This document shows positions 1-64,000 of a stretch of DNA of 64,000 bases, piece by piece. Under the pieces are notes generated by a model. The model was given only the letters and a program-made list of their open reading frames with translations. It was not told the DNA's origin and searched no databases. The position numbers and the translations under genes are program-made. The DNA is taken from NCBI RefSeq assembly GCF_000242635.2, contig NC_017770.1, forward strand, positions 4,662,669 to 4,726,668, in the 5' to 3' direction. The stretch comes from Solitalea canadensis DSM 3403. Its GTDB lineage: Bacteria; Bacteroidota; Bacteroidia; Sphingobacteriales; Sphingobacteriaceae. Within the stretch, counting starts at the first letter, position 1; each line of letters starts with the position of its first letter.

Positions 1-915
1 TAATGAAACATGCCATGGAGTAGCAAGGCTTTTGCTAAAGTGATAGCGAACATATCCGTTTTCAATATTGTTTGCAGCATTATCAAATCCTTCGCTTAAT
101 TTGGTATACATATTTTCGTAGAGCTTTTGTTGCGCGGGTGACAAATTATTATACCAGGTATCTAATTGTGTGCTAAATTCTTCAAATTTGCTTCCCGTTA
201 GTCCTAATTCTGAAAAGGATATCTGACCATCGGTTTCATTGAATATTTTTTGATTTTGCGTAGCTACCCAAAATGCGATGTTTTGCTGTGGATGTTTATT
301 AAAATTAAAGGTGCGACCAAATCTTATACCTGCTACGCGGGTTTTTACAGGATGATCCAATAGGTCAAGATCTGTCCATGCAAAGTTGATATCTGAAGTT
401 ATCCAGTATTTCCCAATGCCACCGGCCAGCATCAACCCGAAACCATAATATTGGCCCGGATTGCTGGTTGTAGTAGAATATTGAATTGGCTCAGCAAGGG
501 CTACGCTGGTATTTCCGTTCATGGTACCTGCGAGGAAATAAACATTCAAAAACGGGAAAATATAAGTGTCAAATCTGAAATTGGTTACAATGCCTTCACC
601 CGTTACATGGTCAAAAACCACAATTGAATCAATATTTGTCAAGTCTGTGGTATTAAACCCCACAGAAAGGTCGGAGAGTTCAATATCTTGTTTGGTATAA
701 ATAGAGTTAAGCATTACTCCATGAGGAAGAATTATATCAAATCCCTTTTTCTGAGCTTTTGCCCCTAAGGCCGGAAATACAAAGGGATACTTTACATTTT
801 TTAAACTGTCGAGGTATTTTTCGCGTTCACTTTTTTTAGGAGGAACAGTAGTGTATTGTGCTCTGGCAGAAATGCAAATAAGAATAAAAGAGAGTAGTAA
901 GAGCGTTTTTTTCAT
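1..915 (-). CDS. Putative outer-membrane/secreted protein, C-terminus beyond window
   Basis: An open frame reads leftward from an ATG at 915 and is still open at base 1, so at least 305 codons are present and the 3' end lies outside the window. It starts with a clear signal peptide (MKKTLLLLLSF-type, ending ARAQ). The rest is rich in aromatic residues and glycine, with alternating stretches such as YYGFGLMLAGGIGKYW and VAGIRFGRTFNF that suggest amphipathic beta strands of an outer-membrane barrel. I do not recognise a named family. A cell-envelope location is well supported; any transport or adhesion role would be a guess. Confidence 0.7.
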   Translation of the reverse strand, partial: MKKTLLLLSFILICISARAQYTTVPPKKSEREKYLDSLKNVKYPFVFPALGAKAQKKGFDIILPHGVMLNSIYTKQDIELSDLSVGFNTTDLTNIDSIVVFDHVTGEGIVTNFRFDTYIFPFLNVYFLAGTMNGNTSVALAEPIQYSTTTSNPGQYYGFGLMLAGGIGKYWITSDINFAWTDLDLLDHPVKTRVAGIRFGRTFNFNKHPQQNIAFWVATQNQKIFNETDGQISFSELGLTGSKFEEFSTQLDTWYNNLSPAQQKLYENMYTKLSEGFDNAANNIENGYVRYHFSKSLATPWHVSL

Positions 916-1121
916 GAGCGTATGATTCTTTGGTAGTTATTGGTACATAGTATATAGTTAGTGTCGAGAATAAATTATTAGTCTGAATTATGAAAACGAA
1001 GCGGTTTTCAATATTAAGTTAGTATAAATTAAGCGATTAAACAACGGGTATGCCTTAGGTTTTTGCTCCATGTTGTTATTTAAATAACAACAGATATTTT
1101 TGAACTAATAATAAAATCGAT

Positions 1122-1868
1122 ATGAACTTAGCGCGGTCTAAAAGAGAAATTGCTGAAAATGGCTTTACCATTATTAATGATGTATTTACGCCAGAGGAAG
1201 TTAGTGTTATTCTTCACCTAATTACCTGGGCAGATACCGCTAAAGATACGTTCAGAAAATCGGATGATCTTTTTGCCATCAGGCAGTTTCTAAAAGAAGT
1301 GCCCGATGTAGCGGGTACAATCTTATCGGAGAAACTTAGGATGCTGATTAAAGAATTATTTGGTCCGGAGTATTTCCCTGTAAAATCTATTTATTTCGAT
1401 AAACCGAAGCAATCTAATTGGTTTGTAGCTTATCATCAGGACTTAACCATATCTGTTGAGCATAAAGTGGAAGTTGAAGGTTTTGGCCCCTGGACGGTTA
1501 AGCAAAATCAGTTTGCTGTTCAGCCTCCATTGTCAATTTTGGAAAATATTTTTACCTTTCGAATACATCTGGACGACACCGATGAAGGAAACGGTGCATT
1601 AAAAGTTGTTCCTGGTTCACACGCAAAAGGTATTTACCGCCCTGAAACAATAGATTGGACGGTAGAGAAAGAAGTATTTTGTAATGTGCAAAAAGGTGGT
1701 ATAATGATTATGCGGCCGTTATTATTGCATGCTTCAAACAGAACAACTACTGATCACCAACGCAGGGTAGTGCATATTGAATTTAGCGATAAAAAATTGC
1801 CAGTGCCCCTAAAATGGGCTGAGTTATTGACTAATGATTGTGATAATGAAGTTGCAATCAGCCGTTAA
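1122..1868 (+). CDS. Phytanoyl-CoA dioxygenase (PhyH) family protein
   Basis: A 248-residue protein of the Fe(II)/2-oxoglutarate-dependent PhyH family. The expected iron ligands are visible: H105 and D107 in YHQD, and the distal H203 in LLLHASN, followed by arginines around 214-215 that would hold 2-oxoglutarate. The segment GNGALKVVPGSH (157-168) is typical of the family's core. Members hydroxylate diverse small molecules, so the substrate cannot be read from the sequence. No signal peptide is seen, so it is probably cytoplasmic. It is divergent from the gene at 1-915 and is followed 57 bp later by an unrelated secreted protein. Confidence 0.85.
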   Translation: MNLARSKREIAENGFTIINDVFTPEEVSVILHLITWADTAKDTFRKSDDLFAIRQFLKEVPDVAGTILSEKLRMLIKELFGPEYFPVKSIYFDKPKQSNWFVAYHQDLTISVEHKVEVEGFGPWTVKQNQFAVQPPLSILENIFTFRIHLDDTDEGNGALKVVPGSHAKGIYRPETIDWTVEKEVFCNVQKGGIMIMRPLLLHASNRTTTDHQRRVVHIEFSDKKLPVPLKWAELLTNDCDNEVAISR

Positions 1869-1924
1869 CCACTAATTAACCTTAACTTCGCCTTCGCTTT
1901 TTAAAGACACATTTACAATTTTTC

Positions 1925-2866
1925 ATGAAGAGATTAGCGTTTGTAATTATATTATTAAGTATTGGAAGCTCTTTGTTGGCCCAGGAACGAAAGCCTAAAA
2001 GATCGACTAAAGAATTGAATCCAGATACACTGTTAAATTTTCAACTAGACTCTGCAATTACTGTTACAGGAAAATATGGATTAAATGTTGATGATTTCAT
2101 TAATGAGATATTAAATGACAGCGTTTTTTACCAAGGGTTTAAAAAAACAAAGAATTACAGTTTTTATGCTGAAAATGATGTTATAACCTTCGATAAGAAA
2201 TCCCGCAGAAATGCTCATATCTATAAAAAGATTTATCACGATCAAAGCGGACCGAAATATAAACAGGTTGTATTAAGCAAAGTGGATAGTGGCGAGGTAT
2301 TTAAGAGAAACGGCAAGTATGAGCTTTATACAGTACAGATGTTCAGCTATATTTTTGAAAACATGAAAAGTACGGAGTTCGGTGGTGAGGTTGGAAAAGG
2401 GGAGAAAGGTGAAGAAGGTTACAAAGACAAACTGAAAACGTTGATATTTAGTCCGGGAAAACCGGTAAAGGGTGTGCCGTTGGTAAGTGGAAAAACAGCC
2501 ATTTTTGAACCCGACATGCGTGAATATTATGACTATAAGTTCTTTAGTGGAACCTACATGGGAAATATTCCGGTTTACAGATTTAAATGCATCGTAAAGC
2601 CTCAGTATAAAAATACCAGTAAAGTAATGATCAATGAACTGACAACCATTTTCGATAAGCGTAATTTTCAGATACTGGGTCGCTACATTGATATGAGTTA
2701 TGACAATTTTGCCTTCAGTTTTGATGTTAAAATGAACATTGAGATGAATTATTTTGGTGATGATCTGCTGCCGGTCAATATAAGTTATAACGGAAACTGG
2801 GATGTTCCTTTCAAAAAGAAAGAAATAGCTGCCTTTAATGTTAAACATTACGGTTATAAGAAATAA
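1925..2866 (+). CDS. Conserved secreted protein of unknown function
   Basis: A 313-residue protein with an N-terminal signal peptide (hydrophobic core at about 4-18, ending SLLAQ). The mature part is lysine- and tyrosine-rich with many predicted beta strands. Its style resembles the post-CarboxypepD regions of Bacteroidota surface proteins, including the protein at 62311-63525, but I see no catalytic motif. The strong antisense frame across the second half of the gene is a shadow. It is probably periplasmic or attached to the outer membrane. Function unknown. Confidence 0.75.
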   Translation: MKRLAFVIILLSIGSSLLAQERKPKRSTKELNPDTLLNFQLDSAITVTGKYGLNVDDFINEILNDSVFYQGFKKTKNYSFYAENDVITFDKKSRRNAHIYKKIYHDQSGPKYKQVVLSKVDSGEVFKRNGKYELYTVQMFSYIFENMKSTEFGGEVGKGEKGEEGYKDKLKTLIFSPGKPVKGVPLVSGKTAIFEPDMREYYDYKFFSGTYMGNIPVYRFKCIVKPQYKNTSKVMINELTTIFDKRNFQILGRYIDMSYDNFAFSFDVKMNIEMNYFGDDLLPVNISYNGNWDVPFKKKEIAAFNVKHYGYKK

Positions 2867-2991
2867 GGTAAAAGTTAAATCAGTTTCAATCCTAAAACCC
2901 TCATTTTACCGTTAAAATCCATATTCTCGGAAAGGTATTTTGTTGATACAAGGTAAATCAGTATTTTAAGTTTTGAGTACTGATTAAACGC

Positions 2992-3957
2992 ATGAAACAG
3001 TTTGTCTTCTTAGTTTTATTTCTATTGCTGTTGCCTTTTTGTGCTAAACTGAGTTTTGCTCAGGGAGAGGTTGATACTCGCACTAAGCTGAATTTCTTGT
3101 TTACATCTTCCCGGAGTGGAAAACAGGAAATTTGGAAGAAAGAGAATGGCGTTTATACGCAGCTTACGAAAGAAAAAAAACAAGAAAGTTGGAGAGCCAG
3201 AATATCCCCTGACGGCAAAAAGGTGCTGTTTTATAGATCTCCATCCGGAAGTTTTAGTAATACAACAGAAAAGGCCTCCTTGTGGGTAATGAATATTGAT
3301 GGCTCAGAGCAAACCCTTTTGATAAAACAAGGCGATAATGGTTGGGTTGAACAATCGGGTGCAAACTGGTCGCCTGATGGCCAAAAAATCATTATGGCTG
3401 TTGCTGTCGAAAAGAATGGCCCGTTAACTATAATGGTTACGGATAATCAAGGGAAAAATCCTCAACAATTAATTAAACGTAAGGGCTATTTTGCAGATCC
3501 TGCATTTTCACCTGATGGCAATTGGATAGCCTATGTTGCCTGGCCCGAAGATTATATTGGAACCAGCCTTGGTCATTTAGAGATTTTTGTGATGAAGGCT
3601 GATGGTTCAGAAGAAACCCGCTTAACGTATGATGAGTTTCGGGATCATGATCCAGCCTGGTCGTTAGACAGCAAAATGTTAGTATTCGAAACAGCTACCC
3701 GTCCTGGGAATATTATTGTTGGAAAATGGGGAATCAGGACGATGCCAATAGCCGCAGAAGAACCTAAAAATGTCGTGTTCAACGAAGCTGTTAATTTAAT
3801 GCCGCAATGGTTGCCGGGAAGAAACGGGTTAATATTCCAACAAGTGACTTACCTTAAGAACCGGGCTCAGTTATTAATTGTTAATACTGACGGAAGTAAC
3901 CCCATACCTATCACAGATGGGAAGTATGACGATAAAGAAGTAAATCTTCTTCCTTGA
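2992..3957 (+). CDS. TolB-like beta-propeller (WD40-like/PD40) secreted protein
   Basis: A 321-residue protein with a signal peptide (residues 1-24, ending FAQG) and repeated PD40-type blades. The repeats carry the motif SPDG-K/W or a close variant: ISPDGKKVLF near 70, WSPDGQKIIM near 125, FSPDGNWIAY near 170, and WSLDSKMLVF near 225. These are interleaved with MNIDGSE, MKADGSE and NTDGSNP turns. Such TolB C-terminal-like propellers act as binding scaffolds in the periplasm. There is no peptidase domain, so a role as a sensor or binding protein is inferred only. It lies immediately upstream of dnaG but is functionally unrelated to it. Confidence 0.85.
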   Translation: MKQFVFLVLFLLLLPFCAKLSFAQGEVDTRTKLNFLFTSSRSGKQEIWKKENGVYTQLTKEKKQESWRARISPDGKKVLFYRSPSGSFSNTTEKASLWVMNIDGSEQTLLIKQGDNGWVEQSGANWSPDGQKIIMAVAVEKNGPLTIMVTDNQGKNPQQLIKRKGYFADPAFSPDGNWIAYVAWPEDYIGTSLGHLEIFVMKADGSEETRLTYDEFRDHDPAWSLDSKMLVFETATRPGNIIVGKWGIRTMPIAAEEPKNVVFNEAVNLMPQWLPGRNGLIFQQVTYLKNRAQLLIVNTDGSNPIPITDGKYDDKEVNLLP

Positions 3958-4043
3958 TTTTACCAGCTTTTTCAAAAAACTTAGCACCTTTGTGCATTGA
4001 TTGCATGAGCAATTAATGTTTACTACTTACAAAAAATACTGGA

Positions 4044-5987
4044 TTGATAACGAGAGAAACGATAGATAGGATCATGGACGCCGTCGACATTGTTGAGGTG
4101 ATCGGCGAATTTGTGCATCTTAAAAAACGAGGGGCAAATTACGTTGGCTTAAGCCCTTTTGCCAACGAAAAAACACCATCGTTCACTGTTTCTCCCGTAA
4201 AACAGATCTTCAAAGACTTTAGTACCGGAAAAGGTGGAAGTGCGGTTACGTTCCTGATGGAATTGGAGAAATTCAGTTATCCTGAAGCACTAAAATGGCT
4301 GGCAGATAAGTACCAGATTGAGGTTGAAGAAATCAAAAAGAAGGAGAATTCTCCGGAAAATGATGAACGAGAAAGTCTTTTTATCGTTAATGAATTTGCC
4401 CGTAATTTCTTTGCACAAAATTTATTAGAACGGGAAGAAGGCATCAACATCGGACAAAGCTATTTTAAGGAGCGTGGATTCAGGGAAGAGACTTTGCAAA
4501 AGTTTCAATTGGGTTATTGTCTGGATAAATGGGACGACTTTACTCAATCGGCATTAAAAGCAGGTTATAATGAGGAATACCTGGTAACAACGGGCCTAAC
4601 CATAAAAAAAGAGGACGGAAAAACCTTTGACCGCTATAAAGGTCGTGTGATTTTTCCCATCCATAGCTTAACTGGTCGAGTTATTGGATTTGGTGGGCGC
4701 GTTTTAAAAACAGACAGCAAGACTGCCAAATATGTAAACTCACCAGAGTCGCTGATCTACCATAAAAGTCAAACACTTTATGGGATTTATTTTGCTAAGA
4801 ATAAGATCCGCGATGAAGGCAACTGTTTTCTTGCTGAAGGTTATACAGATGTAATTTCCCTACATCAATCGGGTATTGAAAACACCGTCGCCTCCTCTGG
4901 AACATCCTTAACGGTTGAACAGATCCGTTTAATCAATCGTTTTACGAAAAATGTAACCATTCTTTTCGATGGAGATGCGGCAGGGATCAAAGCTTCCTTA
5001 AGAGGCATTGATATGATCCTTGAGGAAGGATTGAATGTTAAGATCGTTCTTTTTCCTGATGGTCATGACCCTGACTCCTTTGTGAAATCAGTAGGTGGAA
5101 CCGCTTTTCGTGAATATGTTAAGGAAAAGCAACAGGACTTTATTCTCTTTAAAACTTCCATCTTACTCCAAGATGCTCAGAAGGATCCGTTGAAACGGGC
5201 TGAAGTTATCCGGGATATTATTGAGAGTATTGCTAAAATTCCGGATACCATAAAAGCGTCAGTCTTTGTTTCCGAAACCAGCCGATTATTGCAAATGGAT
5301 GAGGCCATTTTAATGGCTGAATTAAATAAGCTGAAACTTAAAGGAGCTAAAAACAAAGAGAAGGAAAAGGAGAAAGAGAGTACGCTGCCTCCATATGATC
5401 CCTCCTTTGGTTATCCGCCAGAATTGCATGGTTTAATAGATATTGAACCGGAACCTGAAATCGCTGCCGACAATGATGATCCGCAGGAGCAGGAAATAAT
5501 TCGCATGTTGATTACCTATGGGAACGAGATCTGGGAAGAGGAAACAACCATCGCTCAGTTTTTGATTGAAGCCATAGATGATATTGAATTTGGAAACCGA
5601 TTGTTTGCCACAGTTTTTGAAGAAGCAAAGTTTAAATCTGGCGAAGGCGAATTAATCGACGATCGCTTTTTTATTCACCATCCCAATAATCAAATACGTG
5701 ACCTTGCCGCAACGTTGTTAAGCTCGCCGCATGCACTAAGTGAGAATTGGGAGAAAATGCACGAAATCGAGGTTCCTGACGAACGGACGAAATTAAAACA
5801 AGCTATTCTGAGTCCTATCTATCATATTAAAATGCGAAAAGTAATGCGCTTGATAAAGGAAAATCAGGAAAAACTTAAGGATGCCAAAACGGACGACGAG
5901 ATCATTGAAATTCAAACGATGCACGTTCAACTGAAACAAGTGGAAAAATCCATTGCCTCAGAATTAGGAGCAGTGATCATTAAATAG
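4044..5987 (+). CDS. dnaG: DNA primase DnaG with degenerate zinc-binding domain
   Basis: The replicative primase, 647 residues, which makes RNA primers at the fork. The start is TTG at 4044; an in-frame stop at 4014 and no intervening ATG force this choice. Residues 1-85 match the N-terminal zinc-ribbon domain, but the usual Cys/His/Cys/Cys ligands are replaced by S37, A40, D58 and T61 (LSPFA...FKDFSTGKGG). The TOPRIM core is intact: E265 in EGYTDVI, and D309 and D311 in FDGDAAG. The C-terminal part (about 440-647) should bind DnaB helicase. From memory, Flavobacteriia show the same ligand loss, so this is a lineage trait and not damage. Confidence 0.96.
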   Translation: MITRETIDRIMDAVDIVEVIGEFVHLKKRGANYVGLSPFANEKTPSFTVSPVKQIFKDFSTGKGGSAVTFLMELEKFSYPEALKWLADKYQIEVEEIKKKENSPENDERESLFIVNEFARNFFAQNLLEREEGINIGQSYFKERGFREETLQKFQLGYCLDKWDDFTQSALKAGYNEEYLVTTGLTIKKEDGKTFDRYKGRVIFPIHSLTGRVIGFGGRVLKTDSKTAKYVNSPESLIYHKSQTLYGIYFAKNKIRDEGNCFLAEGYTDVISLHQSGIENTVASSGTSLTVEQIRLINRFTKNVTILFDGDAAGIKASLRGIDMILEEGLNVKIVLFPDGHDPDSFVKSVGGTAFREYVKEKQQDFILFKTSILLQDAQKDPLKRAEVIRDIIESIAKIPDTIKASVFVSETSRLLQMDEAILMAELNKLKLKGAKNKEKEKEKESTLPPYDPSFGYPPELHGLIDIEPEPEIAADNDDPQEQEIIRMLITYGNEIWEEETTIAQFLIEAIDDIEFGNRLFATVFEEAKFKSGEGELIDDRFFIHHPNNQIRDLAATLLSSPHALSENWEKMHEIEVPDERTKLKQAILSPIYHIKMRKVMRLIKENQEKLKDAKTDDEIIEIQTMHVQLKQVEKSIASELGAVIIK

Positions 5988-5988
5988 C

Positions 5989-6636
5989 TCAAACCTTATC
6001 TGAACTTACATAGGCCAGCATGTATTCTTCAAACTCCTGGTAATGTATTTCAAAATCAGCATCGCAGTTGTTGAAAAGTATATTGGCTTGAACTACTCCT
6101 TGCGAATTAAATTTAAAGGGTTTAAGTCTGATATTTTCTTGCAGACTCACTCCCTTTCGTCCATAGAGTTTGTACACAGCTTCTTTTGCAGCCCAACATG
6201 CATATAGATGTTTCACTTTTTGGTTTGGATCAATAAATTCTTGTTCCTCAGCGCTCAAGAACTTCTTCTCCACTTTTAATATCTTGTCTTTTACCAATTC
6301 GATATCAATTCCCACTTTTTTGTTCTTGCTGATCATTACAGCGGCATAATCAAATGAATGACTTAATGAAAAGTGATGAGGAAGATTTACCAAAAAAGGT
6401 TTGTGGTGTTCATCTAACCCGGTTTTAATGAAATCGGGCGTGTTAATCAGATTACGTAATAATACACGACTGCTTAACCAATGCAATTCTCGTTTTCCTT
6501 TGCCCAAACTTTCATAAACGGCCTTTTCCGTTTCATCTAACTTAAGTTTTGAATAAAGCAGCTCGGCCGGTTCTTCAATCTTCCAAACAGCAAATTCGGT
6601 GTCGGTATCAAGGATCTTATGGAGTGTTATTGGCAT
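5989..6636 (-). CDS. 4'-phosphopantetheinyl transferase superfamily protein
   Basis: A 215-residue Sfp/AcpT-type enzyme that transfers phosphopantetheine from CoA to a serine of acyl- or peptidyl-carrier proteins. The hallmark motifs are present: GIDIE at 109-113 (Mg-binding D111 and E113) and WAAKEAVYK at 148-156 (K151, E152). The protein is slightly short compared with Sfp (about 224 residues), but nothing essential appears missing. Its stop lies one base from the convergent dnaG stop. A 7-bp-period repeat lies 12 bp upstream of its start codon. The carrier protein it serves is not in the window. Confidence 0.9.
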   Translation of the reverse strand: MPITLHKILDTDTEFAVWKIEEPAELLYSKLKLDETEKAVYESLGKGKRELHWLSSRVLLRNLINTPDFIKTGLDEHHKPFLVNLPHHFSLSHSFDYAAVMISKNKKVGIDIELVKDKILKVEKKFLSAEEQEFIDPNQKVKHLYACWAAKEAVYKLYGRKGVSLQENIRLKPFKFNSQGVVQANILFNNCDADFEIHYQEFEEYMLAYVSSDKV

Positions 6637-6648
6637 TGTTTGTTAGTA

Positions 6649-6683
6649 TTACGAGTTGCGGGTTACGAGTTATAGGTTAAAAA
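6649..6683. repeat. Degenerate 7-bp tandem repeat, unit TTACGAG
   Basis: About five units with a 7-base period, all beginning TT; the first and third are exact TTACGAG. The array starts 12 bp upstream of the phosphopantetheinyl transferase start codon, inside the divergent region toward dcd. A second array with the same unit lies at 44058-44093, also 12 bp upstream of a leftward gene (hutI). Confidence 0.6.
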
Positions 6684-6839
6684 GATACACTTTAATTAAC
6701 TCAAATTATTCTTAATCTACTGTTAGATTTGAGATGAATTATTCCCTTTAATAACTGGTATCTTGGTTTAATTGTTCAGTTTTAACGCTCGGTACGAAAT
6801 AATAAAAAAAAACTATATTAGCCCACAAAACTCTCATAA

Positions 6840-7376
6840 ATGATTCTTTCTGACAAACGCATTCTCGAAGAAATAGAAAAAGGAACGATTGTAATTGAAC
6901 CGTACGATCGCAAGTACTTAGGAACAAATTCATATGATGTTCATTTAGGTAAATACCTGGCAACTTATAAGAATCGTGAGCTGGATGCCCGTAAACATAA
7001 CGAAGTTGAGCACTTTGAGATACCTGAAGAGGGATTTGTGTTGCAACCTAATACACTATATCTGGGTGTAACGCTGGAATATACCGAAACACATGCTCAT
7101 GTACCTTTTTTGGAAGGTAAATCTAGCACCGGCCGTTTAGGTATCGACATTCATGCAACGGCGGGAAAAGGCGACGTGGGTTTCTGTAATACATGGACGC
7201 TGGAAATATCATGTGCACAACCGGTTCGTATATATGCCGGAATGCCAATTGGCCAGTTGATTTATTTTGTAGTGGAAGGTGATGTGGAGAATTTTTACAA
7301 TAAAAAACAAAATGCAAAATATACAGATCGAACCGTTAAACCGGTAGAATCTATGATGTGGAAAAACAGCTTTTAG
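6840..7376 (+). CDS. dcd: dCTP deaminase
   Basis: A 178-residue cytosolic homotrimeric enzyme that deaminates dCTP to dUTP for thymidylate synthesis. The diagnostic block is present: EGKSSTGRLGIDIHATAG (92-109), then the catalytic-type glutamate E122 in TLEIS and the phosphate-contact stretch AGMPIGQLIYF (133-143). The length is typical of bacterial Dcd (about 180-195). The start ATG at 6840 is well placed. It stands alone between divergent acpT-type and convergent-free flanks. Its terminator hairpin overlaps the last codons. Confidence 0.93.
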   Translation: MILSDKRILEEIEKGTIVIEPYDRKYLGTNSYDVHLGKYLATYKNRELDARKHNEVEHFEIPEEGFVLQPNTLYLGVTLEYTETHAHVPFLEGKSSTGRLGIDIHATAGKGDVGFCNTWTLEISCAQPVRIYAGMPIGQLIYFVVEGDVENFYNKKQNAKYTDRTVKPVESMMWKNSF

Positions 7377-7399
7377 TGTTAAATCACTAAAAGCCGTTT
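7369..7399 (+). terminator. Intrinsic terminator of dcd, overlapping the stop codon
   Basis: The arms GCTTTTAGTG (7369-7378) and CACTAAAAGC (7385-7394) pair perfectly around a 6-base loop and are followed by a T-rich tract. The left arm contains the dcd stop codon at 7374-7376. Confidence 0.75.
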
Positions 7400-7607
7400 T
7401 ATTTTCTTGATAAACTTGTAAAACTTTATTGTACAGAGTTTTATAATGTTTTTTTTACACTACAACATTTCCCTTCCTGCTTTATTTTTCGTAAATTTTA
7501 ATTAAGAAATAAGTGATTTAACTTATGGTTTCGAATAACCATGGTTTTTTCCTCTATTCCTGATAGCTCTTGTCAATTCATACGTACTTTTTACTAACCC
7601 GTTGACT

Positions 7608-10334
7608 ATGAAAAGGACCCTCTTCTCTGTTTTGTCACTAGCTGGTTTAGCGATCTTAGCTATTGCTTTCCATGTACCAAGCGATGGTGATCCGTTGATC
7701 AAAAAAATTGCTAAAAATCTTGAGGAGCTTTACCTGAAAACTCCACAGGAGAAAATATACATTCATTTTGATAAGCCCTATTATGCGGCCGGCGATGATA
7801 TGTTTTTTAAGGCATACCTGGTTAATGCAAATGATAACACCCCCTCCGAACTGAGTAGGATCATTTATGTGGATATTTTGAACGGAGAGGAACACGTAGT
7901 GAAGCAATTACTACTAAAGAAGGACCGCGGTGAGTTTAATGGAACGGTGAAGCTTACAGATTCATTGGCTGAAGGTACTTACCGGCTTCGTGCCTACACT
8001 AGCTGGATGAGGAACTTTGGTGAAGAATACTTCTTTACAAAAGAGCTCAAAGTAGGAAATGCGCGACTTACCAATGTGTTTACCACAGTTGATTACGAAT
8101 ATGATAAGGCAACGAAGAATGACGAGGTAATGGCGGTGATAAAATTTGTTGACGAGAAGGGAATGCCTATCAAAAGTAAAAATGTGTCTTATGATGTGAT
8201 AATGGTGGGTAGATCGGGTACAAAAGGAAAAACAGAAACTAGTGATAATGGGGAGATCAGAATTCCGGTTACAAACTCTAATAATGCTAACTATACACAT
8301 AAGCGGATTGTGACCACGATTAATTACGATGGACTTCCATTTGTAAAAACATTTTACCTGCCTTATTTTTCATCGGATGTAGATCTGCAATTCTTCCCTG
8401 AAGGAGGTTATTTGGTTGAAACTATTCCAAATATTGTAGCCTTTAAGGCAATTGATGTTCATGGAAAGGGTGTTGATGTGGAAGGATTTATTACCGACCA
8501 GGATAATAATAATGTAACAGACTTTAAGAGCCGGCATTTAGGAATGGGTAAAATTGCCCTTATTCCTGAGCCTGGCAAGAAATATACAGCACACTTTAAA
8601 AATCGCGGTGGTGTCGAACAAACCGTTGCCTTACCGGTGGCCAAAGCCGAAGGCATTGTGCTTAATATCCGAAATCAGACTAAAGATCGCTTGCAGGGAA
8701 TGATTATCGCTTCCAAAGCATTACAAGATGCCAAAAAAGAAGTGGTTGTTGTCGGACAAGCTTATGGAACCATTTATTATACCGGTAATGAAAAACTGGA
8801 AGAGAAAGCTTATCAGATCAATATTCCTAAAGACAGGTTCCCGACCGGAATTGCTCAGATTACCGTTTTTACCTTGGACGGAACCCCTTTGGTTGAGCGC
8901 TTAGTGTTTATTAATAAAAATGATGAATTAAAGTTTAATATAAATAGCAGTAAACCTGTTTATACCTCAAGAGAAAAAGTAGATCTGAATATTTCAGTAA
9001 AAGATGCCGAAGGAAATCCGGTTCAGGGAGATTTTTCAATTGCAGTAACAGATGACCAATCCGTAACAATCGACAAGCATGATAATAACATTTTGTCGCA
9101 CTTGCTACTTACCTCAGATTTAAAAGGTACTATTGAAAAACCGGCTTATTACTTTGATGCCAATGAGACCAATGCACCACAAGATCTGGATGTCTTAATG
9201 CTCACTCAAGGCTGGAGGCGTTTTGAATGGGGAGATATTGTTGCTGGAAAAGCGCCTGAAACCTCATTCCCAATCGATTTAGGAATGGAAGTATCGGGTA
9301 AAATCACTTCTTTGTCAGATAAAACACCTATAAAGAATGGCTCTATTGCTTTTTTCAGTGCTAAAAACAAAGAAATATTTCAAACAGCCAATACAGATGC
9401 AAAAGGAGTATTTACTATAAATGGTATTGAATTCCCAGATAGTACAAGATTTATTCTTCAGGCTCGTAATGAAAAGGGAGGTAAAGGAGTTGATATTGAA
9501 GTTAATGATCCATTTCATCCTGCTCCTTTAAATCATTTAGTGATTCCTGAAAATGTAAATAATCAAATAGCCAATTATATTAAAGCAAACCGTAAGAAAT
9601 TTGACTATGATAATGTGAAATATGGCGGTTCTAAAGGCGTTTTATTGAGCGAAGTTGTGGTTAGAAGTACTAAAATAGACCCTAATGAGCCATCAGTAAT
9701 GAAATTGTACTCACATGCCGACGCTGTTATCACGGCAGATGATATTGCAAAATCATCAGCGATTAGTTCCGGTAATCTATTGGATGCAATTAGGGGTAGA
9801 GTTGCTGGAGTGCAAGTGATCGGCAATGATATATTAATTCGTGGTCCGAATACATTGTTTGGAAGCACAAGTCCATTAGTAGTACTTGACGGAACGGAAA
9901 CAGATGTTGGTTGGTTATCGATGTTAAACCCAAATGATGTTCAATCTGTAGAATTTTTGAAGGGACCAAGTGCCGCTATTTATGGATCCCGGGGCGCAAA
10001 TGGAGTGGTAGCTGTTTACACTAAACGCGGTAAATTTTTGAGCGGAGCGTATTATAAAAAGGGAATGTTAAGTTTTTACCCTGTAGGTTATCACGTAGCC
10101 AAGGCATTTTATGTTCCTAAATACGAACAGGAGAATAAACCAAATATTCCTGACTTCCGCACTACAATTTATTGGAACGGATTGGTGAAAACAAATGCAG
10201 ATGGTCATGCTTCAGTTTCATTTTTCACCGCTGATAATGCGACCAATTATACCACAATTATTGAGGGTGTTTCTACTAAAGGTAAAGTGGGGCACGGAGT
10301 TCATTCAATAACGGTGGTTACGAAGAATCCTTAG
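7608..10334 (+). CDS. Large secreted MG2-type protein with a C-terminal TonB plug domain but no barrel
   Basis: A 908-residue surface protein. I chose ATG 7608 over the TTG at 7602 because it gives a clean signal peptide (KRTLFSVLSLAGLAILAIAF). The N-terminal two thirds are beta-rich macroglobulin-like modules; the stretch starting TPQEKIYIHFDKPYYAAGD (about 48-66) is the classic MG2 opening. Residues about 715-808 form a TonB-receptor plug domain (LLDAIRGRVAGV, then FLKGPSAAIYGSRGANGV). The last roughly 100 residues are short, and no 22-strand barrel follows. Proteins of this architecture are common in Bacteroidota; their job is unclear, perhaps as a surface protease inhibitor or transport partner. 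It ends in a strong terminator. Confidence 0.85.
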   Translation: MKRTLFSVLSLAGLAILAIAFHVPSDGDPLIKKIAKNLEELYLKTPQEKIYIHFDKPYYAAGDDMFFKAYLVNANDNTPSELSRIIYVDILNGEEHVVKQLLLKKDRGEFNGTVKLTDSLAEGTYRLRAYTSWMRNFGEEYFFTKELKVGNARLTNVFTTVDYEYDKATKNDEVMAVIKFVDEKGMPIKSKNVSYDVIMVGRSGTKGKTETSDNGEIRIPVTNSNNANYTHKRIVTTINYDGLPFVKTFYLPYFSSDVDLQFFPEGGYLVETIPNIVAFKAIDVHGKGVDVEGFITDQDNNNVTDFKSRHLGMGKIALIPEPGKKYTAHFKNRGGVEQTVALPVAKAEGIVLNIRNQTKDRLQGMIIASKALQDAKKEVVVVGQAYGTIYYTGNEKLEEKAYQINIPKDRFPTGIAQITVFTLDGTPLVERLVFINKNDELKFNINSSKPVYTSREKVDLNISVKDAEGNPVQGDFSIAVTDDQSVTIDKHDNNILSHLLLTSDLKGTIEKPAYYFDANETNAPQDLDVLMLTQGWRRFEWGDIVAGKAPETSFPIDLGMEVSGKITSLSDKTPIKNGSIAFFSAKNKEIFQTANTDAKGVFTINGIEFPDSTRFILQARNEKGGKGVDIEVNDPFHPAPLNHLVIPENVNNQIANYIKANRKKFDYDNVKYGGSKGVLLSEVVVRSTKIDPNEPSVMKLYSHADAVITADDIAKSSAISSGNLLDAIRGRVAGVQVIGNDILIRGPNTLFGSTSPLVVLDGTETDVGWLSMLNPNDVQSVEFLKGPSAAIYGSRGANGVVAVYTKRGKFLSGAYYKKGMLSFYPVGYHVAKAFYVPKYEQENKPNIPDFRTTIYWNGLVKTNADGHASVSFFTADNATNYTTIIEGVSTKGKVGHGVHSITVVTKNP

Positions 10335-10366
10335 AAAACATTAAATAGTAACGATCGAGTAAATTT

Positions 10367-10406
10367 GCGATCGCCATATCTGCAAGAGGTGTGGCGGTCG
10401 CTTTTT
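10367..10406 (+). terminator. Intrinsic terminator after the MG2/plug gene
   Basis: GCGATCGCC (10367-10375) pairs with GGCGGTCGC (10393-10401) with one G-T wobble, followed by TTTTT. Confidence 0.8.
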
Positions 10407-10490
10407 ATATAGCACATGCCTTGGTTACATCAGTTTTTTGAGTTTGAAAGGAGCATTATAAAATAATGCTGAATGGTTAGATTTAAAAAG

Positions 10491-10527
10491 AAAAATCCCG
10501 CCCTGATTTAACCTGAACGGGATTTTT
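10491..10527 (-). terminator. Terminator of the prolyl oligopeptidase gene
   Basis: AAAAATCCCG (10491-10500) and CGGGATTTTT (10518-10527) pair perfectly. The flanking A and T runs allow it to work in both directions. It lies 16 bp past the stop of the leftward peptidase gene. Confidence 0.8.
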
Positions 10528-10543
10528 TATAAGTTTTTAAAAA

Positions 10544-12658
10544 TTAATATTTCGGTGTTGTTCCGGTGTTCCAGAACATGAATGACCAAATGTCGGCAGC
10601 TTCATCAATTAATTTCGATGTTGGCTTACCGGCACCATGTCCGGCTTTGGTTTCAATACGAATTAAGACAGGATTATCACCTGATTGTTTTTCCTGCAAG
10701 GTAGCTGCAAACTTAAATGAGTGAGCAGGAACTACACGGTCATCATGATCTCCGGTGGTAATCATTGTTGCCGGATAATTTACACCCGATTTGATGTTAT
10801 GCAGCGGAGAATATTTCAATAGATAATCGAACTGATCTTTTTTCTCACTTGAGCCATACTCAACAGCCCAGCCCCATCCAATCGTAAATTTGTGGTAACG
10901 CAGCATGTCTAACACCCCAACAGCCGGAAAGGCAACCTTAAATAAGTCGGGACGCTGAATTTCACAAGCTCCTACCAGCAAGCCTCCGTTAGAGCCACCG
11001 GCAATAGCAAGCTTCGAAGGAGAGGTGTACTTCTCTTTAACCAGGTATTCTCCAGCCGCGATAAAGTCATCGAATACGTTTTGCTTATTGCTCAGCATGC
11101 CTCCTTTATGCCAGTCTTCTCCATATTCACCTCCGCCACGCAAATTGGCAAGAGCGAACACACCACCATTTTCTAATAGAATTAGGCGAGAAACGCTGAA
11201 AGATGGTGTAAGACTGATGTTGAAGCCTCCATAAGCATATAAATAAGTAGGGTTATTTCCGTCTAACTTCAATCCTTTCTTATGAACAATGAACATCGGA
11301 ACCTTAGTTCCGTCTTTGCTTGTATAGAATACCTGCTTAGTTTCATAATCGGAAGTATTAAATTTTACTTCAGTTTTGCGGAACACCTCAGACTTTCCGG
11401 AGGTAACATCGTAACGGTAAATAGCTCCCGGATTGGTAAAGCTGGTGAAGGTGTAGAAAAACTCCTTATCTTCTTTTTTACCCGAAGGTAAGCTAGCCGT
11501 TCCTATGCTCTCCAATTTAATTTCTCTGGTCAGCTTTCCTCCCATCTCATATTCATACAATCGAGTACTTGCATCTTTCAGGTAAGAGGCAAACAGTTTA
11601 CCTCCTCCGGTTGAAACGCTATTTAACAAATCTTTTGACTGAGAAATCACTTCTTTCCAGTTTACAGGATCAGGATTGGTTGGGTCCACGGAAACCAGGC
11701 GGAAATTAGGTGCATTGTTATTGGTATGCACCAACAATCGATCGCCAACATTATCGATCACATCGTAATCATATTCAAACCCCTTGAATAATAATTTAAA
11801 ATCGCCACCTTTTTGCAAGTCTTTGTAATAAACCTCACTTCCGTGTGTGCCTTCTGCAGCTACCACAAACAAGAAACGCTCATCTTCAGTAACGCCGGCT
11901 CCGAAGTAGCGTAAAGGATGATCCTTATCTTCAAATACTAATTCGTCTGCCGATTGTGCTGTGCCTAATTTATGGAAGTAAACTTTTTGAAATTGGTTTT
12001 GGTTGGAAAACTCCTTGCCTGCAACAGGTTCATCATAACGACTGTAATAGAATCCATCACCTTTCCAGGTTGCTCCCGAGAATTTAACCCATTTGATTAC
12101 ATCACCTGTTGGTTGCTGTGTTGCTACATCAATGACTTTAATTTCTACCCAGTCAGAGCCCGAAGCTGAAGTTCCGATGGCGGCATATTTATTATCTTTT
12201 GAAAAGGTAATATTGTTTAATGCTACAGTGCCGTCTGTTGAAAGTTTATTAGGATCGAGGAAGACTTTGGGTTCTCCATTTAGTCCTTTTTGAACATAAA
12301 GTACAGCCTGATTTTGCAAGCCATCATTTTTATAGAAAAAGTAATTGTCGCCTTTTTTAAAAGGTGCCGAATATTTCGGATAATTCCAGAGCTCTTTCAG
12401 GCGTGCTTTGATCTTATCACGATACGGAATTTGTGAAAGGTAATCTTGTGTAACCTTATTTTCTTTAATCACCCAATCTTTTACAGCTGCTGCAGTATCA
12501 TTTTCCAACCAACGGTAAGGGTCGGAAATGGTAGTTCCATGGTAATTGTCGGTCGTATTGTCCTTTTGGGTATCGGGGTATTTAAGCATTGCTTTTTGTT
12601 GCGCACTCGCCGATACAGCGGCAAAAAGTGCTGTCATTAATAAATAATTTTTCTTCAT
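10544..12658 (-). CDS. Secreted prolyl oligopeptidase (peptidase S9A)
   Basis: A 704-residue serine peptidase cleaving short peptides after proline. I start at ATG 12658 (MKKNYLLMTALF), which gives a proper signal peptide ending SASAQ; the longer frame to 12712 adds 18 residues that would bury it. The N-terminal beta-propeller spans roughly residues 60-420. The catalytic alpha/beta-hydrolase domain holds S556 in GGSNGG, the aspartate of DHDDRVVP near 640, and H674 in KAGHGAG. The length matches S9A prolyl oligopeptidases (about 700). A periplasmic location is inferred from the signal peptide. It has its own terminator. Confidence 0.95.
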   Translation of the reverse strand: MKKNYLLMTALFAAVSASAQQKAMLKYPDTQKDNTTDNYHGTTISDPYRWLENDTAAAVKDWVIKENKVTQDYLSQIPYRDKIKARLKELWNYPKYSAPFKKGDNYFFYKNDGLQNQAVLYVQKGLNGEPKVFLDPNKLSTDGTVALNNITFSKDNKYAAIGTSASGSDWVEIKVIDVATQQPTGDVIKWVKFSGATWKGDGFYYSRYDEPVAGKEFSNQNQFQKVYFHKLGTAQSADELVFEDKDHPLRYFGAGVTEDERFLFVVAAEGTHGSEVYYKDLQKGGDFKLLFKGFEYDYDVIDNVGDRLLVHTNNNAPNFRLVSVDPTNPDPVNWKEVISQSKDLLNSVSTGGGKLFASYLKDASTRLYEYEMGGKLTREIKLESIGTASLPSGKKEDKEFFYTFTSFTNPGAIYRYDVTSGKSEVFRKTEVKFNTSDYETKQVFYTSKDGTKVPMFIVHKKGLKLDGNNPTYLYAYGGFNISLTPSFSVSRLILLENGGVFALANLRGGGEYGEDWHKGGMLSNKQNVFDDFIAAGEYLVKEKYTSPSKLAIAGGSNGGLLVGACEIQRPDLFKVAFPAVGVLDMLRYHKFTIGWGWAVEYGSSEKKDQFDYLLKYSPLHNIKSGVNYPATMITTGDHDDRVVPAHSFKFAATLQEKQSGDNPVLIRIETKAGHGAGKPTSKLIDEAADIWSFMFWNTGTTPKY

Positions 12659-12752
12659 ATAGTTTAAGGGTTGACTAAACGGTTCTAAAATATAGATTAT
12701 TGACACTTTCACCTATTACTGTAAGGGAAAAGTTACGGCAAGCAATAAAGCG

Positions 12753-12788
12753 ACCCCCTCAACCCTTCTCCACAAGGAGAAGTGGGGT
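12753..12788. repeat. Imperfect intergenic palindrome, REP-like
   Basis: The core CTTCTCC (12765-12771) / GGAGAAG (12776-12782) has a 4-base loop and outer ACCCC/GGGGT arms. It is GC-rich against an AT-rich background and lies between the divergent peptidase and lpxH genes. Its form is that of short dispersed palindromes in other genomes; I find no second copy here. Confidence 0.4.
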
Positions 12789-12812
12789 ATTATCAGCTTT
12801 TTATATTTTATA

Positions 12813-12820
12813 TACCTTTG
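12813..12820 (+). promoter_or_regulatory. Bacteroidota-type -7 box upstream of lpxH
   Basis: TACCTTTG matches TAnnTTTG exactly, 20 bp upstream of the TTG start at 12841, implying a very short leader. I cannot see a clear -33 TTG. Confidence 0.5.
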
Positions 12821-12840
12821 CAAAAAATTAAACAGACATT

Positions 12841-13614
12841 TTGGAGGAAAATAAGAAGATTTATTTTGCATCAGATTTTCATTTAGGAGTACCCACTTAT
12901 GAAAAAAGTCGTGAACGTGAAGATCGTATTGTTCGTTGGCTCGATTCAATAAAGCATGATGCTGCAGAGGTGTTCCTTGTTGGCGATATCTTCGATTTCT
13001 GGTTTGAATATAAAACGGTTATTCCTCGCGGTTATGTCCGTTTATTGGGTAAACTGGCAGAGCTGAGTGACAAAGGAATTAAGCTTACCTTTTTTAAAGG
13101 CAACCATGATATGTGGATGTTTAATTACCTTGAAAAAGAGCTTGGAGCAACAATTATTTCTGATGAGAAGGTCATTGAAATAAACGGCAAACGGCTGTAC
13201 ATTCACCATGGTGATGGCCTGGGGCCTGGTGATAAAACGTATAAATTGCTTAAGAAGTTCTTCAGAAGCAAGGTTTGTCAATGGCTCTTTGCTCGCCTTC
13301 ACCCTAATCTGGGGATTGGCATTGCCGATAAATGGAGCCGAAGCAGTCGTATAGCTAATGATAAAAAAGAAGTATTTCTGGGCGAAGAGCATGAATGGTT
13401 GGTGATCTATTCAAAAGAAATTTTGCAAAAGGAACATTTTGACTATTTTATTTATGGTCACCGTCATTTACCATTAGACATACAGTTGTCTGAAACAAGT
13501 CGTTACATTAATTTAGGTGAATGGATTCATTTTAACACTTATGCAGTGTTTGATGGTGAAAACGTGGAACTTAAATATTTTGAAAAAGAAGAAAAAGAAC
13601 TTGCTGAAGTTTAA
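12841..13614 (+). CDS. lpxH: UDP-2,3-diacylglucosamine diphosphatase, LpxH-like
   Basis: A 257-residue calcineurin-like metallophosphoesterase. LpxH hydrolyses UDP-2,3-diacylglucosamine to lipid X in lipid A synthesis. All metal-binding motifs are present: D12 and H14 (SDFHLG), D49 and D52 (GDIFDFW), N88 and H89 (KGNHD), H123 (IHHGDG), and H207 and H209 (YGHRH). A stop at 12829 in frame and no ATG force the TTG start. It is a little longer than E. coli LpxH (240). The assignment to LpxH and not another phosphoesterase rests on the SDFHLG and GDIFDFWFEY style typical of Bacteroidota LpxH. Confidence 0.85.
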   Translation: MEENKKIYFASDFHLGVPTYEKSREREDRIVRWLDSIKHDAAEVFLVGDIFDFWFEYKTVIPRGYVRLLGKLAELSDKGIKLTFFKGNHDMWMFNYLEKELGATIISDEKVIEINGKRLYIHHGDGLGPGDKTYKLLKKFFRSKVCQWLFARLHPNLGIGIADKWSRSSRIANDKKEVFLGEEHEWLVIYSKEILQKEHFDYFIYGHRHLPLDIQLSETSRYINLGEWIHFNTYAVFDGENVELKYFEKEEKELAEV

Positions 13615-13676
13615 GTTTTGAAAAAATAGTAACCAGCTAAACATCAGATACATTTCGGTGTTTAAGTATAAAAGCG

Positions 13677-13684
13677 TAATTTTG
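13677..13684 (+). promoter_or_regulatory. -7 promoter box of prfA
   Basis: TAATTTTG matches TAnnTTTG and lies 33 bp before the prfA ATG. Confidence 0.5.
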
Positions 13685-13717
13685 CAGCCCTAAATTAATC
13701 CCGAAGGATTTATAGTT

Positions 13718-14791
13718 ATGATTGATAAACTGGATGCCATCAAACAACGTTGGCAAGATGTAGAACAACAATTGTCGAGCCCTGAAGCAATGAGCGATAT
13801 GAAACGCTTTGCTGCGCTTAACAAAGAATATAAAGAATTAACGAAAGTAGTTGAGAAAGCTGAAGAATATAAAAAAGTTGTCAGCAATATCGATACTAAT
13901 AAAGAAATGCTGGCCACTGAAAAAGATGAGGAGTTAAGAGAGATGGCCAAAATGGATCTTGATGAACTGCTTCCTAAAAAAGAAGAGTTAGAAGAAGAGA
14001 TCCGTGTAATGCTAATCCCTAAGGACCCTGAAGATGCTAAAAATGCAATCTTAGAGATTCGTGGTGGAGCAGGTGGTGATGAGGCAAGTTTGTTTGCCGG
14101 CGACCTGTATCGTATGTACATGCGTTTCTGTGAAGCAAAAGGCTGGAAAACTGAACTGGTGGATGAAACCCAAGGTACAGCAGGCGGTTATAAGGAGATT
14201 GTTATTAATGTTAGTGGTGAAGATGTTTACGGTCAGCTGAAATACGAATCAGGGGTACACCGTGTACAGCGTGTCCCTGCTACCGAAACTCAAGGTCGTG
14301 TGCATACTTCGGCAGCATCAGTAGTTGTGTTGCCTGAAGCAGATGAGTTCGACGTACAGATCAATATGAATGACATTCGTAAAGATTTATTCTGTGCATC
14401 TGGTCCGGGCGGACAGTCAGTTAACACGACTTACTCAGCGGTTCGTTTAACGCACATTCCGACAGGTGTTGTTGCTCAATGTCAGGATGAGAAATCGCAA
14501 ATCAAGAACTTTGAGAAAGCGTTAGGTGTACTTCGTTCACGTATCTACGAAATGGAGTTACAGAAACATTTGGAAGAAACAGCAAAGAAACGTAAAACAA
14601 TGGTTTCTACAGGTGACAGATCTGCTAAGATTCGTACCTACAACTTCCCTCAAAGCCGTTTAACTGAGCACCGCATCGGGTTAACTATTTATAACTTGAA
14701 TGCTGTTATGGATGGAGACATTCAGGACATTATTGATGCACTGCAGTTAGCTGAAAATGCAGAGCGCATGAAAGAAGGAACAATTGCATAA
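13718..14791 (+). CDS. prfA: Peptide chain release factor 1
   Basis: RF1 recognises UAA and UAG in the ribosomal A site and triggers release of the finished peptide. The 357-residue length is typical. The codon-recognition PxT element is seen in [10 protein letters not shown], and the catalytic GGQ is at residues 231-233 (SGPGGQSVN). The C-terminal stretch [19 protein letters not shown] is also diagnostic, and the PAT element separates it from RF2. It has its own promoter box and a perfect terminator, so it is probably a single-gene transcript. Confidence 0.97.
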
Positions 14792-14814
14792 TAATTATGC
14801 TGAATGATAAAAAA

Positions 14815-14847
14815 ACGGAGTCGGTAACTTACCGACTCCGTTTTTTT
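14815..14847 (+). terminator. Strong intrinsic terminator of prfA
   Basis: A perfect 12-bp stem (ACGGAGTCGGTA at 14815-14826 with its complement at 14830-14841), a 3-base loop and a run of seven T. Confidence 0.93.
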
Positions 14848-15066
14848 GTTATCCACTAGTTGCAATCTTCTACTTACTTTAAACTTCATTGGGTATTCAG
14901 GTATTTATGCGATTACTATTAAATGAAGTGAAATTATTTGCTGTAAACCAGGTTGTTAAATAATAGTGTTTAAACATTCTTTGAAGTTTAATAAAAATCC
15001 TATATATTCATTTTAATGATTTTCGCTTACTCTCTCTGAGTTTAGTAAACGGTTGTTTTTTAAATT

Positions 15067-15321
15067 ATGAGTAGAAGATTAAGGAAATTAATTGTAGTAT
15101 CCGGACTGATTGTTATAACCGGAGCCATTGCCGGCCTGTTTTGGTACAATGAATGGGTTTACAGTCTTCCCACTCCTATCCCTCCTAATTATCAACCCGT
15201 AAAAACAGGAGAGTTTGTTTACTTGGATGAATCATTTAAAGTCTATCAACGCAAATTTTTACCCTTAATCCACCGACCCAACAAAGGACCGAAAAGAATA
15301 GTGTGCTTAAGAAATTTATGA
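15067..15321 (+). CDS. Small membrane-anchored protein, probably truncated or frameshifted
   Basis: An 84-residue frame with a basic N-terminus, one membrane segment (about 8-26) and then a proline-rich stretch (YSLPTPIPPNYQPV). This opening is reminiscent of Bacteroidota membrane-tethered redoxin-like proteins, but no CxxC follows. The last 20 or so residues look non-coding. A different frame is open from 15240 to a stop at 15399-15401 and contains a plausible charged helix (KLKEIYRLYNEAYLTAEEI), starting at an ATG overlapping this stop if read separately. A single-base shift near 15240 would join the two. A terminator follows directly at 15410. I treat it as a damaged or very small gene. 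Confidence 0.45.
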   Translation: MSRRLRKLIVVSGLIVITGAIAGLFWYNEWVYSLPTPIPPNYQPVKTGEFVYLDESFKVYQRKFLPLIHRPNKGPKRIVCLRNL

Positions 15322-15409
15322 ATAAACCATTAGGTGAAGATAAATTAAAAGAGATTTACAGGCTTTACAATGAAGCCTATTTGACAGCCGAGGAAATATA
15401 AAAAGCCAG

Positions 15410-15441
15410 GGCCCTGATATTAATAATCAGGGCCTTATTTT
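15410..15441 (+). terminator. Intrinsic terminator before the tRNA promoter
   Basis: GGCCCTGAT (15410-15418) pairs with ATCAGGGCC (15426-15434), loop of 7, then TTATTTTTG. Confidence 0.8.
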
Positions 15442-15469
15442 TGAATGTAGATTTTTTTTAAAATTCTTC

Positions 15470-15500
15470 TTGCAAAGTAAAAGAAACGCGCTATATTTGC
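15470..15500 (+). promoter_or_regulatory. Promoter of the tRNA-Asp pair
   Basis: TTG at 15470-15472 and TATATTTG at 15493-15500 are separated by 20 bp, a good fit to the Bacteroidota -33/-7 promoter. The first tRNA starts 75 bp downstream. Confidence 0.65.
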
Positions 15501-15574
15501 AGTCCCAAAAACAAGGGAATATTTGAAAAGAAAAGCTGAAGCAGAAGGTTGAGGCTACGAAAATAAAGATTCTT

Positions 15575-15648
15575 GGATCGGTAGTTCAGCTGGTTAGAAT
15601 GCCGCCCTGTCACGGCGGAGGTCGCGGGTTCGAGTCCCGTCCGGTCCG
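15575..15648 (+). tRNA. tRNA-Asp (GTC), copy 1
   Basis: A 74-nt cloverleaf. The acceptor GGATCGG pairs with CCGGTCC, the anticodon stem is CCGCC/GGCGG, and the anticodon GTC is at 15609-15611 in the loop CTGTCAC. The T-loop is GTTCGAG-type. CCA is not encoded. It is identical to copy 2, and 14 bp of 5' flank are shared as well, so the pair arose by tandem duplication with a 142-bp period. Confidence 0.97.
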
Positions 15649-15716
15649 CAGCTAAAAGAGCAAGACGCTCAAAATGATTGAAACAGAAGGTTTCGATTAA
15701 ATAAATAAAGATTCTT

Positions 15717-15790
15717 GGATCGGTAGTTCAGCTGGTTAGAATGCCGCCCTGTCACGGCGGAGGTCGCGGGTTCGAGTCCCGTCCGGTCCG
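15717..15790 (+). tRNA. tRNA-Asp (GTC), copy 2
   Basis: Identical to copy 1 over all 74 nt, with the anticodon GTC at 15751-15753. It is followed within 6 bp by a hairpin terminator and then a GIY-YIG gene. CCA is not encoded. Confidence 0.97.
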
Positions 15791-15795
15791 CAAAA

Positions 15796-15822
15796 AGCTT
15801 CACATTAAGTGAGGCTTTTTTT
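15796..15822 (+). terminator. Terminator of the tRNA operon
   Basis: AGCTTCAC (15796-15803) pairs with GTGAGGCT (15809-15816) with one wobble, then a T run. The possible start codons of the GIY-YIG gene lie in its right arm and T tract. Confidence 0.75.
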
Positions 15823-16096
15823 GTTTAGGCCTCATTACATCTACATTTTACGAAGTCAACAAGACGGAACCTATTACAAAGGTTATACAGAAAATTACTT
15901 ACGCCGGTTAGCCGAACATAATAACGGAAAGTCAGAGTTTACTTCCGGTAAGATCCCTTGGGAGTTAATTTATGTGGAGGAACTTCCTGATATACGTTCT
16001 GCGTTAATTCGAGAGAAGAAGCTTAAAAAGTGTAAGAAAGAATACTTTGAATGGTTGGTGTTGCAGTCATCGAATGTTCTGAATGGAAACAGTTAG
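15821..16096 (+). CDS. GIY-YIG nuclease domain protein
   Basis: A single-domain GIY-YIG nuclease of about 91 residues. The family signature is spread as HYIYILRS...YYKGYT, followed by RRLAEHNNG (the conserved arginine), the ELIYVEE strand with the glutamate, and REKKLKK near the C-terminus. The true start is unclear: GTG 15809 and TTG 15821 both sit inside the tRNA terminator, and a stop at 15804 blocks anything further upstream. Such one-domain genes are frequent beside tRNA and rRNA genes in Bacteroidota, and many have unknown roles. Its stop codon (16094-16096) lies inside a degenerate copy of tRNA-Asp sequence, hinting that it was inserted into or moved with a tRNA unit. Confidence 0.75.
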   Translation: MFRPHYIYILRSQQDGTYYKGYTENYLRRLAEHNNGKSEFTSGKIPWELIYVEELPDIRSALIREKKLKKCKKEYFEWLVLQSSNVLNGNS

Positions 16097-16130
16097 AATG
16101 CAGCCTTGTCACGGTCTCGGTTGAACCGAC
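16093..16130 (+). other. Degenerate tRNA-Asp fragment
   Basis: Positions 16093-16114 match the D-arm/anticodon part of the two upstream tRNA-Asp genes at 20 of 22 bases, including the GTC-containing TGTCACGG. The T-arm side is heavily altered and there is no acceptor stem, so it cannot be a working tRNA. Confidence 0.7.
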
Positions 16131-16142
16131 ACGCTATCTCCC

Positions 16143-16955
16143 CTAAACTCCCCAACATCGAACTCCAAAATTGGCCTTTAATCTGATAATATCTCCTATT
16201 GAAAGGTAATCGATATGAATAGTATTACTCTGACTAATATTCCGGCAATAACGATTCAGACTTTCATCTAATCCATAGTGTAATAATAGATCAGGCATTA
16301 GATTATGGGCCGTCTTTCGAACTTCCCTAAATACATCATCTAATAATTGTAAGGTATTTTTAAATACTGATGAGTCTTGAAACGTGGGGTCTCCTTGTTG
16401 TATGGTGCTAAAATTCATTTTTATAACCGCTAATGTACCGGCGATACCGTCATGAAGGTCTTTAGCAATGCGACTGCGTTCTTTTTCTTCACCTTCAATT
16501 AACGCTTGCAGAATCTGATACTCTTTCTCCAGCTTTAAGGTTTGATATCTCCGTTGACTTGCCCGTTTCTTTTGTCGGTAAATAATGTAGGCTATAATGC
16601 TTAAGATAATGAGGATAGTAATACCGATTTTGAAAAGGTTAAAAACCAAAATCCTAAAGTTGTTTTGGATTTTCGCCATCAGTTTTTTTTCTGCCAGTTC
16701 TATGTCCTTTCGTGCTGAATCAACTTTAACCTCTACTAGATGACTAGAACTCATACTCGTATATGGGGATTCTATTGCATAATATTTTTTTCCTTTTAAG
16801 CTCTGTTGGAAAATCGGAAAGTAATGCTTAATGGCTGCGACTGGTTGATTCAGCCTTTGATAATCCAGCGTTTTATCCGGCAGACGAACAAGTGGAGATG
16901 AAGAGTAAAAGTTATTGAGTAATAAAAATAACACTAAGGAGAATTTTACCATCAT
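16143..16955 (-). pseudogene. Truncated histidine kinase lacking its ATPase domain
   Basis: A 270-codon frame with a signal-like start, one membrane helix (about 105-123), a short coiled coil and a HisKA_3 dimerisation/phosphoacceptor domain with the active histidine in AKDLHDG near 168. It is clearly related to the intact kinase at 23421-25385 (shared GEEKERSRIAKDLHDG and HYGLD). It then stops at the point where the partner continues into its N box, so the whole HATPase_c domain is missing. The TPR sensor region is also mostly absent. A one-base frame change just before the end would read LEFDV, the same five residues found near the C-terminus of the intact kinase, suggesting an internal deletion. 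It could not phosphorylate itself. Confidence 0.8.
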
Positions 16956-17206
16956 TGAATTATTTGCCTTGTAGCAAAAGTAAAGTAAATAATAGACTGA
17001 TAACTACGTGGTATAACGGAAGCGCTGTAGGTACTTCTACTGATTTTTTCAATTCAGTAATTGAACAGGTGAAAGGTTGATAAATCCCCAATAGTTTTGC
17101 TTGAACAAGGTCAATTAACAATTGAATAGAAATCCTTGGCTTTCTAATAAAGACATTTCTATTAAAAGATCATTTTTTCAGCACTGATTTAAAAATTAAG
17201 AAGCAC

Positions 17207-17875
17207 ATGACAAGATTATTATTCATAATCAAACAGTTAAAGCAAAAAACAATATTTCAATTATTTACCATATATACCCGGTATTTACTTGGATGTGCCT
17301 TTGTTATTGCTGCAATCGGTATGGGCAAGATTTATGGCGCTCATTTTCCTGCATCAGGTGAAAATAATAATTTTCCAGGCAATGCAATAACACAAGTTTT
17401 TGCAGTATTCTCCAATTCCAGTGTTTACTGGGAATTTATTGGATGTAGTCAAATAATTGCAGGCGCATTACTGATGACTCAAAAGTTTGCCAGATTGGGG
17501 AGTGTTGTTTTTCTGCCCATCATAGCAAACATTTTTATCATTACTGTCGCCTATGGCTTTAGAGGAACTCCTATTATAACCGGGTTAATGTTGTTGGCCA
17601 ACATTTATTTATTAGTGTGGGAAGCGCCAACATTGCAGTATCTGGTCATCAACCCTACTCCAACAACGTTGCCAATGCATGACTACGTAAAGCCTAAAAA
17701 CTCAAATCTATGGATTGTCACAGGCTTACTATTACTTATAACTATTGTAATTGGTATGAGGTTAATTAAGATCCATACTTCTATTATCATGCTGATTTGT
17801 CTGGGAGAGGGAATCATTGCATTCATTTTTAACCTTTTTATGCAATCAGACAAAAAGTCTATTTCATTTAATTAA
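17207..17875 (+). CDS. DoxX-like integral membrane protein
   Basis: A 222-residue protein with five or six hydrophobic segments. The arrangement of a first helix followed by a short loop (MGKIYGAHFP), then YWEFIGCSQIIAGALLM, resembles DoxX/SURF4-like proteins; the assignment is by style. No catalytic motif is visible. It is followed after 21 bp by a Cu/Zn superoxide dismutase, which suggests a shared transcript and perhaps a joint role in oxidative-stress tolerance (inference). It is divergent from the truncated kinase. Confidence 0.65.
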   Translation: MTRLLFIIKQLKQKTIFQLFTIYTRYLLGCAFVIAAIGMGKIYGAHFPASGENNNFPGNAITQVFAVFSNSSVYWEFIGCSQIIAGALLMTQKFARLGSVVFLPIIANIFIITVAYGFRGTPIITGLMLLANIYLLVWEAPTLQYLVINPTPTTLPMHDYVKPKNSNLWIVTGLLLLITIVIGMRLIKIHTSIIMLICLGEGIIAFIFNLFMQSDKKSISFN

Positions 17876-17896
17876 TATAAAACGCTTTTTAACCAC

Positions 17897-18463
17897 ATGC
17901 TAAAAATGAAAAAACACATTACACCAATTCTCAGAACAGCCTTTATTGGCTTGTTAACAGTAATGGTAACATTAGGTTGTAAGGAAGAACCGTCTAAACC
18001 TGTTAAAAAAGCAGAAGCAATAATTGCAGCTACTAATTCTGAAACTCCGGTAACAGGAACGCTGAGTTTTGTTCAAAACGGTGACGGCCCTGTAAAGCTA
18101 GAACTTGAAATTACGGTGCCCAGCCGATCCAATCAGAGTGTTGCAGTACACATTCATGAACACGGCGACTGTGGTGAAGGTGGAAATATGACTCATGGTC
18201 ATTGGAATCCTACAAGTGCAACACATGGTAAATGGGGTAGCTCTGCTTTTCATGCGGGCGATATCGGCAACATTGCACTTGATGCTGCAGGTAAAGGAAA
18301 ACTAACGCTGGAAACCAACCTGTGGAGCATTGATGGCGATAATGCTAAAAATATCCTAAACCGGGGCATTATTGTGCATGGTGGCATTGATGATTATGCA
18401 ACCCAGCCTACCGGAAATTCAGGACCTCGAATTGGGTGCGGAGTAATAATTAAGAAGAATTAA
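17897..18463 (+). CDS. sodC: Cu/Zn superoxide dismutase lipoprotein
   Basis: A 188-residue periplasmic enzyme that dismutates superoxide. A lipobox (VTLGC, C28) marks it as a lipoprotein. The metal site is complete: H85 and H87 in HIHEHGDC, the bridging H102, H110 and H119 with D122 for zinc, and H161 in IVHGG. C92 and C181 can form the conserved disulfide, and the active-site arginine is in GPRIGCG. ATG 17897 and ATG 17906 are both possible starts. It probably shares a transcript with the DoxX-like gene upstream and ends at a terminator. Confidence 0.95.
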   Translation: MLKMKKHITPILRTAFIGLLTVMVTLGCKEEPSKPVKKAEAIIAATNSETPVTGTLSFVQNGDGPVKLELEITVPSRSNQSVAVHIHEHGDCGEGGNMTHGHWNPTSATHGKWGSSAFHAGDIGNIALDAAGKGKLTLETNLWSIDGDNAKNILNRGIIVHGGIDDYATQPTGNSGPRIGCGVIIKKN

Positions 18464-18500
18464 ACCATCATTATCTATATTTCTTTTTCGTTGTAGGATT

Positions 18501-18531
18501 AAAGCTGTCTCAAAATTGAGGCAGCTTTTTT
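18501..18531 (+). terminator. Terminator of sodC
   Basis: AAGCTGTCTCA (18502-18512) pairs with TGAGGCAGCTT (18517-18527) with one wobble, then a T run. Confidence 0.85.
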
Positions 18532-18826
18532 ATTTGTAATGCATCCTGAAAAATAGCTCAGTTTTACAATATAACCCATTCAATTCTAAGGTGGGCATTA
18601 TTACAAAGAAACGTTAACGATTTTAGCGTTCAATGACTAAAAAATACCCTTTAACGTGTGATTTATAATGATGATCAAATACATAAGTGGAGTATAACAC
18701 ATTTAAGTATTAAGAGCACAGTTTTGTTTGTAATGACTGGAAAGCAAGCTTAAGCAGTGTTGAGATTTTTATCGACCTAAAGGTAATTTTAAAGGGAAAT
18801 AGTCTTTACCCATTCAGATATGCTGC
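18532..18826. other. Intergenic region between convergent sodC and a lipoprotein gene
   Basis: About 300 AT-rich bases between two terminators. I see no convincing reading frame, tRNA or repeat. Confidence 0.5.
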
Positions 18827-18865
18827 AAAAAACTTCAAGATGCCCAAGCAGAGCATCTTGAAGTT
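18827..18865 (-). terminator. Terminator of the ZU5-like lipoprotein gene
   Basis: A perfect 12-bp stem (18831-18842 with 18854-18865), with AAAA before it on the plus strand, which is a T run for the leftward gene. Confidence 0.75.
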
Positions 18866-18881
18866 AATGGTTCTTAGGTAA

Positions 18882-20162
18882 TTAGCGTTTTACCCTAAAA
18901 TGCCCTTCAATTCTATGAATGCCAAGTTGACTTTCTCCATTATTTTCACCGGATTTCTCTATCACAAATGAGCCTATCGCAAAATCATTTTCAGCATTTG
19001 GTACTTTATCAACTGAAAGGAAACCAGGGCTGTCAAATTCGTTATCGTTTGGACCATCAAGAAACGTGGCGGTATAAAAATGATTATTGGGCGTAACGTA
19101 CTCAAATATTGTCATCGGGAATCCTATCCATCTTCTCCAAAGATAATAACCTGGATCATTCGTATTCCAGTCCACATATATAGAGCCCAACGCAGGGTCT
19201 TGGCCCTCTATTTGATCCCCAATGGAGTTGTATTCAGTGTGATCTTTGTCAAAGTGAATCCAAGGACCATTATCTATTCGGAATGTAATCCCTTCTTCCA
19301 ATATGGTTATTCTCGAAAATAACAAAACCTGACTGTTGTTAATAGTTAGGGATACACTTACTGTAACAGGGTTAGGGTTGGGTATCTGTGCGGGAGCGAT
19401 ATATTTAGCTGTATTACCTTGCGGACTTAATTGTCCGCCACCTGAGAGCTTCCAATTCTTTATTGATTTTGTATTTATTGGTACATTTTCGCCAATAGGC
19501 GTTCTGCCGCCAGCAGGTAATAAGGAAGGTAGCCATTCGTCTTTTGTATAACGTACGGCCTTAAGCTCTACACTTTCCTTCGTACCAATAGTTACTCTTA
19601 TTGGCGTTATTTCCAACGTTTCGAAAAAACTCCAATCGCTGAAATGTGTTGTTGTTACGGATATTTTCTTTGCGGCAGCATTCATTTCAACACCAGATAG
19701 TGCCTGCCAGACACCCTTTTCGTCTTGATAAGCAATTCCCAGTGCTTCAGGAATAGTTCCTAACAAATCTTCTTCGGTGTAGTTCACAGTAATTTTTACC
19801 GGTTTGGCAAACTGTTGTCCATGCGGTGTTAGACGATATCCTATGCCTTTTCCGGCAGGGTTAGTGTTAGAAATTGGCTGAACAATGATCGTAGTTTCAT
19901 TGGTAAGAGCGCCGGCCGGAATGTCTAGTTGGATACGGTTATCAGCTGATACTACCGTTCCTCCTTGTGGTCCAATTGTGGCGGATACCGCGGGACCCTC
20001 AGGTTCGCCAGCAGGCTTTACTGCTCCGATAATATCTGTTGTTTCAGGTAAAGTATGCACTTCGGACTCTGTGTGTTTGCAGGACGCAAGAGTAATGGCT
20101 AAAGCCATTACTGCTATCCAATGCCATTGAAAATGTTTTCTTGTTGTGGTATTTCTCTTCAT
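18882..20162 (-). CDS. Lipoprotein with a ZU5-like domain
   Basis: A 426-residue protein with a long basic N-terminus and a lipobox (ITLASC, C28). Residues about 60-135 resemble a ZU5-type beta domain: IGPQGGTVVS, LDIPAGALTNETTI, then YRLTPHGQQFAKPVKITVNY. The remainder is beta-rich with no enzyme motif, and C-terminal GESQLGIHRIEGHFRV may be a strand-rich tail. Such ZU5-containing lipoproteins are common in soil Bacteroidota and may mediate surface interactions; a real role is unknown. It is the downstream one of three leftward lipoprotein genes. Confidence 0.75.
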   Translation of the reverse strand: MKRNTTTRKHFQWHWIAVMALAITLASCKHTESEVHTLPETTDIIGAVKPAGEPEGPAVSATIGPQGGTVVSADNRIQLDIPAGALTNETTIIVQPISNTNPAGKGIGYRLTPHGQQFAKPVKITVNYTEEDLLGTIPEALGIAYQDEKGVWQALSGVEMNAAAKKISVTTTHFSDWSFFETLEITPIRVTIGTKESVELKAVRYTKDEWLPSLLPAGGRTPIGENVPINTKSIKNWKLSGGGQLSPQGNTAKYIAPAQIPNPNPVTVSVSLTINNSQVLLFSRITILEEGITFRIDNGPWIHFDKDHTEYNSIGDQIEGQDPALGSIYVDWNTNDPGYYLWRRWIGFPMTIFEYVTPNNHFYTATFLDGPNDNEFDSPGFLSVDKVPNAENDFAIGSFVIEKSGENNGESQLGIHRIEGHFRVKR

Positions 20163-20482
20163 TTATGTAGGGGTTTAAATAGGGAATGCACGTATTGGTA
20201 CCTGAGATCAAAGCAGTAAAATGCTCTATACAGGCTGCAAAGACGTACTTCTTTTCATGAAATGTTTTTACAAAAAAAATCATGAATTAAGAGCCATTTG
20301 TCAGTACTAAAACAGATTTATGCAATTACGTACTACTACGCAGATGCAATAAATTGTTCGGACAATTAATAGTTATGGGTTAAGTAACAGACAGGGTAGA
20401 GCGATGAAGTGTGTTGATGTGTTAAACTTCTGCGTTATCATAATACCAATATTCTTTAATACCATTCAGTTTTATTGTGTAT
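20163..20482. other. Intergenic region between two leftward lipoprotein genes
   Basis: About 320 AT-rich bases that should contain the promoter of the ZU5-like lipoprotein gene. I see no exact leftward TAnnTTTG box, no RNA gene and no coding frame I would defend. Confidence 0.45.
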
Positions 20483-20527
20483 TAAAATAAAAAAGAGGTA
20501 GTGAGGCCGAAACAGTCTCACTACCTC
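20483..20527 (-). terminator. Terminator of the 196-residue lipoprotein gene
   Basis: GAGGTAGTGAG (20495-20505) pairs perfectly with CTCACTACCTC (20517-20527). The A-rich plus-strand flank gives a T run in the leftward transcript. Confidence 0.82.
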
Positions 20528-20555
20528 ATCAAGATCCATTAATGTTAAAAGAAAA

Positions 20556-21146
20556 CTATTGCGCAAAGCTGTATACAAACACAGGGTCTTCCTTGTTGAC
20601 ATCTTTACTGTCATAAATATAAAAATAGGGTTCCCCTGATATTTGTTTAATTTCCCATAAGTAGTCTTCCGGTTTTAATTCTTCTGCCGTTGCTTGTCGC
20701 TTGGTAGTACCATCGTTTGAACAGCCTTTTTTAACTGTTCGAAAATTACCTTCTACCGGATGGAACGTAAATTTGTCTGTACCTTCAAATACCACTGTAC
20801 CCTTCTTTAATGTATAAATTTCAGTTACACAGTTGGAAGCATTGCGGGTTCCAAGATATTGAATAAACTCTAGTCGGCCTTTTCCATCAACTTCTGTAAA
20901 ACTATATTGTCTGGCAGCCTCCCAGTCGTTGCCTACTTGGTGACCATCACGGTCATAATAAGAAATTGGACTTAAACCACCCCAAAACCATAGCCCGTTC
21001 TTTAATGAAGCCGGAATAGGTGTTGATGGTTTATTCTTATACAAATCTTCGGTGTTTGCAGTGGGCCCATCATCTTTTTTGCAGGATACAATTCCAATAG
21101 TTAGGGCAATAAATAATGCTGTGAATAAATGTTTTATAATTTTCAT
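20556..21146 (-). CDS. Hypothetical lipoprotein
   Basis: A 196-residue protein with a lipobox (IGIVSC, C22) and a following KKDDG typical of Bacteroidota surface lipoproteins. The mature part is beta-rich, contains two further cysteines (near 109 and 142) and ends with strand-like FVYSFAQ. I do not recognise the family. It is followed by its own terminator and preceded by the YD-repeat-like lipoprotein, all on the same strand. Confidence 0.7.
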   Translation of the reverse strand: MKIIKHLFTALFIALTIGIVSCKKDDGPTANTEDLYKNKPSTPIPASLKNGLWFWGGLSPISYYDRDGHQVGNDWEAARQYSFTEVDGKGRLEFIQYLGTRNASNCVTEIYTLKKGTVVFEGTDKFTFHPVEGNFRTVKKGCSNDGTTKRQATAEELKPEDYLWEIKQISGEPYFYIYDSKDVNKEDPVFVYSFAQ

Positions 21147-21300
21147 CTGAATTTATGTTTAAAATGATTTAACAGTATATCATCGATTTAGGACAGGATT
21201 ACTTCACCAATCTCTTTGAACTTTGAATACTCCATTGATGCTGCTTACCTTCTTTTGTTCTCCACCAATTGTTTGTTCAAAATATCCGACCTGGTCTTCA

Positions 21301-22164
21301 TTACTTAGAACAGTTGACATATGAATAGTCATATCTTATCTGGCTATTTGCTCTTTTTTCAACAATTGACTGAGGGTAATTACGTTCAGTATAAGTGATA
21401 TTGGTCGTAAAGCTTACACTTTCGTCAACAACGAAAACTGGTTCTTCTTCGCCAAGAGAACGAGGGGCATAATGGGTGTAATTTGTTAGATTGTGTAGTG
21501 ATGGAGGTAACAGTAAATCTAATTGCGTTTGATGATTCTGACTCCAAGTAAAAGCAGGCCAATGATTAGGAGAAGGTTTGTTGTCATAAACATATTCGCT
21601 AATTCCCGTTTTTAACTTATAGGTTGGATCAGTTGCGCTTACATCGAAAATTTCAGAACGAATGATTTCCGTATTGTTTCCTGTTTTATAGGTGTATTCT
21701 ATTACTTGAGTTATTTTTTCATTATGATAATAGGACAGTTTTGTGATGTTTCCCTTATTATCATAAGTATATTTATAGCTGCCCATGATAGCAGGTGTAT
21801 AATTGGCATAATGAATGTCAACGCTTGTTATCCATCCATTTGCATCGTATGTAAAATTGTACTGAGTTAAAAGTTTATTATCCTTGTCGTAAAAGGTAAC
21901 AGTCGTTGCCTTCGCCTTGTCATAAGTAATACGACGATATCCATCTGCAACTCCCCTTGTCTTTGTATCTATTCTGGTAATTAAAAACCCCTCATATGTA
22001 AATGTGAGTTCTTTATAGGGTACAGTAACACCGGTTTCATATTGATTCAACTGTGCTATTCGACAGTTAGGTTCATTAAGAATATTTGGTGTCGGCTCGT
22101 CTTTACATGAGATCATGGTTGCCATTAATAACCAAACTATTTGGTAGCGTAATATTTGTTTCAT
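21301..22164 (-). CDS. Lipoprotein with YD/RHS-like strand repeats
   Basis: A 287-residue lipoprotein (C20 in ATMISC). The mature region carries a run of short strand-turn units of the form Y-x-Y-D-x-x-G-x-I/L, for example FTYEGFLITRI, FTYDANGWITSV and YTYDNKGNITKL. These are similar to the YD repeats of RHS proteins but too few for a full RHS shell. Such small secreted repeat proteins are common in Bacteroidota and their role is not known. Two cysteines (C33 and one near the end) may form a disulfide. Confidence 0.7.
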   Translation of the reverse strand: MKQILRYQIVWLLMATMISCKDEPTPNILNEPNCRIAQLNQYETGVTVPYKELTFTYEGFLITRIDTKTRGVADGYRRITYDKAKATTVTFYDKDNKLLTQYNFTYDANGWITSVDIHYANYTPAIMGSYKYTYDNKGNITKLSYYHNEKITQVIEYTYKTGNNTEIIRSEIFDVSATDPTYKLKTGISEYVYDNKPSPNHWPAFTWSQNHQTQLDLLLPPSLHNLTNYTHYAPRSLGEEEPVFVVDESVSFTTNITYTERNYPQSIVEKRANSQIRYDYSYVNCSK

Positions 22165-22348
22165 TGAAGTAATGTTATAGCTTAAAAATCACTGCAAATG
22201 ACGTAAGGATTAGCAACTGAAAATTCCGTGGTATAACTGAATTGTCTAATTAAGTAGTAGTACTTAAAACGGAATGGTGATTATGTTTTTGTTTTGTATC
22301 GAGTATATTCTCAAATAAATACATTTTCCACTATTCAAATTGTTTAAA

Positions 22349-23275
22349 ATGAAAACTAGATTTTCAATAACCTCAATAGCGTTTTTACTCTTCGGCTTTT
22401 CGTTTTTTCTATGTTGCAGTCCGGTTTATTCTCAAGGGTCTCGTTTTGAGGAAGGGATTTTAGCTACTCGGGTTAGTTTTCCCGGTACCCCCTTAGGCGA
22501 TTATTTTTCTAAACTAGCGCTGAATGAATCTGGGGCTGGCCAAAGCAAGGAAACTCAGAAAGATCTAAAGCTTCAAGAAGGTAATTATCAATCATTGTTA
22601 GAAGGACTTACAGAAGAAGAAAAAGCCACTGCCGGAACAATGATGCTTTCGGCAATGATGACACCTTATTACGCCAAAATTTACTACAGTAAGGAGAAAG
22701 TATTGGCTAAAGCAGTTGCTCTTAACTATCGCTTAGAGAGCTTTATGAATATGGCTGAGAAAAAAGGAATGATGACAGCCTTTTCAAAGGATGAAACAAA
22801 TAGTTTTGGTATCACTTTTTCAGCTGAAGAGATCAAAAAGGTATGGCAAAAAGAAGAGGTAAAGCCAGAAAACTATGCTATACAACAGTCGCCTAATCGC
22901 GAACCCGTAATTGGTTATCAGTGTATAAAAACAATATATACCTACAAAAAAGGGAAACAAGCATCGAGTTACCCATCTGCTAATTTACCCTATAAAATTA
23001 TTGTTTGGAGCAGCCCTCAGTTTGATGCCTCCCTCAACTTCTTACATCCTTTGTATCTTGATATACCACATGGCATCCTGAAAATTGAAATTCAATATGA
23101 TGTAAAGGCAAAATTCAGGATGGTCTATGAAGTGACCAATGCAATAGCTAAAAAACTTGCTGAATCGGACTATCAGATGAAGCCTGTAGAAAACATTGTG
23201 GATTGGGGTGAAAATCCCATGGCCGCTTCAACAGGAATGTTATCCATATTATTCTCTGGGAGCGAAGAGGAGTAA
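22349..23275 (+). CDS. Hypothetical secreted protein
   Basis: A protein of 308 residues from ATG 22349; the frame also opens at TTG 22340, but ATG gives a clean signal peptide ending PVYSQ. The mature part contains an Ala/Met-rich helix (TAGTMMLSAMMTPYYAKIYY) and a beta-rich second half. I see no catalytic motif and recognise no family. It is transcribed away from the YD-repeat lipoprotein and toward the sensor kinase. Confidence 0.7.
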   Translation: MKTRFSITSIAFLLFGFSFFLCCSPVYSQGSRFEEGILATRVSFPGTPLGDYFSKLALNESGAGQSKETQKDLKLQEGNYQSLLEGLTEEEKATAGTMMLSAMMTPYYAKIYYSKEKVLAKAVALNYRLESFMNMAEKKGMMTAFSKDETNSFGITFSAEEIKKVWQKEEVKPENYAIQQSPNREPVIGYQCIKTIYTYKKGKQASSYPSANLPYKIIVWSSPQFDASLNFLHPLYLDIPHGILKIEIQYDVKAKFRMVYEVTNAIAKKLAESDYQMKPVENIVDWGENPMAASTGMLSILFSGSEEE

Positions 23276-23398
23276 TTATAAGCATCAAGCCTGCTGAGTG
23301 TCACTATCAACAGTTTACTATACATCTCAACTGAAAGTTTTCCCTACTTGCTGACGGGCGGCAGGAGGAAAGTTTTCATTTTCTATATTTGCTTGGTA

Positions 23399-23406
23399 TA
23401 ACTTTG
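23399..23406 (+). promoter_or_regulatory. -7 box upstream of the sensor kinase
   Basis: TAACTTTG fits TAnnTTTG and is 15 bp before the kinase ATG. A second match, TATATTTG, lies at 23384-23391. Confidence 0.4.
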
Positions 23407-23420
23407 TAGTTAATCCACTT

Positions 23421-25385
23421 ATGAGATTTGTATTCCCGTTTTTTACTGCTCTGCTCTTACTGATAGGATTAAATTCGTTTGGTCAGGATCTTGTTTATCA
23501 AAACTTAATGGCTGGTAAAGATGATTCAGCCAAGATCATCAGGTTAGCAAACTATGCTCAAAAGTTTAAGGACGCCGATAAAGTAAAGGCCGTTGAATTA
23601 TACGGTACATTACTAAAACTTAGTAAAAAACTCGGATATCCTTACTGGGAAGGAATGAGTTGGTTTAATTTCGGCTATATTCATGCCAGAGAAGCGAAGG
23701 ATAGCTTGGCAATAGTAGATTTTCAAAAGGCGTTGACTCACTTGAAGAAAACGGACAGACAAGATCAAATAGCTAGTTGTTACATTAATATGGCCGCTCT
23801 ATCTGGTCGGATGGGTAAGATTGACCAGCAACTGCAATTCAGCCAAATTGCTACTCAAATTTTAGAGCCGACTAAGTATAAAAATCTGCTAATGTATGTG
23901 TACAATAGTTTAGGCGCCACATTTTATAACCTGGATGAGTACGATAAGGGGCTATATTATTTTCGAAAAGCGATTAATCTGGGCAGGCAAATAAATAATA
24001 CTTCCGAAATAGTGAATTCATTTTTGGGAGTTACTAATTGCCTTTCCTCTAAAAAACGTTTTCAAGAAGCATTAAATAATGCAAATGAAGCTTTAAAAAT
24101 AGCATCAACCACTAAGGATGACTTTGATCTTTGTGTTGCTCATACAGCCTTTACGCAATTGTATCTTCAATGGAAAAAACCTAATCCTCTTATTAAACAT
24201 GCAAATGAAATCATTAAGCATTCCGTTGCATTTGGTGATGTACAATATCAATTGATAGGTCTAATGGCATTAGCTGATGGATATGGATTGGCTAATGAAC
24301 ATCAAAAAAGAATATACTATTTAGACAAAGCTTTAGCCATTGGAAAGGAAAGCAAAACCGTTCTACAACTAGATGACATCTATAAAGGTTTATCCGAAGC
24401 TCATAATGGATTGCAAAATTATAGTAAAGCGCTTGGTTATTATAAACTGTTTGTAGCACATCGGGATAGTGCCAACAATTTAAAGACAAAAAAGAGTGCA
24501 GCAGAATTAGATCTTAAATACCAAACAGTACAAAAAGAAAAAGAATTATCTAATCAACGTTTACACATAGCGCAAAATGAAGTATTAATTCAAAAAAACA
24601 GACAGTATGCTTTTTATGGTCTTGCTACTGCTATTATTTTATTATTACTTTTCATTTTGGGTTATCTTTTTTACAGAAACAAAAGGAAAGAATACATCAG
24701 AGATACAGAAGCACTGAAAAAGGATAAGGAAATTCAGCTTTTGCAAGCAGTTATGCAAGGAGAAGAACAAGAACGCAGCCGGGTAGCCAAAGATTTGCAC
24801 GATGGAGTTGCAGGAATGTTAACTGCTTCCAGATTGCATTTCAATAGCCTTACTCCGCAGTATGATGTGCTCATTAAAAGCCCGGCATTTCGACAAGGGG
24901 TTCAACTATTGGACGAAGCTGCTGCCGAGATCAGAAAAACTTCACACAATTTAATGTCCGAAATATTGGTTCACTATGGACTTGATTATGCTATTCGGAA
25001 GTATTGTAATAATATCAATAATAGTAATGCAATAGAGTTTGTGTACAACTCTTGGGGAGAAATTGGAAGATTCAATGATAGCTTTGAATTATCGGTTTAT
25101 CGGATTGTGCAAGAATTACTAAACAATATCTTGAAACATTCGAATGCATCTCAGACTTTGGTTCAGATGAATCAACAAGACACCAATCTTTTCATTACTA
25201 TCGAGGATAATGGTATAGGAATACAAGAAGGAAGTAAGACGTTAGACGGTACGGGTTTAAAAAACCTGACCTCCAGAGTTGAAGTGTTAAACGGTAAGAT
25301 AGAAATTGAAAGCAGCCCAGGTAACGGAGTCAGTGCTTACCTTGAATTTGATGTAACATTGCTACAAAAGTTCAACTATATATAA
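23421..25385 (+). CDS. TPR-containing sensor histidine kinase
   Basis: A 654-residue hybrid of a periplasmic TPR sensor and a LuxR-type kinase core. Order: signal peptide (1-21); tetratricopeptide repeats (about 40-350); a coiled coil; one membrane helix (about 397-418); HisKA_3 with the phospho-acceptor H460 in AKDLHDG; and HATPase_c with its N box (E565, N568, N569) and DNGIG at 596-600. It should sense an external signal and phosphorylate a response regulator, but no regulator gene is adjacent. The kinase remnant at 16143-16955 is a relative that has lost its ATPase. The downstream neighbour is a GGDEF fragment. Confidence 0.93.
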   Translation: MRFVFPFFTALLLLIGLNSFGQDLVYQNLMAGKDDSAKIIRLANYAQKFKDADKVKAVELYGTLLKLSKKLGYPYWEGMSWFNFGYIHAREAKDSLAIVDFQKALTHLKKTDRQDQIASCYINMAALSGRMGKIDQQLQFSQIATQILEPTKYKNLLMYVYNSLGATFYNLDEYDKGLYYFRKAINLGRQINNTSEIVNSFLGVTNCLSSKKRFQEALNNANEALKIASTTKDDFDLCVAHTAFTQLYLQWKKPNPLIKHANEIIKHSVAFGDVQYQLIGLMALADGYGLANEHQKRIYYLDKALAIGKESKTVLQLDDIYKGLSEAHNGLQNYSKALGYYKLFVAHRDSANNLKTKKSAAELDLKYQTVQKEKELSNQRLHIAQNEVLIQKNRQYAFYGLATAIILLLLFILGYLFYRNKRKEYIRDTEALKKDKEIQLLQAVMQGEEQERSRVAKDLHDGVAGMLTASRLHFNSLTPQYDVLIKSPAFRQGVQLLDEAAAEIRKTSHNLMSEILVHYGLDYAIRKYCNNINNSNAIEFVYNSWGEIGRFNDSFELSVYRIVQELLNNILKHSNASQTLVQMNQQDTNLFITIEDNGIGIQEGSKTLDGTGLKNLTSRVEVLNGKIEIESSPGNGVSAYLEFDVTLLQKFNYI

Positions 25386-25390
25386 GTACT

Positions 25391-25801
25391 TTGTTGGTGA
25401 GAACAAAAAACAGTTCGAACAACGGCTTTTACAGGATTTATCCGGGAGGCGACGAGTTTGCTTTTGTTATTGAAGGCGATCAGGCTGATTCAGTTGGGTT
25501 TGCTAATCGCTTGGTGGATCAATTTTTCTCTTTGTCTGAAAAAGGCTCAGAACTTTTAGGTCATCATAACAAGCTTTCTTTTTATTGTGCCATCATTGAA
25601 ATGGACCCGAGAGATAGCTATAACGATGTATTGAAAAAGGTCGAAGATTGTTACCAAATCGCTAAAGAAGAAAAATCTGGTTTCAATATTTGTTGGCCCC
25701 CTATCCATAAAGAGTCAACGCTTTCAAAAGATCCACTCAAAAAAGGCATCTATAAAAGATCACGAGAACTCTTTGAAGTGTTAACGCTATCTGATGCTTA
25801 A
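25391..25801 (+). pseudogene. C-terminal half of a GGDEF (diguanylate cyclase) domain
   Basis: A 136-residue frame from TTG 25391 that begins just before an intact GGDEF signature (PGGDEFAFVI, about 17-27) and continues to the conserved end of the domain (LSFYCAIIEMD, then YQIAKEEKSGFN). The first half of a normal GGDEF domain, including the metal- and substrate-binding aspartate and the GH..GD helix, is absent. It therefore cannot make c-di-GMP alone. It sits 5 bp after the kinase stop in another frame. It is either a decayed gene or a small GGDEF-related protein of unknown use. Confidence 0.6.
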
Positions 25802-25844
25802 CAGTAAAAGACGTTAAAGAATACTCCCTGAACATCTACAAATA

Positions 25845-26732
25845 ATCCTTTACGTGGGTTTGTCTGCGCTCTCTAATGTAGCGTTTGGACAAATTATTAA
25901 AGAAGAAAACGGGAAGGTAAATAATCAAACATTTTCATATTCCTATATTGAACCAGCACAAGAAGTTAAAGGTGTTCTTTCTTTTGCCTGGTTGGGGTGA
26001 GAGCCCTCAAAGTATTTTTGGAAAGACCAAGCTTCCTTTTGTTGGAAAAGGGTTTTATACCATAGTGCCTCAACTAAATCAAATGTTGTTTGCAGACGAT
26101 TTTAGAATTTCTCCAATAAATGAAATAATTAAAGTCCAATCAAAACGGTACAATTAAATTGAACTTAGTTTTATTATTGGAGGACTTTCTGCTGGAGGTG
26201 CAATCGCAATCAATTATGCAGAACATGTCTTAGCCAGGGATGAAAGCACAACGTTAAAAGCTGTTTTTGCGATCGACCCTCCTCTGGATTTAAGTCGCAT
26301 GTATACTTCTGCAGAAAAAAAATCAGGTACAATTGCAAAAGTAAGTTAATAAAGAAAGAAGGAGATTATATCAAAAAACACCTTCTTCATGCAATGAAGG
26401 GTTCTCCCCAAGAAAGACCTGAACAATATTTAAAATATTCGGCATATTCAGCTACTACACAAGACGGAGGTAAAGCAAAATTTCTTAGAAATATAGCAGT
26501 TCGGTTATACAGTGAACCTGATTTGGATTTTGTTAGAAATACATATTGTGCCGAATTGCAGTATGAAGACATTAATGCAGTTGATTTAGAAAAATTAAGT
26601 AAGTTTCTAACAAGTATTGGCAACAATAAAGTCGAGTACATCACCACAAAAGGCAAAGGCTTTCATAGTTGGAATATTATTGACCCTGCTGATTGTACTA
26701 ATTGGATTTTAAAAATTAATGAGGAGAAATAA
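25845..26732 (+). pseudogene. Broken alpha/beta hydrolase gene (two frameshifts, one stop)
   Basis: Three frame segments join into one secreted alpha/beta hydrolase. Segment 1 (25845 to about 25980) has a signal-like start (GLSALSNVAFGQ). After a shift, segment 2 continues FLLPGWGESPQ, runs through an in-frame TAA at 26155 and holds the nucleophile elbow GGLSAGGA. After a second shift near 26342, segment 3 ends with KGFHSW, the likely catalytic histidine. Intact it would be close to 295 residues. No single frame spans it, so it is a pseudogene. No clear ATG remains at its 5' end. Confidence 0.85.
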
Positions 26733-26817
26733 AGTTGCATTAAACGGTTTACAGCAGCCTTCTAATCTCGATTTAAAATTCGGAATTACGACAGTTCAAA
26801 TTATTGTTTTGATAATC

Positions 26818-27486
26818 CTAAAACCCTTCCTTCACAATAAACTGTTCATCAATGCCCAATGAGGCTAGGTGTTTTTCAACTGCATCCATCATTGGAGGTG
26901 GACCGCATAAATAAACATACTTGTTATTATTCGTTATGTATTTTCTTAAAAGTTCTTCTGTTATAAATCCGTTTTCATAGCCTTCAATATTTTCTTTCGC
27001 CAACACATTGATGAAATTATTGCCTAGTAGCTGGTTAAATTCATCTTCGTGAATAATGTCGGCTTTAGTATTGTTTGCAAAGATGAGTTGGTTATTCCCT
27101 ACTTGTTGATGTGCCTGTAAATTTCTGAATATGGCCAGAAAAGGAGTAACACCCGCTCCGCCAGCTATAAACAACCCCTCTCCCTTATAGTTTATATCGC
27201 CAAAAACATCATGTAAAATCAATGAATCGCCCGCCTTAAGGCTTAATAACTGATTAGTCACTCCATTGCGTGCCGGATACGTTTTTATGGTAAATTCAAG
27301 ATGTTGCTGAGTTGGTAAAGAGGTAAATGTAAATGCTCTTAATTCCTCTTGCCAGCCATCTTTATTTACTGAAACATCGGTGGCTTGTCCGGGAGTGTAA
27401 ATATAATCAGCAGGCTTTTCAACAACTAACCGAAGTACATCATGTGTAACATGACCTATTGAATCAATTTTAACGATATGCTCCAT
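26818..27486 (-). CDS. FAD-binding oxidoreductase of the ferredoxin-NADP reductase family
   Basis: A 222-residue protein with the FAD-binding motif RAFTFTS (50-56; RxYS/T type), a Rossmann NAD(P)-binding motif GGAGVTP (about 109-115) and the C-terminal CGPPPMM (about 194-200). The size fits a bare FAD/NAD reductase with no attached [2Fe-2S] domain, as in flavodoxin or globin reductases. Its electron partner is not encoded nearby. The gene is single and leftward. There is no signal peptide, so it is cytoplasmic. Confidence 0.85.
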   Translation of the reverse strand: MEHIVKIDSIGHVTHDVLRLVVEKPADYIYTPGQATDVSVNKDGWQEELRAFTFTSLPTQQHLEFTIKTYPARNGVTNQLLSLKAGDSLILHDVFGDINYKGEGLFIAGGAGVTPFLAIFRNLQAHQQVGNNQLIFANNTKADIIHEDEFNQLLGNNFINVLAKENIEGYENGFITEELLRKYITNNNKYVYLCGPPPMMDAVEKHLASLGIDEQFIVKEGF

Positions 27487-27687
27487 TACGATTTTTTTGT
27501 TTCTAAGAAGAGAAAGTTTTTCATTAAGATTTACGCTTAAATATAGTCAAAATCGAAATGCTTTTGCTTTCAAATCATTTAATTAACAGGCGTTTAAGGT
27601 TATCGTTAATTAATTGTAAAATGATTGATTACTGATCTTGTTTGACTTGAAAATTTTTAAATTTAGTTATCTAAAAAAACACTCACA

Positions 27688-28086
27688 ATGGAAAAGATAA
27701 GCGCAAAAACGAATGCTCTTAACTGGTTCGAAATACCTGTTGAAGACACTGAGAGGGCTAAGCAATTTTATGAAAGCATCCTCGATATTAAAATGGAAAC
27801 ACAGAACATGATGGGAATGGAGATGTCGTTTTTTCCATTTGACATGGAAGATGGATCCGGGAAGGTATCGGGGGCATTAGTGAAGAGTAATATGCATAAA
27901 CCCGGAATGGACGGAGCTATTATTTATCTGAATGCAAATCCCACTATCCAAACAGTAATTGACAAGATTGAACCTTCTGGAGGGAAATTGCTAATGGACA
28001 AAACCCAAATTGATGAAAACATTGGTTACATGGCCTTCTTCGTAGACACTGAAGGAAACCGAATGGCAATTCATGCCCAGAATTAA
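27688..28086 (+). CDS. VOC-superfamily (glyoxalase-like) protein
   Basis: A 132-residue single-domain vicinal-oxygen-chelate protein: NWFEIPVEDTERAKQFYE (14-31) is the classic first strand-helix, and the end GYMAFFVDTEGNRMAIH (112-128) is the family's closing strands. Its methionine-rich middle is unusual but without known meaning. Members include glyoxalases, dioxygenases and antibiotic-binding proteins, so no reaction is assigned. It is convergent with the TPR gene through a shared hairpin. Confidence 0.82.
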   Translation: MEKISAKTNALNWFEIPVEDTERAKQFYESILDIKMETQNMMGMEMSFFPFDMEDGSGKVSGALVKSNMHKPGMDGAIIYLNANPTIQTVIDKIEPSGGKLLMDKTQIDENIGYMAFFVDTEGNRMAIHAQN

Positions 28087-28098
28087 CGTATGTTATGA

Positions 28099-28137
28099 TT
28101 TAGAAATGCATAGCTTCTGCTATGCATTTCTAAATTT
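28099..28137. terminator. Shared hairpin between convergent VOC and TPR genes
   Basis: A perfect 16-bp stem (28099-28114 with 28119-28134) and a 4-base loop, followed by TTT on the plus strand. Confidence 0.8.
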
Positions 28138-28161
28138 GAATAAGCCTTAAAAAAGAGCTGA

Positions 28162-29322
28162 CTATTTCTTATCACAACCACATTCCCAAATATAAGAACC
28201 CTTTATGGTAAGTGTGATTTGAGCAGTTTTTTCTCCCCGCATAAATAGAGAAGAGGCTATTTTCATAGTTGCCAGTTTTCCTGACAGCCAGGTGATTTTC
28301 CCGGTTGCTGAATTGTATTGATACTTACCGGTTTGTCCATTGTCAAGCCATTTATAGGTGCCGTTTGATTTCAGCTCAAAATAGCCTTTGTATTGATGGG
28401 TGAAACTTTGTCCGGCTGACGAAGCTCCATTATAGATAGTTTGATGACAAGTATAATTCCCAAATGTTAGTGCTCCACCCTTCTTTTCAACTACAACTGG
28501 TTGGTTAGTAGACTTACCTTCTATCTTATTGGTATATTTCTGGTGGCTAGCTTTAGCGGTAGCCAAATCGTTAGCGTAACGGCTTTTAAGTGCTGGTGCT
28601 AGTTGAATAGATTTATCTAAGTAAGCCTGACCTGCTTTATTTCCTTGTGCCAACACGGAGATACCAAGCAGATAATTACAGTAAGCATTGTTTGGATCTG
28701 CTTTTATGGCAGTTTCAAATCTGGTTTGAGCACTCCCATAAGTGCCCTCTTCAAAATATTCAATACCCGACAAAATGTAATTTCCTGGGGTCATAAAACG
28801 TGTGTCTTCCTGATTGTTCGCTTTTGAATATTTCAAATGCTCGATATAGCTATTTAAATCATTATAGCCAGTTACAGAAGAGCTACTTGGTTTTTCTGAT
28901 ACAGGAACATCAGCTTGATATCGTTGCTTTAATGATGCATTTAATTGGTAAGCTTTAGCCAGATACTCCTGTGCTTTTTGCGTTTTATATTTATCATTTT
29001 GTTTGATCAATGATATTCCTAATAAGTAATAGGCATATGGGTTATTGGGATCTTTATTTATGGTGTTTTCAAAATACATGGAGGCCATATCATATGACTG
29101 TTTTTCATAATAATTATAGCCTGATAAGAACTCTGCTCCGGCAGACATAAAAGCAGTTTCCTTTCGATCTCCTAACTGATCGGTTCTTAATCGTTGAACA
29201 TAACGATCCAAATCATCATCATCAATATAAATGCTATGAATGATTATTGGTCTGGCAATAGTGCTTCCGGCTGAAAGGATAAATAAGCTAGCTGTAAAGA
29301 ATGGAATTAGGCTGATTTTCAT
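28162..29322 (-). CDS. Secreted TPR-repeat protein
   Basis: A protein of 386 residues from ATG 29322 (a TTG at 29334 is less likely), with a signal peptide (MKISLIPFFTASLFILSAG). Two near-duplicate blocks (about 65-135 and 175-240) each read like paired TPRs: EFLSGYNYYEKQSYDMASMYFENTI against NYILSGIEYFEEGTYGSAQ, each followed by DPNN-YYLLGIS. The C-terminal domain (about 275-386) is beta-rich with cysteines and may bind a ligand. It is probably periplasmic. Function unknown. Confidence 0.8.
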   Translation of the reverse strand: MKISLIPFFTASLFILSAGSTIARPIIIHSIYIDDDDLDRYVQRLRTDQLGDRKETAFMSAGAEFLSGYNYYEKQSYDMASMYFENTINKDPNNPYAYYLLGISLIKQNDKYKTQKAQEYLAKAYQLNASLKQRYQADVPVSEKPSSSSVTGYNDLNSYIEHLKYSKANNQEDTRFMTPGNYILSGIEYFEEGTYGSAQTRFETAIKADPNNAYCNYLLGISVLAQGNKAGQAYLDKSIQLAPALKSRYANDLATAKASHQKYTNKIEGKSTNQPVVVEKKGGALTFGNYTCHQTIYNGASSAGQSFTHQYKGYFELKSNGTYKWLDNGQTGKYQYNSATGKITWLSGKLATMKIASSLFMRGEKTAQITLTIKGSYIWECGCDKK

Positions 29323-29539
29323 AATAACGGACAATCCGACAATGTTTTAGTTTGATCGAAAACTTTTATAAAACAGTATAAATGAGGAGAGGTAATCTGA
29401 TTTTTGAAATTACTATTTTCTCATAGATCTCTAAATTAATATAGAAATAAAACGAAAAAATGTGCGATATTGGTTTCCCCAAAATAATCAATAAACACAC
29501 GTTCTCACTTATTATTAAACATTTTAAAAAACATAAAAA

Positions 29540-29971
29540 ATGGCACAGATTAATCCTTATCTAAATTTCAAAGGCAATTGTGAAGAAGCATTTAACTTCT
29601 ACAAATCTGTTTTTGGTGGTGATTTTCCTTTTGTTGGTCGCTACAAGGACATGCCGCCTTCTGAGAATTCAGGAGGTATTGACGGTGAAAAGATCATGCA
29701 CATGTCATTGCCGATTAGTAAAGAAAGCACATTAATGGGTAGCGATGTTGGCGGTGAATGGGCCAGCCATATTGTTGAAGGCAACAATATTCAGTTATCT
29801 GTGAATGCCGAGACAGAAGATGATGCGAAAAGAATCTTTGACGCATTATCTGCCGGAGGCCGTGTTTCTATGCCTTTAGAGAAAACATTCTGGGGTGCTT
29901 TGTTTGGTATGTTTACCGATAAATTCGGAATTAACTGGATGGTTAATTACGATTATAATCAGCAGAAATAA
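29540..29971 (+). CDS. PhnB-like VOC protein
   Basis: A 143-residue member of the PhnB/3-demethylubiquinone-methyltransferase-like branch of the VOC fold. The start INPYLNFKGNCEEAFNFYK (4-22) and end FWGALFGMFTDKFGINWMVNYD (117-138) are both typical. The reaction is unknown despite the historical name of the branch. It is a single gene with a strong terminator. Confidence 0.85.
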   Translation: MAQINPYLNFKGNCEEAFNFYKSVFGGDFPFVGRYKDMPPSENSGGIDGEKIMHMSLPISKESTLMGSDVGGEWASHIVEGNNIQLSVNAETEDDAKRIFDALSAGGRVSMPLEKTFWGALFGMFTDKFGINWMVNYDYNQQK

Positions 29972-29988
29972 TACATAAAAACTTTATT

Positions 29989-30025
29989 AAAGTCCGGCAG
30001 TAACATCACTGCCGGACTTTCTTTT
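29989..30025 (+). terminator. Terminator of the PhnB-like gene
   Basis: A perfect 13-bp stem (29989-30001 with 30008-30020) around a 6-base loop, followed by CTTTT. Confidence 0.85.
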
Positions 30026-30179
30026 ACCGATTGAAAATTATTTTATTGATTGTCAACTAGATATATCTTAATCGTAAAATAGTGCATCAGCTACCCAACC
30101 TTTTAGTTTGCTTAAGTTGTATATGCCAGTACAACGGCCTTGTATAAAATACTTAATTGAAAAACTAAAAGATGTTAAG

Positions 30180-30716
30180 ATGAAAAAAGCATTATTAATT
30201 TTAAATGCGTTAACAATTGCTCTGGCAATGGTAACCTTGCACGCATGTAATAAAGATGTGGTTATTGCTCCGAAAGATGATGTTAGGGCACTGAATGTAT
30301 CTACTAAAGATACTACTGGAGGATACAGTTCGACAACGGTTGCTTTAACGGGCGACCAAATAAGAATTACTCCATCTCTGGGTAATGATACAACTACGTT
30401 TATTACGCTTACTGCCGAGACGGTTAATAGTTATGATTGTTTAAATAACATACTTGTTAACACGTCTAGTTTTGATGCCACCTCGTTAAGCATTCATTAT
30501 ACAGGAGTTGATATTCCTTCAAGTTCTTACTGCACCGCAGGACAGAAAAAAGCTACCGCAACAAATGTTTTGTATGCACCTGTAAACGGAACTTATGGGT
30601 TTACTGTAAAATTAAACGGAACTACATATACAGGCTCAATAGTGAAAAACGGTAGTAATTATACATTTAACTGGCCATATATCAGTGGAGTTATTGTTGC
30701 ACCTCTTTCGTTATAA
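30180..30716 (+). CDS. Hypothetical lipoprotein
   Basis: I start at ATG 30180 instead of the upstream ATG 30108, because this gives a normal lipoprotein signal (LHAC, C23) in a protein of 178 residues. The mature part is Thr/Ser-rich and beta-like with no recognised domain. It is followed after a short terminator by an ECF sigma factor and a membrane protein, so the three may form a unit with the lipoprotein as a surface component (inference). Confidence 0.65.
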   Translation: MKKALLILNALTIALAMVTLHACNKDVVIAPKDDVRALNVSTKDTTGGYSSTTVALTGDQIRITPSLGNDTTTFITLTAETVNSYDCLNNILVNTSSFDATSLSIHYTGVDIPSSSYCTAGQKKATATNVLYAPVNGTYGFTVKLNGTTYTGSIVKNGSNYTFNWPYISGVIVAPLSL

Positions 30717-30732
30717 AAAATAATAATCCATT

Positions 30733-30763
30733 CCCGTCTGTTAAATGCAGGTGGGATTTTTTT
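30733..30763 (+). terminator. Terminator between the lipoprotein and sigma genes
   Basis: CCCGTCTG (30733-30740) pairs with CAGGTGGG (30748-30755) with two wobbles, followed by seven T. The proposed TTG start of the sigma gene overlaps the T run. Confidence 0.6.
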
Positions 30764-31304
30764 GATTTTGAAGAGCCTCGTAGACATAGTAAAGGGTTGT
30801 AAGCGTAATGAGCGAATAAGCCAGGAGAAGCTGTATCGTCAGTTCTATCCTGGTTTGTTTGCATTGTGCCGTAAATTCTTTGACGATGAGCAAGATATTA
30901 TAACAGCATTAAACAATGGGATGTTGAATGTTTATAAGAATATTGATCAGTACGACAGCGCAAAAGGCGAACTTTTTACCTGGGCCTATACCATTGTAAG
31001 AAATGCCGCCCTCACCCACCTTAGAAATAATTCCAATAAGCCATTAAATGTTGAAATAACTGGAGCTATCGAAAATGCCATCGGACATAATCCATTTAAG
31101 GAATTGGACTGGGGGGATATTTATTATTTTCTCGGAAAACTCCCGCCGGCTACACGTGCTGTATGTACACTGTTTTACATTGAAGGTTTTATGATAAAAG
31201 AAATAGCAGCTCAAATGGAGTTAAGTGAAGGAACAGTTAAGTGGCATTTGAATGAAGGACGAACAATACTAAAGAAATTGCTTACAAAGAAGGATATATA
31301 CTAA
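30762..31304 (+). CDS. ECF-type RNA polymerase sigma factor
   Basis: A 180-residue sigma-70 family ECF protein. Region 2 is seen at about 22-90 (FYPGLFALCRKFFDDEQDI, then YTIVRNAALTHLR), and region 4 at about 128-172 with the helix-turn-helix LSEGTVKWHLNEGRTIL. The start is TTG at 30762 or 30768; no ATG fits. Both lie in or next to an upstream terminator tract, so read-through or a leaderless start may matter. The downstream gene starts 3 bp after the stop, which points to a sigma/membrane-partner pair. Confidence 0.88.
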   Translation: MILKSLVDIVKGCKRNERISQEKLYRQFYPGLFALCRKFFDDEQDIITALNNGMLNVYKNIDQYDSAKGELFTWAYTIVRNAALTHLRNNSNKPLNVEITGAIENAIGHNPFKELDWGDIYYFLGKLPPATRAVCTLFYIEGFMIKEIAAQMELSEGTVKWHLNEGRTILKKLLTKKDIY

Positions 31305-31307
31305 AAA

Positions 31308-32837
31308 GTGCAAAACACGAATAATGATATTGACCAACTAAACAAGAATTATCCTCAACCGGATATTTCTGTGGAAGAAGCATGGAGCAAAATGCAAATT
31401 CAGCTCAATGCCGAACTGCCTGTAAAATCGGGAGGGGTGTCTTCTGTTGTTCAAAAATTGGCTAAAAGTACTTTAGGAAAAATTAGTATAGGTGTAATTG
31501 TGGTAACCTCAATAATAGGTATTTGGTTGTATTCCTCAAAAGATAATCCGGCAGGAGTCAATCAAATAAATGTTTTGCAGGAAGAAGGTGTTCAAAATGT
31601 CGGGGGCATCAAAACTGTTGATGGCAATGATTCCTCACAAAATGATCCAACAGAAAACGCTCCTAGTGAACAGAGAAACAAAAAAACAATCAGTGCAGAA
31701 GATTTAGTAGATTCTGATAGAAGTAATGTAAAAAGTAGGCCTCAATCTAACAAACAAATCCAGAAAAATCAGGAGGTATTCAATCCAGGTTTATCTGAAA
31801 ATGAACAATCACAAAAAAATAATGCCATTCACAAGGGTGTTCGAAAAGGGGGTGCCATTCCCGAAATCGATGTAAGACAAATGACGCTTACAAATAAAGT
31901 GAAGAATCGTAAGTATGAAGATCGTAAAGATGGTAAGTCAGTTAGCTCGACTACAATGGATGAGCTGCTTACCCAAAAAAATAATAAAGAGTATAAGGAA
32001 GCTTTAGCAAGAATAAATAGTTCATCAACAAACCACGTTGTAAAACATAACAGCGATTGGGATAAAAAGAAAGAAGACGATTTTTGTCCTCTAATCCCTT
32101 CACTCTCATTGAAACCTACAAAATATGTTTCAATGGAGATAAAGGAAAAGTCATTTATCAAATCAACATTAAAGATCGATTCGGTCAATAAGAAAGGTTC
32201 CGGTTTAAGTTTCCTTCATTTTGTCGACGCAGGTTTGCAATGGAATATTCCCATGGTTACTAACGCCAATGGTCAGTATTTTACCGGAAGTAATGGTGAG
32301 CAGCAAGTTTATAAAACTTTTGTTCCCTCTATTTGGATTTCAAAACGATGGAATAAAAATGAGGTTTTTTTAACTTTTGTTCCCTTTCAACAAAACTTTA
32401 TCAATAATAAACCATTATCCGACTATACAGATCAAAGTGATCTGTCCGATTCATTGACCATCATTAATCATAAAACATTCTTGTTTAAAACAATGGGTTT
32501 TGGAGTAGGAGTTCAGTACAATTACCAAATAACACCAATGTTCGCTGTAGGTGCTGGTTTAAATTATAATCAACAGGGCACCGCAGTAATCCGACAAACA
32601 GATACGCGCCTTATGAGAAATCTATTGCTTAGAGACTCTGTTTACACTGTTAAGTCGTCAGATTTCATTAAGCCGAATTTCATTGCGGCTAAGCTTGAAT
32701 TAATGTATTGCAAAAGACGATTTGATGCGGGACTAAATCTTCAGCTTCCTTTAACTGACCAGAGTGCTAATCCTGATTTTTCTATAAAATCAATAAACGG
32801 ACAAGTATTTTTTAGGTGGCGGTTGTGGACAAAGTAG
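31308..32837 (+). CDS. Membrane protein with anti-sigma-like start and C-terminal barrel-like domain
   Basis: A 509-residue protein from GTG 31308, co-transcribed with the sigma factor. Residues 1-50 are a short acidic cytoplasmic-like region with VEEAWSKMQIQL; a single membrane helix follows at about 62-80. A long Asn/Gln/Lys-rich linker runs to about 270, and the C-terminal 230 residues look like outer-membrane beta strands (GFGVGVQYNYQ, AVGAGLNYNQQ, VFFRWRLW). It resembles Sphingobacteriia proteins annotated as outer-membrane beta-barrel proteins. How a membrane helix and a barrel sit together is unclear; it may span the periplasm. The partner role is inferred from position. Confidence 0.7.
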   Translation: MQNTNNDIDQLNKNYPQPDISVEEAWSKMQIQLNAELPVKSGGVSSVVQKLAKSTLGKISIGVIVVTSIIGIWLYSSKDNPAGVNQINVLQEEGVQNVGGIKTVDGNDSSQNDPTENAPSEQRNKKTISAEDLVDSDRSNVKSRPQSNKQIQKNQEVFNPGLSENEQSQKNNAIHKGVRKGGAIPEIDVRQMTLTNKVKNRKYEDRKDGKSVSSTTMDELLTQKNNKEYKEALARINSSSTNHVVKHNSDWDKKKEDDFCPLIPSLSLKPTKYVSMEIKEKSFIKSTLKIDSVNKKGSGLSFLHFVDAGLQWNIPMVTNANGQYFTGSNGEQQVYKTFVPSIWISKRWNKNEVFLTFVPFQQNFINNKPLSDYTDQSDLSDSLTIINHKTFLFKTMGFGVGVQYNYQITPMFAVGAGLNYNQQGTAVIRQTDTRLMRNLLLRDSVYTVKSSDFIKPNFIAAKLELMYCKRRFDAGLNLQLPLTDQSANPDFSIKSINGQVFFRWRLWTK

Positions 32838-32887
32838 TGGTTATAAAGAGAATTCTTTAATAACTTGGTGTAAATAATGGATTTACA

Positions 32888-33100
32888 ATGCATCTCTACG
32901 CTAATAGTCGGAATTCAGGTGTGATTTCTTATAACATAGGAACCGATTATATTGTGGTGCGGTTTAATACCGGAGGAACCTATACTTACAGTTACAGAAA
33001 GGCTGGGATTGATCACGTTGAGCGGATGAAGGATCTTGCACAAAAAGGGAAAGGCTTGAATACATACATCAGCAGATTTGTAAAAGATCTGTATGATTAA
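32888..33100 (+). CDS. KTSC domain protein
   Basis: A 70-residue single-domain protein. The pattern SGVISYNIGTDYIVVRFNTGGTY...KAGIDHVERMKDLAQKGKGLNTYI matches the KTSC domain, a small fold of unknown role often associated with phage-like or RNA-metabolism contexts. Here it stands alone between the sigma/barrel operon and a small exporter. The lysine of the KTSC-like signature is not in its usual place, so its activity is uncertain. Confidence 0.75.
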   Translation: MHLYANSRNSGVISYNIGTDYIVVRFNTGGTYTYSYRKAGIDHVERMKDLAQKGKGLNTYISRFVKDLYD

Positions 33101-33121
33101 CACCCTGTTTTTCAAATTTCG

Positions 33122-33129
33122 TATATTTG
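33122..33129 (+). promoter_or_regulatory. -7 promoter box of the SMR exporter gene
   Basis: TATATTTG matches TAnnTTTG, 93 bp before the ATG, leaving a leader of roughly 80 nt. Confidence 0.5.
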
Positions 33130-33142
33130 CAGCTCTTCGCCT

Positions 33143-33188
33143 GACACGGCATTTCTAACCGGGTCTGTTTTTCCCCTGAACGAAAAAC
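33143..33188 (+). promoter_or_regulatory. Possible structured leader upstream of the Gdx-like gene
   Basis: Two hairpins are possible: GACACGG (33143-33149) with CCGGGTC (33159-33165), one mismatch; and GTTTTTC (33167-33173) with GAAAAAC (33182-33188), perfect. There is no T run after the second. It does not fit the guanidine-I, -II or -III motifs I remember. Confidence 0.3.
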
Positions 33189-33214
33189 CATAACTTTTTC
33201 ATTAAGCTAAAATT

Positions 33215-33532
33215 ATGGCTTGGATTATTCTGTTTTTGGGTGGACTGTTCGAGATCGGTTTCACCACATGTTTGAAACTATCTAACAATTTCACCAATCT
33301 CAAATGGAGTGTGGGATTTTTTGTGTGCATTATTATCAGTTTTGCTTTGTTAAATAAAGCAGCACAATCCATCCCAATGGGAACCTGCTATGCCGTTTGG
33401 ACCGGTATTGGAGCTGTAGGTACAGTGTTGGTAGGTATCTTTATTTTTCAGGAGCCAAGTGACTTCTGGAGACTTTTTTTTATTGTCCTCTTGATTGGGG
33501 CAATCTTGGGACTAAAACTTGTTTCAAACTAA
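33215..33532 (+). CDS. SMR-family exporter, Gdx (guanidinium)-like
   Basis: A 105-residue protein with four membrane helices, the normal SMR length. The essential E13 lies in the first helix (GGLFEIGF). The motif GTCYAVWTGIGAVGTVLVGI is much closer to SugE/Gdx than to drug exporters such as EmrE, so the likely job is proton-coupled guanidinium export from a dual-topology dimer. The substrate is inferred from sequence style. It may be controlled by the leader upstream. Confidence 0.83.
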   Translation: MAWIILFLGGLFEIGFTTCLKLSNNFTNLKWSVGFFVCIIISFALLNKAAQSIPMGTCYAVWTGIGAVGTVLVGIFIFQEPSDFWRLFFIVLLIGAILGLKLVSN

Positions 33533-33569
33533 GTAATCTATCGTCCTTATAAAACTGACGATTCAACAT

Positions 33570-33605
33570 ATTCCCGATAGTGCAAACTATCGGGAATTTT
33601 TATTT
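33570..33605 (+). terminator. Terminator of the SMR gene
   Basis: ATTCCCGATAG (33570-33580) pairs perfectly with CTATCGGGAAT (33587-33597), then a T-rich tract. It lies just before the stop of the leftward OsmC-fusion gene. Confidence 0.85.
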
Positions 33606-33612
33606 ATATGAC

Positions 33613-34287
33613 TTATGATGCTGATTTCTCGTTGCTGGAATCTGCATCTTTATTATAATGGAATGCTAATGCTCCCGACGGGCACTTTTCGATCTGTTGG
33701 CGTATTCGTTCAGGACTTGCTCCGTCAACCTTGATCCATTTCTTCTCACGAGGATCAAAAACCTGCAACATCTGCGACCAGCAACGGGTTGAATGTTGGC
33801 AAAGCTCCGGACGCCATTCCACAGTTATATCATCGTTCTTATAATCGATCACCTTTTCTGTTTCAAATGTATCCCTGAAAACAAATGTCCTAACCTGGGC
33901 GTTTTGCTCTAGTATCTTAGAAATGGGGCACATTTTGGCAATTTCCACCAATTTGGTTTTCACATCTTTCTCAACACGGCTCAAAAACTGAATGTCTCTG
34001 TCAATAATAGTAGTGGTAATACCGTCTTTAATTTCCTGGTACATATTTGCATTCACAGCAATGCGTGGAATGTCTAGGTTCTTACGATCAATGTACATTC
34101 TAAGAGTAATTAACGTGCAAGAGGCTAGGGAAGAGAGTAGTAAGGTAAACGGATCGGGCCCTTCATCCTTGCCTCCTGTTGATTCAGGTTCATCTGAAAT
34201 AAATACTCCGTTTCTCCATTCAATGGTACACTGATAGTTAGCTGTGCCAATGAGCCCATGTACAGGTTTCTCTAGTTTATATTTCAT
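33613..34287 (-). CDS. OsmC domain fused to a mono-cluster [4Fe-4S] ferredoxin domain
   Basis: A 224-residue fusion. Residues 1-140 are an OsmC/Ohr-type peroxide-handling domain, with its two cysteines at C57 (SSLASC) and C120 (AKMCPI). Residues 148-212 match the divergent Fer4_19 ferredoxin: C163 and C169 (LCQHSTRC) and C202 (EKCPSGAL). OsmC proteins reduce hydroperoxides by thiols, and the ferredoxin part may supply electrons. It is transcribed 19 bp after an FMN-reductase gene, a fitting electron source (inference). Confidence 0.85.
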   Translation of the reverse strand: MKYKLEKPVHGLIGTANYQCTIEWRNGVFISDEPESTGGKDEGPDPFTLLLSSLASCTLITLRMYIDRKNLDIPRIAVNANMYQEIKDGITTTIIDRDIQFLSRVEKDVKTKLVEIAKMCPISKILEQNAQVRTFVFRDTFETEKVIDYKNDDITVEWRPELCQHSTRCWSQMLQVFDPREKKWIKVDGASPERIRQQIEKCPSGALAFHYNKDADSSNEKSAS

Positions 34288-34305
34288 AATAAATTATTTC
34301 TGTGA

Positions 34306-34863
34306 CTATTCATGCATTCTTTTTTTTGCTTCCATGCACCAAATCAGTTCTCCGATAAACCCTTTCGCCAGCTTATCTGTTAGTTCCTTGTTGACAGGAA
34401 CACCGTTCTCATCATACGAATCCTGAACTTTTGGCACCGCAAACATGGCTGGAACTAGCCAGAATCCTATTTTCCATAACGTAAAAACAAGAGAGGTGGT
34501 AACCTGAGCTCCTCCAAACGGTCCTGCTGATGCAGTTGCCAATGCCAACGGTTTACGTTTCCATTCATCGTAAAGCAAATCGATCACATTTTTCAACGCA
34601 GCAGGATAACCGCCATTGTATTCCGGTGTTACGATAATTACACCATCCGCTGCTTTAATTTTATCGGTAAACTGTAATATTTGTGGCGAAGGATCTTTCA
34701 TAAATCGTAATCGTTCATCAAATACAGGAAATTTGTATTCATTCAAATCAAGAATTTCCACAGTTGCCAGTTTGTTTTCTGTTATATAATTTTTGAAATA
34801 AAGGGCCACCCGATGACTGTTACGGCCAATTCTTACGCTTGATGAGATAATGACTATATGCAT
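34306..34863 (-). CDS. NADPH-dependent FMN reductase family protein
   Basis: A 185-residue flavodoxin-like oxidoreductase: the FMN phosphate loop SSSVRIGRNSHRVA (8-21) and the middle VTPEYNGGYPAALKN (78-92) are both typical. It transfers electrons from NADPH to flavin or to small acceptors such as quinones. It is probably in one transcript with the OsmC-ferredoxin gene 19 bp downstream. There is no signal peptide, so it is cytoplasmic. Confidence 0.9.
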   Translation of the reverse strand: MHIVIISSSVRIGRNSHRVALYFKNYITENKLATVEILDLNEYKFPVFDERLRFMKDPSPQILQFTDKIKAADGVIIVTPEYNGGYPAALKNVIDLLYDEWKRKPLALATASAGPFGGAQVTTSLVFTLWKIGFWLVPAMFAVPKVQDSYDENGVPVNKELTDKLAKGFIGELIWCMEAKKRMHE

Positions 34864-34932
34864 GCTATTAATTTACAACAACTTATTGAAGTTTTGTTTT
34901 ATACACCAATTAATTTACTGTCTATTTAATAA

Positions 34933-34962
34933 TTGCCACCACAATTCAATTTTTTATCTTTG
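34933..34962 (+). promoter_or_regulatory. Promoter of purD
   Basis: TTG (34933-34935) and TATCTTTG (34955-34962), 19 bp apart, fit the Bacteroidota consensus. The purD ATG lies 82 bp downstream. Confidence 0.6.
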
Positions 34963-35044
34963 CCACAATTCTTGAATAATGAAAGGCTTTTACTCCAGAA
35001 GAATCTTCTTTCATGAATTGTAACCATTAGGGAATTTATTTTAC

Positions 35045-36319
35045 ATGAACATTTTACTCCTCGGATCGGGCGGCCGCGAACACGCCTTCGCATGGAAAAT
35101 CTCGCAAAGCGATAAATTGAGCAAATTATACATAGCTCCCGGAAATGCTGGGACATCGCAATGTGGTGAAAACGTAGCTATCAAGGCAACTGATTTCAAT
35201 GCTATTAAAACATTTGTACTTGATAAAGGCATTGACATGGTAGTGGTTGGTCCTGAAGAACCGCTGGTAAAAGGTGTTCATGATTTTTTCCTGGCCGATG
35301 ATCAATTGAAAGATGTTCCGGTTATCGGACCGCAAAAATTAGGTGCTACGCTCGAAGGAAGTAAAGATTTCTCAAAGCAGTTTATGCAACGTCATAATAT
35401 TCCAACAGCTGCTTATGAAAGTTTTACCGCTGAGACGTTAGCTGAGGGTTTAAGCTATTTGGAAACACAATCATTGCCAATTGTGTTAAAAGCTGATGGA
35501 TTGGCCGCTGGTAAAGGAGTGTTGATTTGCGAAACACTTGAAGATGCAAAGCAAGAATTAACAGCAATGCTTGCTGATGCCAAGTTTGGTGATGCAAGTA
35601 AAACAGTTGTGGTAGAGCAATTCTTAAAAGGGATTGAACTTTCAGTATTCGTATTAACTGACGGGAAAAACTATAAATTGTTACCATCTGCCAAAGACTA
35701 TAAACGAATTGGCGAAGGCGACACTGGTTTAAATACAGGGGGTATGGGTTCAATTTCTCCAGTACCTTTTGCAAACGAAGAATTCATTAAAAAGGTTGAA
35801 GAACAAATTGTTATTCCTACCGTTGAGGGTTTAAAGAAAGATAACATCCCCTATAAAGGGTTTATTTTTATCGGACTGATGAATGATGGTGGTGATCCAT
35901 ATGTGATTGAATACAACGTGCGTATGGGTGACCCTGAAACCGAAAGCGTTTTACCACGTATTAAGTCAGATCTTGTTGATCTGTTTTTAGGTGTTGCGCA
36001 GGAAAATCTTTCAGAGAAATCATTTGAAGTGGATGAGCGCACAGCTACCACAATTATGTTGGTGGCGGGTGGTTATCCCGGAGATTATGAAAAAGGAAAA
36101 GAAATTACCGGATTTAATGCAACGGAAGGTAGCATTGTTTTTCATGCAGGTACCGAGCAAAAAGGTGGAAAAGTGGTTACTGCCGGTGGTCGTGTGATTG
36201 CTGTTACCACATTAGGAAATGATATTCCTTCTGCGTTGGCGGTTTCCAATGCAAATGCACAAAAAATAAACTTTGAAGGAAAATACTATCGTAAAGACAT
36301 AGGTTTCGACCTTCAATAG
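35045..36319 (+). CDS. purD: Phosphoribosylamine-glycine ligase
   Basis: A 424-residue ATP-grasp enzyme that makes glycinamide ribonucleotide in purine synthesis. Diagnostic segments: GSGGREHAFAWK (7-18), VGPEEPLVKGV (65-75), the ATP-grasp loop LKADGLAAGKGV, and EYNVRMGDPETE near 287-298, which holds the metal-binding residues. The length matches PurD (about 425). It stands alone, not with other pur genes, and has its own promoter and terminator. Confidence 0.97.
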   Translation: MNILLLGSGGREHAFAWKISQSDKLSKLYIAPGNAGTSQCGENVAIKATDFNAIKTFVLDKGIDMVVVGPEEPLVKGVHDFFLADDQLKDVPVIGPQKLGATLEGSKDFSKQFMQRHNIPTAAYESFTAETLAEGLSYLETQSLPIVLKADGLAAGKGVLICETLEDAKQELTAMLADAKFGDASKTVVVEQFLKGIELSVFVLTDGKNYKLLPSAKDYKRIGEGDTGLNTGGMGSISPVPFANEEFIKKVEEQIVIPTVEGLKKDNIPYKGFIFIGLMNDGGDPYVIEYNVRMGDPETESVLPRIKSDLVDLFLGVAQENLSEKSFEVDERTATTIMLVAGGYPGDYEKGKEITGFNATEGSIVFHAGTEQKGGKVVTAGGRVIAVTTLGNDIPSALAVSNANAQKINFEGKYYRKDIGFDLQ

Positions 36320-36338
36320 GTTTTGTAAATACTTCCTT

Positions 36339-36373
36339 AAATCCCATCCGGTTTAGCTGTGATGGGATTTTTT
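36339..36373 (+). terminator. Terminator of purD
   Basis: AAATCCCATC (36339-36348) pairs perfectly with GATGGGATTT (36361-36370), then T. Confidence 0.8.
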
Positions 36374-36432
36374 GCATAAATCAAGAAAAAATGCTTAGAT
36401 TAATGATGAAAAATGTTCATCATAACTGATCT

Positions 36433-37014
36433 ATGCGGATAACCATCATCTTCCTTGTAGCATTTTTGTTTTCTGCATGTTCCCGTGACATCCGTTTTGT
36501 CCGGGTAAACGAACAGCTTCCCCAACGCCCTCCTTCATTGGAATGTATTTCTGTAAAAGATCTTGAAGCCACTGTGATTGAAAAGACTATTATTGAACAG
36601 GAAGTAGCTCCACAGGTAGATGATGAGTTACCGATCATTCATCCTGAATATCAGAGCAAAAAAACGATTAGGAAAGTAGAGATGCCGGATGAATATTCCC
36701 AAGGATCACTCACACAAATTATAAGCGCAAAAAAAAATCAGCAACTGAGTGTTAAGCAGCAGGAAAAGCTGAACAAACGAATAAATAGTTTGTCGGAAAA
36801 ATATAAAGCAGCTTCTCCTCCACCTCCACAAAAGGCAAAAACTTTTACAGGGGCCTCATTAATGATAGTAGGTGCGTTCCTTTTAGTAGCCGGAATCTTT
36901 GCTATATTCGGTAGTCCGATCGGTTTATGGGCTATCTTACTGGGAGGCGCTTTGATCCTTATTGGAGGTGCAATTCTTGTCTCAGGATCAATGGGCTCCA
37001 GGCATCGAAAATGA
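36433..37014 (+). CDS. Lipoprotein with two C-terminal hydrophobic segments
   Basis: A 193-residue protein with a lipobox (LFSAC, C16). The middle is charged and coiled-coil-like (SVKQQEKLNKRINSLSEKY), followed by a proline patch (SPPPPQ) and two closely spaced hydrophobic helices (about 138-160 and 163-185). Having both a lipid anchor and membrane helices is unusual. I do not recognise a family. It is convergent with the arginase-fold gene. Confidence 0.65.
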   Translation: MRITIIFLVAFLFSACSRDIRFVRVNEQLPQRPPSLECISVKDLEATVIEKTIIEQEVAPQVDDELPIIHPEYQSKKTIRKVEMPDEYSQGSLTQIISAKKNQQLSVKQQEKLNKRINSLSEKYKAASPPPPQKAKTFTGASLMIVGAFLLVAGIFAIFGSPIGLWAILLGGALILIGGAILVSGSMGSRHRK

Positions 37015-37027
37015 CGCTACAGAAATC

Positions 37028-38203
37028 TTATATAAGTTTTTGAAATGTTCTCCACCATCTGTCAGGAACTTCTCCATTGCTTGCAGTCTGATAATCCGAA
37101 TAACTGCAAGGAACCAAGTAAAAGCGTTCATTTTTTGTATTGTTTGGAAAAGGAACCTGCATCCACCATCTCCCGGTTTTCGGGCTTTTATAGAAAATTA
37201 CTTCGTGACTGTCATTGGTAATGAAAGCACGGTACTTGGTCATGTCTTCCGTTGGGTTGAAAGGGTAATCTTGTTTACGATTATAATAACCTTCAATAAA
37301 ACACCAGATCATTTGAGCAATCAAATGTGAGGTTTGTCCGTGACGGTCAAATTTTGGATTGATCTCATAAAATCCAATCGACAGCAATTTGTCGCTCATC
37401 CCTGCATAACGACACATTTGACAAGCCTGCTCACCATAAAACCCGTTAGGTGTTGTATTGGCATTTCCCGGAGCATCGCTTTGGCGAATGGCAGAAATAT
37501 CAAATGAAATCATGTTTGCATTCCGGATAATTGGTTCGGTATTCTGTAAATTTTGAACCATTTCTCCTACACGATGTGTATCGAAATACATCTTATCCAT
37601 CAACCGCAGACTCTCCTGGTTTACAAAATAGGTTTGATAACCAATATTGCTATAGTTGAATAGATTGTTGGGTTCATGAAGAATAATACTGTTTAAGTAA
37701 GATTTAGAATTGTTCTGAAGATCTTCCGCTGCTGCGTCCAGATCAAAATGATTATCGATAGCTACCAGATCTACTCGTTGTTCAATTCCCTCATAAGCGA
37801 GATATTGTGCATAGGTTAGATCTTGCCCACCACCCAAAATAATCGGGACGATATTCAGTTTCATCAACTCTTCGCACACAACTTTGAGGGCAACATAAGT
37901 GTCGCGTACTGATTCACCGGGCTTAATATTGCCAAGATCCACAATGTTACTCTTGAAACTGCCTTCATTTAAAGCATATAAATAGGCTCTGATATGATCA
38001 GGTGCTTGCGAGCAGCCCTCATTATTGATAGAATAACGGTCCTCCTCCACTCCAACCAGTGCCAGGTTAATGCCTTCCAGCTCAGGAAAAGATCCGGGCT
38101 CTTCATAAATAGAAAATACAGCACCAAAACTGGCAGACTGAAATCCCTTTTCAGGTCTTAGCGAATCAAGATTAACGGGAGCTAAAAAGTCGGAAAGGTT
38201 CAT
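37028..38203 (-). CDS. Arginase/agmatinase-fold protein with substituted metal ligands
   Basis: A 391-residue ureohydrolase-fold protein. The fold signatures are recognisable, but two metal ligands are changed. The first His site (normally GGDHS) reads GGGQD with Q127. The second site is kept (D150, H152, D154 in DNHFD). The last site (normally DxD) reads D235-I-S237. By comparison, the hutG at 41367-42428 keeps all of them (H154, D185, H187, D189, D275, D277). Hydrolysis of a guanidino group is therefore doubtful. I recall similar proteins near envelope or secretion genes in Bacteroidota; that role is not established. Confidence 0.8.
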   Translation of the reverse strand: MNLSDFLAPVNLDSLRPEKGFQSASFGAVFSIYEEPGSFPELEGINLALVGVEEDRYSINNEGCSQAPDHIRAYLYALNEGSFKSNIVDLGNIKPGESVRDTYVALKVVCEELMKLNIVPIILGGGQDLTYAQYLAYEGIEQRVDLVAIDNHFDLDAAAEDLQNNSKSYLNSIILHEPNNLFNYSNIGYQTYFVNQESLRLMDKMYFDTHRVGEMVQNLQNTEPIIRNANMISFDISAIRQSDAPGNANTTPNGFYGEQACQMCRYAGMSDKLLSIGFYEINPKFDRHGQTSHLIAQMIWCFIEGYYNRKQDYPFNPTEDMTKYRAFITNDSHEVIFYKSPKTGRWWMQVPFPNNTKNERFYLVPCSYSDYQTASNGEVPDRWWRTFQKLI

Positions 38204-38406
38204 TGAGTACGGGTTTTTGCAGCAACAAAGTAACGAAGGAAAAAGGAAAAAGGAAATCTTTGACGGAAGGAGTTATTAACAATGCTCCATCTTATATAGA
38301 GTTTTTTTTAATTGGGATGAATCCATAATCTTAAAATCTGTTGTTTAAATAATGCTGAAACTAGAAAATCCGTATCTTGCAGTGCTAAAAAAGGAAAACA
38401 AGGTAC

Positions 38407-39381
38407 ATGATTCTTATTACTGGCGCTACAGGCTTTCTAGGTTCTCATCTTGCGCTTGATCTTATAAATTCCGGACAGAAGGTACGTGCAATTAAACGAG
38501 CCTCCGCTGAAATTCCGGAAAATATTAAACAGCTTGCTATAGAATGGGTAGATGGTGATGTGCTGGATTACTTTTCTCTTGAAGATGCGTTGCAGGGTGT
38601 TTCAAAAGTTTACCATTGTGCAGCTAAGGTAGCCCTCAATCCAAAGTACAAAGCTGAAATGTACAAAACCAATATTGAAGGCACGGCAAATGTCGTTAAT
38701 GCATGCCTTAATATGGGTGTAGATAAATTGGTACATGTTAGCTCGATAGCAGCTATTGGATTTGGTAAGCCTGGTGAAATTATTCATGAGGATCACAAAT
38801 TCGAATATGCGCCTACAAATTCAGCTTATGCGGTTAGTAAGTATGAAAGTGAAAACGAAGTTTGGAGGGGAACTGCCGAGGGACTAAATGCCATTGTGGT
38901 AAATCCGTCAATTATTATTGGAATGGATAATTGGGCTAAGGGAAGTGGCCGGCTTTTTGGGATGATTGATAAAGGCAGTAAAATTTATGCCGAAGGCGGT
39001 TGTGGTTATGTGGATGTACGGGATGTGACTGCTACTATGATCAGACTGATGGAAAGTGATATCATCAATCAACGATTTATTATTAACGGTGGCAATCTCA
39101 GTTTTAAAGAATTGTTTTCCCTTATCGCTAAAAACTTAAATAAGCCAGCTCCATCAATTTTAGTAAAGAAATGGCATCTGTCAATTGGGTGGCGATTAGC
39201 CAAGTTTATTTCATTGATTACCGGGAAAGAGGCTTCGTTAACGAAGGATACAGCCGTTGCTGCACCTGTTAAACAATATTATTCTAATGAAAAATTGCTA
39301 AAGTCGATCGACCACCACTTTATACCTCTCGATGAATCCATTCGTTATATCTGCGAAAAGCAGAAAACACTAAGAGGCTAG
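38407..39381 (+). CDS. NAD-dependent epimerase/dehydratase family protein
   Basis: A 324-residue extended short-chain dehydrogenase. It shows the NAD-binding GATGFLGSH (6-14) and the catalytic YAVSK (Y141, K145), with the conserved serines in HVSSIAAIGF. The substrate cannot be told; relatives act on nucleotide sugars or on flavonoid- or sterol-like ketones. It starts an array of four rightward or convergent metabolic genes. It is cytoplasmic. Confidence 0.88.
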   Translation: MILITGATGFLGSHLALDLINSGQKVRAIKRASAEIPENIKQLAIEWVDGDVLDYFSLEDALQGVSKVYHCAAKVALNPKYKAEMYKTNIEGTANVVNACLNMGVDKLVHVSSIAAIGFGKPGEIIHEDHKFEYAPTNSAYAVSKYESENEVWRGTAEGLNAIVVNPSIIIGMDNWAKGSGRLFGMIDKGSKIYAEGGCGYVDVRDVTATMIRLMESDIINQRFIINGGNLSFKELFSLIAKNLNKPAPSILVKKWHLSIGWRLAKFISLITGKEASLTKDTAVAAPVKQYYSNEKLLKSIDHHFIPLDESIRYICEKQKTLRG

Positions 39382-39447
39382 ATTAACTATTTGTAATTTT
39401 GATTCCATTTTGTTTGTATATTGCTATTTTATGTGGAAATACGTTGT

Positions 39448-39455
39448 TAATTTTG
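39448..39455 (+). promoter_or_regulatory. -7 box of the SerB-SerA fusion gene
   Basis: TAATTTTG matches TAnnTTTG, 33 bp before the TTG start at 39488. Confidence 0.45.
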
Positions 39456-39487
39456 CATTTTTGATGGCAAATTAAATTGATTTCATT

Positions 39488-40780
39488 TTGAAGAACCGAT
39501 ATATAATTGATTTCGACAGTACGTTTACTCAAGTAGAGGCACTGGATGAATTGGTAAAGATTTCATTAAAAGGTCACCCTGACAAGGATAAAGTGCTAAA
39601 GCAGATTGAGGATTATACCAATGCTGCAATGGAAGGAAGGATGTCGTTTACTGATAGTTTGCGCGAACGAGTTAAATTACTGGGTGCCAATAGTGAGCAT
39701 CTTCAGAAGTTGGTTAAGGTTTTAAAGAAAAAGGTTTCTTCTTCATTCTCTCGCAATCGAAAATTCTTTGAGAAACACGCCGACGAAGTTTTTATTGTTT
39801 CAGGTGGTTTCAAGGAGTTTATTACTCCGGTGGTAAGCGATTACAAGATCAAATCAGAGAATATTTACGCGAATACATTTGAATTTAACGAACAGGGAAC
39901 TATTATAGGTTACGATATTACCAACCCACTTTCTCAAGAAGGTGGAAAGGTGAAGCTTTTGAAACAACTTAATTGGGAAGGTAATCTTTACGGAATAGGT
40001 GATGGTTACTCAGACTTTCAGTTAAAAGAGTCTGGTCTGATCAAAAAGTTTTTTGCTTACACAGAAAATATTGAACGCTCAAACGTAGTGAAAAATGCCG
40101 ATCACGTTTTACCTAGCTTCGATGAATTCTTGTATGTGAACAACCTTCCAATGGCTATATCGTATCCTAAGAACAGGATATTATGTTTGTGCATTGGCGA
40201 TATTCATGAAGAATCATTGTCAATCTTAAAAAAGGATGGTTTTTCAATCAGACATAAAACATCATTCGAAGAAAAATATGTGGCAGATGTTGGGATGTTG
40301 CTTTTAGGTAACGGTGTAACGGTTGAAAATGAAAAGTTAAGCAGAGCGATTACTTTAAAAACAATTGGTTGTTTGGGAAGCGCCAAAGATAAGATCGATC
40401 TGAACTTATGCACGCGAATGGGCATGGTTGTTTTTGACGACCGCAAAAGCAATCCAAGAAATAGTGAGTTTATTCCTAAACGCATGGCCGATTTCATTAA
40501 TAAAGGCTCAAGCTATTTAAGCTGTAACTTTCCAAATATTCAGTTGTTAAAGCAGGAAAAAGCGCACCGATTGATTCATATACACCATAATGTGCCTGGA
40601 ATAATGGCGCAGATCAATAGTGTGATGGCTGATCATGATATAAATATTTTAGCGCAGTACCTGAAAACAAACGATCAGATTGGCTATGTGATCACAGATG
40701 TTAATACCGAATACGACAAGAAAGTGATTAAGGCCCTGAAAAAGATCGAGCATACAATTAAGTTTAGATTGCTTTATTAA
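39488..40780 (+). CDS. Phosphoserine phosphatase fused to SerA regions, without the NAD-binding domain
   Basis: A 430-residue fusion starting with TTG. Residues 1-225 are a HAD phosphatase of SerB type: nucleophile D8 with D10 (DFDST) and the late motif GDGYSD (171-176). Residues 229-330 resemble the N-terminal substrate domain of SerA (ILCLCIGDIHEESL, then TIGCLGSAKDKIDL). Residues 361-430 are a SerA-like ACT domain (RLIHIHHNVPGIMAQIN). The Rossmann NAD domain, about 180 residues, that should lie between them is gone. I recall full SerB-SerA fusions of about 630 residues in relatives, so this looks like a deletion form. Expected role: serine-regulated phosphoserine hydrolysis. Confidence 0.85.
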   Translation: MKNRYIIDFDSTFTQVEALDELVKISLKGHPDKDKVLKQIEDYTNAAMEGRMSFTDSLRERVKLLGANSEHLQKLVKVLKKKVSSSFSRNRKFFEKHADEVFIVSGGFKEFITPVVSDYKIKSENIYANTFEFNEQGTIIGYDITNPLSQEGGKVKLLKQLNWEGNLYGIGDGYSDFQLKESGLIKKFFAYTENIERSNVVKNADHVLPSFDEFLYVNNLPMAISYPKNRILCLCIGDIHEESLSILKKDGFSIRHKTSFEEKYVADVGMLLLGNGVTVENEKLSRAITLKTIGCLGSAKDKIDLNLCTRMGMVVFDDRKSNPRNSEFIPKRMADFINKGSSYLSCNFPNIQLLKQEKAHRLIHIHHNVPGIMAQINSVMADHDINILAQYLKTNDQIGYVITDVNTEYDKKVIKALKKIEHTIKFRLLY

Positions 40781-40804
40781 TTTTAAAGGAACACAGCTGT
40801 TAAA

Positions 40805-41380
40805 TTGGAGACAAGAAAAGCCCAGCTCAGGAAATTATTTCTTGAAAAACGCAAAGCATTAGGTGAATCTGAATTCAGGTTGATTAATACAGCTATTCTT
40901 GAGCAGTTTAAACAGATAGATCTTGCTGGAGTTAATGTGCTGCATCTATTTTTGTCTATTGTGGAGAAACATGAGATAGATACCTCCTTGATGGTCGATT
41001 ATCTTCACAAGAAGTATCCTCATATTAAAATAGCTGTTCCACAAAGTAATTTCTCATCACTAACCCTTACTCATTTTTTAATCGATGATGATTTGGTTAT
41101 TGAGAAGAATAATTGGAACATTCCGGAGCCTGTGAGCGGTAACAAAATTAGTCCGGAGAGAATTGATATGATATTGGTCCCTCTGCTGGCGATTGACAAA
41201 AAAGGGTTTCGTGTGGGATATGGGAAGGGGTTCTATGATCGTTTTTTAATCGAATGCCGATCAGATATTAAAACGATTGGTTTGTCTCAATTTGAACCTA
41301 TTGAAAGAATAAATGATACAGACGAATATGATTTTCCATTAAACGCCTGTATCACTCCTTCTGGAATTATTTACTTTTAG
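40805..41380 (+). CDS. 5-formyltetrahydrofolate cyclo-ligase
   Basis: A 191-residue enzyme that returns 5-formyl-THF to the active folate pool as 5,10-methenyl-THF with ATP use. It shows the basic N-terminal start (RKAQLRKLFLEKRKAL, 3-18) and the diagnostic GYGKGFYDRFL (about 140-150). Its size is typical. No ATG fits, so the start is TTG 40805. It follows the SerB fusion by 24 bp, linking serine and one-carbon supply, and its last 14 bases overlap the convergent hutG. Confidence 0.92.
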   Translation: METRKAQLRKLFLEKRKALGESEFRLINTAILEQFKQIDLAGVNVLHLFLSIVEKHEIDTSLMVDYLHKKYPHIKIAVPQSNFSSLTLTHFLIDDDLVIEKNNWNIPEPVSGNKISPERIDMILVPLLAIDKKGFRVGYGKGFYDRFLIECRSDIKTIGLSQFEPIERINDTDEYDFPLNACITPSGIIYF

Positions 41381-42428
41381 CAGGCGGACGGATAGCCTTC
41401 ATGAAATCAGTGATCAAATAAGCAATAGTTTTTGCTACCCTGTTATCTTCCGGATTTCCACTTAATGATGGAGCTCCTTCTGCTATATGCAAATAGGCCG
41501 GATCTAATAAGCAACCGGCACGATGAATATATTGTCGGGCATTATTTACCAAAAAGCCACTTGGCGTTTCAGCACTTGATGGCATCATCGTAAGGGCATC
41601 CATATCTATTTCGATACCGGCGGGTCGATCCTTAACAAAATTAATCCCATCCATTACTGCCGAACCGAAATCAGTCTTGTCTAATAGCGTTATACTTTCA
41701 AAAGTGATATATCCTAAATCAGGATGCGTTTTAAGAACGCTCAACACTTCTTGTGGTTGATAGTTTTGATGTATACCAAGAATAAAATAGCGCTTCAACA
41801 CCCCTTCATTATGAGCATAACTGAATCCATTGCCACTGTGTCGGCCTTCAAGAGGTCTGAAATCCGAATGAGGGTCAAGGTTAATACAATTGATCGCTTT
41901 TTCTGCACTACTTCCACCTTCATGTAAACCTTCTGCAACAGCCTTAATAATTGGATAAGAGTTATTATGACCACCACCAATTATAATGGGCAGCTTTCCT
42001 GCTTTAACAATCAGTTTTACAATTTTAATTACCCGCTTATCAACTTCTTCAACCAAGTTTCTGAGTTGTGTGGCTTGTTCTTCAAATAATGGATTTAGTT
42101 TCTCAGCTTGCTCGAGCAAATCAGCGAAATCAATATGACCTAAAACTAAAGTTTCACTTCCTGATAAGTAGTCATTGCTCTGTACATTTAAAAAAGATTT
42201 TAATGCTTGTGTCCAGGCTGATCTTGCACCTGTGCGTCCGAAGTTAGCCTTCACTCCAATATCTTCCGGTAAACCCAACAAAACAAAACGAGCTGGAGAA
42301 TTAACAAGATCTTCAAAAAAAGTATTAATGGATGAAACGGTTAAAACTCGTTCACCAAGTTTTACTTCATTATCACGTACAGAAGTCAGGCTTAAAATAT
42401 AGTCTTCGGAGTAAGTTTGTAATTTCAT
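41367..42428 (-). CDS. hutG: Formimidoylglutamase (HutG-type ureohydrolase)
   Basis: A 353-residue manganese-dependent ureohydrolase that splits N-formimidoyl-glutamate, the last step of histidine degradation. All metal ligands are present: H154 in GGGHN, D185, H187 and D189 in DPHSD, and D275 and D277 in EIDMD. The HutG name rests on its location two genes from hutI; by sequence an agmatinase is also possible. It is in a leftward row with a small membrane protein and hutI (order hutI, small gene, hutG). Confidence 0.85.
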   Translation of the reverse strand: MKLQTYSEDYILSLTSVRDNEVKLGERVLTVSSINTFFEDLVNSPARFVLLGLPEDIGVKANFGRTGARSAWTQALKSFLNVQSNDYLSGSETLVLGHIDFADLLEQAEKLNPLFEEQATQLRNLVEEVDKRVIKIVKLIVKAGKLPIIIGGGHNNSYPIIKAVAEGLHEGGSSAEKAINCINLDPHSDFRPLEGRHSGNGFSYAHNEGVLKRYFILGIHQNYQPQEVLSVLKTHPDLGYITFESITLLDKTDFGSAVMDGINFVKDRPAGIEIDMDALTMMPSSAETPSGFLVNNARQYIHRAGCLLDPAYLHIAEGAPSLSGNPEDNRVAKTIAYLITDFMKAIRPPAKSK

Positions 42429-42445
42429 TGTTTGAGGGGATAAAT

Positions 42446-42781
42446 TTAAATGTACTTAAAAAAAGCAAAAAGTCGTCGGTGTTTTAAATAACCAAAATCT
42501 AAATCATGTAGATAGGCTTCGCGTTCGAAACTTATGGCATAATAGGCATTGGTGAAATCCTTCTTTTGTGCTAAACGGACTAAAAATTCGATCAGGTACC
42601 AAAGATAAAAGCCGATTAAAAATAACTCCAGTTGTTGTCGTAAATGAATACGTTCATGGTTTATTAACGACCTGTCAGTGCGTAGTTCTTTTGATTTTAA
42701 TATGATAAAAGGCCAAAGCGTTATTGCTTGGGCAAATTTCCCAGTAATTAAGTTTAAAAACCTCCTTGATACTAAAATCAT
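42446..42781 (-). CDS. Small membrane protein with an HExxH-like motif
   Basis: A 111-residue protein set between hutG and hutI, 17 bp before hutG and 26 bp after hutI, so probably co-transcribed. It has one or two hydrophobic stretches (about 50-68) and a conserved-looking HERIH (42-46), a zinc-protease-like HExxH, plus a later FEREAY (about 86-91) that could supply the third ligand. It is very small for an M48/M56 protease. It is probably a minimal membrane metalloprotease-like protein; the substrate and its link to histidine use are unknown. Confidence 0.65.
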   Translation of the reverse strand: MILVSRRFLNLITGKFAQAITLWPFIILKSKELRTDRSLINHERIHLRQQLELFLIGFYLWYLIEFLVRLAQKKDFTNAYYAISFEREAYLHDLDFGYLKHRRLFAFFKYI

Positions 42782-42807
42782 TTATTAAATTGTTTTTTAT
42801 CAGTAAG

Positions 42808-44046
42808 TTAATATTTTTTACCATTGATAAAAATTGTATCTATATGGTTCGACCCAAACGAATAAGGCATAAAAGTAACTGATGGGATCTCTTTGGTTAG
42901 CATAAAATTAGCTTGTTTTCCTTTAGAAATACTTCCATAAGATGAAGAAAGATCCATTGCGTATGCGCCATTCAATGTGGCAGCATTTATTGCTTCGGCT
43001 GGCAACATTTTCATTCGCATGCAGGCAAGAGCTACTACCAGGTTCATGTTGCCCGAAGGTGTGGTACCCGGATTAAAATCAGATGCCAACGCAACCCCAA
43101 GTCCTGCATCTATCATGCCGCGTGCATTGGCAAAAGGAATATTAATGAACAATGAACATGAGGGTAAAAGCGTTGCAATTGTTTCCGATCCTTTCAAAGA
43201 TTCGATCACAGCATCATCGGTAACCTCTAAATGATCTACAGAAAGAGCACCTTTTCTGACACAAGCCTGTACCGCTCCGGTATTCGTAAATTGGTTAGCA
43301 TGAATCTTTGCTTTTAACCCGTATTTGGCTCCCGCGTCAATTATTTGTTCAGTCTCTTCTATTGAAAAATAATTTTGTTCACAAAAGGCATCAATATAAT
43401 CTGCCAAGCCTTCATCAGCTATTTGTGGTAAAAGTTTAGTTATTAGTAAATCGATATAACCTTTGTGATCTTGTTTGTATTCTGCAGGAAAAGCATGAGC
43501 CCCTAAAAAGGTAGCTTTTACAGGAATAGAAAAGTTTTCTTTTAGCTTACGGATAACTCGGAGCATCTTTAACTCTGCGTCATAGCTTAAACCATATCCA
43601 CTTTTAATTTCAATGGCTCCCGTTCCCAGGCCGATTAATTCATTTAGCCTTTTAGCAGCCGAATTATATAACTCTTCTTCTGGTGTATGTGCCAGCTTTC
43701 TTGCTGAATTTAAGATTCCTCCACCTGCCGCTGTTATTTCCTCATAGGTTTTGCCTTGAATTTTCATCAGAAACTCTTCCTCTCTTGAGGCGGCAAATAC
43801 CAGGTGAGTATGTGAGTCGCACCATGTTGGAAGAATTAATTTTCCGGTGGCATCAATAACTTCATCAGCATTTTCAAAGGTTGCAGGGTCTAGTTCGGTC
43901 ATTAAACCAAAATCTGCGATTTTTCCATCGGTTACTTTTAACCAAGCATTTTCAATGGAGGGTAAGTCAGTCATTTCTTTCCCCTGTAACAAGCGTTTAT
44001 CTGGAGATTGAATGCCGCAAAGTTGTTTTATATTAATGATGATCAT
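42808..44046 (-). CDS. hutI: Imidazolonepropionase
   Basis: A 412-residue amidohydrolase that opens the imidazolone ring to N-formimidoyl-glutamate, the third step of histidine catabolism. Zinc-binding motif HTHLVF (near 79-84) and the later EIKSGYGL and HANQFTN segments are diagnostic. The length is typical of HutI. It is the first gene of a leftward row with the small metalloprotease-like gene and hutG. A 7-bp repeat array lies 12 bp upstream of its start. Confidence 0.96.
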   Translation of the reverse strand: MIIINIKQLCGIQSPDKRLLQGKEMTDLPSIENAWLKVTDGKIADFGLMTELDPATFENADEVIDATGKLILPTWCDSHTHLVFAASREEEFLMKIQGKTYEEITAAGGGILNSARKLAHTPEEELYNSAAKRLNELIGLGTGAIEIKSGYGLSYDAELKMLRVIRKLKENFSIPVKATFLGAHAFPAEYKQDHKGYIDLLITKLLPQIADEGLADYIDAFCEQNYFSIEETEQIIDAGAKYGLKAKIHANQFTNTGAVQACVRKGALSVDHLEVTDDAVIESLKGSETIATLLPSCSLFINIPFANARGMIDAGLGVALASDFNPGTTPSGNMNLVVALACMRMKMLPAEAINAATLNGAYAMDLSSSYGSISKGKQANFMLTKEIPSVTFMPYSFGSNHIDTIFINGKKY

Positions 44047-44057
44047 GGTCTGTTAAA

Positions 44058-44093
44058 TTACGAGTTACGAGTTAGGTATTACGAATCGTTACA
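44058..44093. repeat. Degenerate 7-bp tandem repeat, unit TTACGAG
   Basis: Two exact TTACGAG units followed by two variants and a final TTACACG. It begins 12 bp upstream of the hutI start codon. Inverted matches (ATTCGTAAC, then CCCGTAAT) lie near 44118-44140. The same unit occurs at 6649-6683. Confidence 0.6.
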
Positions 44094-44145
44094 CGCATTA
44101 AAAAACGAAAAATTCAATTCGTAACATATAAACCCGTAATAAATA

Positions 44146-44913
44146 CTAAATCTCTACTAAAATCGGACAGTGATCCGAATGTCTTGCATCTGGTAATATT
44201 GTTGCACGTTTTAGTTCCATTTCCAGTTCTTTGGTAGCCATATGATAATCAATACGCCACCCTAAGTTTTTGGCTCTTGAATTTGCTCTGAAACTCCACC
44301 AGGTATAATTATGAGGTTCCTGATTAAAGTGTCGGAATGTGTCTATAAAGCCTGCGTTGATGAATTTTTCCATCCATTCGCGTTCTTCAGGTAAGAAACC
44401 TGAGGAATTAGCATTTGATTTTGGGTTATGAATATCGATAGGTCGATGGCAAATATTATAGTCGCCAGAAATAATGAGTTTTGGGTATTTCCAACGGGTC
44501 TGTGTAGCATACTCCATAAAAAATTTCATAAACTCAAATTTTATCCCTTGTCGCTCCTCGCCGCTTGATCCTGATGGCAGATAAACACTCATGACAGAAA
44601 CGTTCGGAAAATCAGCACGCACCACACGCCCCTCGAAATCATATTGCTCATGGCCACAGCCAAACTCAACCGATTCAGGCTGAATACGTGAAAGAATCGC
44701 AACGCCACTATATCCTTTTTTCTGCGCCGGATACCAATATTGATATTTGTAGCCCATATCTTCAAGCAGAGTGATCTCCTCAGGTATATTTTCGGGATGA
44801 GCCTTTATTTCCTGTAAACAAACAACGTCTGCATCGGTTGCCTGGAGCCAGTTTAACCATCCTTTTGAAATAGCTGAACGGATGCCATTAACGTTATAGG
44901 ATATTATTCTCAT
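44146..44913 (-). CDS. xth: Exodeoxyribonuclease III
   Basis: A 255-residue AP endonuclease and 3'-exonuclease of the ExoIII/EEP family in base-excision repair. Motifs: NVNGIRSA (7-14), LQEIKAH (33-39; metal E), SGDYNICH (about 147-154), and the end SDHCPILVE (about 245-253). The length is normal. Its start overlaps the stop of the cyclophilin gene upstream by four bases, so the two are translationally coupled. Confidence 0.95.
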   Translation of the reverse strand: MRIISYNVNGIRSAISKGWLNWLQATDADVVCLQEIKAHPENIPEEITLLEDMGYKYQYWYPAQKKGYSGVAILSRIQPESVEFGCGHEQYDFEGRVVRADFPNVSVMSVYLPSGSSGEERQGIKFEFMKFFMEYATQTRWKYPKLIISGDYNICHRPIDIHNPKSNANSSGFLPEEREWMEKFINAGFIDTFRHFNQEPHNYTWWSFRANSRAKNLGWRIDYHMATKELEMELKRATILPDARHSDHCPILVEI

Positions 44914-45632
44914 TTTTTCTTTTCCTTTTCTTTTTTAAGCTTCTTCTCTAATTTCCTTGTTTCCTTTTTACTTAGCAACTCCACTTTCATCCTCATATCC
45001 TGAATCGGACGATCATTTCCATCCGTCTTGGTAGCTGCAATCTTATCAACCAATTCAATGCCTTCAACCACTTCACCGTAAACCGTATAATTACGGTCAA
45101 GAAACGGAGTTCCCCCAATGGTTTTATAGACCTCACGCTGTGATAAAGGGATTTTTTTGCCCTGTAAACGAGTTTGCTCAATCCGATCAAGGTCAGCTTC
45201 TGTATATTTCTTACCCTGTACAATATAGAACTGACAACCGCTTGAAGCTTTTGCCGGATTATTATCGCGTGCTGCAGCTAATACTCCTTTTTTGTGGAAT
45301 AAACTGTCATTAAATTCTGCCGCAACTGTATAACCAGCATCTCCATTACCAAGCATTTTACCCGCAGGGGCATTTTTTGAATCAGGATCTCCACCCTGAA
45401 TCATGAAATCCTTAATCACTCTGTGAAATAACAAACTGTCGTAAAAATGTTTTTCGGTGAGCTTAATGAAATTGTCCCGGTGCAAGGGTGTTTCATTATA
45501 AAGTCGGATGGTACAACTGCCCGAGTCAGTACTTAATTTAACGTAATAATTGGTTGGTTTCTTTTGTGCAAATGATGAATTGGAAACAACGATTCCAGCG
45601 ATTAATAATAGGCAGTAAAAAACTTTCTTCAT
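44910..45632 (-). CDS. Secreted cyclophilin-type peptidyl-prolyl isomerase
   Basis: A 240-residue protein with a signal peptide (residues 1-22, ending SFAQ). The cyclophilin signature FHRVIKDFMIQGGDP (69-83) is clear and the closing VYGEVVEG follows. It catalyses proline isomerisation during folding in the periplasm. A Lys/Glu-rich tail follows the domain (about 215-240). It overlaps the ExoIII start by four bases. Confidence 0.93.
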   Translation of the reverse strand: MKKVFYCLLLIAGIVVSNSSFAQKKPTNYYVKLSTDSGSCTIRLYNETPLHRDNFIKLTEKHFYDSLLFHRVIKDFMIQGGDPDSKNAPAGKMLGNGDAGYTVAAEFNDSLFHKKGVLAAARDNNPAKASSGCQFYIVQGKKYTEADLDRIEQTRLQGKKIPLSQREVYKTIGGTPFLDRNYTVYGEVVEGIELVDKIAATKTDGNDRPIQDMRMKVELLSKKETRKLEKKLKKEKEKKK

Positions 45633-45642
45633 ATGGTTTTAG

Positions 45643-45996
45643 TTAAAAGCTGATATCATATAATTGCTCAAAATAGTGAACAATTAAGGATTTCATTAGT
45701 AATTCTTGCTCTAGTAATGTATAGTTAGGAAGATTTTTTGTTTTTTTCCAATGCGGCCATCCATCCTGATCAAGGCCTTCGAGCTCATAAAATCCCATTT
45801 CACTAAACAGGCGACAAGTGGCAATATGCATTAATTCTTCTTTCTGTCGTTTGGAAAACTTTTGTGGACCTTTTCCAAGCTCTTGTACTCCAATTAAAAA
45901 AAGCATCACTTTTAAGTCTGGAGTATCGTTGTCAAAATCGTCAGCAATCTTTTGCTGTAGCTTCGACCATTTATTATTGATTTCTGCAGGGGTCAT
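45643..45996 (-). CDS. Conserved hypothetical protein
   Basis: A 117-residue acidic, mainly helical soluble protein with repeated short motifs such as KWSKLQQKIADDF and the Trp-rich DQDGWPHWKK. No catalytic residues are recognised, though the size and style fit a conserved Bacteroidota family of unknown role. It is 11 bp upstream of the cyclophilin gene in the same leftward transcript. An 8-bp hairpin (46013-46032) sits in its leader, which might be regulatory. Confidence 0.7.
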   Translation of the reverse strand: MTPAEINNKWSKLQQKIADDFDNDTPDLKVMLFLIGVQELGKGPQKFSKRQKEELMHIATCRLFSEMGFYELEGLDQDGWPHWKKTKNLPNYTLLEQELLMKSLIVHYFEQLYDISF

Positions 45997-46151
45997 TTAT
46001 ATAATTTTTAACCTGCTTGCGTTTGCAAGCAGTTGTATCAATCTGCTAAATTATCAATTACCGTCGACTATTAAAGCTGCGTGCTATTTGGATTAATAAT
46101 TGCCTTGTATAAGTAGCAATATATGAATGCCTTAACTTAATTAATACTTCT

Positions 46152-46640
46152 ATGGAGAAAAGAACTAAAAGAAAATTTTCAGGTTTTTTTGACAGATTTT
46201 CTACCAAGATTACGAAAGTAACTGGCAGCCCAACTGCATTTATCGTTGCTCTTGCAGTAATAATTGTTTGGGCTGTTAGCGGTCCAATTTTTAATTATTC
46301 TGATACTTGGCAATTGGTCATAAATACAGGAACAACAATTATTACTTTTTTGATGGTTTTTGTAATTCAACAAAGCCAGAACAAAGACACAATGGCCCTC
46401 CAATTAAAATTGAATGAACTTATTGCTTGTACCAAAGGAGCTAGCAATCGGTTAATCGATATTGAGGATCTGACAGAAGAAGATTTAATTGTGCTAAAGA
46501 GATTTTACATCAAACTTTCCGAACTCTCAAAAACGGAGGGAATACATGCCACTCATTCAATTGATGAGGCTAAGGTTAAACATGACGCCAAGCAAAGGAC
46601 GGACAAACAGGCCGGAAATGCCGAACGAAATAAAGTTTAA
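46152..46640 (+). CDS. Low-affinity iron permease family protein
   Basis: A 162-residue membrane protein. Two helices (about 29-47 and 54-73) surround the family signature: AFIVALAVIIVWAVSGPIF, then TWQLVINTGTTIITFLMVFVIQ, followed by QNKDTMALQLKLNELI. The C-terminal tail is charged. The name comes from fungal Fet4-like proteins; iron transport is not proved for bacterial members. It is divergent from the cyclophilin row. Confidence 0.88.
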   Translation: MEKRTKRKFSGFFDRFSTKITKVTGSPTAFIVALAVIIVWAVSGPIFNYSDTWQLVINTGTTIITFLMVFVIQQSQNKDTMALQLKLNELIACTKGASNRLIDIEDLTEEDLIVLKRFYIKLSELSKTEGIHATHSIDEAKVKHDAKQRTDKQAGNAERNKV

Positions 46641-46754
46641 ACAGCGTTTTATTTTTTGGGTAAATTGACTAAATTGTATCTCCTTCAAGCGATCATCCCG
46701 CCATTTTTTTGTACAGTATCACAACTAATAATCAATGCAAACTTTTCAAAAAAC

Positions 46755-46760
46755 AGGAGG
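46755..46760 (+). promoter_or_regulatory. Strong Shine-Dalgarno sequence AGGAGG
   Basis: A perfect AGGAGG sits 5 bp before ATG 46766. Most genes here lack a visible SD, as expected in Bacteroidota, so this one decides the start and is notable. Confidence 0.7.
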
Positions 46761-46765
46761 TCTTT

Positions 46766-47041
46766 ATGCCAAAATTTGTTATTGAAAGAGAGATACCTAA
46801 TGCAGGAAATCTTTCAAAAGATGAGCTAATAGGTATTTCCCAAAAATCATGTAATGTTTTAAGGAGTATGGGTCCTGAAATCCAGTGGGTTCACAGTTAT
46901 GTAACGGGTGATAAATTGTATTGTGTTTATATTGCACCGGATGAGAAAACAGTGCAACAACATGCTGATCAGGGAGGATTTCCGGCGAACAGTATTGCCA
47001 GAGTTTATAGTATCATTGATCCCACAACCGCTGAAGGATAA
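46766..47041 (+). CDS. DUF4242 (nickel-binding-like) protein
   Basis: A protein of 91 residues. ATG 46766 is chosen over the upstream ATG 46709 because of the strong ribosome site. The pattern FVIEREIPNAGNLS...WVHSYVTGDKLYCVYIAPD matches DUF4242, a small ferredoxin-like fold whose Streptomyces member binds nickel. The final VYSIIDPTTAEG is also typical. Its role is unknown. Confidence 0.85.
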   Translation: MPKFVIEREIPNAGNLSKDELIGISQKSCNVLRSMGPEIQWVHSYVTGDKLYCVYIAPDEKTVQQHADQGGFPANSIARVYSIIDPTTAEG

Positions 47042-47047
47042 AATAAA

Positions 47048-47082
47048 AAAGACTTCTTATATACCGTAAGAAGTCTTTCTGT
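47048..47082. terminator. Shared terminator between convergent genes
   Basis: AAAGACTTCTTA (47048-47059) pairs with TAAGAAGTCTTT (47067-47078), with A and T runs on either side. Confidence 0.85.
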
Positions 47083-47090
47083 TAAATAGG

Positions 47091-47789
47091 TTATTTGAAC
47101 CTATAGCCAAGCGAAACATAAGGAGCCCTGAATCTTGGTTTGTAGCTGAAAATGCCATCTCGGTCTTTGAAGGGAGATATAAAACTTTCTTCATAAAATA
47201 CGCCCAACTCAAATTTTTTATACTCTATCCCCAAACCAAATTGAATTCCTGCATCAAATGAGTTGAAAAGCTCTTTTTCTTCCTTTTTTGTTGATTTAGT
47301 ATAGTTTGAGCCGAGAAAGTAACCAGTTTGAGCATCATAGTAGCTGTTTCTTAACTTTGCTTGAGTTTTTACTGCCAGTCCGATACTAGGTCCAGCATAA
47401 ATATTCAGATATGGAAATGGATGATACCTAAACAGTAGTGGCATTTGTATGTAACTTAGATCTATGGTCATTCCTTCGTAGTATTGAATGGTACTCATAG
47501 ATTCATCTGTGTAGAAACGCGCATACACAGGAAGGAACATGTCACGATTGGTAAAAGTCAGATTCGGTTGAAATGATAAATTGTTGTTTAGGTTCTTTTC
47601 AAGAAAAACAGACAAAGAAAAGCTATTTCTTTCCGAAGGAATATCGCCAGAGCCTTCACGTTCTTTTAATCCGAATTTTGAATAGTTACTTTTCTGATAA
47701 GTAGCTTTAAGTCCCCAGCCAATTTTTTGTGAATAAACAGCTGTAATTGAAATAGCCAAAAAACAAATGATAAGTAGAGTTTTTTTCAT
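47091..47789 (-). CDS. Outer-membrane beta-barrel protein
   Basis: A protein of 232 residues from ATG 47789 (an upstream ATG at 47801 adds four residues), with a signal peptide ending VYSQ. The mature part is made of alternating strands (LSFQPNLTFTNRDM, PLLFRYHPFPYLNIYAGP) and ends with an aromatic residue-containing strand (APYVSLGYRF), as in porin-family/PF13568 eight-stranded barrels. It is a single gene. Function unknown. Confidence 0.85.
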   Translation of the reverse strand: MKKTLLIICFLAISITAVYSQKIGWGLKATYQKSNYSKFGLKEREGSGDIPSERNSFSLSVFLEKNLNNNLSFQPNLTFTNRDMFLPVYARFYTDESMSTIQYYEGMTIDLSYIQMPLLFRYHPFPYLNIYAGPSIGLAVKTQAKLRNSYYDAQTGYFLGSNYTKSTKKEEKELFNSFDAGIQFGLGIEYKKFELGVFYEESFISPFKDRDGIFSYKPRFRAPYVSLGYRFK

Positions 47790-47972
47790 TGGAAATTGCA
47801 TTAAGTAAATAGGTGGGCGAAGATAAGCTTAAAATGGGAAAAAGGTGATATAACCATTGGAAAAGGGCCTTTTGTAATTTATTTCGTTCGATCTTTTTCT
47901 TAAATGCGTAGTACTGTTATTAATTGTATCGGAATTTTTTGTGGATTGTTTCAGTTATGAGCATGCAGCGCT

Positions 47973-47980
47973 TATTTTTG
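47973..47980 (+). promoter_or_regulatory. -7 box upstream of hutU
   Basis: TATTTTTG fits TAnnTTTG and is 44 bp before the hutU ATG. Confidence 0.4.
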
Positions 47981-48023
47981 CTGAACCAATTTAATCAGTA
48001 AACTAAAGGTCATTAATACCACT

Positions 48024-50024
48024 ATGACATTCAAAGAACAAGTACTTCAAGGCATTCCTGTTGAATTGCCGGCAAAAAAAGCATACGATACAGCTGTAAG
48101 CCATGCGCCAATTAGAAAACAACTATTAAGCAGAGAAGAGAAAAAACTGAGTCTGCGCAATGCTTTACGTTATTTTCCTAAACAGTGGCATAAAGAACTG
48201 GCTGAAGAGTTTTTAGAAGAGCTGGAAACTTTCGGTCGTATTTATATGTATCGTTTCAGACCTGATTATGCGATGTATGCACGGCCAATTCATGAATATC
48301 CTTGTAAGAGTATTCAGGCGGCAGCAATCATGCTCATGATTCAAAATAATCTTGATCCTGCCATAGCGCAGCATCCTCACGAGCTAATAACTTATGGAGG
48401 AAACGGTGCTGTGTTTCAAAATTGGGCTCAATACCTGTTAACTATGCAGCTGCTGGCAACGATGACTGATGAGCAAACGTTGAATATTTATAGTGGTCAC
48501 CCACAGGGTTTATTCCCTTCCGGGAAATCTGCTCCACGTGTGGTTGTTACCAATGGGATGATGATTCCAAATTACTCTTCACCTGATGATTTGGAGCGTT
48601 ACAATGCTTTAGGCGTAACCCAATACGGACAAATGACGGCTGGTTCTTACATGTATATTGGTCCTCAAGGGATCGTTCATGGTACCACCATTACCGTAAT
48701 GAATGCTTTCCGGAAAAAATTGGGCAAGGACGCTGATTCTAAAGGAAAAATTTTCCTGACAGCAGGTTTAGGTGGCATGAGCGGAGCGCAGCCTAAGGCA
48801 GGCAATATTGCCGGATGTATAACTATCTGTGCCGAAATAAATCCGGCGGCAGCAACCAAGCGCCATTCACAAGGCTGGGTTGATGAATTAATCGAGGATA
48901 TGAGTACGCTTGTTGCTCGTGTGCGAACAGCCAAAGACAATAAAGAAACTGTTTCGCTAGCTTTTATCGGAAACGTAGTTGATGTTTGGGAGCAATTTGA
49001 TAAAGAAGGCATTTTTATTGAAATAGGTTCAGATCAAACCTCACTGCACAATCCATGGTCGGGAGGTTATTATCCGGCAGGATTGAGCTTTGATGAATCG
49101 AACCAAATGATTGCGGCCAATCCCGAGTTATTTAAAGAAAAAGTACGTGAATCATTGAGAAGACATGCGGCTTCAATTAATAGTCATTGTGCTAAAGGAA
49201 CTTACTTTTTTGATTACGGTAATGCCTTTTTACTGGAATGTAGCCGAGCCGGCGCAGCAGTAATGGCCGAAAACGGAATCGACTTTAAATATCCTTCATA
49301 TGTTGAAGATATCTTAGGCCCGATGTGTTTTGATTATGGCTTTGGTCCGTTCCGTTGGGTGTGTACTTCAGGAAATCCTAAAGATTTACAAACAACTGAC
49401 CGCATTGCAAGAGAAGTTTTGGAAGAAATTAAAGCACAGTCTCCTGAAGAAATTCAGCAACAAATGCAGGATAATATCATTTGGATCAGAGATGCTGAAA
49501 AAAATAAACTGGTTGTGGGCTCGCAAGCACGTATTCTTTATGCCGATGCAGAAGGTCGGGCTAAAATTGCGTTGAAATTTAATGAGGCAATTAAATCTGG
49601 TGAATTGTCAGCTCCGGTAGTTTTAGGTCGCGACCATCACGATGTAAGTGGAACAGATTCTCCATTCAGAGAAACCAGCAATATTTATGACGGTAGTCGT
49701 TTTACAGCCGACATGGCAGTACATAATGTTATAGGAGATAGTTTCCGTGGTGCAACCTGGGTTTCCATTCATAATGGAGGCGGTGTTGGCTGGGGAGAAG
49801 TGATAAATGGAGGGTTCGGAATGGTGCTCGATGGAAGTGATGAGGCTAAACAAAAATTGCAAAACATGCTGTTTTTTGATGTTAACAACGGCATTGCCCG
49901 TAGAAGTTGGGCGCGCAACAAAGAAGCAAACTTTGCAATAGCCAGGGAAATGGAAAGAACTCCATTACTAAAGATAACAATGCCAACTATTGTTGAAGAT
50001 GAAGTAATAAACGAGTTATTCTAA
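48024..50024 (+). CDS. hutU: Urocanate hydratase
   Basis: A 666-residue NAD-dependent enzyme that hydrates urocanate in the second step of histidine catabolism. Key segments: the active-site region YGGNGAVFQNWAQYLLT, YSGHPQGLFPS, the NAD-binding GGMSGAQPKAG, and GDSFRGATWVSIHNGGGVGW near the end. It is about 110 residues longer than the E. coli-type enzyme, as in the longer Bacteroidota form. It lies 4 kb from hutI and hutG and faces the other way. No hutH is visible in this window. Confidence 0.96.
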   Translation: MTFKEQVLQGIPVELPAKKAYDTAVSHAPIRKQLLSREEKKLSLRNALRYFPKQWHKELAEEFLEELETFGRIYMYRFRPDYAMYARPIHEYPCKSIQAAAIMLMIQNNLDPAIAQHPHELITYGGNGAVFQNWAQYLLTMQLLATMTDEQTLNIYSGHPQGLFPSGKSAPRVVVTNGMMIPNYSSPDDLERYNALGVTQYGQMTAGSYMYIGPQGIVHGTTITVMNAFRKKLGKDADSKGKIFLTAGLGGMSGAQPKAGNIAGCITICAEINPAAATKRHSQGWVDELIEDMSTLVARVRTAKDNKETVSLAFIGNVVDVWEQFDKEGIFIEIGSDQTSLHNPWSGGYYPAGLSFDESNQMIAANPELFKEKVRESLRRHAASINSHCAKGTYFFDYGNAFLLECSRAGAAVMAENGIDFKYPSYVEDILGPMCFDYGFGPFRWVCTSGNPKDLQTTDRIAREVLEEIKAQSPEEIQQQMQDNIIWIRDAEKNKLVVGSQARILYADAEGRAKIALKFNEAIKSGELSAPVVLGRDHHDVSGTDSPFRETSNIYDGSRFTADMAVHNVIGDSFRGATWVSIHNGGGVGWGEVINGGFGMVLDGSDEAKQKLQNMLFFDVNNGIARRSWARNKEANFAIAREMERTPLLKITMPTIVEDEVINELF

Positions 50025-50033
50025 TAGTTATTT

Positions 50034-50061
50034 AGGGCACAAAAACTTGTGCCCTTTTTTT
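50034..50061 (+). terminator. Terminator of hutU
   Basis: AGGGCACAA (50034-50042) pairs with TTGTGCCCT (50047-50055), then a T run. Confidence 0.88.
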
Positions 50062-50273
50062 GTTTTTATCTTCCGGTTTTAATAAGAAACAAAGTGTTGT
50101 TTTCAGTCTAGTCCATTTTGGACCAAATTGACACCAATCCATCCTATTATCGTGATGCAGTTGCTTATATAATTTCAGGATATTGTAATCCGGTCAGTTT
50201 TCAATGGTGTTAAGCGTATCCATTAGATAAAATTTTAATTAAGAAAGATTTATTGACTATTTTTGGGACATCA

Positions 50274-50636
50274 ATGTTAGTAATAAAGGCAAAAAACAAC
50301 AAAATTAAGCAGTTGTTATCGGGCTGGCTGTTGGCTGTGTTCCTGATAACCCTGACGCCTTTTTCTGCATTTCACCACCATAAATCAGCAACGGAAAATG
50401 CGACGCATGAAACCAAACCTGTAAAGGGATTTGTGCTAAAAGCTTCTGACGGATCGGAGTCATGTTTGATCTGTAGTTTCCCTTTTGTAAAGAACTTTCT
50501 GGTGGAAAATCAACTGCACTTAAGCTATTACAGTGTAGTTGTAAGATTTTTTGCAGTAGAGAATGTAAAGGCGCAGCTTTTTATAAACTCTTTAAAGCAG
50601 TTACGCGCTCCTCCATTCCAATCCCCTCCTTTTTAA
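50274..50636 (+). CDS. Small membrane protein with His cluster and CxxC, upstream of a TonB receptor
   Basis: A 120-residue protein from ATG 50274 (TTG 50253 is also open). It has a membrane segment near 16-33, then HHH at about 35-37, a CLIC motif near 65-68, and a conserved-looking proline-rich end (LRAPPFQSPPF). His and Cys together suggest metal binding. The TonB receptor gene starts 160 bp downstream. Similar short His/Cys proteins stand next to receptors in other Bacteroidota (recollection). Metal uptake is inferred. Confidence 0.6.
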   Translation: MLVIKAKNNKIKQLLSGWLLAVFLITLTPFSAFHHHKSATENATHETKPVKGFVLKASDGSESCLICSFPFVKNFLVENQLHLSYYSVVVRFFAVENVKAQLFINSLKQLRAPPFQSPPF

Positions 50637-50795
50637 TATACCTTAGTTTAACAGGGTATAAATTTCCTTATCGATTTATTATTCGCTGATTAACATTCCG
50701 TCTTATCGGAAATGTCAAACAGTTATTATTTACGTATTGATTACTCGCATTTAATTCATGATGCGCAGGTTAATCAGATTGTACAATCATTTCAG

Positions 50796-53090
50796 ATGAA
50801 AGCTAAGTTTCTATCATTCATATTTATACTCTTCTCTCTTGTTGGTCTTACGGAAAATGTAAATGCTAATGCAGTTTCAAATTTATCCGGACGGGTAACA
50901 GATAAAAAAACCGGGCAGCCAATTGCGGGCGCCGTAGTTAGTGTTTCTGCATTGCGTGTAGGCGTTTCGACCAATTCGAATGGAGAATATTCATTGCCCA
51001 ATCTTCCTAAAAAGAAGTTAATGATTGATGTAAGCCAGTTGGGCTATAAAACAATTACTCAAGCAATAGATATTTCAACAACAGTCATAGTAAATTTTGA
51101 AATGGAAATTTCAGTGATTGAGGCGAATGAAGTTGTGGTAACTGGCTCTCCTATTTTGGGTAAAAACTCAAGAAATAGTACACCAATAGAAGTTGTTTCA
51201 AGAAAAGAAATTACACAAAGTGGAGCTACGAATATTGTTGACGCTTTAAGTAAGGTTCCGGGAGTATCGCAAGTTACCACAGGTGGGGCTATTTCAAAGC
51301 CGGTTATCAGAGGGCTGAGTTATAACCGCGTGGTTACCTTAAGCAATGATGTTAAACAAGAAGGTCAACAATGGGGAGATGAGCACGGGATTGAGATCGA
51401 CCAATATGCTGCGGCAAAAGTGGAGGTATTAAGGGGGCCGGCAAGTTTATTCTATGGTTCAGACGCATTGGGAGGTGTTATTAATATTATTGATCCCGTT
51501 GTTACTACACATGGAAATATAAAAGGGCAATTCAATACTAATTATTCGCTTAATAACGGTTTAACAGCTAATAATATCCAATTTGAAGGTAACACAAACG
51601 GTTTTGTTTACCGCCTAAACGGCACCTATAAAAACGCCATGTCCTATAAAACACCTACGGAACGTGTCTATAACAGTGCTTTTAAAGAGGATGATTTAAG
51701 TGCTATGGTTGGCATGAATAAGTCGTGGGGATTTGCTCATTTAACTTATTCACGTTTTAATACAAAATTAGGGTTAACCGAAGGTGAACGTGATGATAAT
51801 GGAAGTTTTGTTGATGGAGAAGGAAATCCGGTTTCTGCGGATGATCTTAAAAGCAGATCTATGTTTTTGCCATTTCAGCATATTACTCACCAGAAATTGG
51901 CCTTAAATACTAACATTTCGCTTGGTAAGGGATTTTTGAAAACTACCCTTGGTTTCCAGAATAACCAACGGAAAGAATTAGAGGAATCAGCAACTGATCC
52001 TGCCACTTATTTTTATCTCAACACCTATTCATTGGATAGCAAATACTATTTCCCAGAATATAATGGATGGGCACCTGTAGTTGGTATTTCAGGTACCATA
52101 CAAAATAATGAGAATAAAGGGGAAGAAGCATTAATCCCTGCTTATGACATGTATTCGGCTGGTATTTTTGCTTATGTTAAGAAAGAATGGGAGCGATTAA
52201 GTTTTGATGCCGGGGTACGGTTTGATAACCGCAAACTAAACGGAAAACAAGAGTTTCAGTTTAATGAGTTTAGTAATAATTTTTCGAATATATCAGGATC
52301 TGTGGGTATGACGTATCAACTTACGGATGCACTTAACTTTAAAGCAAATATTGGGCGTGGATTCCGCGCTCCTAATATTGCAGAATTAAGTGCAGATGGA
52401 GTTCATGAAGGGGCCTTCCGTTACGAAATCGGAAATACAAATCTTAATCAGGAAACCAGTACACAGTTTGATGCTTCTTTGGACTGGGAAGGTAAATACT
52501 TTAGTGCAGGGTTAAACAGCTATTATAATCTCATAAACGATTATATCTATTATCAAAATACCAATAACGAAGAAATAGAAGTTGATGGCGGTTTTTATCC
52601 AGTTTATCGTTATGTACAGGGAAATTCATCAATTCGTGGGTTAGAGGTTAGTTTTGATGTACACCCGGTTAATGCATTGCATTTTGAAAACTCATTTGCT
52701 TATACCCGTGGCACAAATAATGACGCTAAAACTGATCTTCCATTCATTCCACAAGCAAAAATGATTAATACCCTTCGATATAATTTCGACAATAAAAAAG
52801 ATGCATTAATATCGAACTTGTTTGCAAGCGTTGGGTTAGAGACCAGTTTTAAGCAAGATAAGGTAGATCCTTTCGAAACAACCTCTAGCGGTTATACAAT
52901 ATTAAATGCTTCTGTTGGTGCTTCTTTGCGAAGTAAAACAGGACGTGAAGTCCTTACTGTATTTGTTAACGGAAAGAACCTTACGGATAAAAATTATATT
53001 GACCACTTAAGTCGCTTCAAAGAAATAGGTGTTTCAAATATTGGAAGAAATATCACTTTTGGAGTTTCTGTTCCGTTCTCAAACAATTGA
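50796..53090 (+). CDS. TonB-dependent outer-membrane receptor
   Basis: A protein of 764 residues from ATG 50796, which yields a signal peptide ending NVNA; the longer frame to 50712 adds 28 unlikely residues. Order: a CarboxypepD-like domain (about 30-110, GRVTDKKTGQPIAGAVVSVS), a plug domain (about 130-240, IVDALSKVPGVSQVT, then VEVLRGPASLFYGSDALGGVINII), and a long beta-barrel to the end. The motif EGQQWGDEHGIEIDQ in the plug resembles metal-type receptors. It should take up a metal or metallophore with TonB energy; the exact substrate is unknown. It has a strong terminator. Confidence 0.93.
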   Translation: MKAKFLSFIFILFSLVGLTENVNANAVSNLSGRVTDKKTGQPIAGAVVSVSALRVGVSTNSNGEYSLPNLPKKKLMIDVSQLGYKTITQAIDISTTVIVNFEMEISVIEANEVVVTGSPILGKNSRNSTPIEVVSRKEITQSGATNIVDALSKVPGVSQVTTGGAISKPVIRGLSYNRVVTLSNDVKQEGQQWGDEHGIEIDQYAAAKVEVLRGPASLFYGSDALGGVINIIDPVVTTHGNIKGQFNTNYSLNNGLTANNIQFEGNTNGFVYRLNGTYKNAMSYKTPTERVYNSAFKEDDLSAMVGMNKSWGFAHLTYSRFNTKLGLTEGERDDNGSFVDGEGNPVSADDLKSRSMFLPFQHITHQKLALNTNISLGKGFLKTTLGFQNNQRKELEESATDPATYFYLNTYSLDSKYYFPEYNGWAPVVGISGTIQNNENKGEEALIPAYDMYSAGIFAYVKKEWERLSFDAGVRFDNRKLNGKQEFQFNEFSNNFSNISGSVGMTYQLTDALNFKANIGRGFRAPNIAELSADGVHEGAFRYEIGNTNLNQETSTQFDASLDWEGKYFSAGLNSYYNLINDYIYYQNTNNEEIEVDGGFYPVYRYVQGNSSIRGLEVSFDVHPVNALHFENSFAYTRGTNNDAKTDLPFIPQAKMINTLRYNFDNKKDALISNLFASVGLETSFKQDKVDPFETTSSGYTILNASVGASLRSKTGREVLTVFVNGKNLTDKNYIDHLSRFKEIGVSNIGRNITFGVSVPFSNN

Positions 53091-53124
53091 TAATTAAAGA
53101 ATAATACTAATTTTTGTAGTCGAT

Positions 53125-53154
53125 AAAAGCCCTTCGTTTTTCGAAGGGCTTTTT
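53125..53154 (+). terminator. Terminator of the TonB receptor gene
   Basis: AAAAGCCCTTCG (53125-53136) pairs perfectly with CGAAGGGCTTTT (53142-53153). Confidence 0.88.
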
Positions 53155-53394
53155 AGTTGGGTGTTATTTCTTAATCTCCGTTTTTTTAATTTAAATTTAA
53201 TTAACATTCATATTAGTAATTATTATAGCCAGTTATGAAATTACGATTAACCTTAATTTAATTAACTTTAGATTGTATACTAAAAATATTACAAGTATTT
53301 ATTCCGGATTACAAGGCATTTTAGTATATTTATTGGTAACGCTCTCGGTAATTGTTTTTTAATTGACAAAGTCCGAATCTCAACCAATTTCAAA
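53155..53394. other. AT-rich intergenic region
   Basis: About 240 bases, part of a 304-base gene-free stretch, very AT-rich, before the aspartyl protease gene. It probably holds that gene's promoter. I see no RNA gene or frame. Confidence 0.45.
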
Positions 53395-54660
53395 ATGATT
53401 TGTTACCCTAACATATCATTTCATCTATCAACGTTCTCAAAGAGTTTACTGTTGAGTGTGGCACTGCTTTTTTGCAGTTTTCATGCATTCTCCCAATATC
53501 AGTTCAGAATAACAGAAGGTAAAAAAGGTCAGATAAATATGCCTTTTGAATTTCAACGCAATCTGATCATTCTTCCTGTATACATAAACGATCACGGACC
53601 ATATAACTTTATTCTGGATAGTGGTGTAAGCATTATGCTGATTACTAATCCGGCTTTAAAAGACTCCCTTAATTTGCAATTAGGCCGAAATGTTACCATA
53701 AAAGGTTTGGGAGAAGGGGATGATCTTACGGCACAGATCGTTACCGGAATAAAGATGAAGATCGGTAAAACCCAATGCACTAATATGGCCGGAGCTATCA
53801 TTCCAAAGGATGTGTTGGACTTATCTGCTTATGTGGGAATGCCGATTTATGGAATAATTGGATTTGATTTCTTTAACAGCTTTGTAGTAAGAATAAATTA
53901 CGTAAGCCAGTTAATTACTGTTTATGATACAAGTGATTTTAAGCAACCTCGTAAATGCAAACCAATTCCACTCATTATCGAAAATCAACGTGCTTACGTG
54001 ATTGCTGAAGTGACTATGAATGATACAAAAATAGTAAAAACTAAATTAATCATCGATACCGGTGCTGGTCATCCTGTTTCATTAGAGCCTTCATCGAACC
54101 CGGATATTAAGGTTCCGGATTCAACATTGGATGCTTACTTGGGAAGAGGGTTAAGCGGACCTATCGACGGACATATTGGTCGGATCAAACATCTTGCTTT
54201 TAGCGATATTGAAGTTAAAAATGTGATTACATCGTTTCCGAACTATTCTGATGTTGGGGCAAAAATAACTAACAATAATAACCGAAATGGAAATATCGGG
54301 AATGACCTGTTGAAACGATTTACTGTAACTTTCGATTATTCGAGAGGAAGAATGTTCTTAAAACCAAACGTATATTTCAATATGCCATTTGAACATGATA
54401 TGAGCGGACTGGAGCTTGCTTCTGATCCGACGGTAAAACGATACTTCATTTCATTGGTTCAGCCTGGTTCTCCAGCTGATCAGGCGGGTTTGCAAAAAGA
54501 TGATGAAATTATTTCTATTAACTTAAAACCTGTGTCAGAAATGCCTGTTTCTGAGATTGATGGTTTATTACGTTCAAAAGATAATCGTGGATTATTGATC
54601 CAGTATCATCGTAAGAACACCACCAATTACGTTGTACTTACGCTTAAGCGTAGAGTTTAG
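53395..54660 (+). CDS. Secreted tandem retropepsin-like aspartyl protease with PDZ domain
   Basis: A 421-residue protein with an N-terminal signal peptide (ending HAFSQ). It has two retropepsin-like halves with the active motifs D75 in LDSG and D221 in IDTG, so both catalytic aspartates are on one chain. A PDZ domain follows at about 335-415 (LVQPGSPADQAGLQKDDEIIS). Such single-chain retropepsins with PDZ occur in Bacteroidota and are probably periplasmic peptidases. Substrates are unknown. The metzincin gene lies 137 bp downstream. Confidence 0.88.
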   Translation: MICYPNISFHLSTFSKSLLLSVALLFCSFHAFSQYQFRITEGKKGQINMPFEFQRNLIILPVYINDHGPYNFILDSGVSIMLITNPALKDSLNLQLGRNVTIKGLGEGDDLTAQIVTGIKMKIGKTQCTNMAGAIIPKDVLDLSAYVGMPIYGIIGFDFFNSFVVRINYVSQLITVYDTSDFKQPRKCKPIPLIIENQRAYVIAEVTMNDTKIVKTKLIIDTGAGHPVSLEPSSNPDIKVPDSTLDAYLGRGLSGPIDGHIGRIKHLAFSDIEVKNVITSFPNYSDVGAKITNNNNRNGNIGNDLLKRFTVTFDYSRGRMFLKPNVYFNMPFEHDMSGLELASDPTVKRYFISLVQPGSPADQAGLQKDDEIISINLKPVSEMPVSEIDGLLRSKDNRGLLIQYHRKNTTNYVVLTLKRRV

Positions 54661-54797
54661 GCAGTCAATTCTCCTCGAATCTTCCCCCTTTTTGCAGCAG
54701 GGTAATTGTAAAAACTCTGTTGTTCTTAGCCTTTTCACAAATTAATTCAGCTGAAGGTGTAGTTTTGCTTCAACCTTAACAAAAGAAAAATTAGAAA

Positions 54798-57290
54798 ATG
54801 TTTATTCAATCACAGAAGTTAAAGCTGGCTGGAATGCTATTGCTTGCAGGTACTTTTATTGCACCTGCACAGGCTCAGCAAAAAAAAGCTCCGCAAGGTA
54901 TGCCTGCAGGTGCTCCTTCGCCTATGCCAGGACAAGGTGGGCAGCAGAAGCAAGGAATCCGCCCATATTCAGAAGTTATTACAGCAAAAGCGGTATCAGA
55001 CAAAGGTCTTTTTACGGTTCATAAAGTTGATGATCGTTATTTTTATGAGATTCCTGATTCATTAATGAATCGTGATCTGTTATTAGTAACCCGTACAGTT
55101 AAAACGGCTAACGGTCTTGGCTACGGAGGGGAAATCCTTGATTCAAAAGTTCTCCGTTTTGAGAAGTATGATAAAAAGAAAGTATTTCTGAGAGAGATTT
55201 CTTACGATGTAGTGGTTGATAAGAACTCAGATATGTATCAATCGGTACAAAACTCAAACGTTCAGCCTATCATTTCGAGCTTTGATGTCAAGGCATTAGC
55301 GAAAGATTCTGCTGGGGTAGTAATTGATATTACTGACCTGTTTGCAAAAGATAATTCTTCGTTCTCATTCCCTGAAAACTTACGTAAAAAATACCGTATC
55401 TCTGGTGCTGATGATAGCCGTTCATACATTAGCAGTATAAAAAGTTATCCGATTAATATCGAAGTTAAAAACGTATTTACCTATCGTATCACTGCTTCAA
55501 ATCCGATGGAAACCGGAGGTGTTGCAACGGTAGAAGTTAATAACTCCATGTTATTATTGCCTCAGCAACCAATGATGCCACGTTACTTCGACAATCGTGT
55601 AGGGTATTTTGCACAAAGCCAGGTAGATTACAGTTCTGAGGAACAACAGGCAGGAAAAACAACCTACGTTCGTCGCTGGAGATTGGAGCCTAAAGATATG
55701 GAGGCTTATAAACGCGGTGAGTTAGTGGAGCCAAAGAAACAGATCGTTTATTACTTAGATCCGGCTACGCCTGCTAAATGGCGTCCCTATTTAATCGCAG
55801 GTGTGAACGATTGGAACAAAGCGTTTGAAGAAGCAGGCTTTAAAAATGCAATTGTTTGTAAAGAAGCACCAACTCCGGAGCAAGACCCGGAATTTAGTAC
55901 TGAGGATGCTCGTTATTCAGTTATTCGTTATTTCGCTTCTGATATTCCTAATGCTTATGGACCGCACGTTGCCGATCCGCGTTCAGGAGAGATTATTGAA
56001 AGTCATATCGGATGGTACCACAACGTTATGAAATTGGTTCGTAACTGGTTCTTCATCCAAACAGCAGCAGTTAACCCTGAAGCACGTACCATGAAGTTTA
56101 AAGATGAAGTAATGGGACAATTAATCCGCTTCGTTTCTTCTCATGAGGTTGGCCATACCTTAGGTTTACGTCATAATTTCGGTTCAAGCTTCGCTTACCC
56201 TGTTGACTCATTGCGTTCAGCGTCATTTACCAAGAAGATGGGTACAGCTCCATCAATTATGGATTATGCTCGTTTTAACTATGTAGCTCAACCTGAAGAT
56301 AAAGATGTTTATTTATATCCGGCAATTGGTGTTTACGATCGTTATGCAATTGATTGGGGTTATCGTGTACTTCCGGATGTTAAGTCTCCAAAAGACGAAG
56401 AAGCTATCCTCAATAAAATGATCGTTAAGCATTCAGGCGATCCTATGTATTTCTTTGGAACAGAGATGAATCCGGCTGATCCTCGCTCACAAAATGAGGA
56501 TTTAGGAAACGATGCGGTAAAAGCGAGTGCTTATGGGATCAAAAACTTGAAAAGAGTATTACCTAATCTAACCAAATGGACCTATGAAGAAGGCAAGGAT
56601 TATGGTGATCTAAAAGATATGTATGCTGAATTAACTAATCAATGGAGTCGTTACATGGGTCATGTGGCTAAAAACATTGGTGGAGTATACGAAACACCTA
56701 AATCTTACGATGAAAAGGGAGATGTATATGTTCCAGTATCCAAAGAGATGCAGAAGAAAGCAATAGCATTTTTGAATGAACAAGCCTTAACAACTCCAAC
56801 CTGGTTAATTGATCAGAATATTCTTCGCAAATTCGACCAGTCGGGTGTGGTAGATCGTATTCGTTCGTTCCAAACTAACGTTTTGAATAATATGCTTGGT
56901 GTAGATAAATTAAGTAGAATTATTGAGTTTGAAACAACCAATCCGGCTACAGCTTATAGCTCAGCTGAGTTCTTGAGTGATGTTAGAAAAGGAGTATGGT
57001 CAGAATTAGCTACTGGTAAGAACATTGATACTTACCGCCGTAACTTGCAACGAGCATACATTGAGCGATTTGCTGCATTGCTAACACCTCCAGCCAATCA
57101 GGATGCTTTACCTCCAAACATGCGTCGTCCTGATCAAACATTGACTGATATTCGCCCGATTGCTAAAACTGAATTGAAGACTATTCAGCGTCAGATATTA
57201 GCAGCGATGCCTAAATATACTGCAACAAACAAGGCTCATTTAGAAGACTTGTCACAGCGTATCAAAGAAATCTTGAACCCTAAAGGATAA
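54798..57290 (+). CDS. Secreted zinc metalloprotease (metzincin, DUF5117/DUF4953 type)
   Basis: An 830-residue protein with a signal peptide (1-26, ending AQAQ) and a Gln/Pro/Gly-rich spacer. The zinc motif is HEVGHTLGLRH at 449-459 (H449, E450, H453, H459), with a Met-turn SIMDYARF near 486-493. It is a metzincin that should cleave extracellular or periplasmic proteins. The N-terminal beta-rich region (about 55-300) corresponds to the DUF5117 domain that usually precedes this peptidase. Together with the retropepsin upstream it suggests a small secreted-protease group. Confidence 0.92.
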   Translation: MFIQSQKLKLAGMLLLAGTFIAPAQAQQKKAPQGMPAGAPSPMPGQGGQQKQGIRPYSEVITAKAVSDKGLFTVHKVDDRYFYEIPDSLMNRDLLLVTRTVKTANGLGYGGEILDSKVLRFEKYDKKKVFLREISYDVVVDKNSDMYQSVQNSNVQPIISSFDVKALAKDSAGVVIDITDLFAKDNSSFSFPENLRKKYRISGADDSRSYISSIKSYPINIEVKNVFTYRITASNPMETGGVATVEVNNSMLLLPQQPMMPRYFDNRVGYFAQSQVDYSSEEQQAGKTTYVRRWRLEPKDMEAYKRGELVEPKKQIVYYLDPATPAKWRPYLIAGVNDWNKAFEEAGFKNAIVCKEAPTPEQDPEFSTEDARYSVIRYFASDIPNAYGPHVADPRSGEIIESHIGWYHNVMKLVRNWFFIQTAAVNPEARTMKFKDEVMGQLIRFVSSHEVGHTLGLRHNFGSSFAYPVDSLRSASFTKKMGTAPSIMDYARFNYVAQPEDKDVYLYPAIGVYDRYAIDWGYRVLPDVKSPKDEEAILNKMIVKHSGDPMYFFGTEMNPADPRSQNEDLGNDAVKASAYGIKNLKRVLPNLTKWTYEEGKDYGDLKDMYAELTNQWSRYMGHVAKNIGGVYETPKSYDEKGDVYVPVSKEMQKKAIAFLNEQALTTPTWLIDQNILRKFDQSGVVDRIRSFQTNVLNNMLGVDKLSRIIEFETTNPATAYSSAEFLSDVRKGVWSELATGKNIDTYRRNLQRAYIERFAALLTPPANQDALPPNMRRPDQTLTDIRPIAKTELKTIQRQILAAMPKYTATNKAHLEDLSQRIKEILNPKG

Positions 57291-57295
57291 TATGA

Positions 57296-57330
57296 AAGGG
57301 GTTGAGCATCTGCTCGACCCCTTCTTATTT
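57296..57330. terminator. Shared terminator of metzincin and anmK genes
   Basis: AAGGGGTTGAGCA (57296-57308) pairs with TGCTCGACCCCTT (57311-57323) with one wobble. Confidence 0.8.
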
Positions 57331-58533
57331 ATCAGGGAATGATATTTTTCCCATGGTAACTTTCGGTATTTCTCTGGCAGGATTGCCAAATAATGAATCT
57401 TCTTTTCCTGCTACCAGTTCATTTGCTAATACTGCAAATAAAACAGCTTCTTTTGCATCCGGAGTAATTCCCAATTCTTCAGTTGAATGAAAAATACAGT
57501 TTGGCAGTTCAACTTGAATTCTCCTCATTAATTCCTTATTATGAATGCCACCACCACTTGAATAAACATGTAAGGGCTTTTCTTCTTCAAAACAACTCTT
57601 AATAGAGGTAATGATCGAGTCGGCCGAAAGTTGTGTTAAGGTGCTTAGTAAGTCTTCAGGGTTTATGTGTTGATTTTTGCTTTCTTGTAAAGCTTTTTCA
57701 ACGTAAGCAACGCTAAACAGTTCTGGTCCTGTTGATTTTGGGAAATCTTCAACAAAGAAAGAATGACTTTTCAGCTCTTTCAGTAATTCAATATTAACCT
57801 TTCCGGAACGTGCAATTTCTCCATCTTTATCATACGTATACTGAGGGTAAAACTTCCTGACAAACACATCAATCAATGTATTGCCTGGACCCACATCCGT
57901 TGAAAACACCTTGTCGGGATCCAAATCAGCTGACAGATAAGTGAAATTAGCAATGCCACCAATATTCAACATAATGCGTTCCTCTCCCCGTTTTGAAAAA
58001 ATCAGGTAATCCCCATATACTGCCAGGGGGGCTCCTTCCCCTCCTGATGCAATATGTTTTTGCCGAAAATCACTTACAGTTATAATTCCTGTTTTTACTG
58101 CCAGATGATCCCCATCGCCAATTTGTAACGTACTGTTACCAAAGTTGCTTTGTTGATGTAATCTTTTTGGGGCATGGAGAACAGTTTGTCCATGACTGGC
58201 AATCAGGTCAATAGAATCAGGTGTTATCTGCCATTTTTTTAAACATTCATTTATCAAATGCCCGTGCTGCAAAGCAATCCATGGGTTTAATAAACATAAA
58301 TCCTGAAAGTTGATCTGTTCTTTAGCAAATATCTTTCGTACCTCAGCTTTTAAGCTGTCATTAAACGGCTCTGTTTCAAATTTCAGAATCTTGACCTCTG
58401 TTTCAGGCCCCGAATTGGTGATTCTGCACAGAGCTACATCTAATCCATCTAATGATGTTCCGGACATTAAGCCAATGATCAGGCGTTCCTTTTTATTAGC
58501 GATCTTGTATAGTTTTTCGATTTGACTATGCAT
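57325..58533 (-). CDS. anmK: Anhydro-N-acetylmuramic acid kinase
   Basis: A 402-residue kinase that phosphorylates and opens 1,6-anhydro-MurNAc during peptidoglycan recycling. The nucleotide-binding start LMSGTSLDGLDVAL (about 22-35) and the later TDVGPGNTLIDVFVRK are both diagnostic. It is slightly longer than E. coli AnmK (369). It is divergent from nagB, and the two plus nagX form an amino-sugar recycling neighbourhood. Its stop lies within the terminator shared with the metzincin gene. Confidence 0.95.
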   Translation of the reverse strand: MHSQIEKLYKIANKKERLIIGLMSGTSLDGLDVALCRITNSGPETEVKILKFETEPFNDSLKAEVRKIFAKEQINFQDLCLLNPWIALQHGHLINECLKKWQITPDSIDLIASHGQTVLHAPKRLHQQSNFGNSTLQIGDGDHLAVKTGIITVSDFRQKHIASGGEGAPLAVYGDYLIFSKRGEERIMLNIGGIANFTYLSADLDPDKVFSTDVGPGNTLIDVFVRKFYPQYTYDKDGEIARSGKVNIELLKELKSHSFFVEDFPKSTGPELFSVAYVEKALQESKNQHINPEDLLSTLTQLSADSIITSIKSCFEEEKPLHVYSSGGGIHNKELMRRIQVELPNCIFHSTEELGITPDAKEAVLFAVLANELVAGKEDSLFGNPAREIPKVTMGKISFPDK

Positions 58534-58871
58534 TGCTTACATTGCTGAGTGAAAAGGTAAATGTAATTACAAATTATTGGAGGTTCCATGATTAAAAATA
58601 TATTTCAGTTTGTTTAAATTAAAACGCTAGGATGATATTAATCAGTCAATATTAGTTTCAGAGATACTACAATTGATTTGATGTGCTATTATAAGGAAAA
58701 CGTTGAATAGAGTATTAAAACACGATTTTCCTTCAAGTCATCAAACAAAATTACTTGATATGTGGATTGTCCGGAGTAATAAAATGAGCTTTTGTATTAG
58801 TGTACTTTTTACACTTTTAAATTTTTTTTAATAAGTTGTTTTTAAATTTCTCTTTATAGAAAATAAAAGCC
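58534..58871. other. AT-rich divergent promoter region of anmK and nagB
   Basis: About 340 AT-rich bases between divergent genes, presumably holding both promoters. I see no RNA gene, coding frame or clear operator palindrome. Confidence 0.45.
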
Positions 58872-58879
58872 TATTTTTG
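58872..58879 (+). promoter_or_regulatory. -7 box upstream of nagB
   Basis: TATTTTTG fits TAnnTTTG, 27 bp before TTG 58906 and 75 bp before the preferred ATG 58954. Confidence 0.4.
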
Positions 58880-58953
58880 AATCCGGTAAAAAAAGCAATA
58901 ATAGCTTGCCAAAAATCTACACTTTGGCCAATTTATTTAACGAATATTCAAAT

Positions 58954-60885
58954 ATGACTTATAGTTCAGCAAATCAGGGAAGAGCACGATTTGAGCGGAT
59001 TCCTACCAAGATTTTCAACAATTCGCAGATTGCTTCAGCAGCCGTTGCCAAAGAGATTGCCGACTTGATCCGTCAGCGTCAGCAAGAAGGTAGAAGTGTT
59101 GTATTAGGGCTTGCTACAGGCTCTACCCCAATCAAAGTTTACAAAGAATTAATTCGTTTACATAAAGAAGAAGGCTTAAGCTTTTCAAATGTTTACTCAT
59201 TTAACCTGGATGAGTATTACCCAATGCAACCTGACTCTGTTCATAGCTATGTACGCTTTATGGAAGAGCAGTTGTTTAATCATGTAGATATCCCGAAAGG
59301 AAACTATAATATCCCTAATGGTACGCTTGCTCAGGATCAGATCGCAGCATTCTGTGGTGATTATGAACAAAAAATTGAAGATTTAGGCGGCCTCGATTTC
59401 CAGTTATTAGGTATTGGAGGAAACGGTCACATTGGTTTTAATGAGCCCGGATCACTTGAAAACTCAAGAACTCGCTTAATCACTCTTGACCATGTTACGC
59501 GTGCTGCAGCTGCAGGTGAATTTCAGGGTTTAAGAAATGTGCCGCGCAAAGCAATTACAACAGGTATTTCAACCATTATGAAAGCTCGTCGTATTGTATT
59601 GATGGGTTGGGGTGAAGGAAAATCGCAAATTGTTGCCAGTGCAGTTGAAGGCCCGATTACTGATCAGGTTCCTGCTTCTTACCTGCAATTACATTCTAAT
59701 ACTACATTTGTAATTGATGAGGCTTGTTCAAGCGAGTTAACTAAAATTAAAACTCCTTGGTTGGTCGACAGTGTTGAATGGGACAATGCAATGACTAAAA
59801 AAGCAGTTTGTCACTTAGCATTAACCTTAGGCAAATCTATTTTAAAACTAACTGATAAAGATTATAACGATAATGGTATGGGTGATCTTTTATCGAAATA
59901 CGGTAAAGGACACGATCTAAATATTGATGTATTTAATCAATTACAACATACTATTACCGGTTGGCCAGGTGGAAAACCCAAAGCGGATGACACTACACGT
60001 CCTGAACGTGCTGAGCCTGCAAGAAAGCGTGTAATTATTTTCTCTCCACACCCTGATGATGATATCATCTCAATGGGAGGAACCTTCCAACGTTTGCACG
60101 ATCAGGGACACGATGTACATGTGGGTTACCAAACATCAGGAAACATTGCCGTAGCAGATGATGAAGCACTTCGATTTGCGGAATTTGTGGTAAACTTTAA
60201 CAACAAATTTGGCTTTGATAATACAAATGCCGGTAAAATTTACAGCGATATTTCATCTTATTTAAAAGCCAAAAAAACAGCACAAATCGATCCGCAAGAA
60301 CTACGTCAGATCAAAGGAATGATGCGTGTAGGTGAGGCAAAAGCGACTTGTCGTTTTGTGGGAATTCCTGAAGAAAATGCTCACTTCATGAATTTACCTT
60401 TCTATGAAACCGGTGCTGTTCAGAAAAACCCTCCTACCGATGCTGATATTAATATCACCATGGACTTAATCAAGTCTATTAAACCACAACAGATTTTTGC
60501 TGCCGGCGACTTAGCTGATCCGCATGGTACACACAAAGTTTGTTTGGATGTTATTTTTGAAGCATTAAGACGTTTAAAAGCAGATCCTGCGAATGCAGAG
60601 TGGATTAAAGATTGTTGGTTATGGTTATATCGCGGAGCTTGGGCTGAGTGGGATATTCATGAAATCGAAATGGCTGTTCCGATGAGTCCTGAACAAGTGC
60701 TTATCAAGCGTTTCGGAATCTGGAAGCACCAATCACAAAAAGATGGTGTTGTGTTCCAGGGACAAGATGCCCGTGAGTTCTGGCAACGCGCAGAAGAGCG
60801 TAACAGCGCCACCGCTCAATTATATAATCAGTTAGGTTTAGCTGATTATGCAGCGATGGAAGCCTTTGTAAGATGGCATTATTAA
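58954..60885 (+). CDS. nagB: Glucosamine-6-phosphate deaminase fused to a PIG-L/LmbE deacetylase domain
   Basis: A protein of 643 residues from ATG 58954 (TTG 58906 gives 16 more). The N-terminal half is NagB, converting glucosamine-6-P to fructose-6-P: LGLATGSTPIKVYKEL, FNLDEYYP and GIGGNGHIGFNEPGS are its active-site loops. The C-terminal half is a PIG-L-type deacetylase with HPDDD (SPHPDDDIISMGG) and a zinc-type DPHGTHK. One chain may thus deacetylate and deaminate amino sugars; the true role of the second domain is uncertain. The fusion is common in Bacteroidota. It feeds anmK/nagX sugar recycling into glycolysis. Confidence 0.95.
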   Translation: MTYSSANQGRARFERIPTKIFNNSQIASAAVAKEIADLIRQRQQEGRSVVLGLATGSTPIKVYKELIRLHKEEGLSFSNVYSFNLDEYYPMQPDSVHSYVRFMEEQLFNHVDIPKGNYNIPNGTLAQDQIAAFCGDYEQKIEDLGGLDFQLLGIGGNGHIGFNEPGSLENSRTRLITLDHVTRAAAAGEFQGLRNVPRKAITTGISTIMKARRIVLMGWGEGKSQIVASAVEGPITDQVPASYLQLHSNTTFVIDEACSSELTKIKTPWLVDSVEWDNAMTKKAVCHLALTLGKSILKLTDKDYNDNGMGDLLSKYGKGHDLNIDVFNQLQHTITGWPGGKPKADDTTRPERAEPARKRVIIFSPHPDDDIISMGGTFQRLHDQGHDVHVGYQTSGNIAVADDEALRFAEFVVNFNNKFGFDNTNAGKIYSDISSYLKAKKTAQIDPQELRQIKGMMRVGEAKATCRFVGIPEENAHFMNLPFYETGAVQKNPPTDADINITMDLIKSIKPQQIFAAGDLADPHGTHKVCLDVIFEALRRLKADPANAEWIKDCWLWLYRGAWAEWDIHEIEMAVPMSPEQVLIKRFGIWKHQSQKDGVVFQGQDAREFWQRAEERNSATAQLYNQLGLADYAAMEAFVRWHY

Positions 60886-60913
60886 GAGTTTATGTAAACA
60901 AGATTTATATTCC

Positions 60914-60946
60914 AATGCCCTCGTTGTTATAACGAGGGCATTTTTA
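60914..60946 (+). terminator. Terminator of nagB
   Basis: A perfect 12-bp stem (60914-60925 with 60931-60942), then a T run. Confidence 0.88.
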
Positions 60947-61020
60947 ATGTTAATTAATTGTTTTATTATTAACCAATTGGTTATTATTGATAAAAATTTA
61001 TAATTATAATTTCAAAGACA

Positions 61021-62202
61021 ATGCAAGCATCCGCTTCAGAACCAAAACCCAGACTGCTTTCTTTGGATGTATTCAGAGGTGCCACTGTGGCTGCCATGAT
61101 ACTAGTAAATAATCCAGGAAGTTGGTCAAACATTTACGCGCCGTTAGAACATGCAAAATGGAATGGTTGTACGCCTACCGATCTTATTTTTCCATTTTTT
61201 TTATTTATTGTAGGTATTTCAATTGCTTATGCCTTATCCGGTAAGAAAAGCAGACCCGAAGAGCACAGTGCAGCTATCAAAAGCATTACCATCAGAAGCC
61301 TAAAGCTTTTCGGCTTAGGACTAATACTTGCCCTCTTTCCGATTGTTTATTTTGACAAGTTTGGAGAAGTTGACGTTTGGGATCAAATTGTGATGAGATT
61401 TTCGGGCGTTAGAATTATGGGCGTGTTGCAACGTATTGGCATTGTATTTTTTATTGCCGGAATCATCTTCATAAAAGCTAAACCTAAAACGATTGCATGG
61501 ACTGCGGGAAGTTTATTAGTGATTTATTACCTGCTAATGACCTTTGTTCCGGTTCCGGGAGTTGGTTATGCTAACCTTGAGCCTGAAACCAATTTGGGAG
61601 CCTGGATAGATCGATTAATTCTTACTACCGACCATTTATGGAAACAGTCAAAAACTTGGGATCCTGAAGGGTTATTAGGCACGATCCCTGCTGTTGCTAC
61701 AGGCCTGTTGGGAACACTGTGTGGTACCTGGATGAAAAAGCCAATGGATAATGCGCTAAAAATAACTTGGTTGTTTGTATTCGCCGCTTTTGGTATTGCT
61801 GCCGGATTAGTCTGGGATCTATTCTTTCCAATCAACAAATCACTTTGGACAAGCTCTTTTGTATTATACACAGCCGGATTAGGCTCCGCTTTCTTTGCTG
61901 TATTATACTGGCTTATTGATGTGCAAGGTTATAAACGTTATACCACTCCATTTGTAGCTTTCGGGGTTAATGCTATTACCGCATTTTTCTTGTCAGGGAT
62001 TTTGGTAAAAACACTAAGCCTGATCAAATTAAAAGATGCCGCAGGAAAATTGATAAATCTTCAATCTTATTTTTATAATACCTGCATTGTTCCATTCTTT
62101 TCTCCTCTAAATGCATCATTAGTGTATGCAATTGTATGGGTGTTATGTTTTATGGCATTGATGATGTACATGTATAAAAAGAAGATCATCATCAAGGTTT
62201 AA
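61021..62202 (+). CDS. nagX: NagX-like membrane acetyltransferase (DUF5009/HGSNAT family)
   Basis: A 393-residue protein with about ten membrane helices. The start RLLSLDVFRGATVAAMILVN (11-30) and the following EHAKWNGCTPTDLIFPFFLF (43-62) are the signature of the heparan-alpha-glucosaminide N-acetyltransferase/NagX family, with H44 as the likely transfer residue. It may move acetyl groups across the membrane to amino sugars. It lies next to nagB and anmK and probably works with them. A separate terminator precedes and follows it. Confidence 0.88.
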   Translation: MQASASEPKPRLLSLDVFRGATVAAMILVNNPGSWSNIYAPLEHAKWNGCTPTDLIFPFFLFIVGISIAYALSGKKSRPEEHSAAIKSITIRSLKLFGLGLILALFPIVYFDKFGEVDVWDQIVMRFSGVRIMGVLQRIGIVFFIAGIIFIKAKPKTIAWTAGSLLVIYYLLMTFVPVPGVGYANLEPETNLGAWIDRLILTTDHLWKQSKTWDPEGLLGTIPAVATGLLGTLCGTWMKKPMDNALKITWLFVFAAFGIAAGLVWDLFFPINKSLWTSSFVLYTAGLGSAFFAVLYWLIDVQGYKRYTTPFVAFGVNAITAFFLSGILVKTLSLIKLKDAAGKLINLQSYFYNTCIVPFFSPLNASLVYAIVWVLCFMALMMYMYKKKIIIKV

Positions 62203-62223
62203 TAGTTATATTCCTCAAAATTG

Positions 62224-62268
62224 AAGCGGCTGATAGTTGTTTAATTATCAGCCGCTTTAATTTTATTT
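62224..62268 (+). terminator. Terminator of nagX
   Basis: AAGCGGCTGATA (62224-62235) pairs perfectly with TATCAGCCGCTT (62246-62257), then a T-rich tract. Confidence 0.85.
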
Positions 62269-62310
62269 TCTCAATAATAATGGCTAAATTTTCTTACATT
62301 CTTTTTAGCC

Positions 62311-63525
62311 ATGAAACGTTTATTCGCTCTTTTTTTTGCGTTTCTTTTTTTAATTAATATAGGCAAATGCCAGGTGGTCATCTATGGATTTACTTTTAAT
62401 TCAAAAGATAAATCCGTGGTGCCTTACGCTAGCGTTGAACTGTATGACCAAAGCAAGGGAACTTTGAGTAATGATAACGGTCATTTTGAACTTCATATAG
62501 ATAGCTTACCCACTGTAATTAAAGTTTCGTGCCTGGGTTTTGAAAGTAAAATCATCCCTATTCCAGATACTTCATTTCTAAGTATTTCATTAGTTCCAAC
62601 AGTAATCCGGTTAAAAGAAGTACAAGTACACTACACCGATGTTATTTCCAAGTTAGTTGATAAGGCACGTGAGAAGGCGCTTAAGACGCGACGGAATCAG
62701 CTAACCGGACGAGCATTTTATCGTCAATTCAATAATAACGATTCTGTTTGCACGGAAGTTCTTGAATCATTCTATAATATCTGCACAAACAATAACGGAA
62801 TTAGAGGTTGGGAACTCACCCAAGCTCGTTATGGAATAAAGGACGTAGATACTGGTAATAGAGTTTACGTATATAACCAGTCGACACTGACCCGTTTCCT
62901 GAAAGTATATTCTGATGCCACCTATGGATTGGAAATCACTCAGCCTGTTGTTAATACACGAAATGAAAGGGTGATCTATGAACTGCTCAATCAATACAAT
63001 GATCCTGTGAGTGGACAAAAAATATCAGAATTAGGATTCCATTCCGCTAAAAACAAGCATGATAGTACTTATGGGAAGATTTATATTGATGAAGATAGTT
63101 ATGATATTTTAAAAGTAGTCGGGACATATATCGACAAAGACAATAGATTGATTGAGCCGAGCGGTTGGGAGCGTGAATATATGGAAACGATAAAAAACAC
63201 CCGTTTTGACTACGAAGTAAGGTTTAAAAAGATAGATGATTTTGTTGTACTGGATTATCTGAAAACTAAAGTTTCCTTATTTACAATTTACAAGAAGCGT
63301 AAGATAAATCTTGTCTCCGAAGGTTTTCTATATGTTTATGAAATTGATCCGACATTGAGGTTTCATGACATGAATCCTGAAGCACATGATTATGAAAGCA
63401 TAAAAAAAACGCCTTATGATCCGGTATTTTGGTTTAATAACCCGATCATAAAGCGTAATCCACTCGAGCAAAAACTTATTTCAGAATTCGAAAAAGAAAA
63501 TATTATCGGTAATCTGCTTAATTGA
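62311..63525 (+). CDS. Secreted protein with CarboxypepD_reg-like domain
   Basis: A 404-residue protein with a signal peptide (1-20). Residues about 22-110 are a CarboxypepD regulatory-like domain (SVVPYASVELYDQSKGTLSNDNGHF, of which the spaced Gly and Asn turns are typical). The rest is a beta-rich region of the kind found in DUF5686-type Bacteroidota surface proteins, with no barrel. Role unknown. Its last 8 bases overlap the convergent gene at the window end. Confidence 0.82.
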   Translation: MKRLFALFFAFLFLINIGKCQVVIYGFTFNSKDKSVVPYASVELYDQSKGTLSNDNGHFELHIDSLPTVIKVSCLGFESKIIPIPDTSFLSISLVPTVIRLKEVQVHYTDVISKLVDKAREKALKTRRNQLTGRAFYRQFNNNDSVCTEVLESFYNICTNNNGIRGWELTQARYGIKDVDTGNRVYVYNQSTLTRFLKVYSDATYGLEITQPVVNTRNERVIYELLNQYNDPVSGQKISELGFHSAKNKHDSTYGKIYIDEDSYDILKVVGTYIDKDNRLIEPSGWEREYMETIKNTRFDYEVRFKKIDDFVVLDYLKTKVSLFTIYKKRKINLVSEGFLYVYEIDPTLRFHDMNPEAHDYESIKKTPYDPVFWFNNPIIKRNPLEQKLISEFEKENIIGNLLN

Positions 63526-64000
63526 CCGGCAAGGATATAACACAGTAGTCTGTACTTTCATTTTGCATACGGTCTAAGCTCGTGACGATATAAATATAAT
63601 TTTGCTTGGTTTTAGGCTCTGTATCAATGAACGTTGTTTGATCGTAAACAATTCCAATGATTTTACGAGGATCATTTGCATCAAATGGTTCCCCTTGCGT
63701 TATTCTATAGATCACATAACCCCTTGCAGTGTCACCATCGATCGCTTTTTCAGGAGTTTCCCAGGTTAATTTAACGACGCCTGGATTCGTTTGTTCTGCC
63801 GCAAGGTGCTGAGGGGCATGCGGCGGTATGCTATCTATCCAAGGCATTGTTGGAAGTAATGCCGGATAACGGTAATAATTTTTTCGCAATGTATCGGTAA
63901 AACCCATTGGATTTCGAATCAGTGATTTTGAACTAAAGTACACCTGTCCATAGATATCTTCATACTCTCTTGTAAATTTTATCTGATCAGACATATGCAT
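63518..64000 (-). CDS. C-terminal end of a GHL10-type glycoside hydrolase with FnIII domain (partial)
   Basis: Only the last 160 or so residues are in the window; the start lies beyond base 64000. The first part (QVYFSSKSLIRNPMGF, then NYYRYPALLPTMPWID) reads like the end of a GHL10/DUF187 glycosyl hydrolase barrel. This is followed by a fibronectin type III-like domain (about 68-160; PQHLAAEQTNPGVVKLTW, then GYVIYRI). It is probably a secreted polysaccharide hydrolase, which fits the neighbouring amino-sugar genes. The identification is by style. Confidence 0.72.
   Translation of the reverse strand: MHMSDQIKFTREYEDIYGQVYFSSKSLIRNPMGFTDTLRKNYYRYPALLPTMPWIDSIPPHAPQHLAAEQTNPGVVKLTWETPEKAIDGDTARGYVIYRITQGEPFDANDPRKIIGIVYDQTTFIDTEPKTKQNYIYIVTSLDRMQNESTDYCVISLPVN

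Follow-up and report, generated by a model that had tools for sequence, protein, structure and literature searches.

The 430-residue protein encoded at positions 39488–40780 (+) of the window, the 64,000-nucleotide stretch of the Solitalea canadensis DSM 3403 genome analysed here, is probably a phosphoserine phosphatase derived from a SerB–SerA fusion, from which the NAD-binding domain has been excised and in which serine feedback acts through a salvaged ACT domain.

Domain architecture of the reduced protein

The ORF starts with TTG (its relatives use ATG, GTG or TTG at or near this position) and spans 434 codons from stop to stop; there is no longer frame. Profile searches matched residues 5–182 to HAD-IB/SerB models (TIGR01488, E = 5.9e-20, above cut-off; TIGR00338, E = 3e-18, short of its curated cut-off), residues 236–324 to the SerA substrate domain 2-Hacid_dh (PF00389, E = 5.8e-7) and residues 362–425 to an ACT domain (PF22629, E = 1.2e-12), and positions 307–410 of the E. 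coli-type SerA model PRK11790 matched residues 327–430 (E = 1.8e-46). The same searches returned no match to the NAD-binding domain PF02826. These results agree with the initial annotation of the sequence, which had described an intact N-terminal SerB HAD phosphatase, a SerA substrate domain at residues 229–330 and a SerA ACT domain at 361–430, with the Rossmann domain missing. Among PDB sequences, phmmer matched the first part to the phosphoserine phosphatases 3kd3 and 1nnl and the last to E. coli SerA (1yba/1psd), and in Foldseek the nearest solved structures were E. coli SerA and phosphoserine phosphatases.

Alignment with 39 SerB–SerA fusions of ~600–630 aa and with E. coli SerA (BLASTP, MAFFT) revealed a clean gap, common to the relatives, at the junction between residues 325 and 326 (Table 1). 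The missing stretch comprises ~193 residues of the NAD-binding domain (E. coli SerA ~112–304), which is exactly the Rossmann domain inserted in the discontinuous SerA substrate domain. As had been read from the sequence, the short linker FINKGSSYLSCNFPN aligns with the SerA stretch immediately before ACT. An AlphaFold2 model (53-row alignment) had a mean pLDDT of 80, and of about 90 over residues 231–310; in it, the last strand of the orphan domain leads into helix 325–339. The individual domains are predicted to fold on their own; given a pTM of 0.51, their mutual arrangement and any ACT–phosphatase contact are unsure.

Table 1 Features of the reduced gene and its immediate neighbours, in window coordinates
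Feature	Position	Strand	Basis
NAD-dependent epimerase/dehydratase family gene, conserved upstream neighbour	38407..39381	+	PF01370, E 3e-31; homologue in 74/75 related loci
SerB-type HAD-IB phosphatase domain	39488..40153	+	residues 1-222; TIGR01488, TIGR00338, PDB 3kd3/1nnl
Phosphatase motifs			D8/D10 (DFDST), E17, R61, S105 (SGG), K154, D172/D176 (GDGYSD)
Orphan SerA substrate-binding domain, N-terminal segment	40172..40462	+	residues 229-325; PF00389, alignment with fusions and E. coli SerA
Deletion junction	40462..40463	+	between residues 325/326; BLASTP and MAFFT against 39 fusions and E. coli SerA
C-terminal segment of SerA substrate domain (helix 325-339) and linker to ACT	40463..40564	+	residues 326-359; PRK11790, AlphaFold2
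SerA-type ACT domain	40565..40777	+	residues 360-430; PF22629, phmmer to 1yba/1psd, H/N/N conservation
5-formyltetrahydrofolate cyclo-ligase gene, 24 bases downstream	40805..41380	+	PF01812, E 9.5e-25

Conservation of the catalytic and serine-binding residues

Residue conservation was scored in 132 proteins, 39 of them fusions and 93 of the reduced form. All of the reduced proteins kept the phosphatase residues (D8, D10, E17, R61, S105, K154, D172 and D176) unchanged; among the fusions, the one departure was E17D, in a single protein. H366, N368 and N386, which make up the serine site and are equivalent to His344, Asn346 and Asn364 of E. coli SerA, were invariant in 132/132. At the position of the 3-phosphoglycerate-binding Arg60 of SerA, every reduced protein inspected carried G, A, D, Q or P, and the other SerA catalytic residues (R240, E269 and H292) fall inside the deleted part. 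Judged on its sequence, a protein with neither the NAD domain nor these catalytic residues cannot be a dehydrogenase. The Gly336–Gly337 hinge of E. coli SerA is missing, with KAHR in its place; the active fusions also lack the hinge. A lineage-specific EEKY motif at residues 261–264 of the orphan domain, conserved in 84–91 of the 93 reduced proteins and variable in fusions, may represent a new contact.

Divergence of the substrate domain relative to SerB was 1.82 (CI 1.48–2.22) in the reduced family, 0.73 (0.59–0.88) in active fusions and 2.38 in the fusions of family f11, in which the dehydrogenase is dead. The corresponding values for ACT were 1.22 (CI 0.90–1.59), 0.79 and 1.12, with wide intervals and a slight overlap between 1.22 and 0.79. 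Based on these ratios, the substrate domain appears to have been released from catalysis and ACT to be at most mildly relaxed, some relaxation in the reduced family being possible. Within the family, conservation was 0.768 for ACT versus 0.783 for the catalytic domain.

Distribution, gene neighbourhood and pathway context

The 430-residue form was present, with an open frame each time, in 37 of the 38 Sphingobacteriaceae (f1) genomes searched, spanning the genera Solitalea, Pedobacter, Mucilaginibacter, Sphingobacterium, Daejeonella and Hufsiella; a clean deletion common to relatives, which the initial annotation had named as support for its reading, is thus what we found. Matches in other families of the class were fusions, mostly of 627–630 residues, that still contain the dehydrogenase domain.

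The host genome is a single contig of 5.2 Mb, with 89% identity to Solitalea agri and S. longa. Its serC gene (NCBIfam SerC models above cut-off) is followed, after 38 bases, by a gene for a 316-residue SerA that matches PF00389 and PF02826 only and has no ACT. A search of the genome found the 430-residue protein as the only SerB-like phosphatase; a second SerB-like match sits within an 862-codon frame which, judged by its length, is most likely a P-type ATPase. The presence of a sole SerB-like gene alongside serC and serA lends indirect support to phosphoserine phosphatase activity. Type III SerA, which is devoid of ACT, is not serine-regulated (PMC6300728), so that the pathway shows no serine feedback by an ACT domain unless the one described here acts. 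GapMind reports no gap for serine in a Pedobacter strain with fitness data, DapE being the only table entry found for it; this agrees with a functional SerB in that strain.

Further upstream in the window lies an arginase-family gene (37028–38203, −), with homologues in 74/75 related loci. The cyclo-ligase neighbour occurs in only 3/75 of these loci, its adjacency not being kept in most relatives. At 41367–41380 the cyclo-ligase gene (+) overlaps tail to tail, by 14 bases, with a gene (−) for a 353-aa protein that by sequence is likely arginase-family and formimidoylglutamase-like, and a likely imidazolonepropionase gene is located further along (42808–44046, −). Elsewhere in the host genome, a D-lactate-dehydrogenase-like gene is split into two frames of 163 and 127–140 codons (C1:369130–369694; L025, L026) and is probably a pseudogene, with an intact relative at C1:1775681–1776247.

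Phylogenetic origin and repeated loss of the dehydrogenase

In a tree built on SerB and ACT columns, the 430-residue clade nested among the ~630-residue SerB–SerA fusions of other Bacteroidota. The f1 proteins formed one clade (support 99), whose sister group was the f11 fusions with a dead dehydrogenase (support 82). Because of this nesting, and because the gap removes the exact inserted domain of a discontinuous fold, the reduced form was ruled out as the ancestral state in favour of deletion. Together with the exact Rossmann excision and the complete serine site, the tree supports the proposal in the initial annotation that the protein is a pruned former SerB–SerA fusion. The comparison adds to that reading the ACT-less SerA beside serC, a probable second deletion and intermediates with a dead dehydrogenase.

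An apparently independent second NAD-domain deletion was observed in family f14, as a 424-aa protein with 45–46% identity (L114:881–2152 in genome G037, and L155 in G077). In G077 both the reduced-form frame, which is in two parts, and serC are broken, suggesting sequencing errors in that assembly. The f14 protein was placed elsewhere in the tree on a long branch, and a single deletion shared by f1 and f14 cost 22.9 log units (AU p = 0.022), a rejection that merits moderate trust given this long branch; the NAD-domain deletion probably happened twice. A single dehydrogenase loss for all damaged lineages was also rejected, at a cost of 70.6 log units (AU p = 4.8e-5). One genome of family f35 (G364; L154) carries a 447-codon frame of the reduced type that nested with Pedobacter (support 90). 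This genome has no short SerA of the ~316-residue type, but a 389-codon SerA, seemingly ending in ACT, lies after its serC; its reduced-type gene is a probable horizontal transfer.

The fusions themselves form a graded set. R60, R240, E269 and H292 are all kept in 31 of the 39 (families f2, f4, f10, f12, f15, f44, f45, f47, f52 and f66), R60, R240 and H292 are lost in seven (6/6 in f11 and one in f40), and R60 and R240 in one (f24). The dead fusions (L140, L146, L148, L136, L132 and L153 in f11; L121 in f40) have ~600 residues, with GxGxxG mostly kept, and from their residues are apparent pseudo-dehydrogenases joined to an intact phosphatase and ACT. The ACT site is retained in f11, f40 and f24 despite the dead or damaged dehydrogenase.

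A separate SerA of ~316 residues without ACT, usually adjoining serC, was found in f1, f11, f14, f24, f40, f4, f10, f12, f44, f45 and f52; within f1 it occurs in 37/38 genomes, missing only from an assembly that is 71% complete. None was found in f2, f15, f47 and f66, where weak matches (E 1e-46 to 1e-50) were the fusions themselves. All four of these families keep the fused dehydrogenase intact, so every loss observed was in a family that has a substitute SerA. At the family level this amounts to 5/11 versus 0/4 (Fisher p = 0.15), a difference whose direction fits but which is not significant. The comparative series runs from an intact fusion, through a fusion plus a separate ACT-less SerA next to serC, to a dead dehydrogenase and finally to deletion of the NAD domain.

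Three further arrangements were seen. In genome G336 (f11), whose fusion is dead, the searches turned up no serC and no short SerA; this may reflect an assembly gap or pathway loss. In genus g71 of f12, a separate SerB (233–236 codons) neighbours a SerA with ACT (376–414 codons) at L156, L157 and L158; the pair looks like a split fusion, since the tree puts these SerB proteins inside the fusions. Finally, a fusion on a very long branch in f2 (L127, genome G103) has altered phosphatase motifs (DQT, E17D, SYS) and intact dehydrogenase residues. Its phosphatase may be degenerate, which would make it a mirror image of the reduced form.

Taken across these lineages, we regard as evenly balanced the proposition that fused SerA was independently turned into a purely regulatory phosphatase module in several Bacteroidota lineages (dead in f11 and f40, excised in f1 and f14), each with a separate ACT-less SerA, and that ACT-based serine feedback was thereby transferred from the first step of the pathway to the last. 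If so, domain excision would have rewired allosteric control repeatedly, and the intermediate stages would still be alive.

Proposed mechanism and alternative explanations

In the scheme that we favour, serine synthesis would have come to start with a separate ACT-less SerA beside serC, leaving the fused dehydrogenase redundant. Its NAD domain would then have been excised, with the flanking halves of the substrate domain closing up into one continuous domain, to give a product composed of phosphatase, inert substrate domain and ACT. Serine would bind at the ACT–ACT dimer interface through H366, N368 and N386, and the resulting change would reach the phosphatase domain by way of the scaffold formed by the substrate domain and of the conserved linker ISYPKNRI (residues 224–231), slowing phosphoserine hydrolysis. 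A direct allosteric link between serine and the phosphatase, as proposed in the initial annotation, is likely on this view. ACT-based pathway feedback would in this way sit on the last step instead of the first. Dimerisation, serine binding, inhibition as the direction of the response and the path of the signal are the parts of this scheme that we infer.

Counting against it are the raised ACT divergence, the missing Gly336–Gly337 hinge, which the active fusions also lack, and an analogy. ACT domains can persist without regulating: in mammalian PGDH the ACT domain is unresponsive to serine, although the binding residues have been lost there (PMC6300728). The reduced protein might alternatively be a structural relic, an unregulated phosphatase in which the orphan domain and ACT merely hold a dimer or slowly decay, an explanation that we consider unlikely. 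It would accommodate the fast evolution of the orphan domain and the rise in the ACT/SerB divergence ratio from 0.79 to 1.22 after the deletion, and assembly could be the sole role of the ACT dimer interface. A mere interface, however, needs no ligand residues, and the three serine contacts have not changed in any reduced protein or fusion; ACT is also nearly as conserved as the catalytic domain and has been retained in five families with a lost or damaged dehydrogenase.

Improbable, in our view, is regulation in trans, with the ACT-bearing phosphatase binding the ACT-less SerA like a regulatory subunit and so providing serine feedback on the first step. Such a partnership would suit the finding that, apart from the horizontally acquired G364 copy, a separate ACT-less SerA occurs wherever a family has its fused dehydrogenase deleted or dead, and the conserved new EEKY motif could be a docking surface. 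Nevertheless, serA adjoins serC rather than the gene for the 430-residue protein, and the substrate domain is not the usual SerA subunit interface: SerA subunits contact each other NAD domain to NAD domain and ACT to ACT. Activity on another phosphatase substrate, or a broken remnant or assembly error, would be in keeping with the TIGR00338 (serB) score of 66–68 bits (curated cut-off 144), and is very improbable. That cut-off was reached by 0/11 Bacteroidota genomes tested, showing that the model does not cover this branch, and intact fusions score equally low; the PSP-type residues E17 and R61 are kept, the genome has no second SerB-like phosphatase, and the intact frames in 37 family genomes rule out a pseudogene or assembly error. 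Serine feedback through the inherited ACT domain is the most likely explanation.

Significance and comparison with known systems

The lineages described here make up a natural series from a bifunctional enzyme to a one-activity enzyme with an inherited sensor, each stage being alive in some lineage. The reduced form predicts that a common environmental (soil/freshwater) bacterial family exerts its control of serine synthesis on the final, irreversible reaction, which would matter for metabolic models. For annotation, the reduced proteins match phosphoglycerate dehydrogenase models and yet, on sequence grounds, cannot be dehydrogenases.

In the literature searched, we found no paper describing the reduced SerB–substrate domain–ACT form. 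ACT-bearing phosphoserine phosphatases and SerB–SerA fusions are already known; what appears new, within the literature covered, is this variant and the route to it. The ~630-aa fusions of other Bacteroidota share the order SerB, SerA substrate domain, ACT, with identities to the 430-residue protein of mostly 42–51% over residues 1–325 and 46–67% over residues 326–430, but keep the NAD-binding domain, 31/39 with all dehydrogenase active-site residues. Type II SerA (E. coli PGDH, 1psd/1yba) has in common the H344/N346/N364-type ACT and the substrate domain fold, whereas the reduced protein lacks the NAD domain, Arg60 and the dehydrogenase function and is fused to a phosphatase. The chimeric glycerol-3-phosphate dehydrogenase of Dunaliella (6iuy, judged by its entry name) also joins a SerB-like HAD domain to an NAD dehydrogenase, but one of an unrelated family, intact and with no ACT match.

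A parallel in working principle is mycobacterial SerB2/SerB (MtSerB2, MaSerB), ACT-bearing phosphoserine phosphatases inhibited by serine (PMC10564941). There too a phosphoserine phosphatase is covalently joined to ACT, and inhibition would follow the same principle here. MtSerB2, however, has a pair of ACT domains preceding the phosphatase and lacks a SerA substrate domain, as against one C-terminal SerA-type ACT brought there by deletion, and its proposed serine-binding residues (E33, R103 and T136) differ from H366, N368 and N386. By this analogy, the 430-residue protein would resemble SerB2 in its working principle rather than being a member of the SerB2 group.
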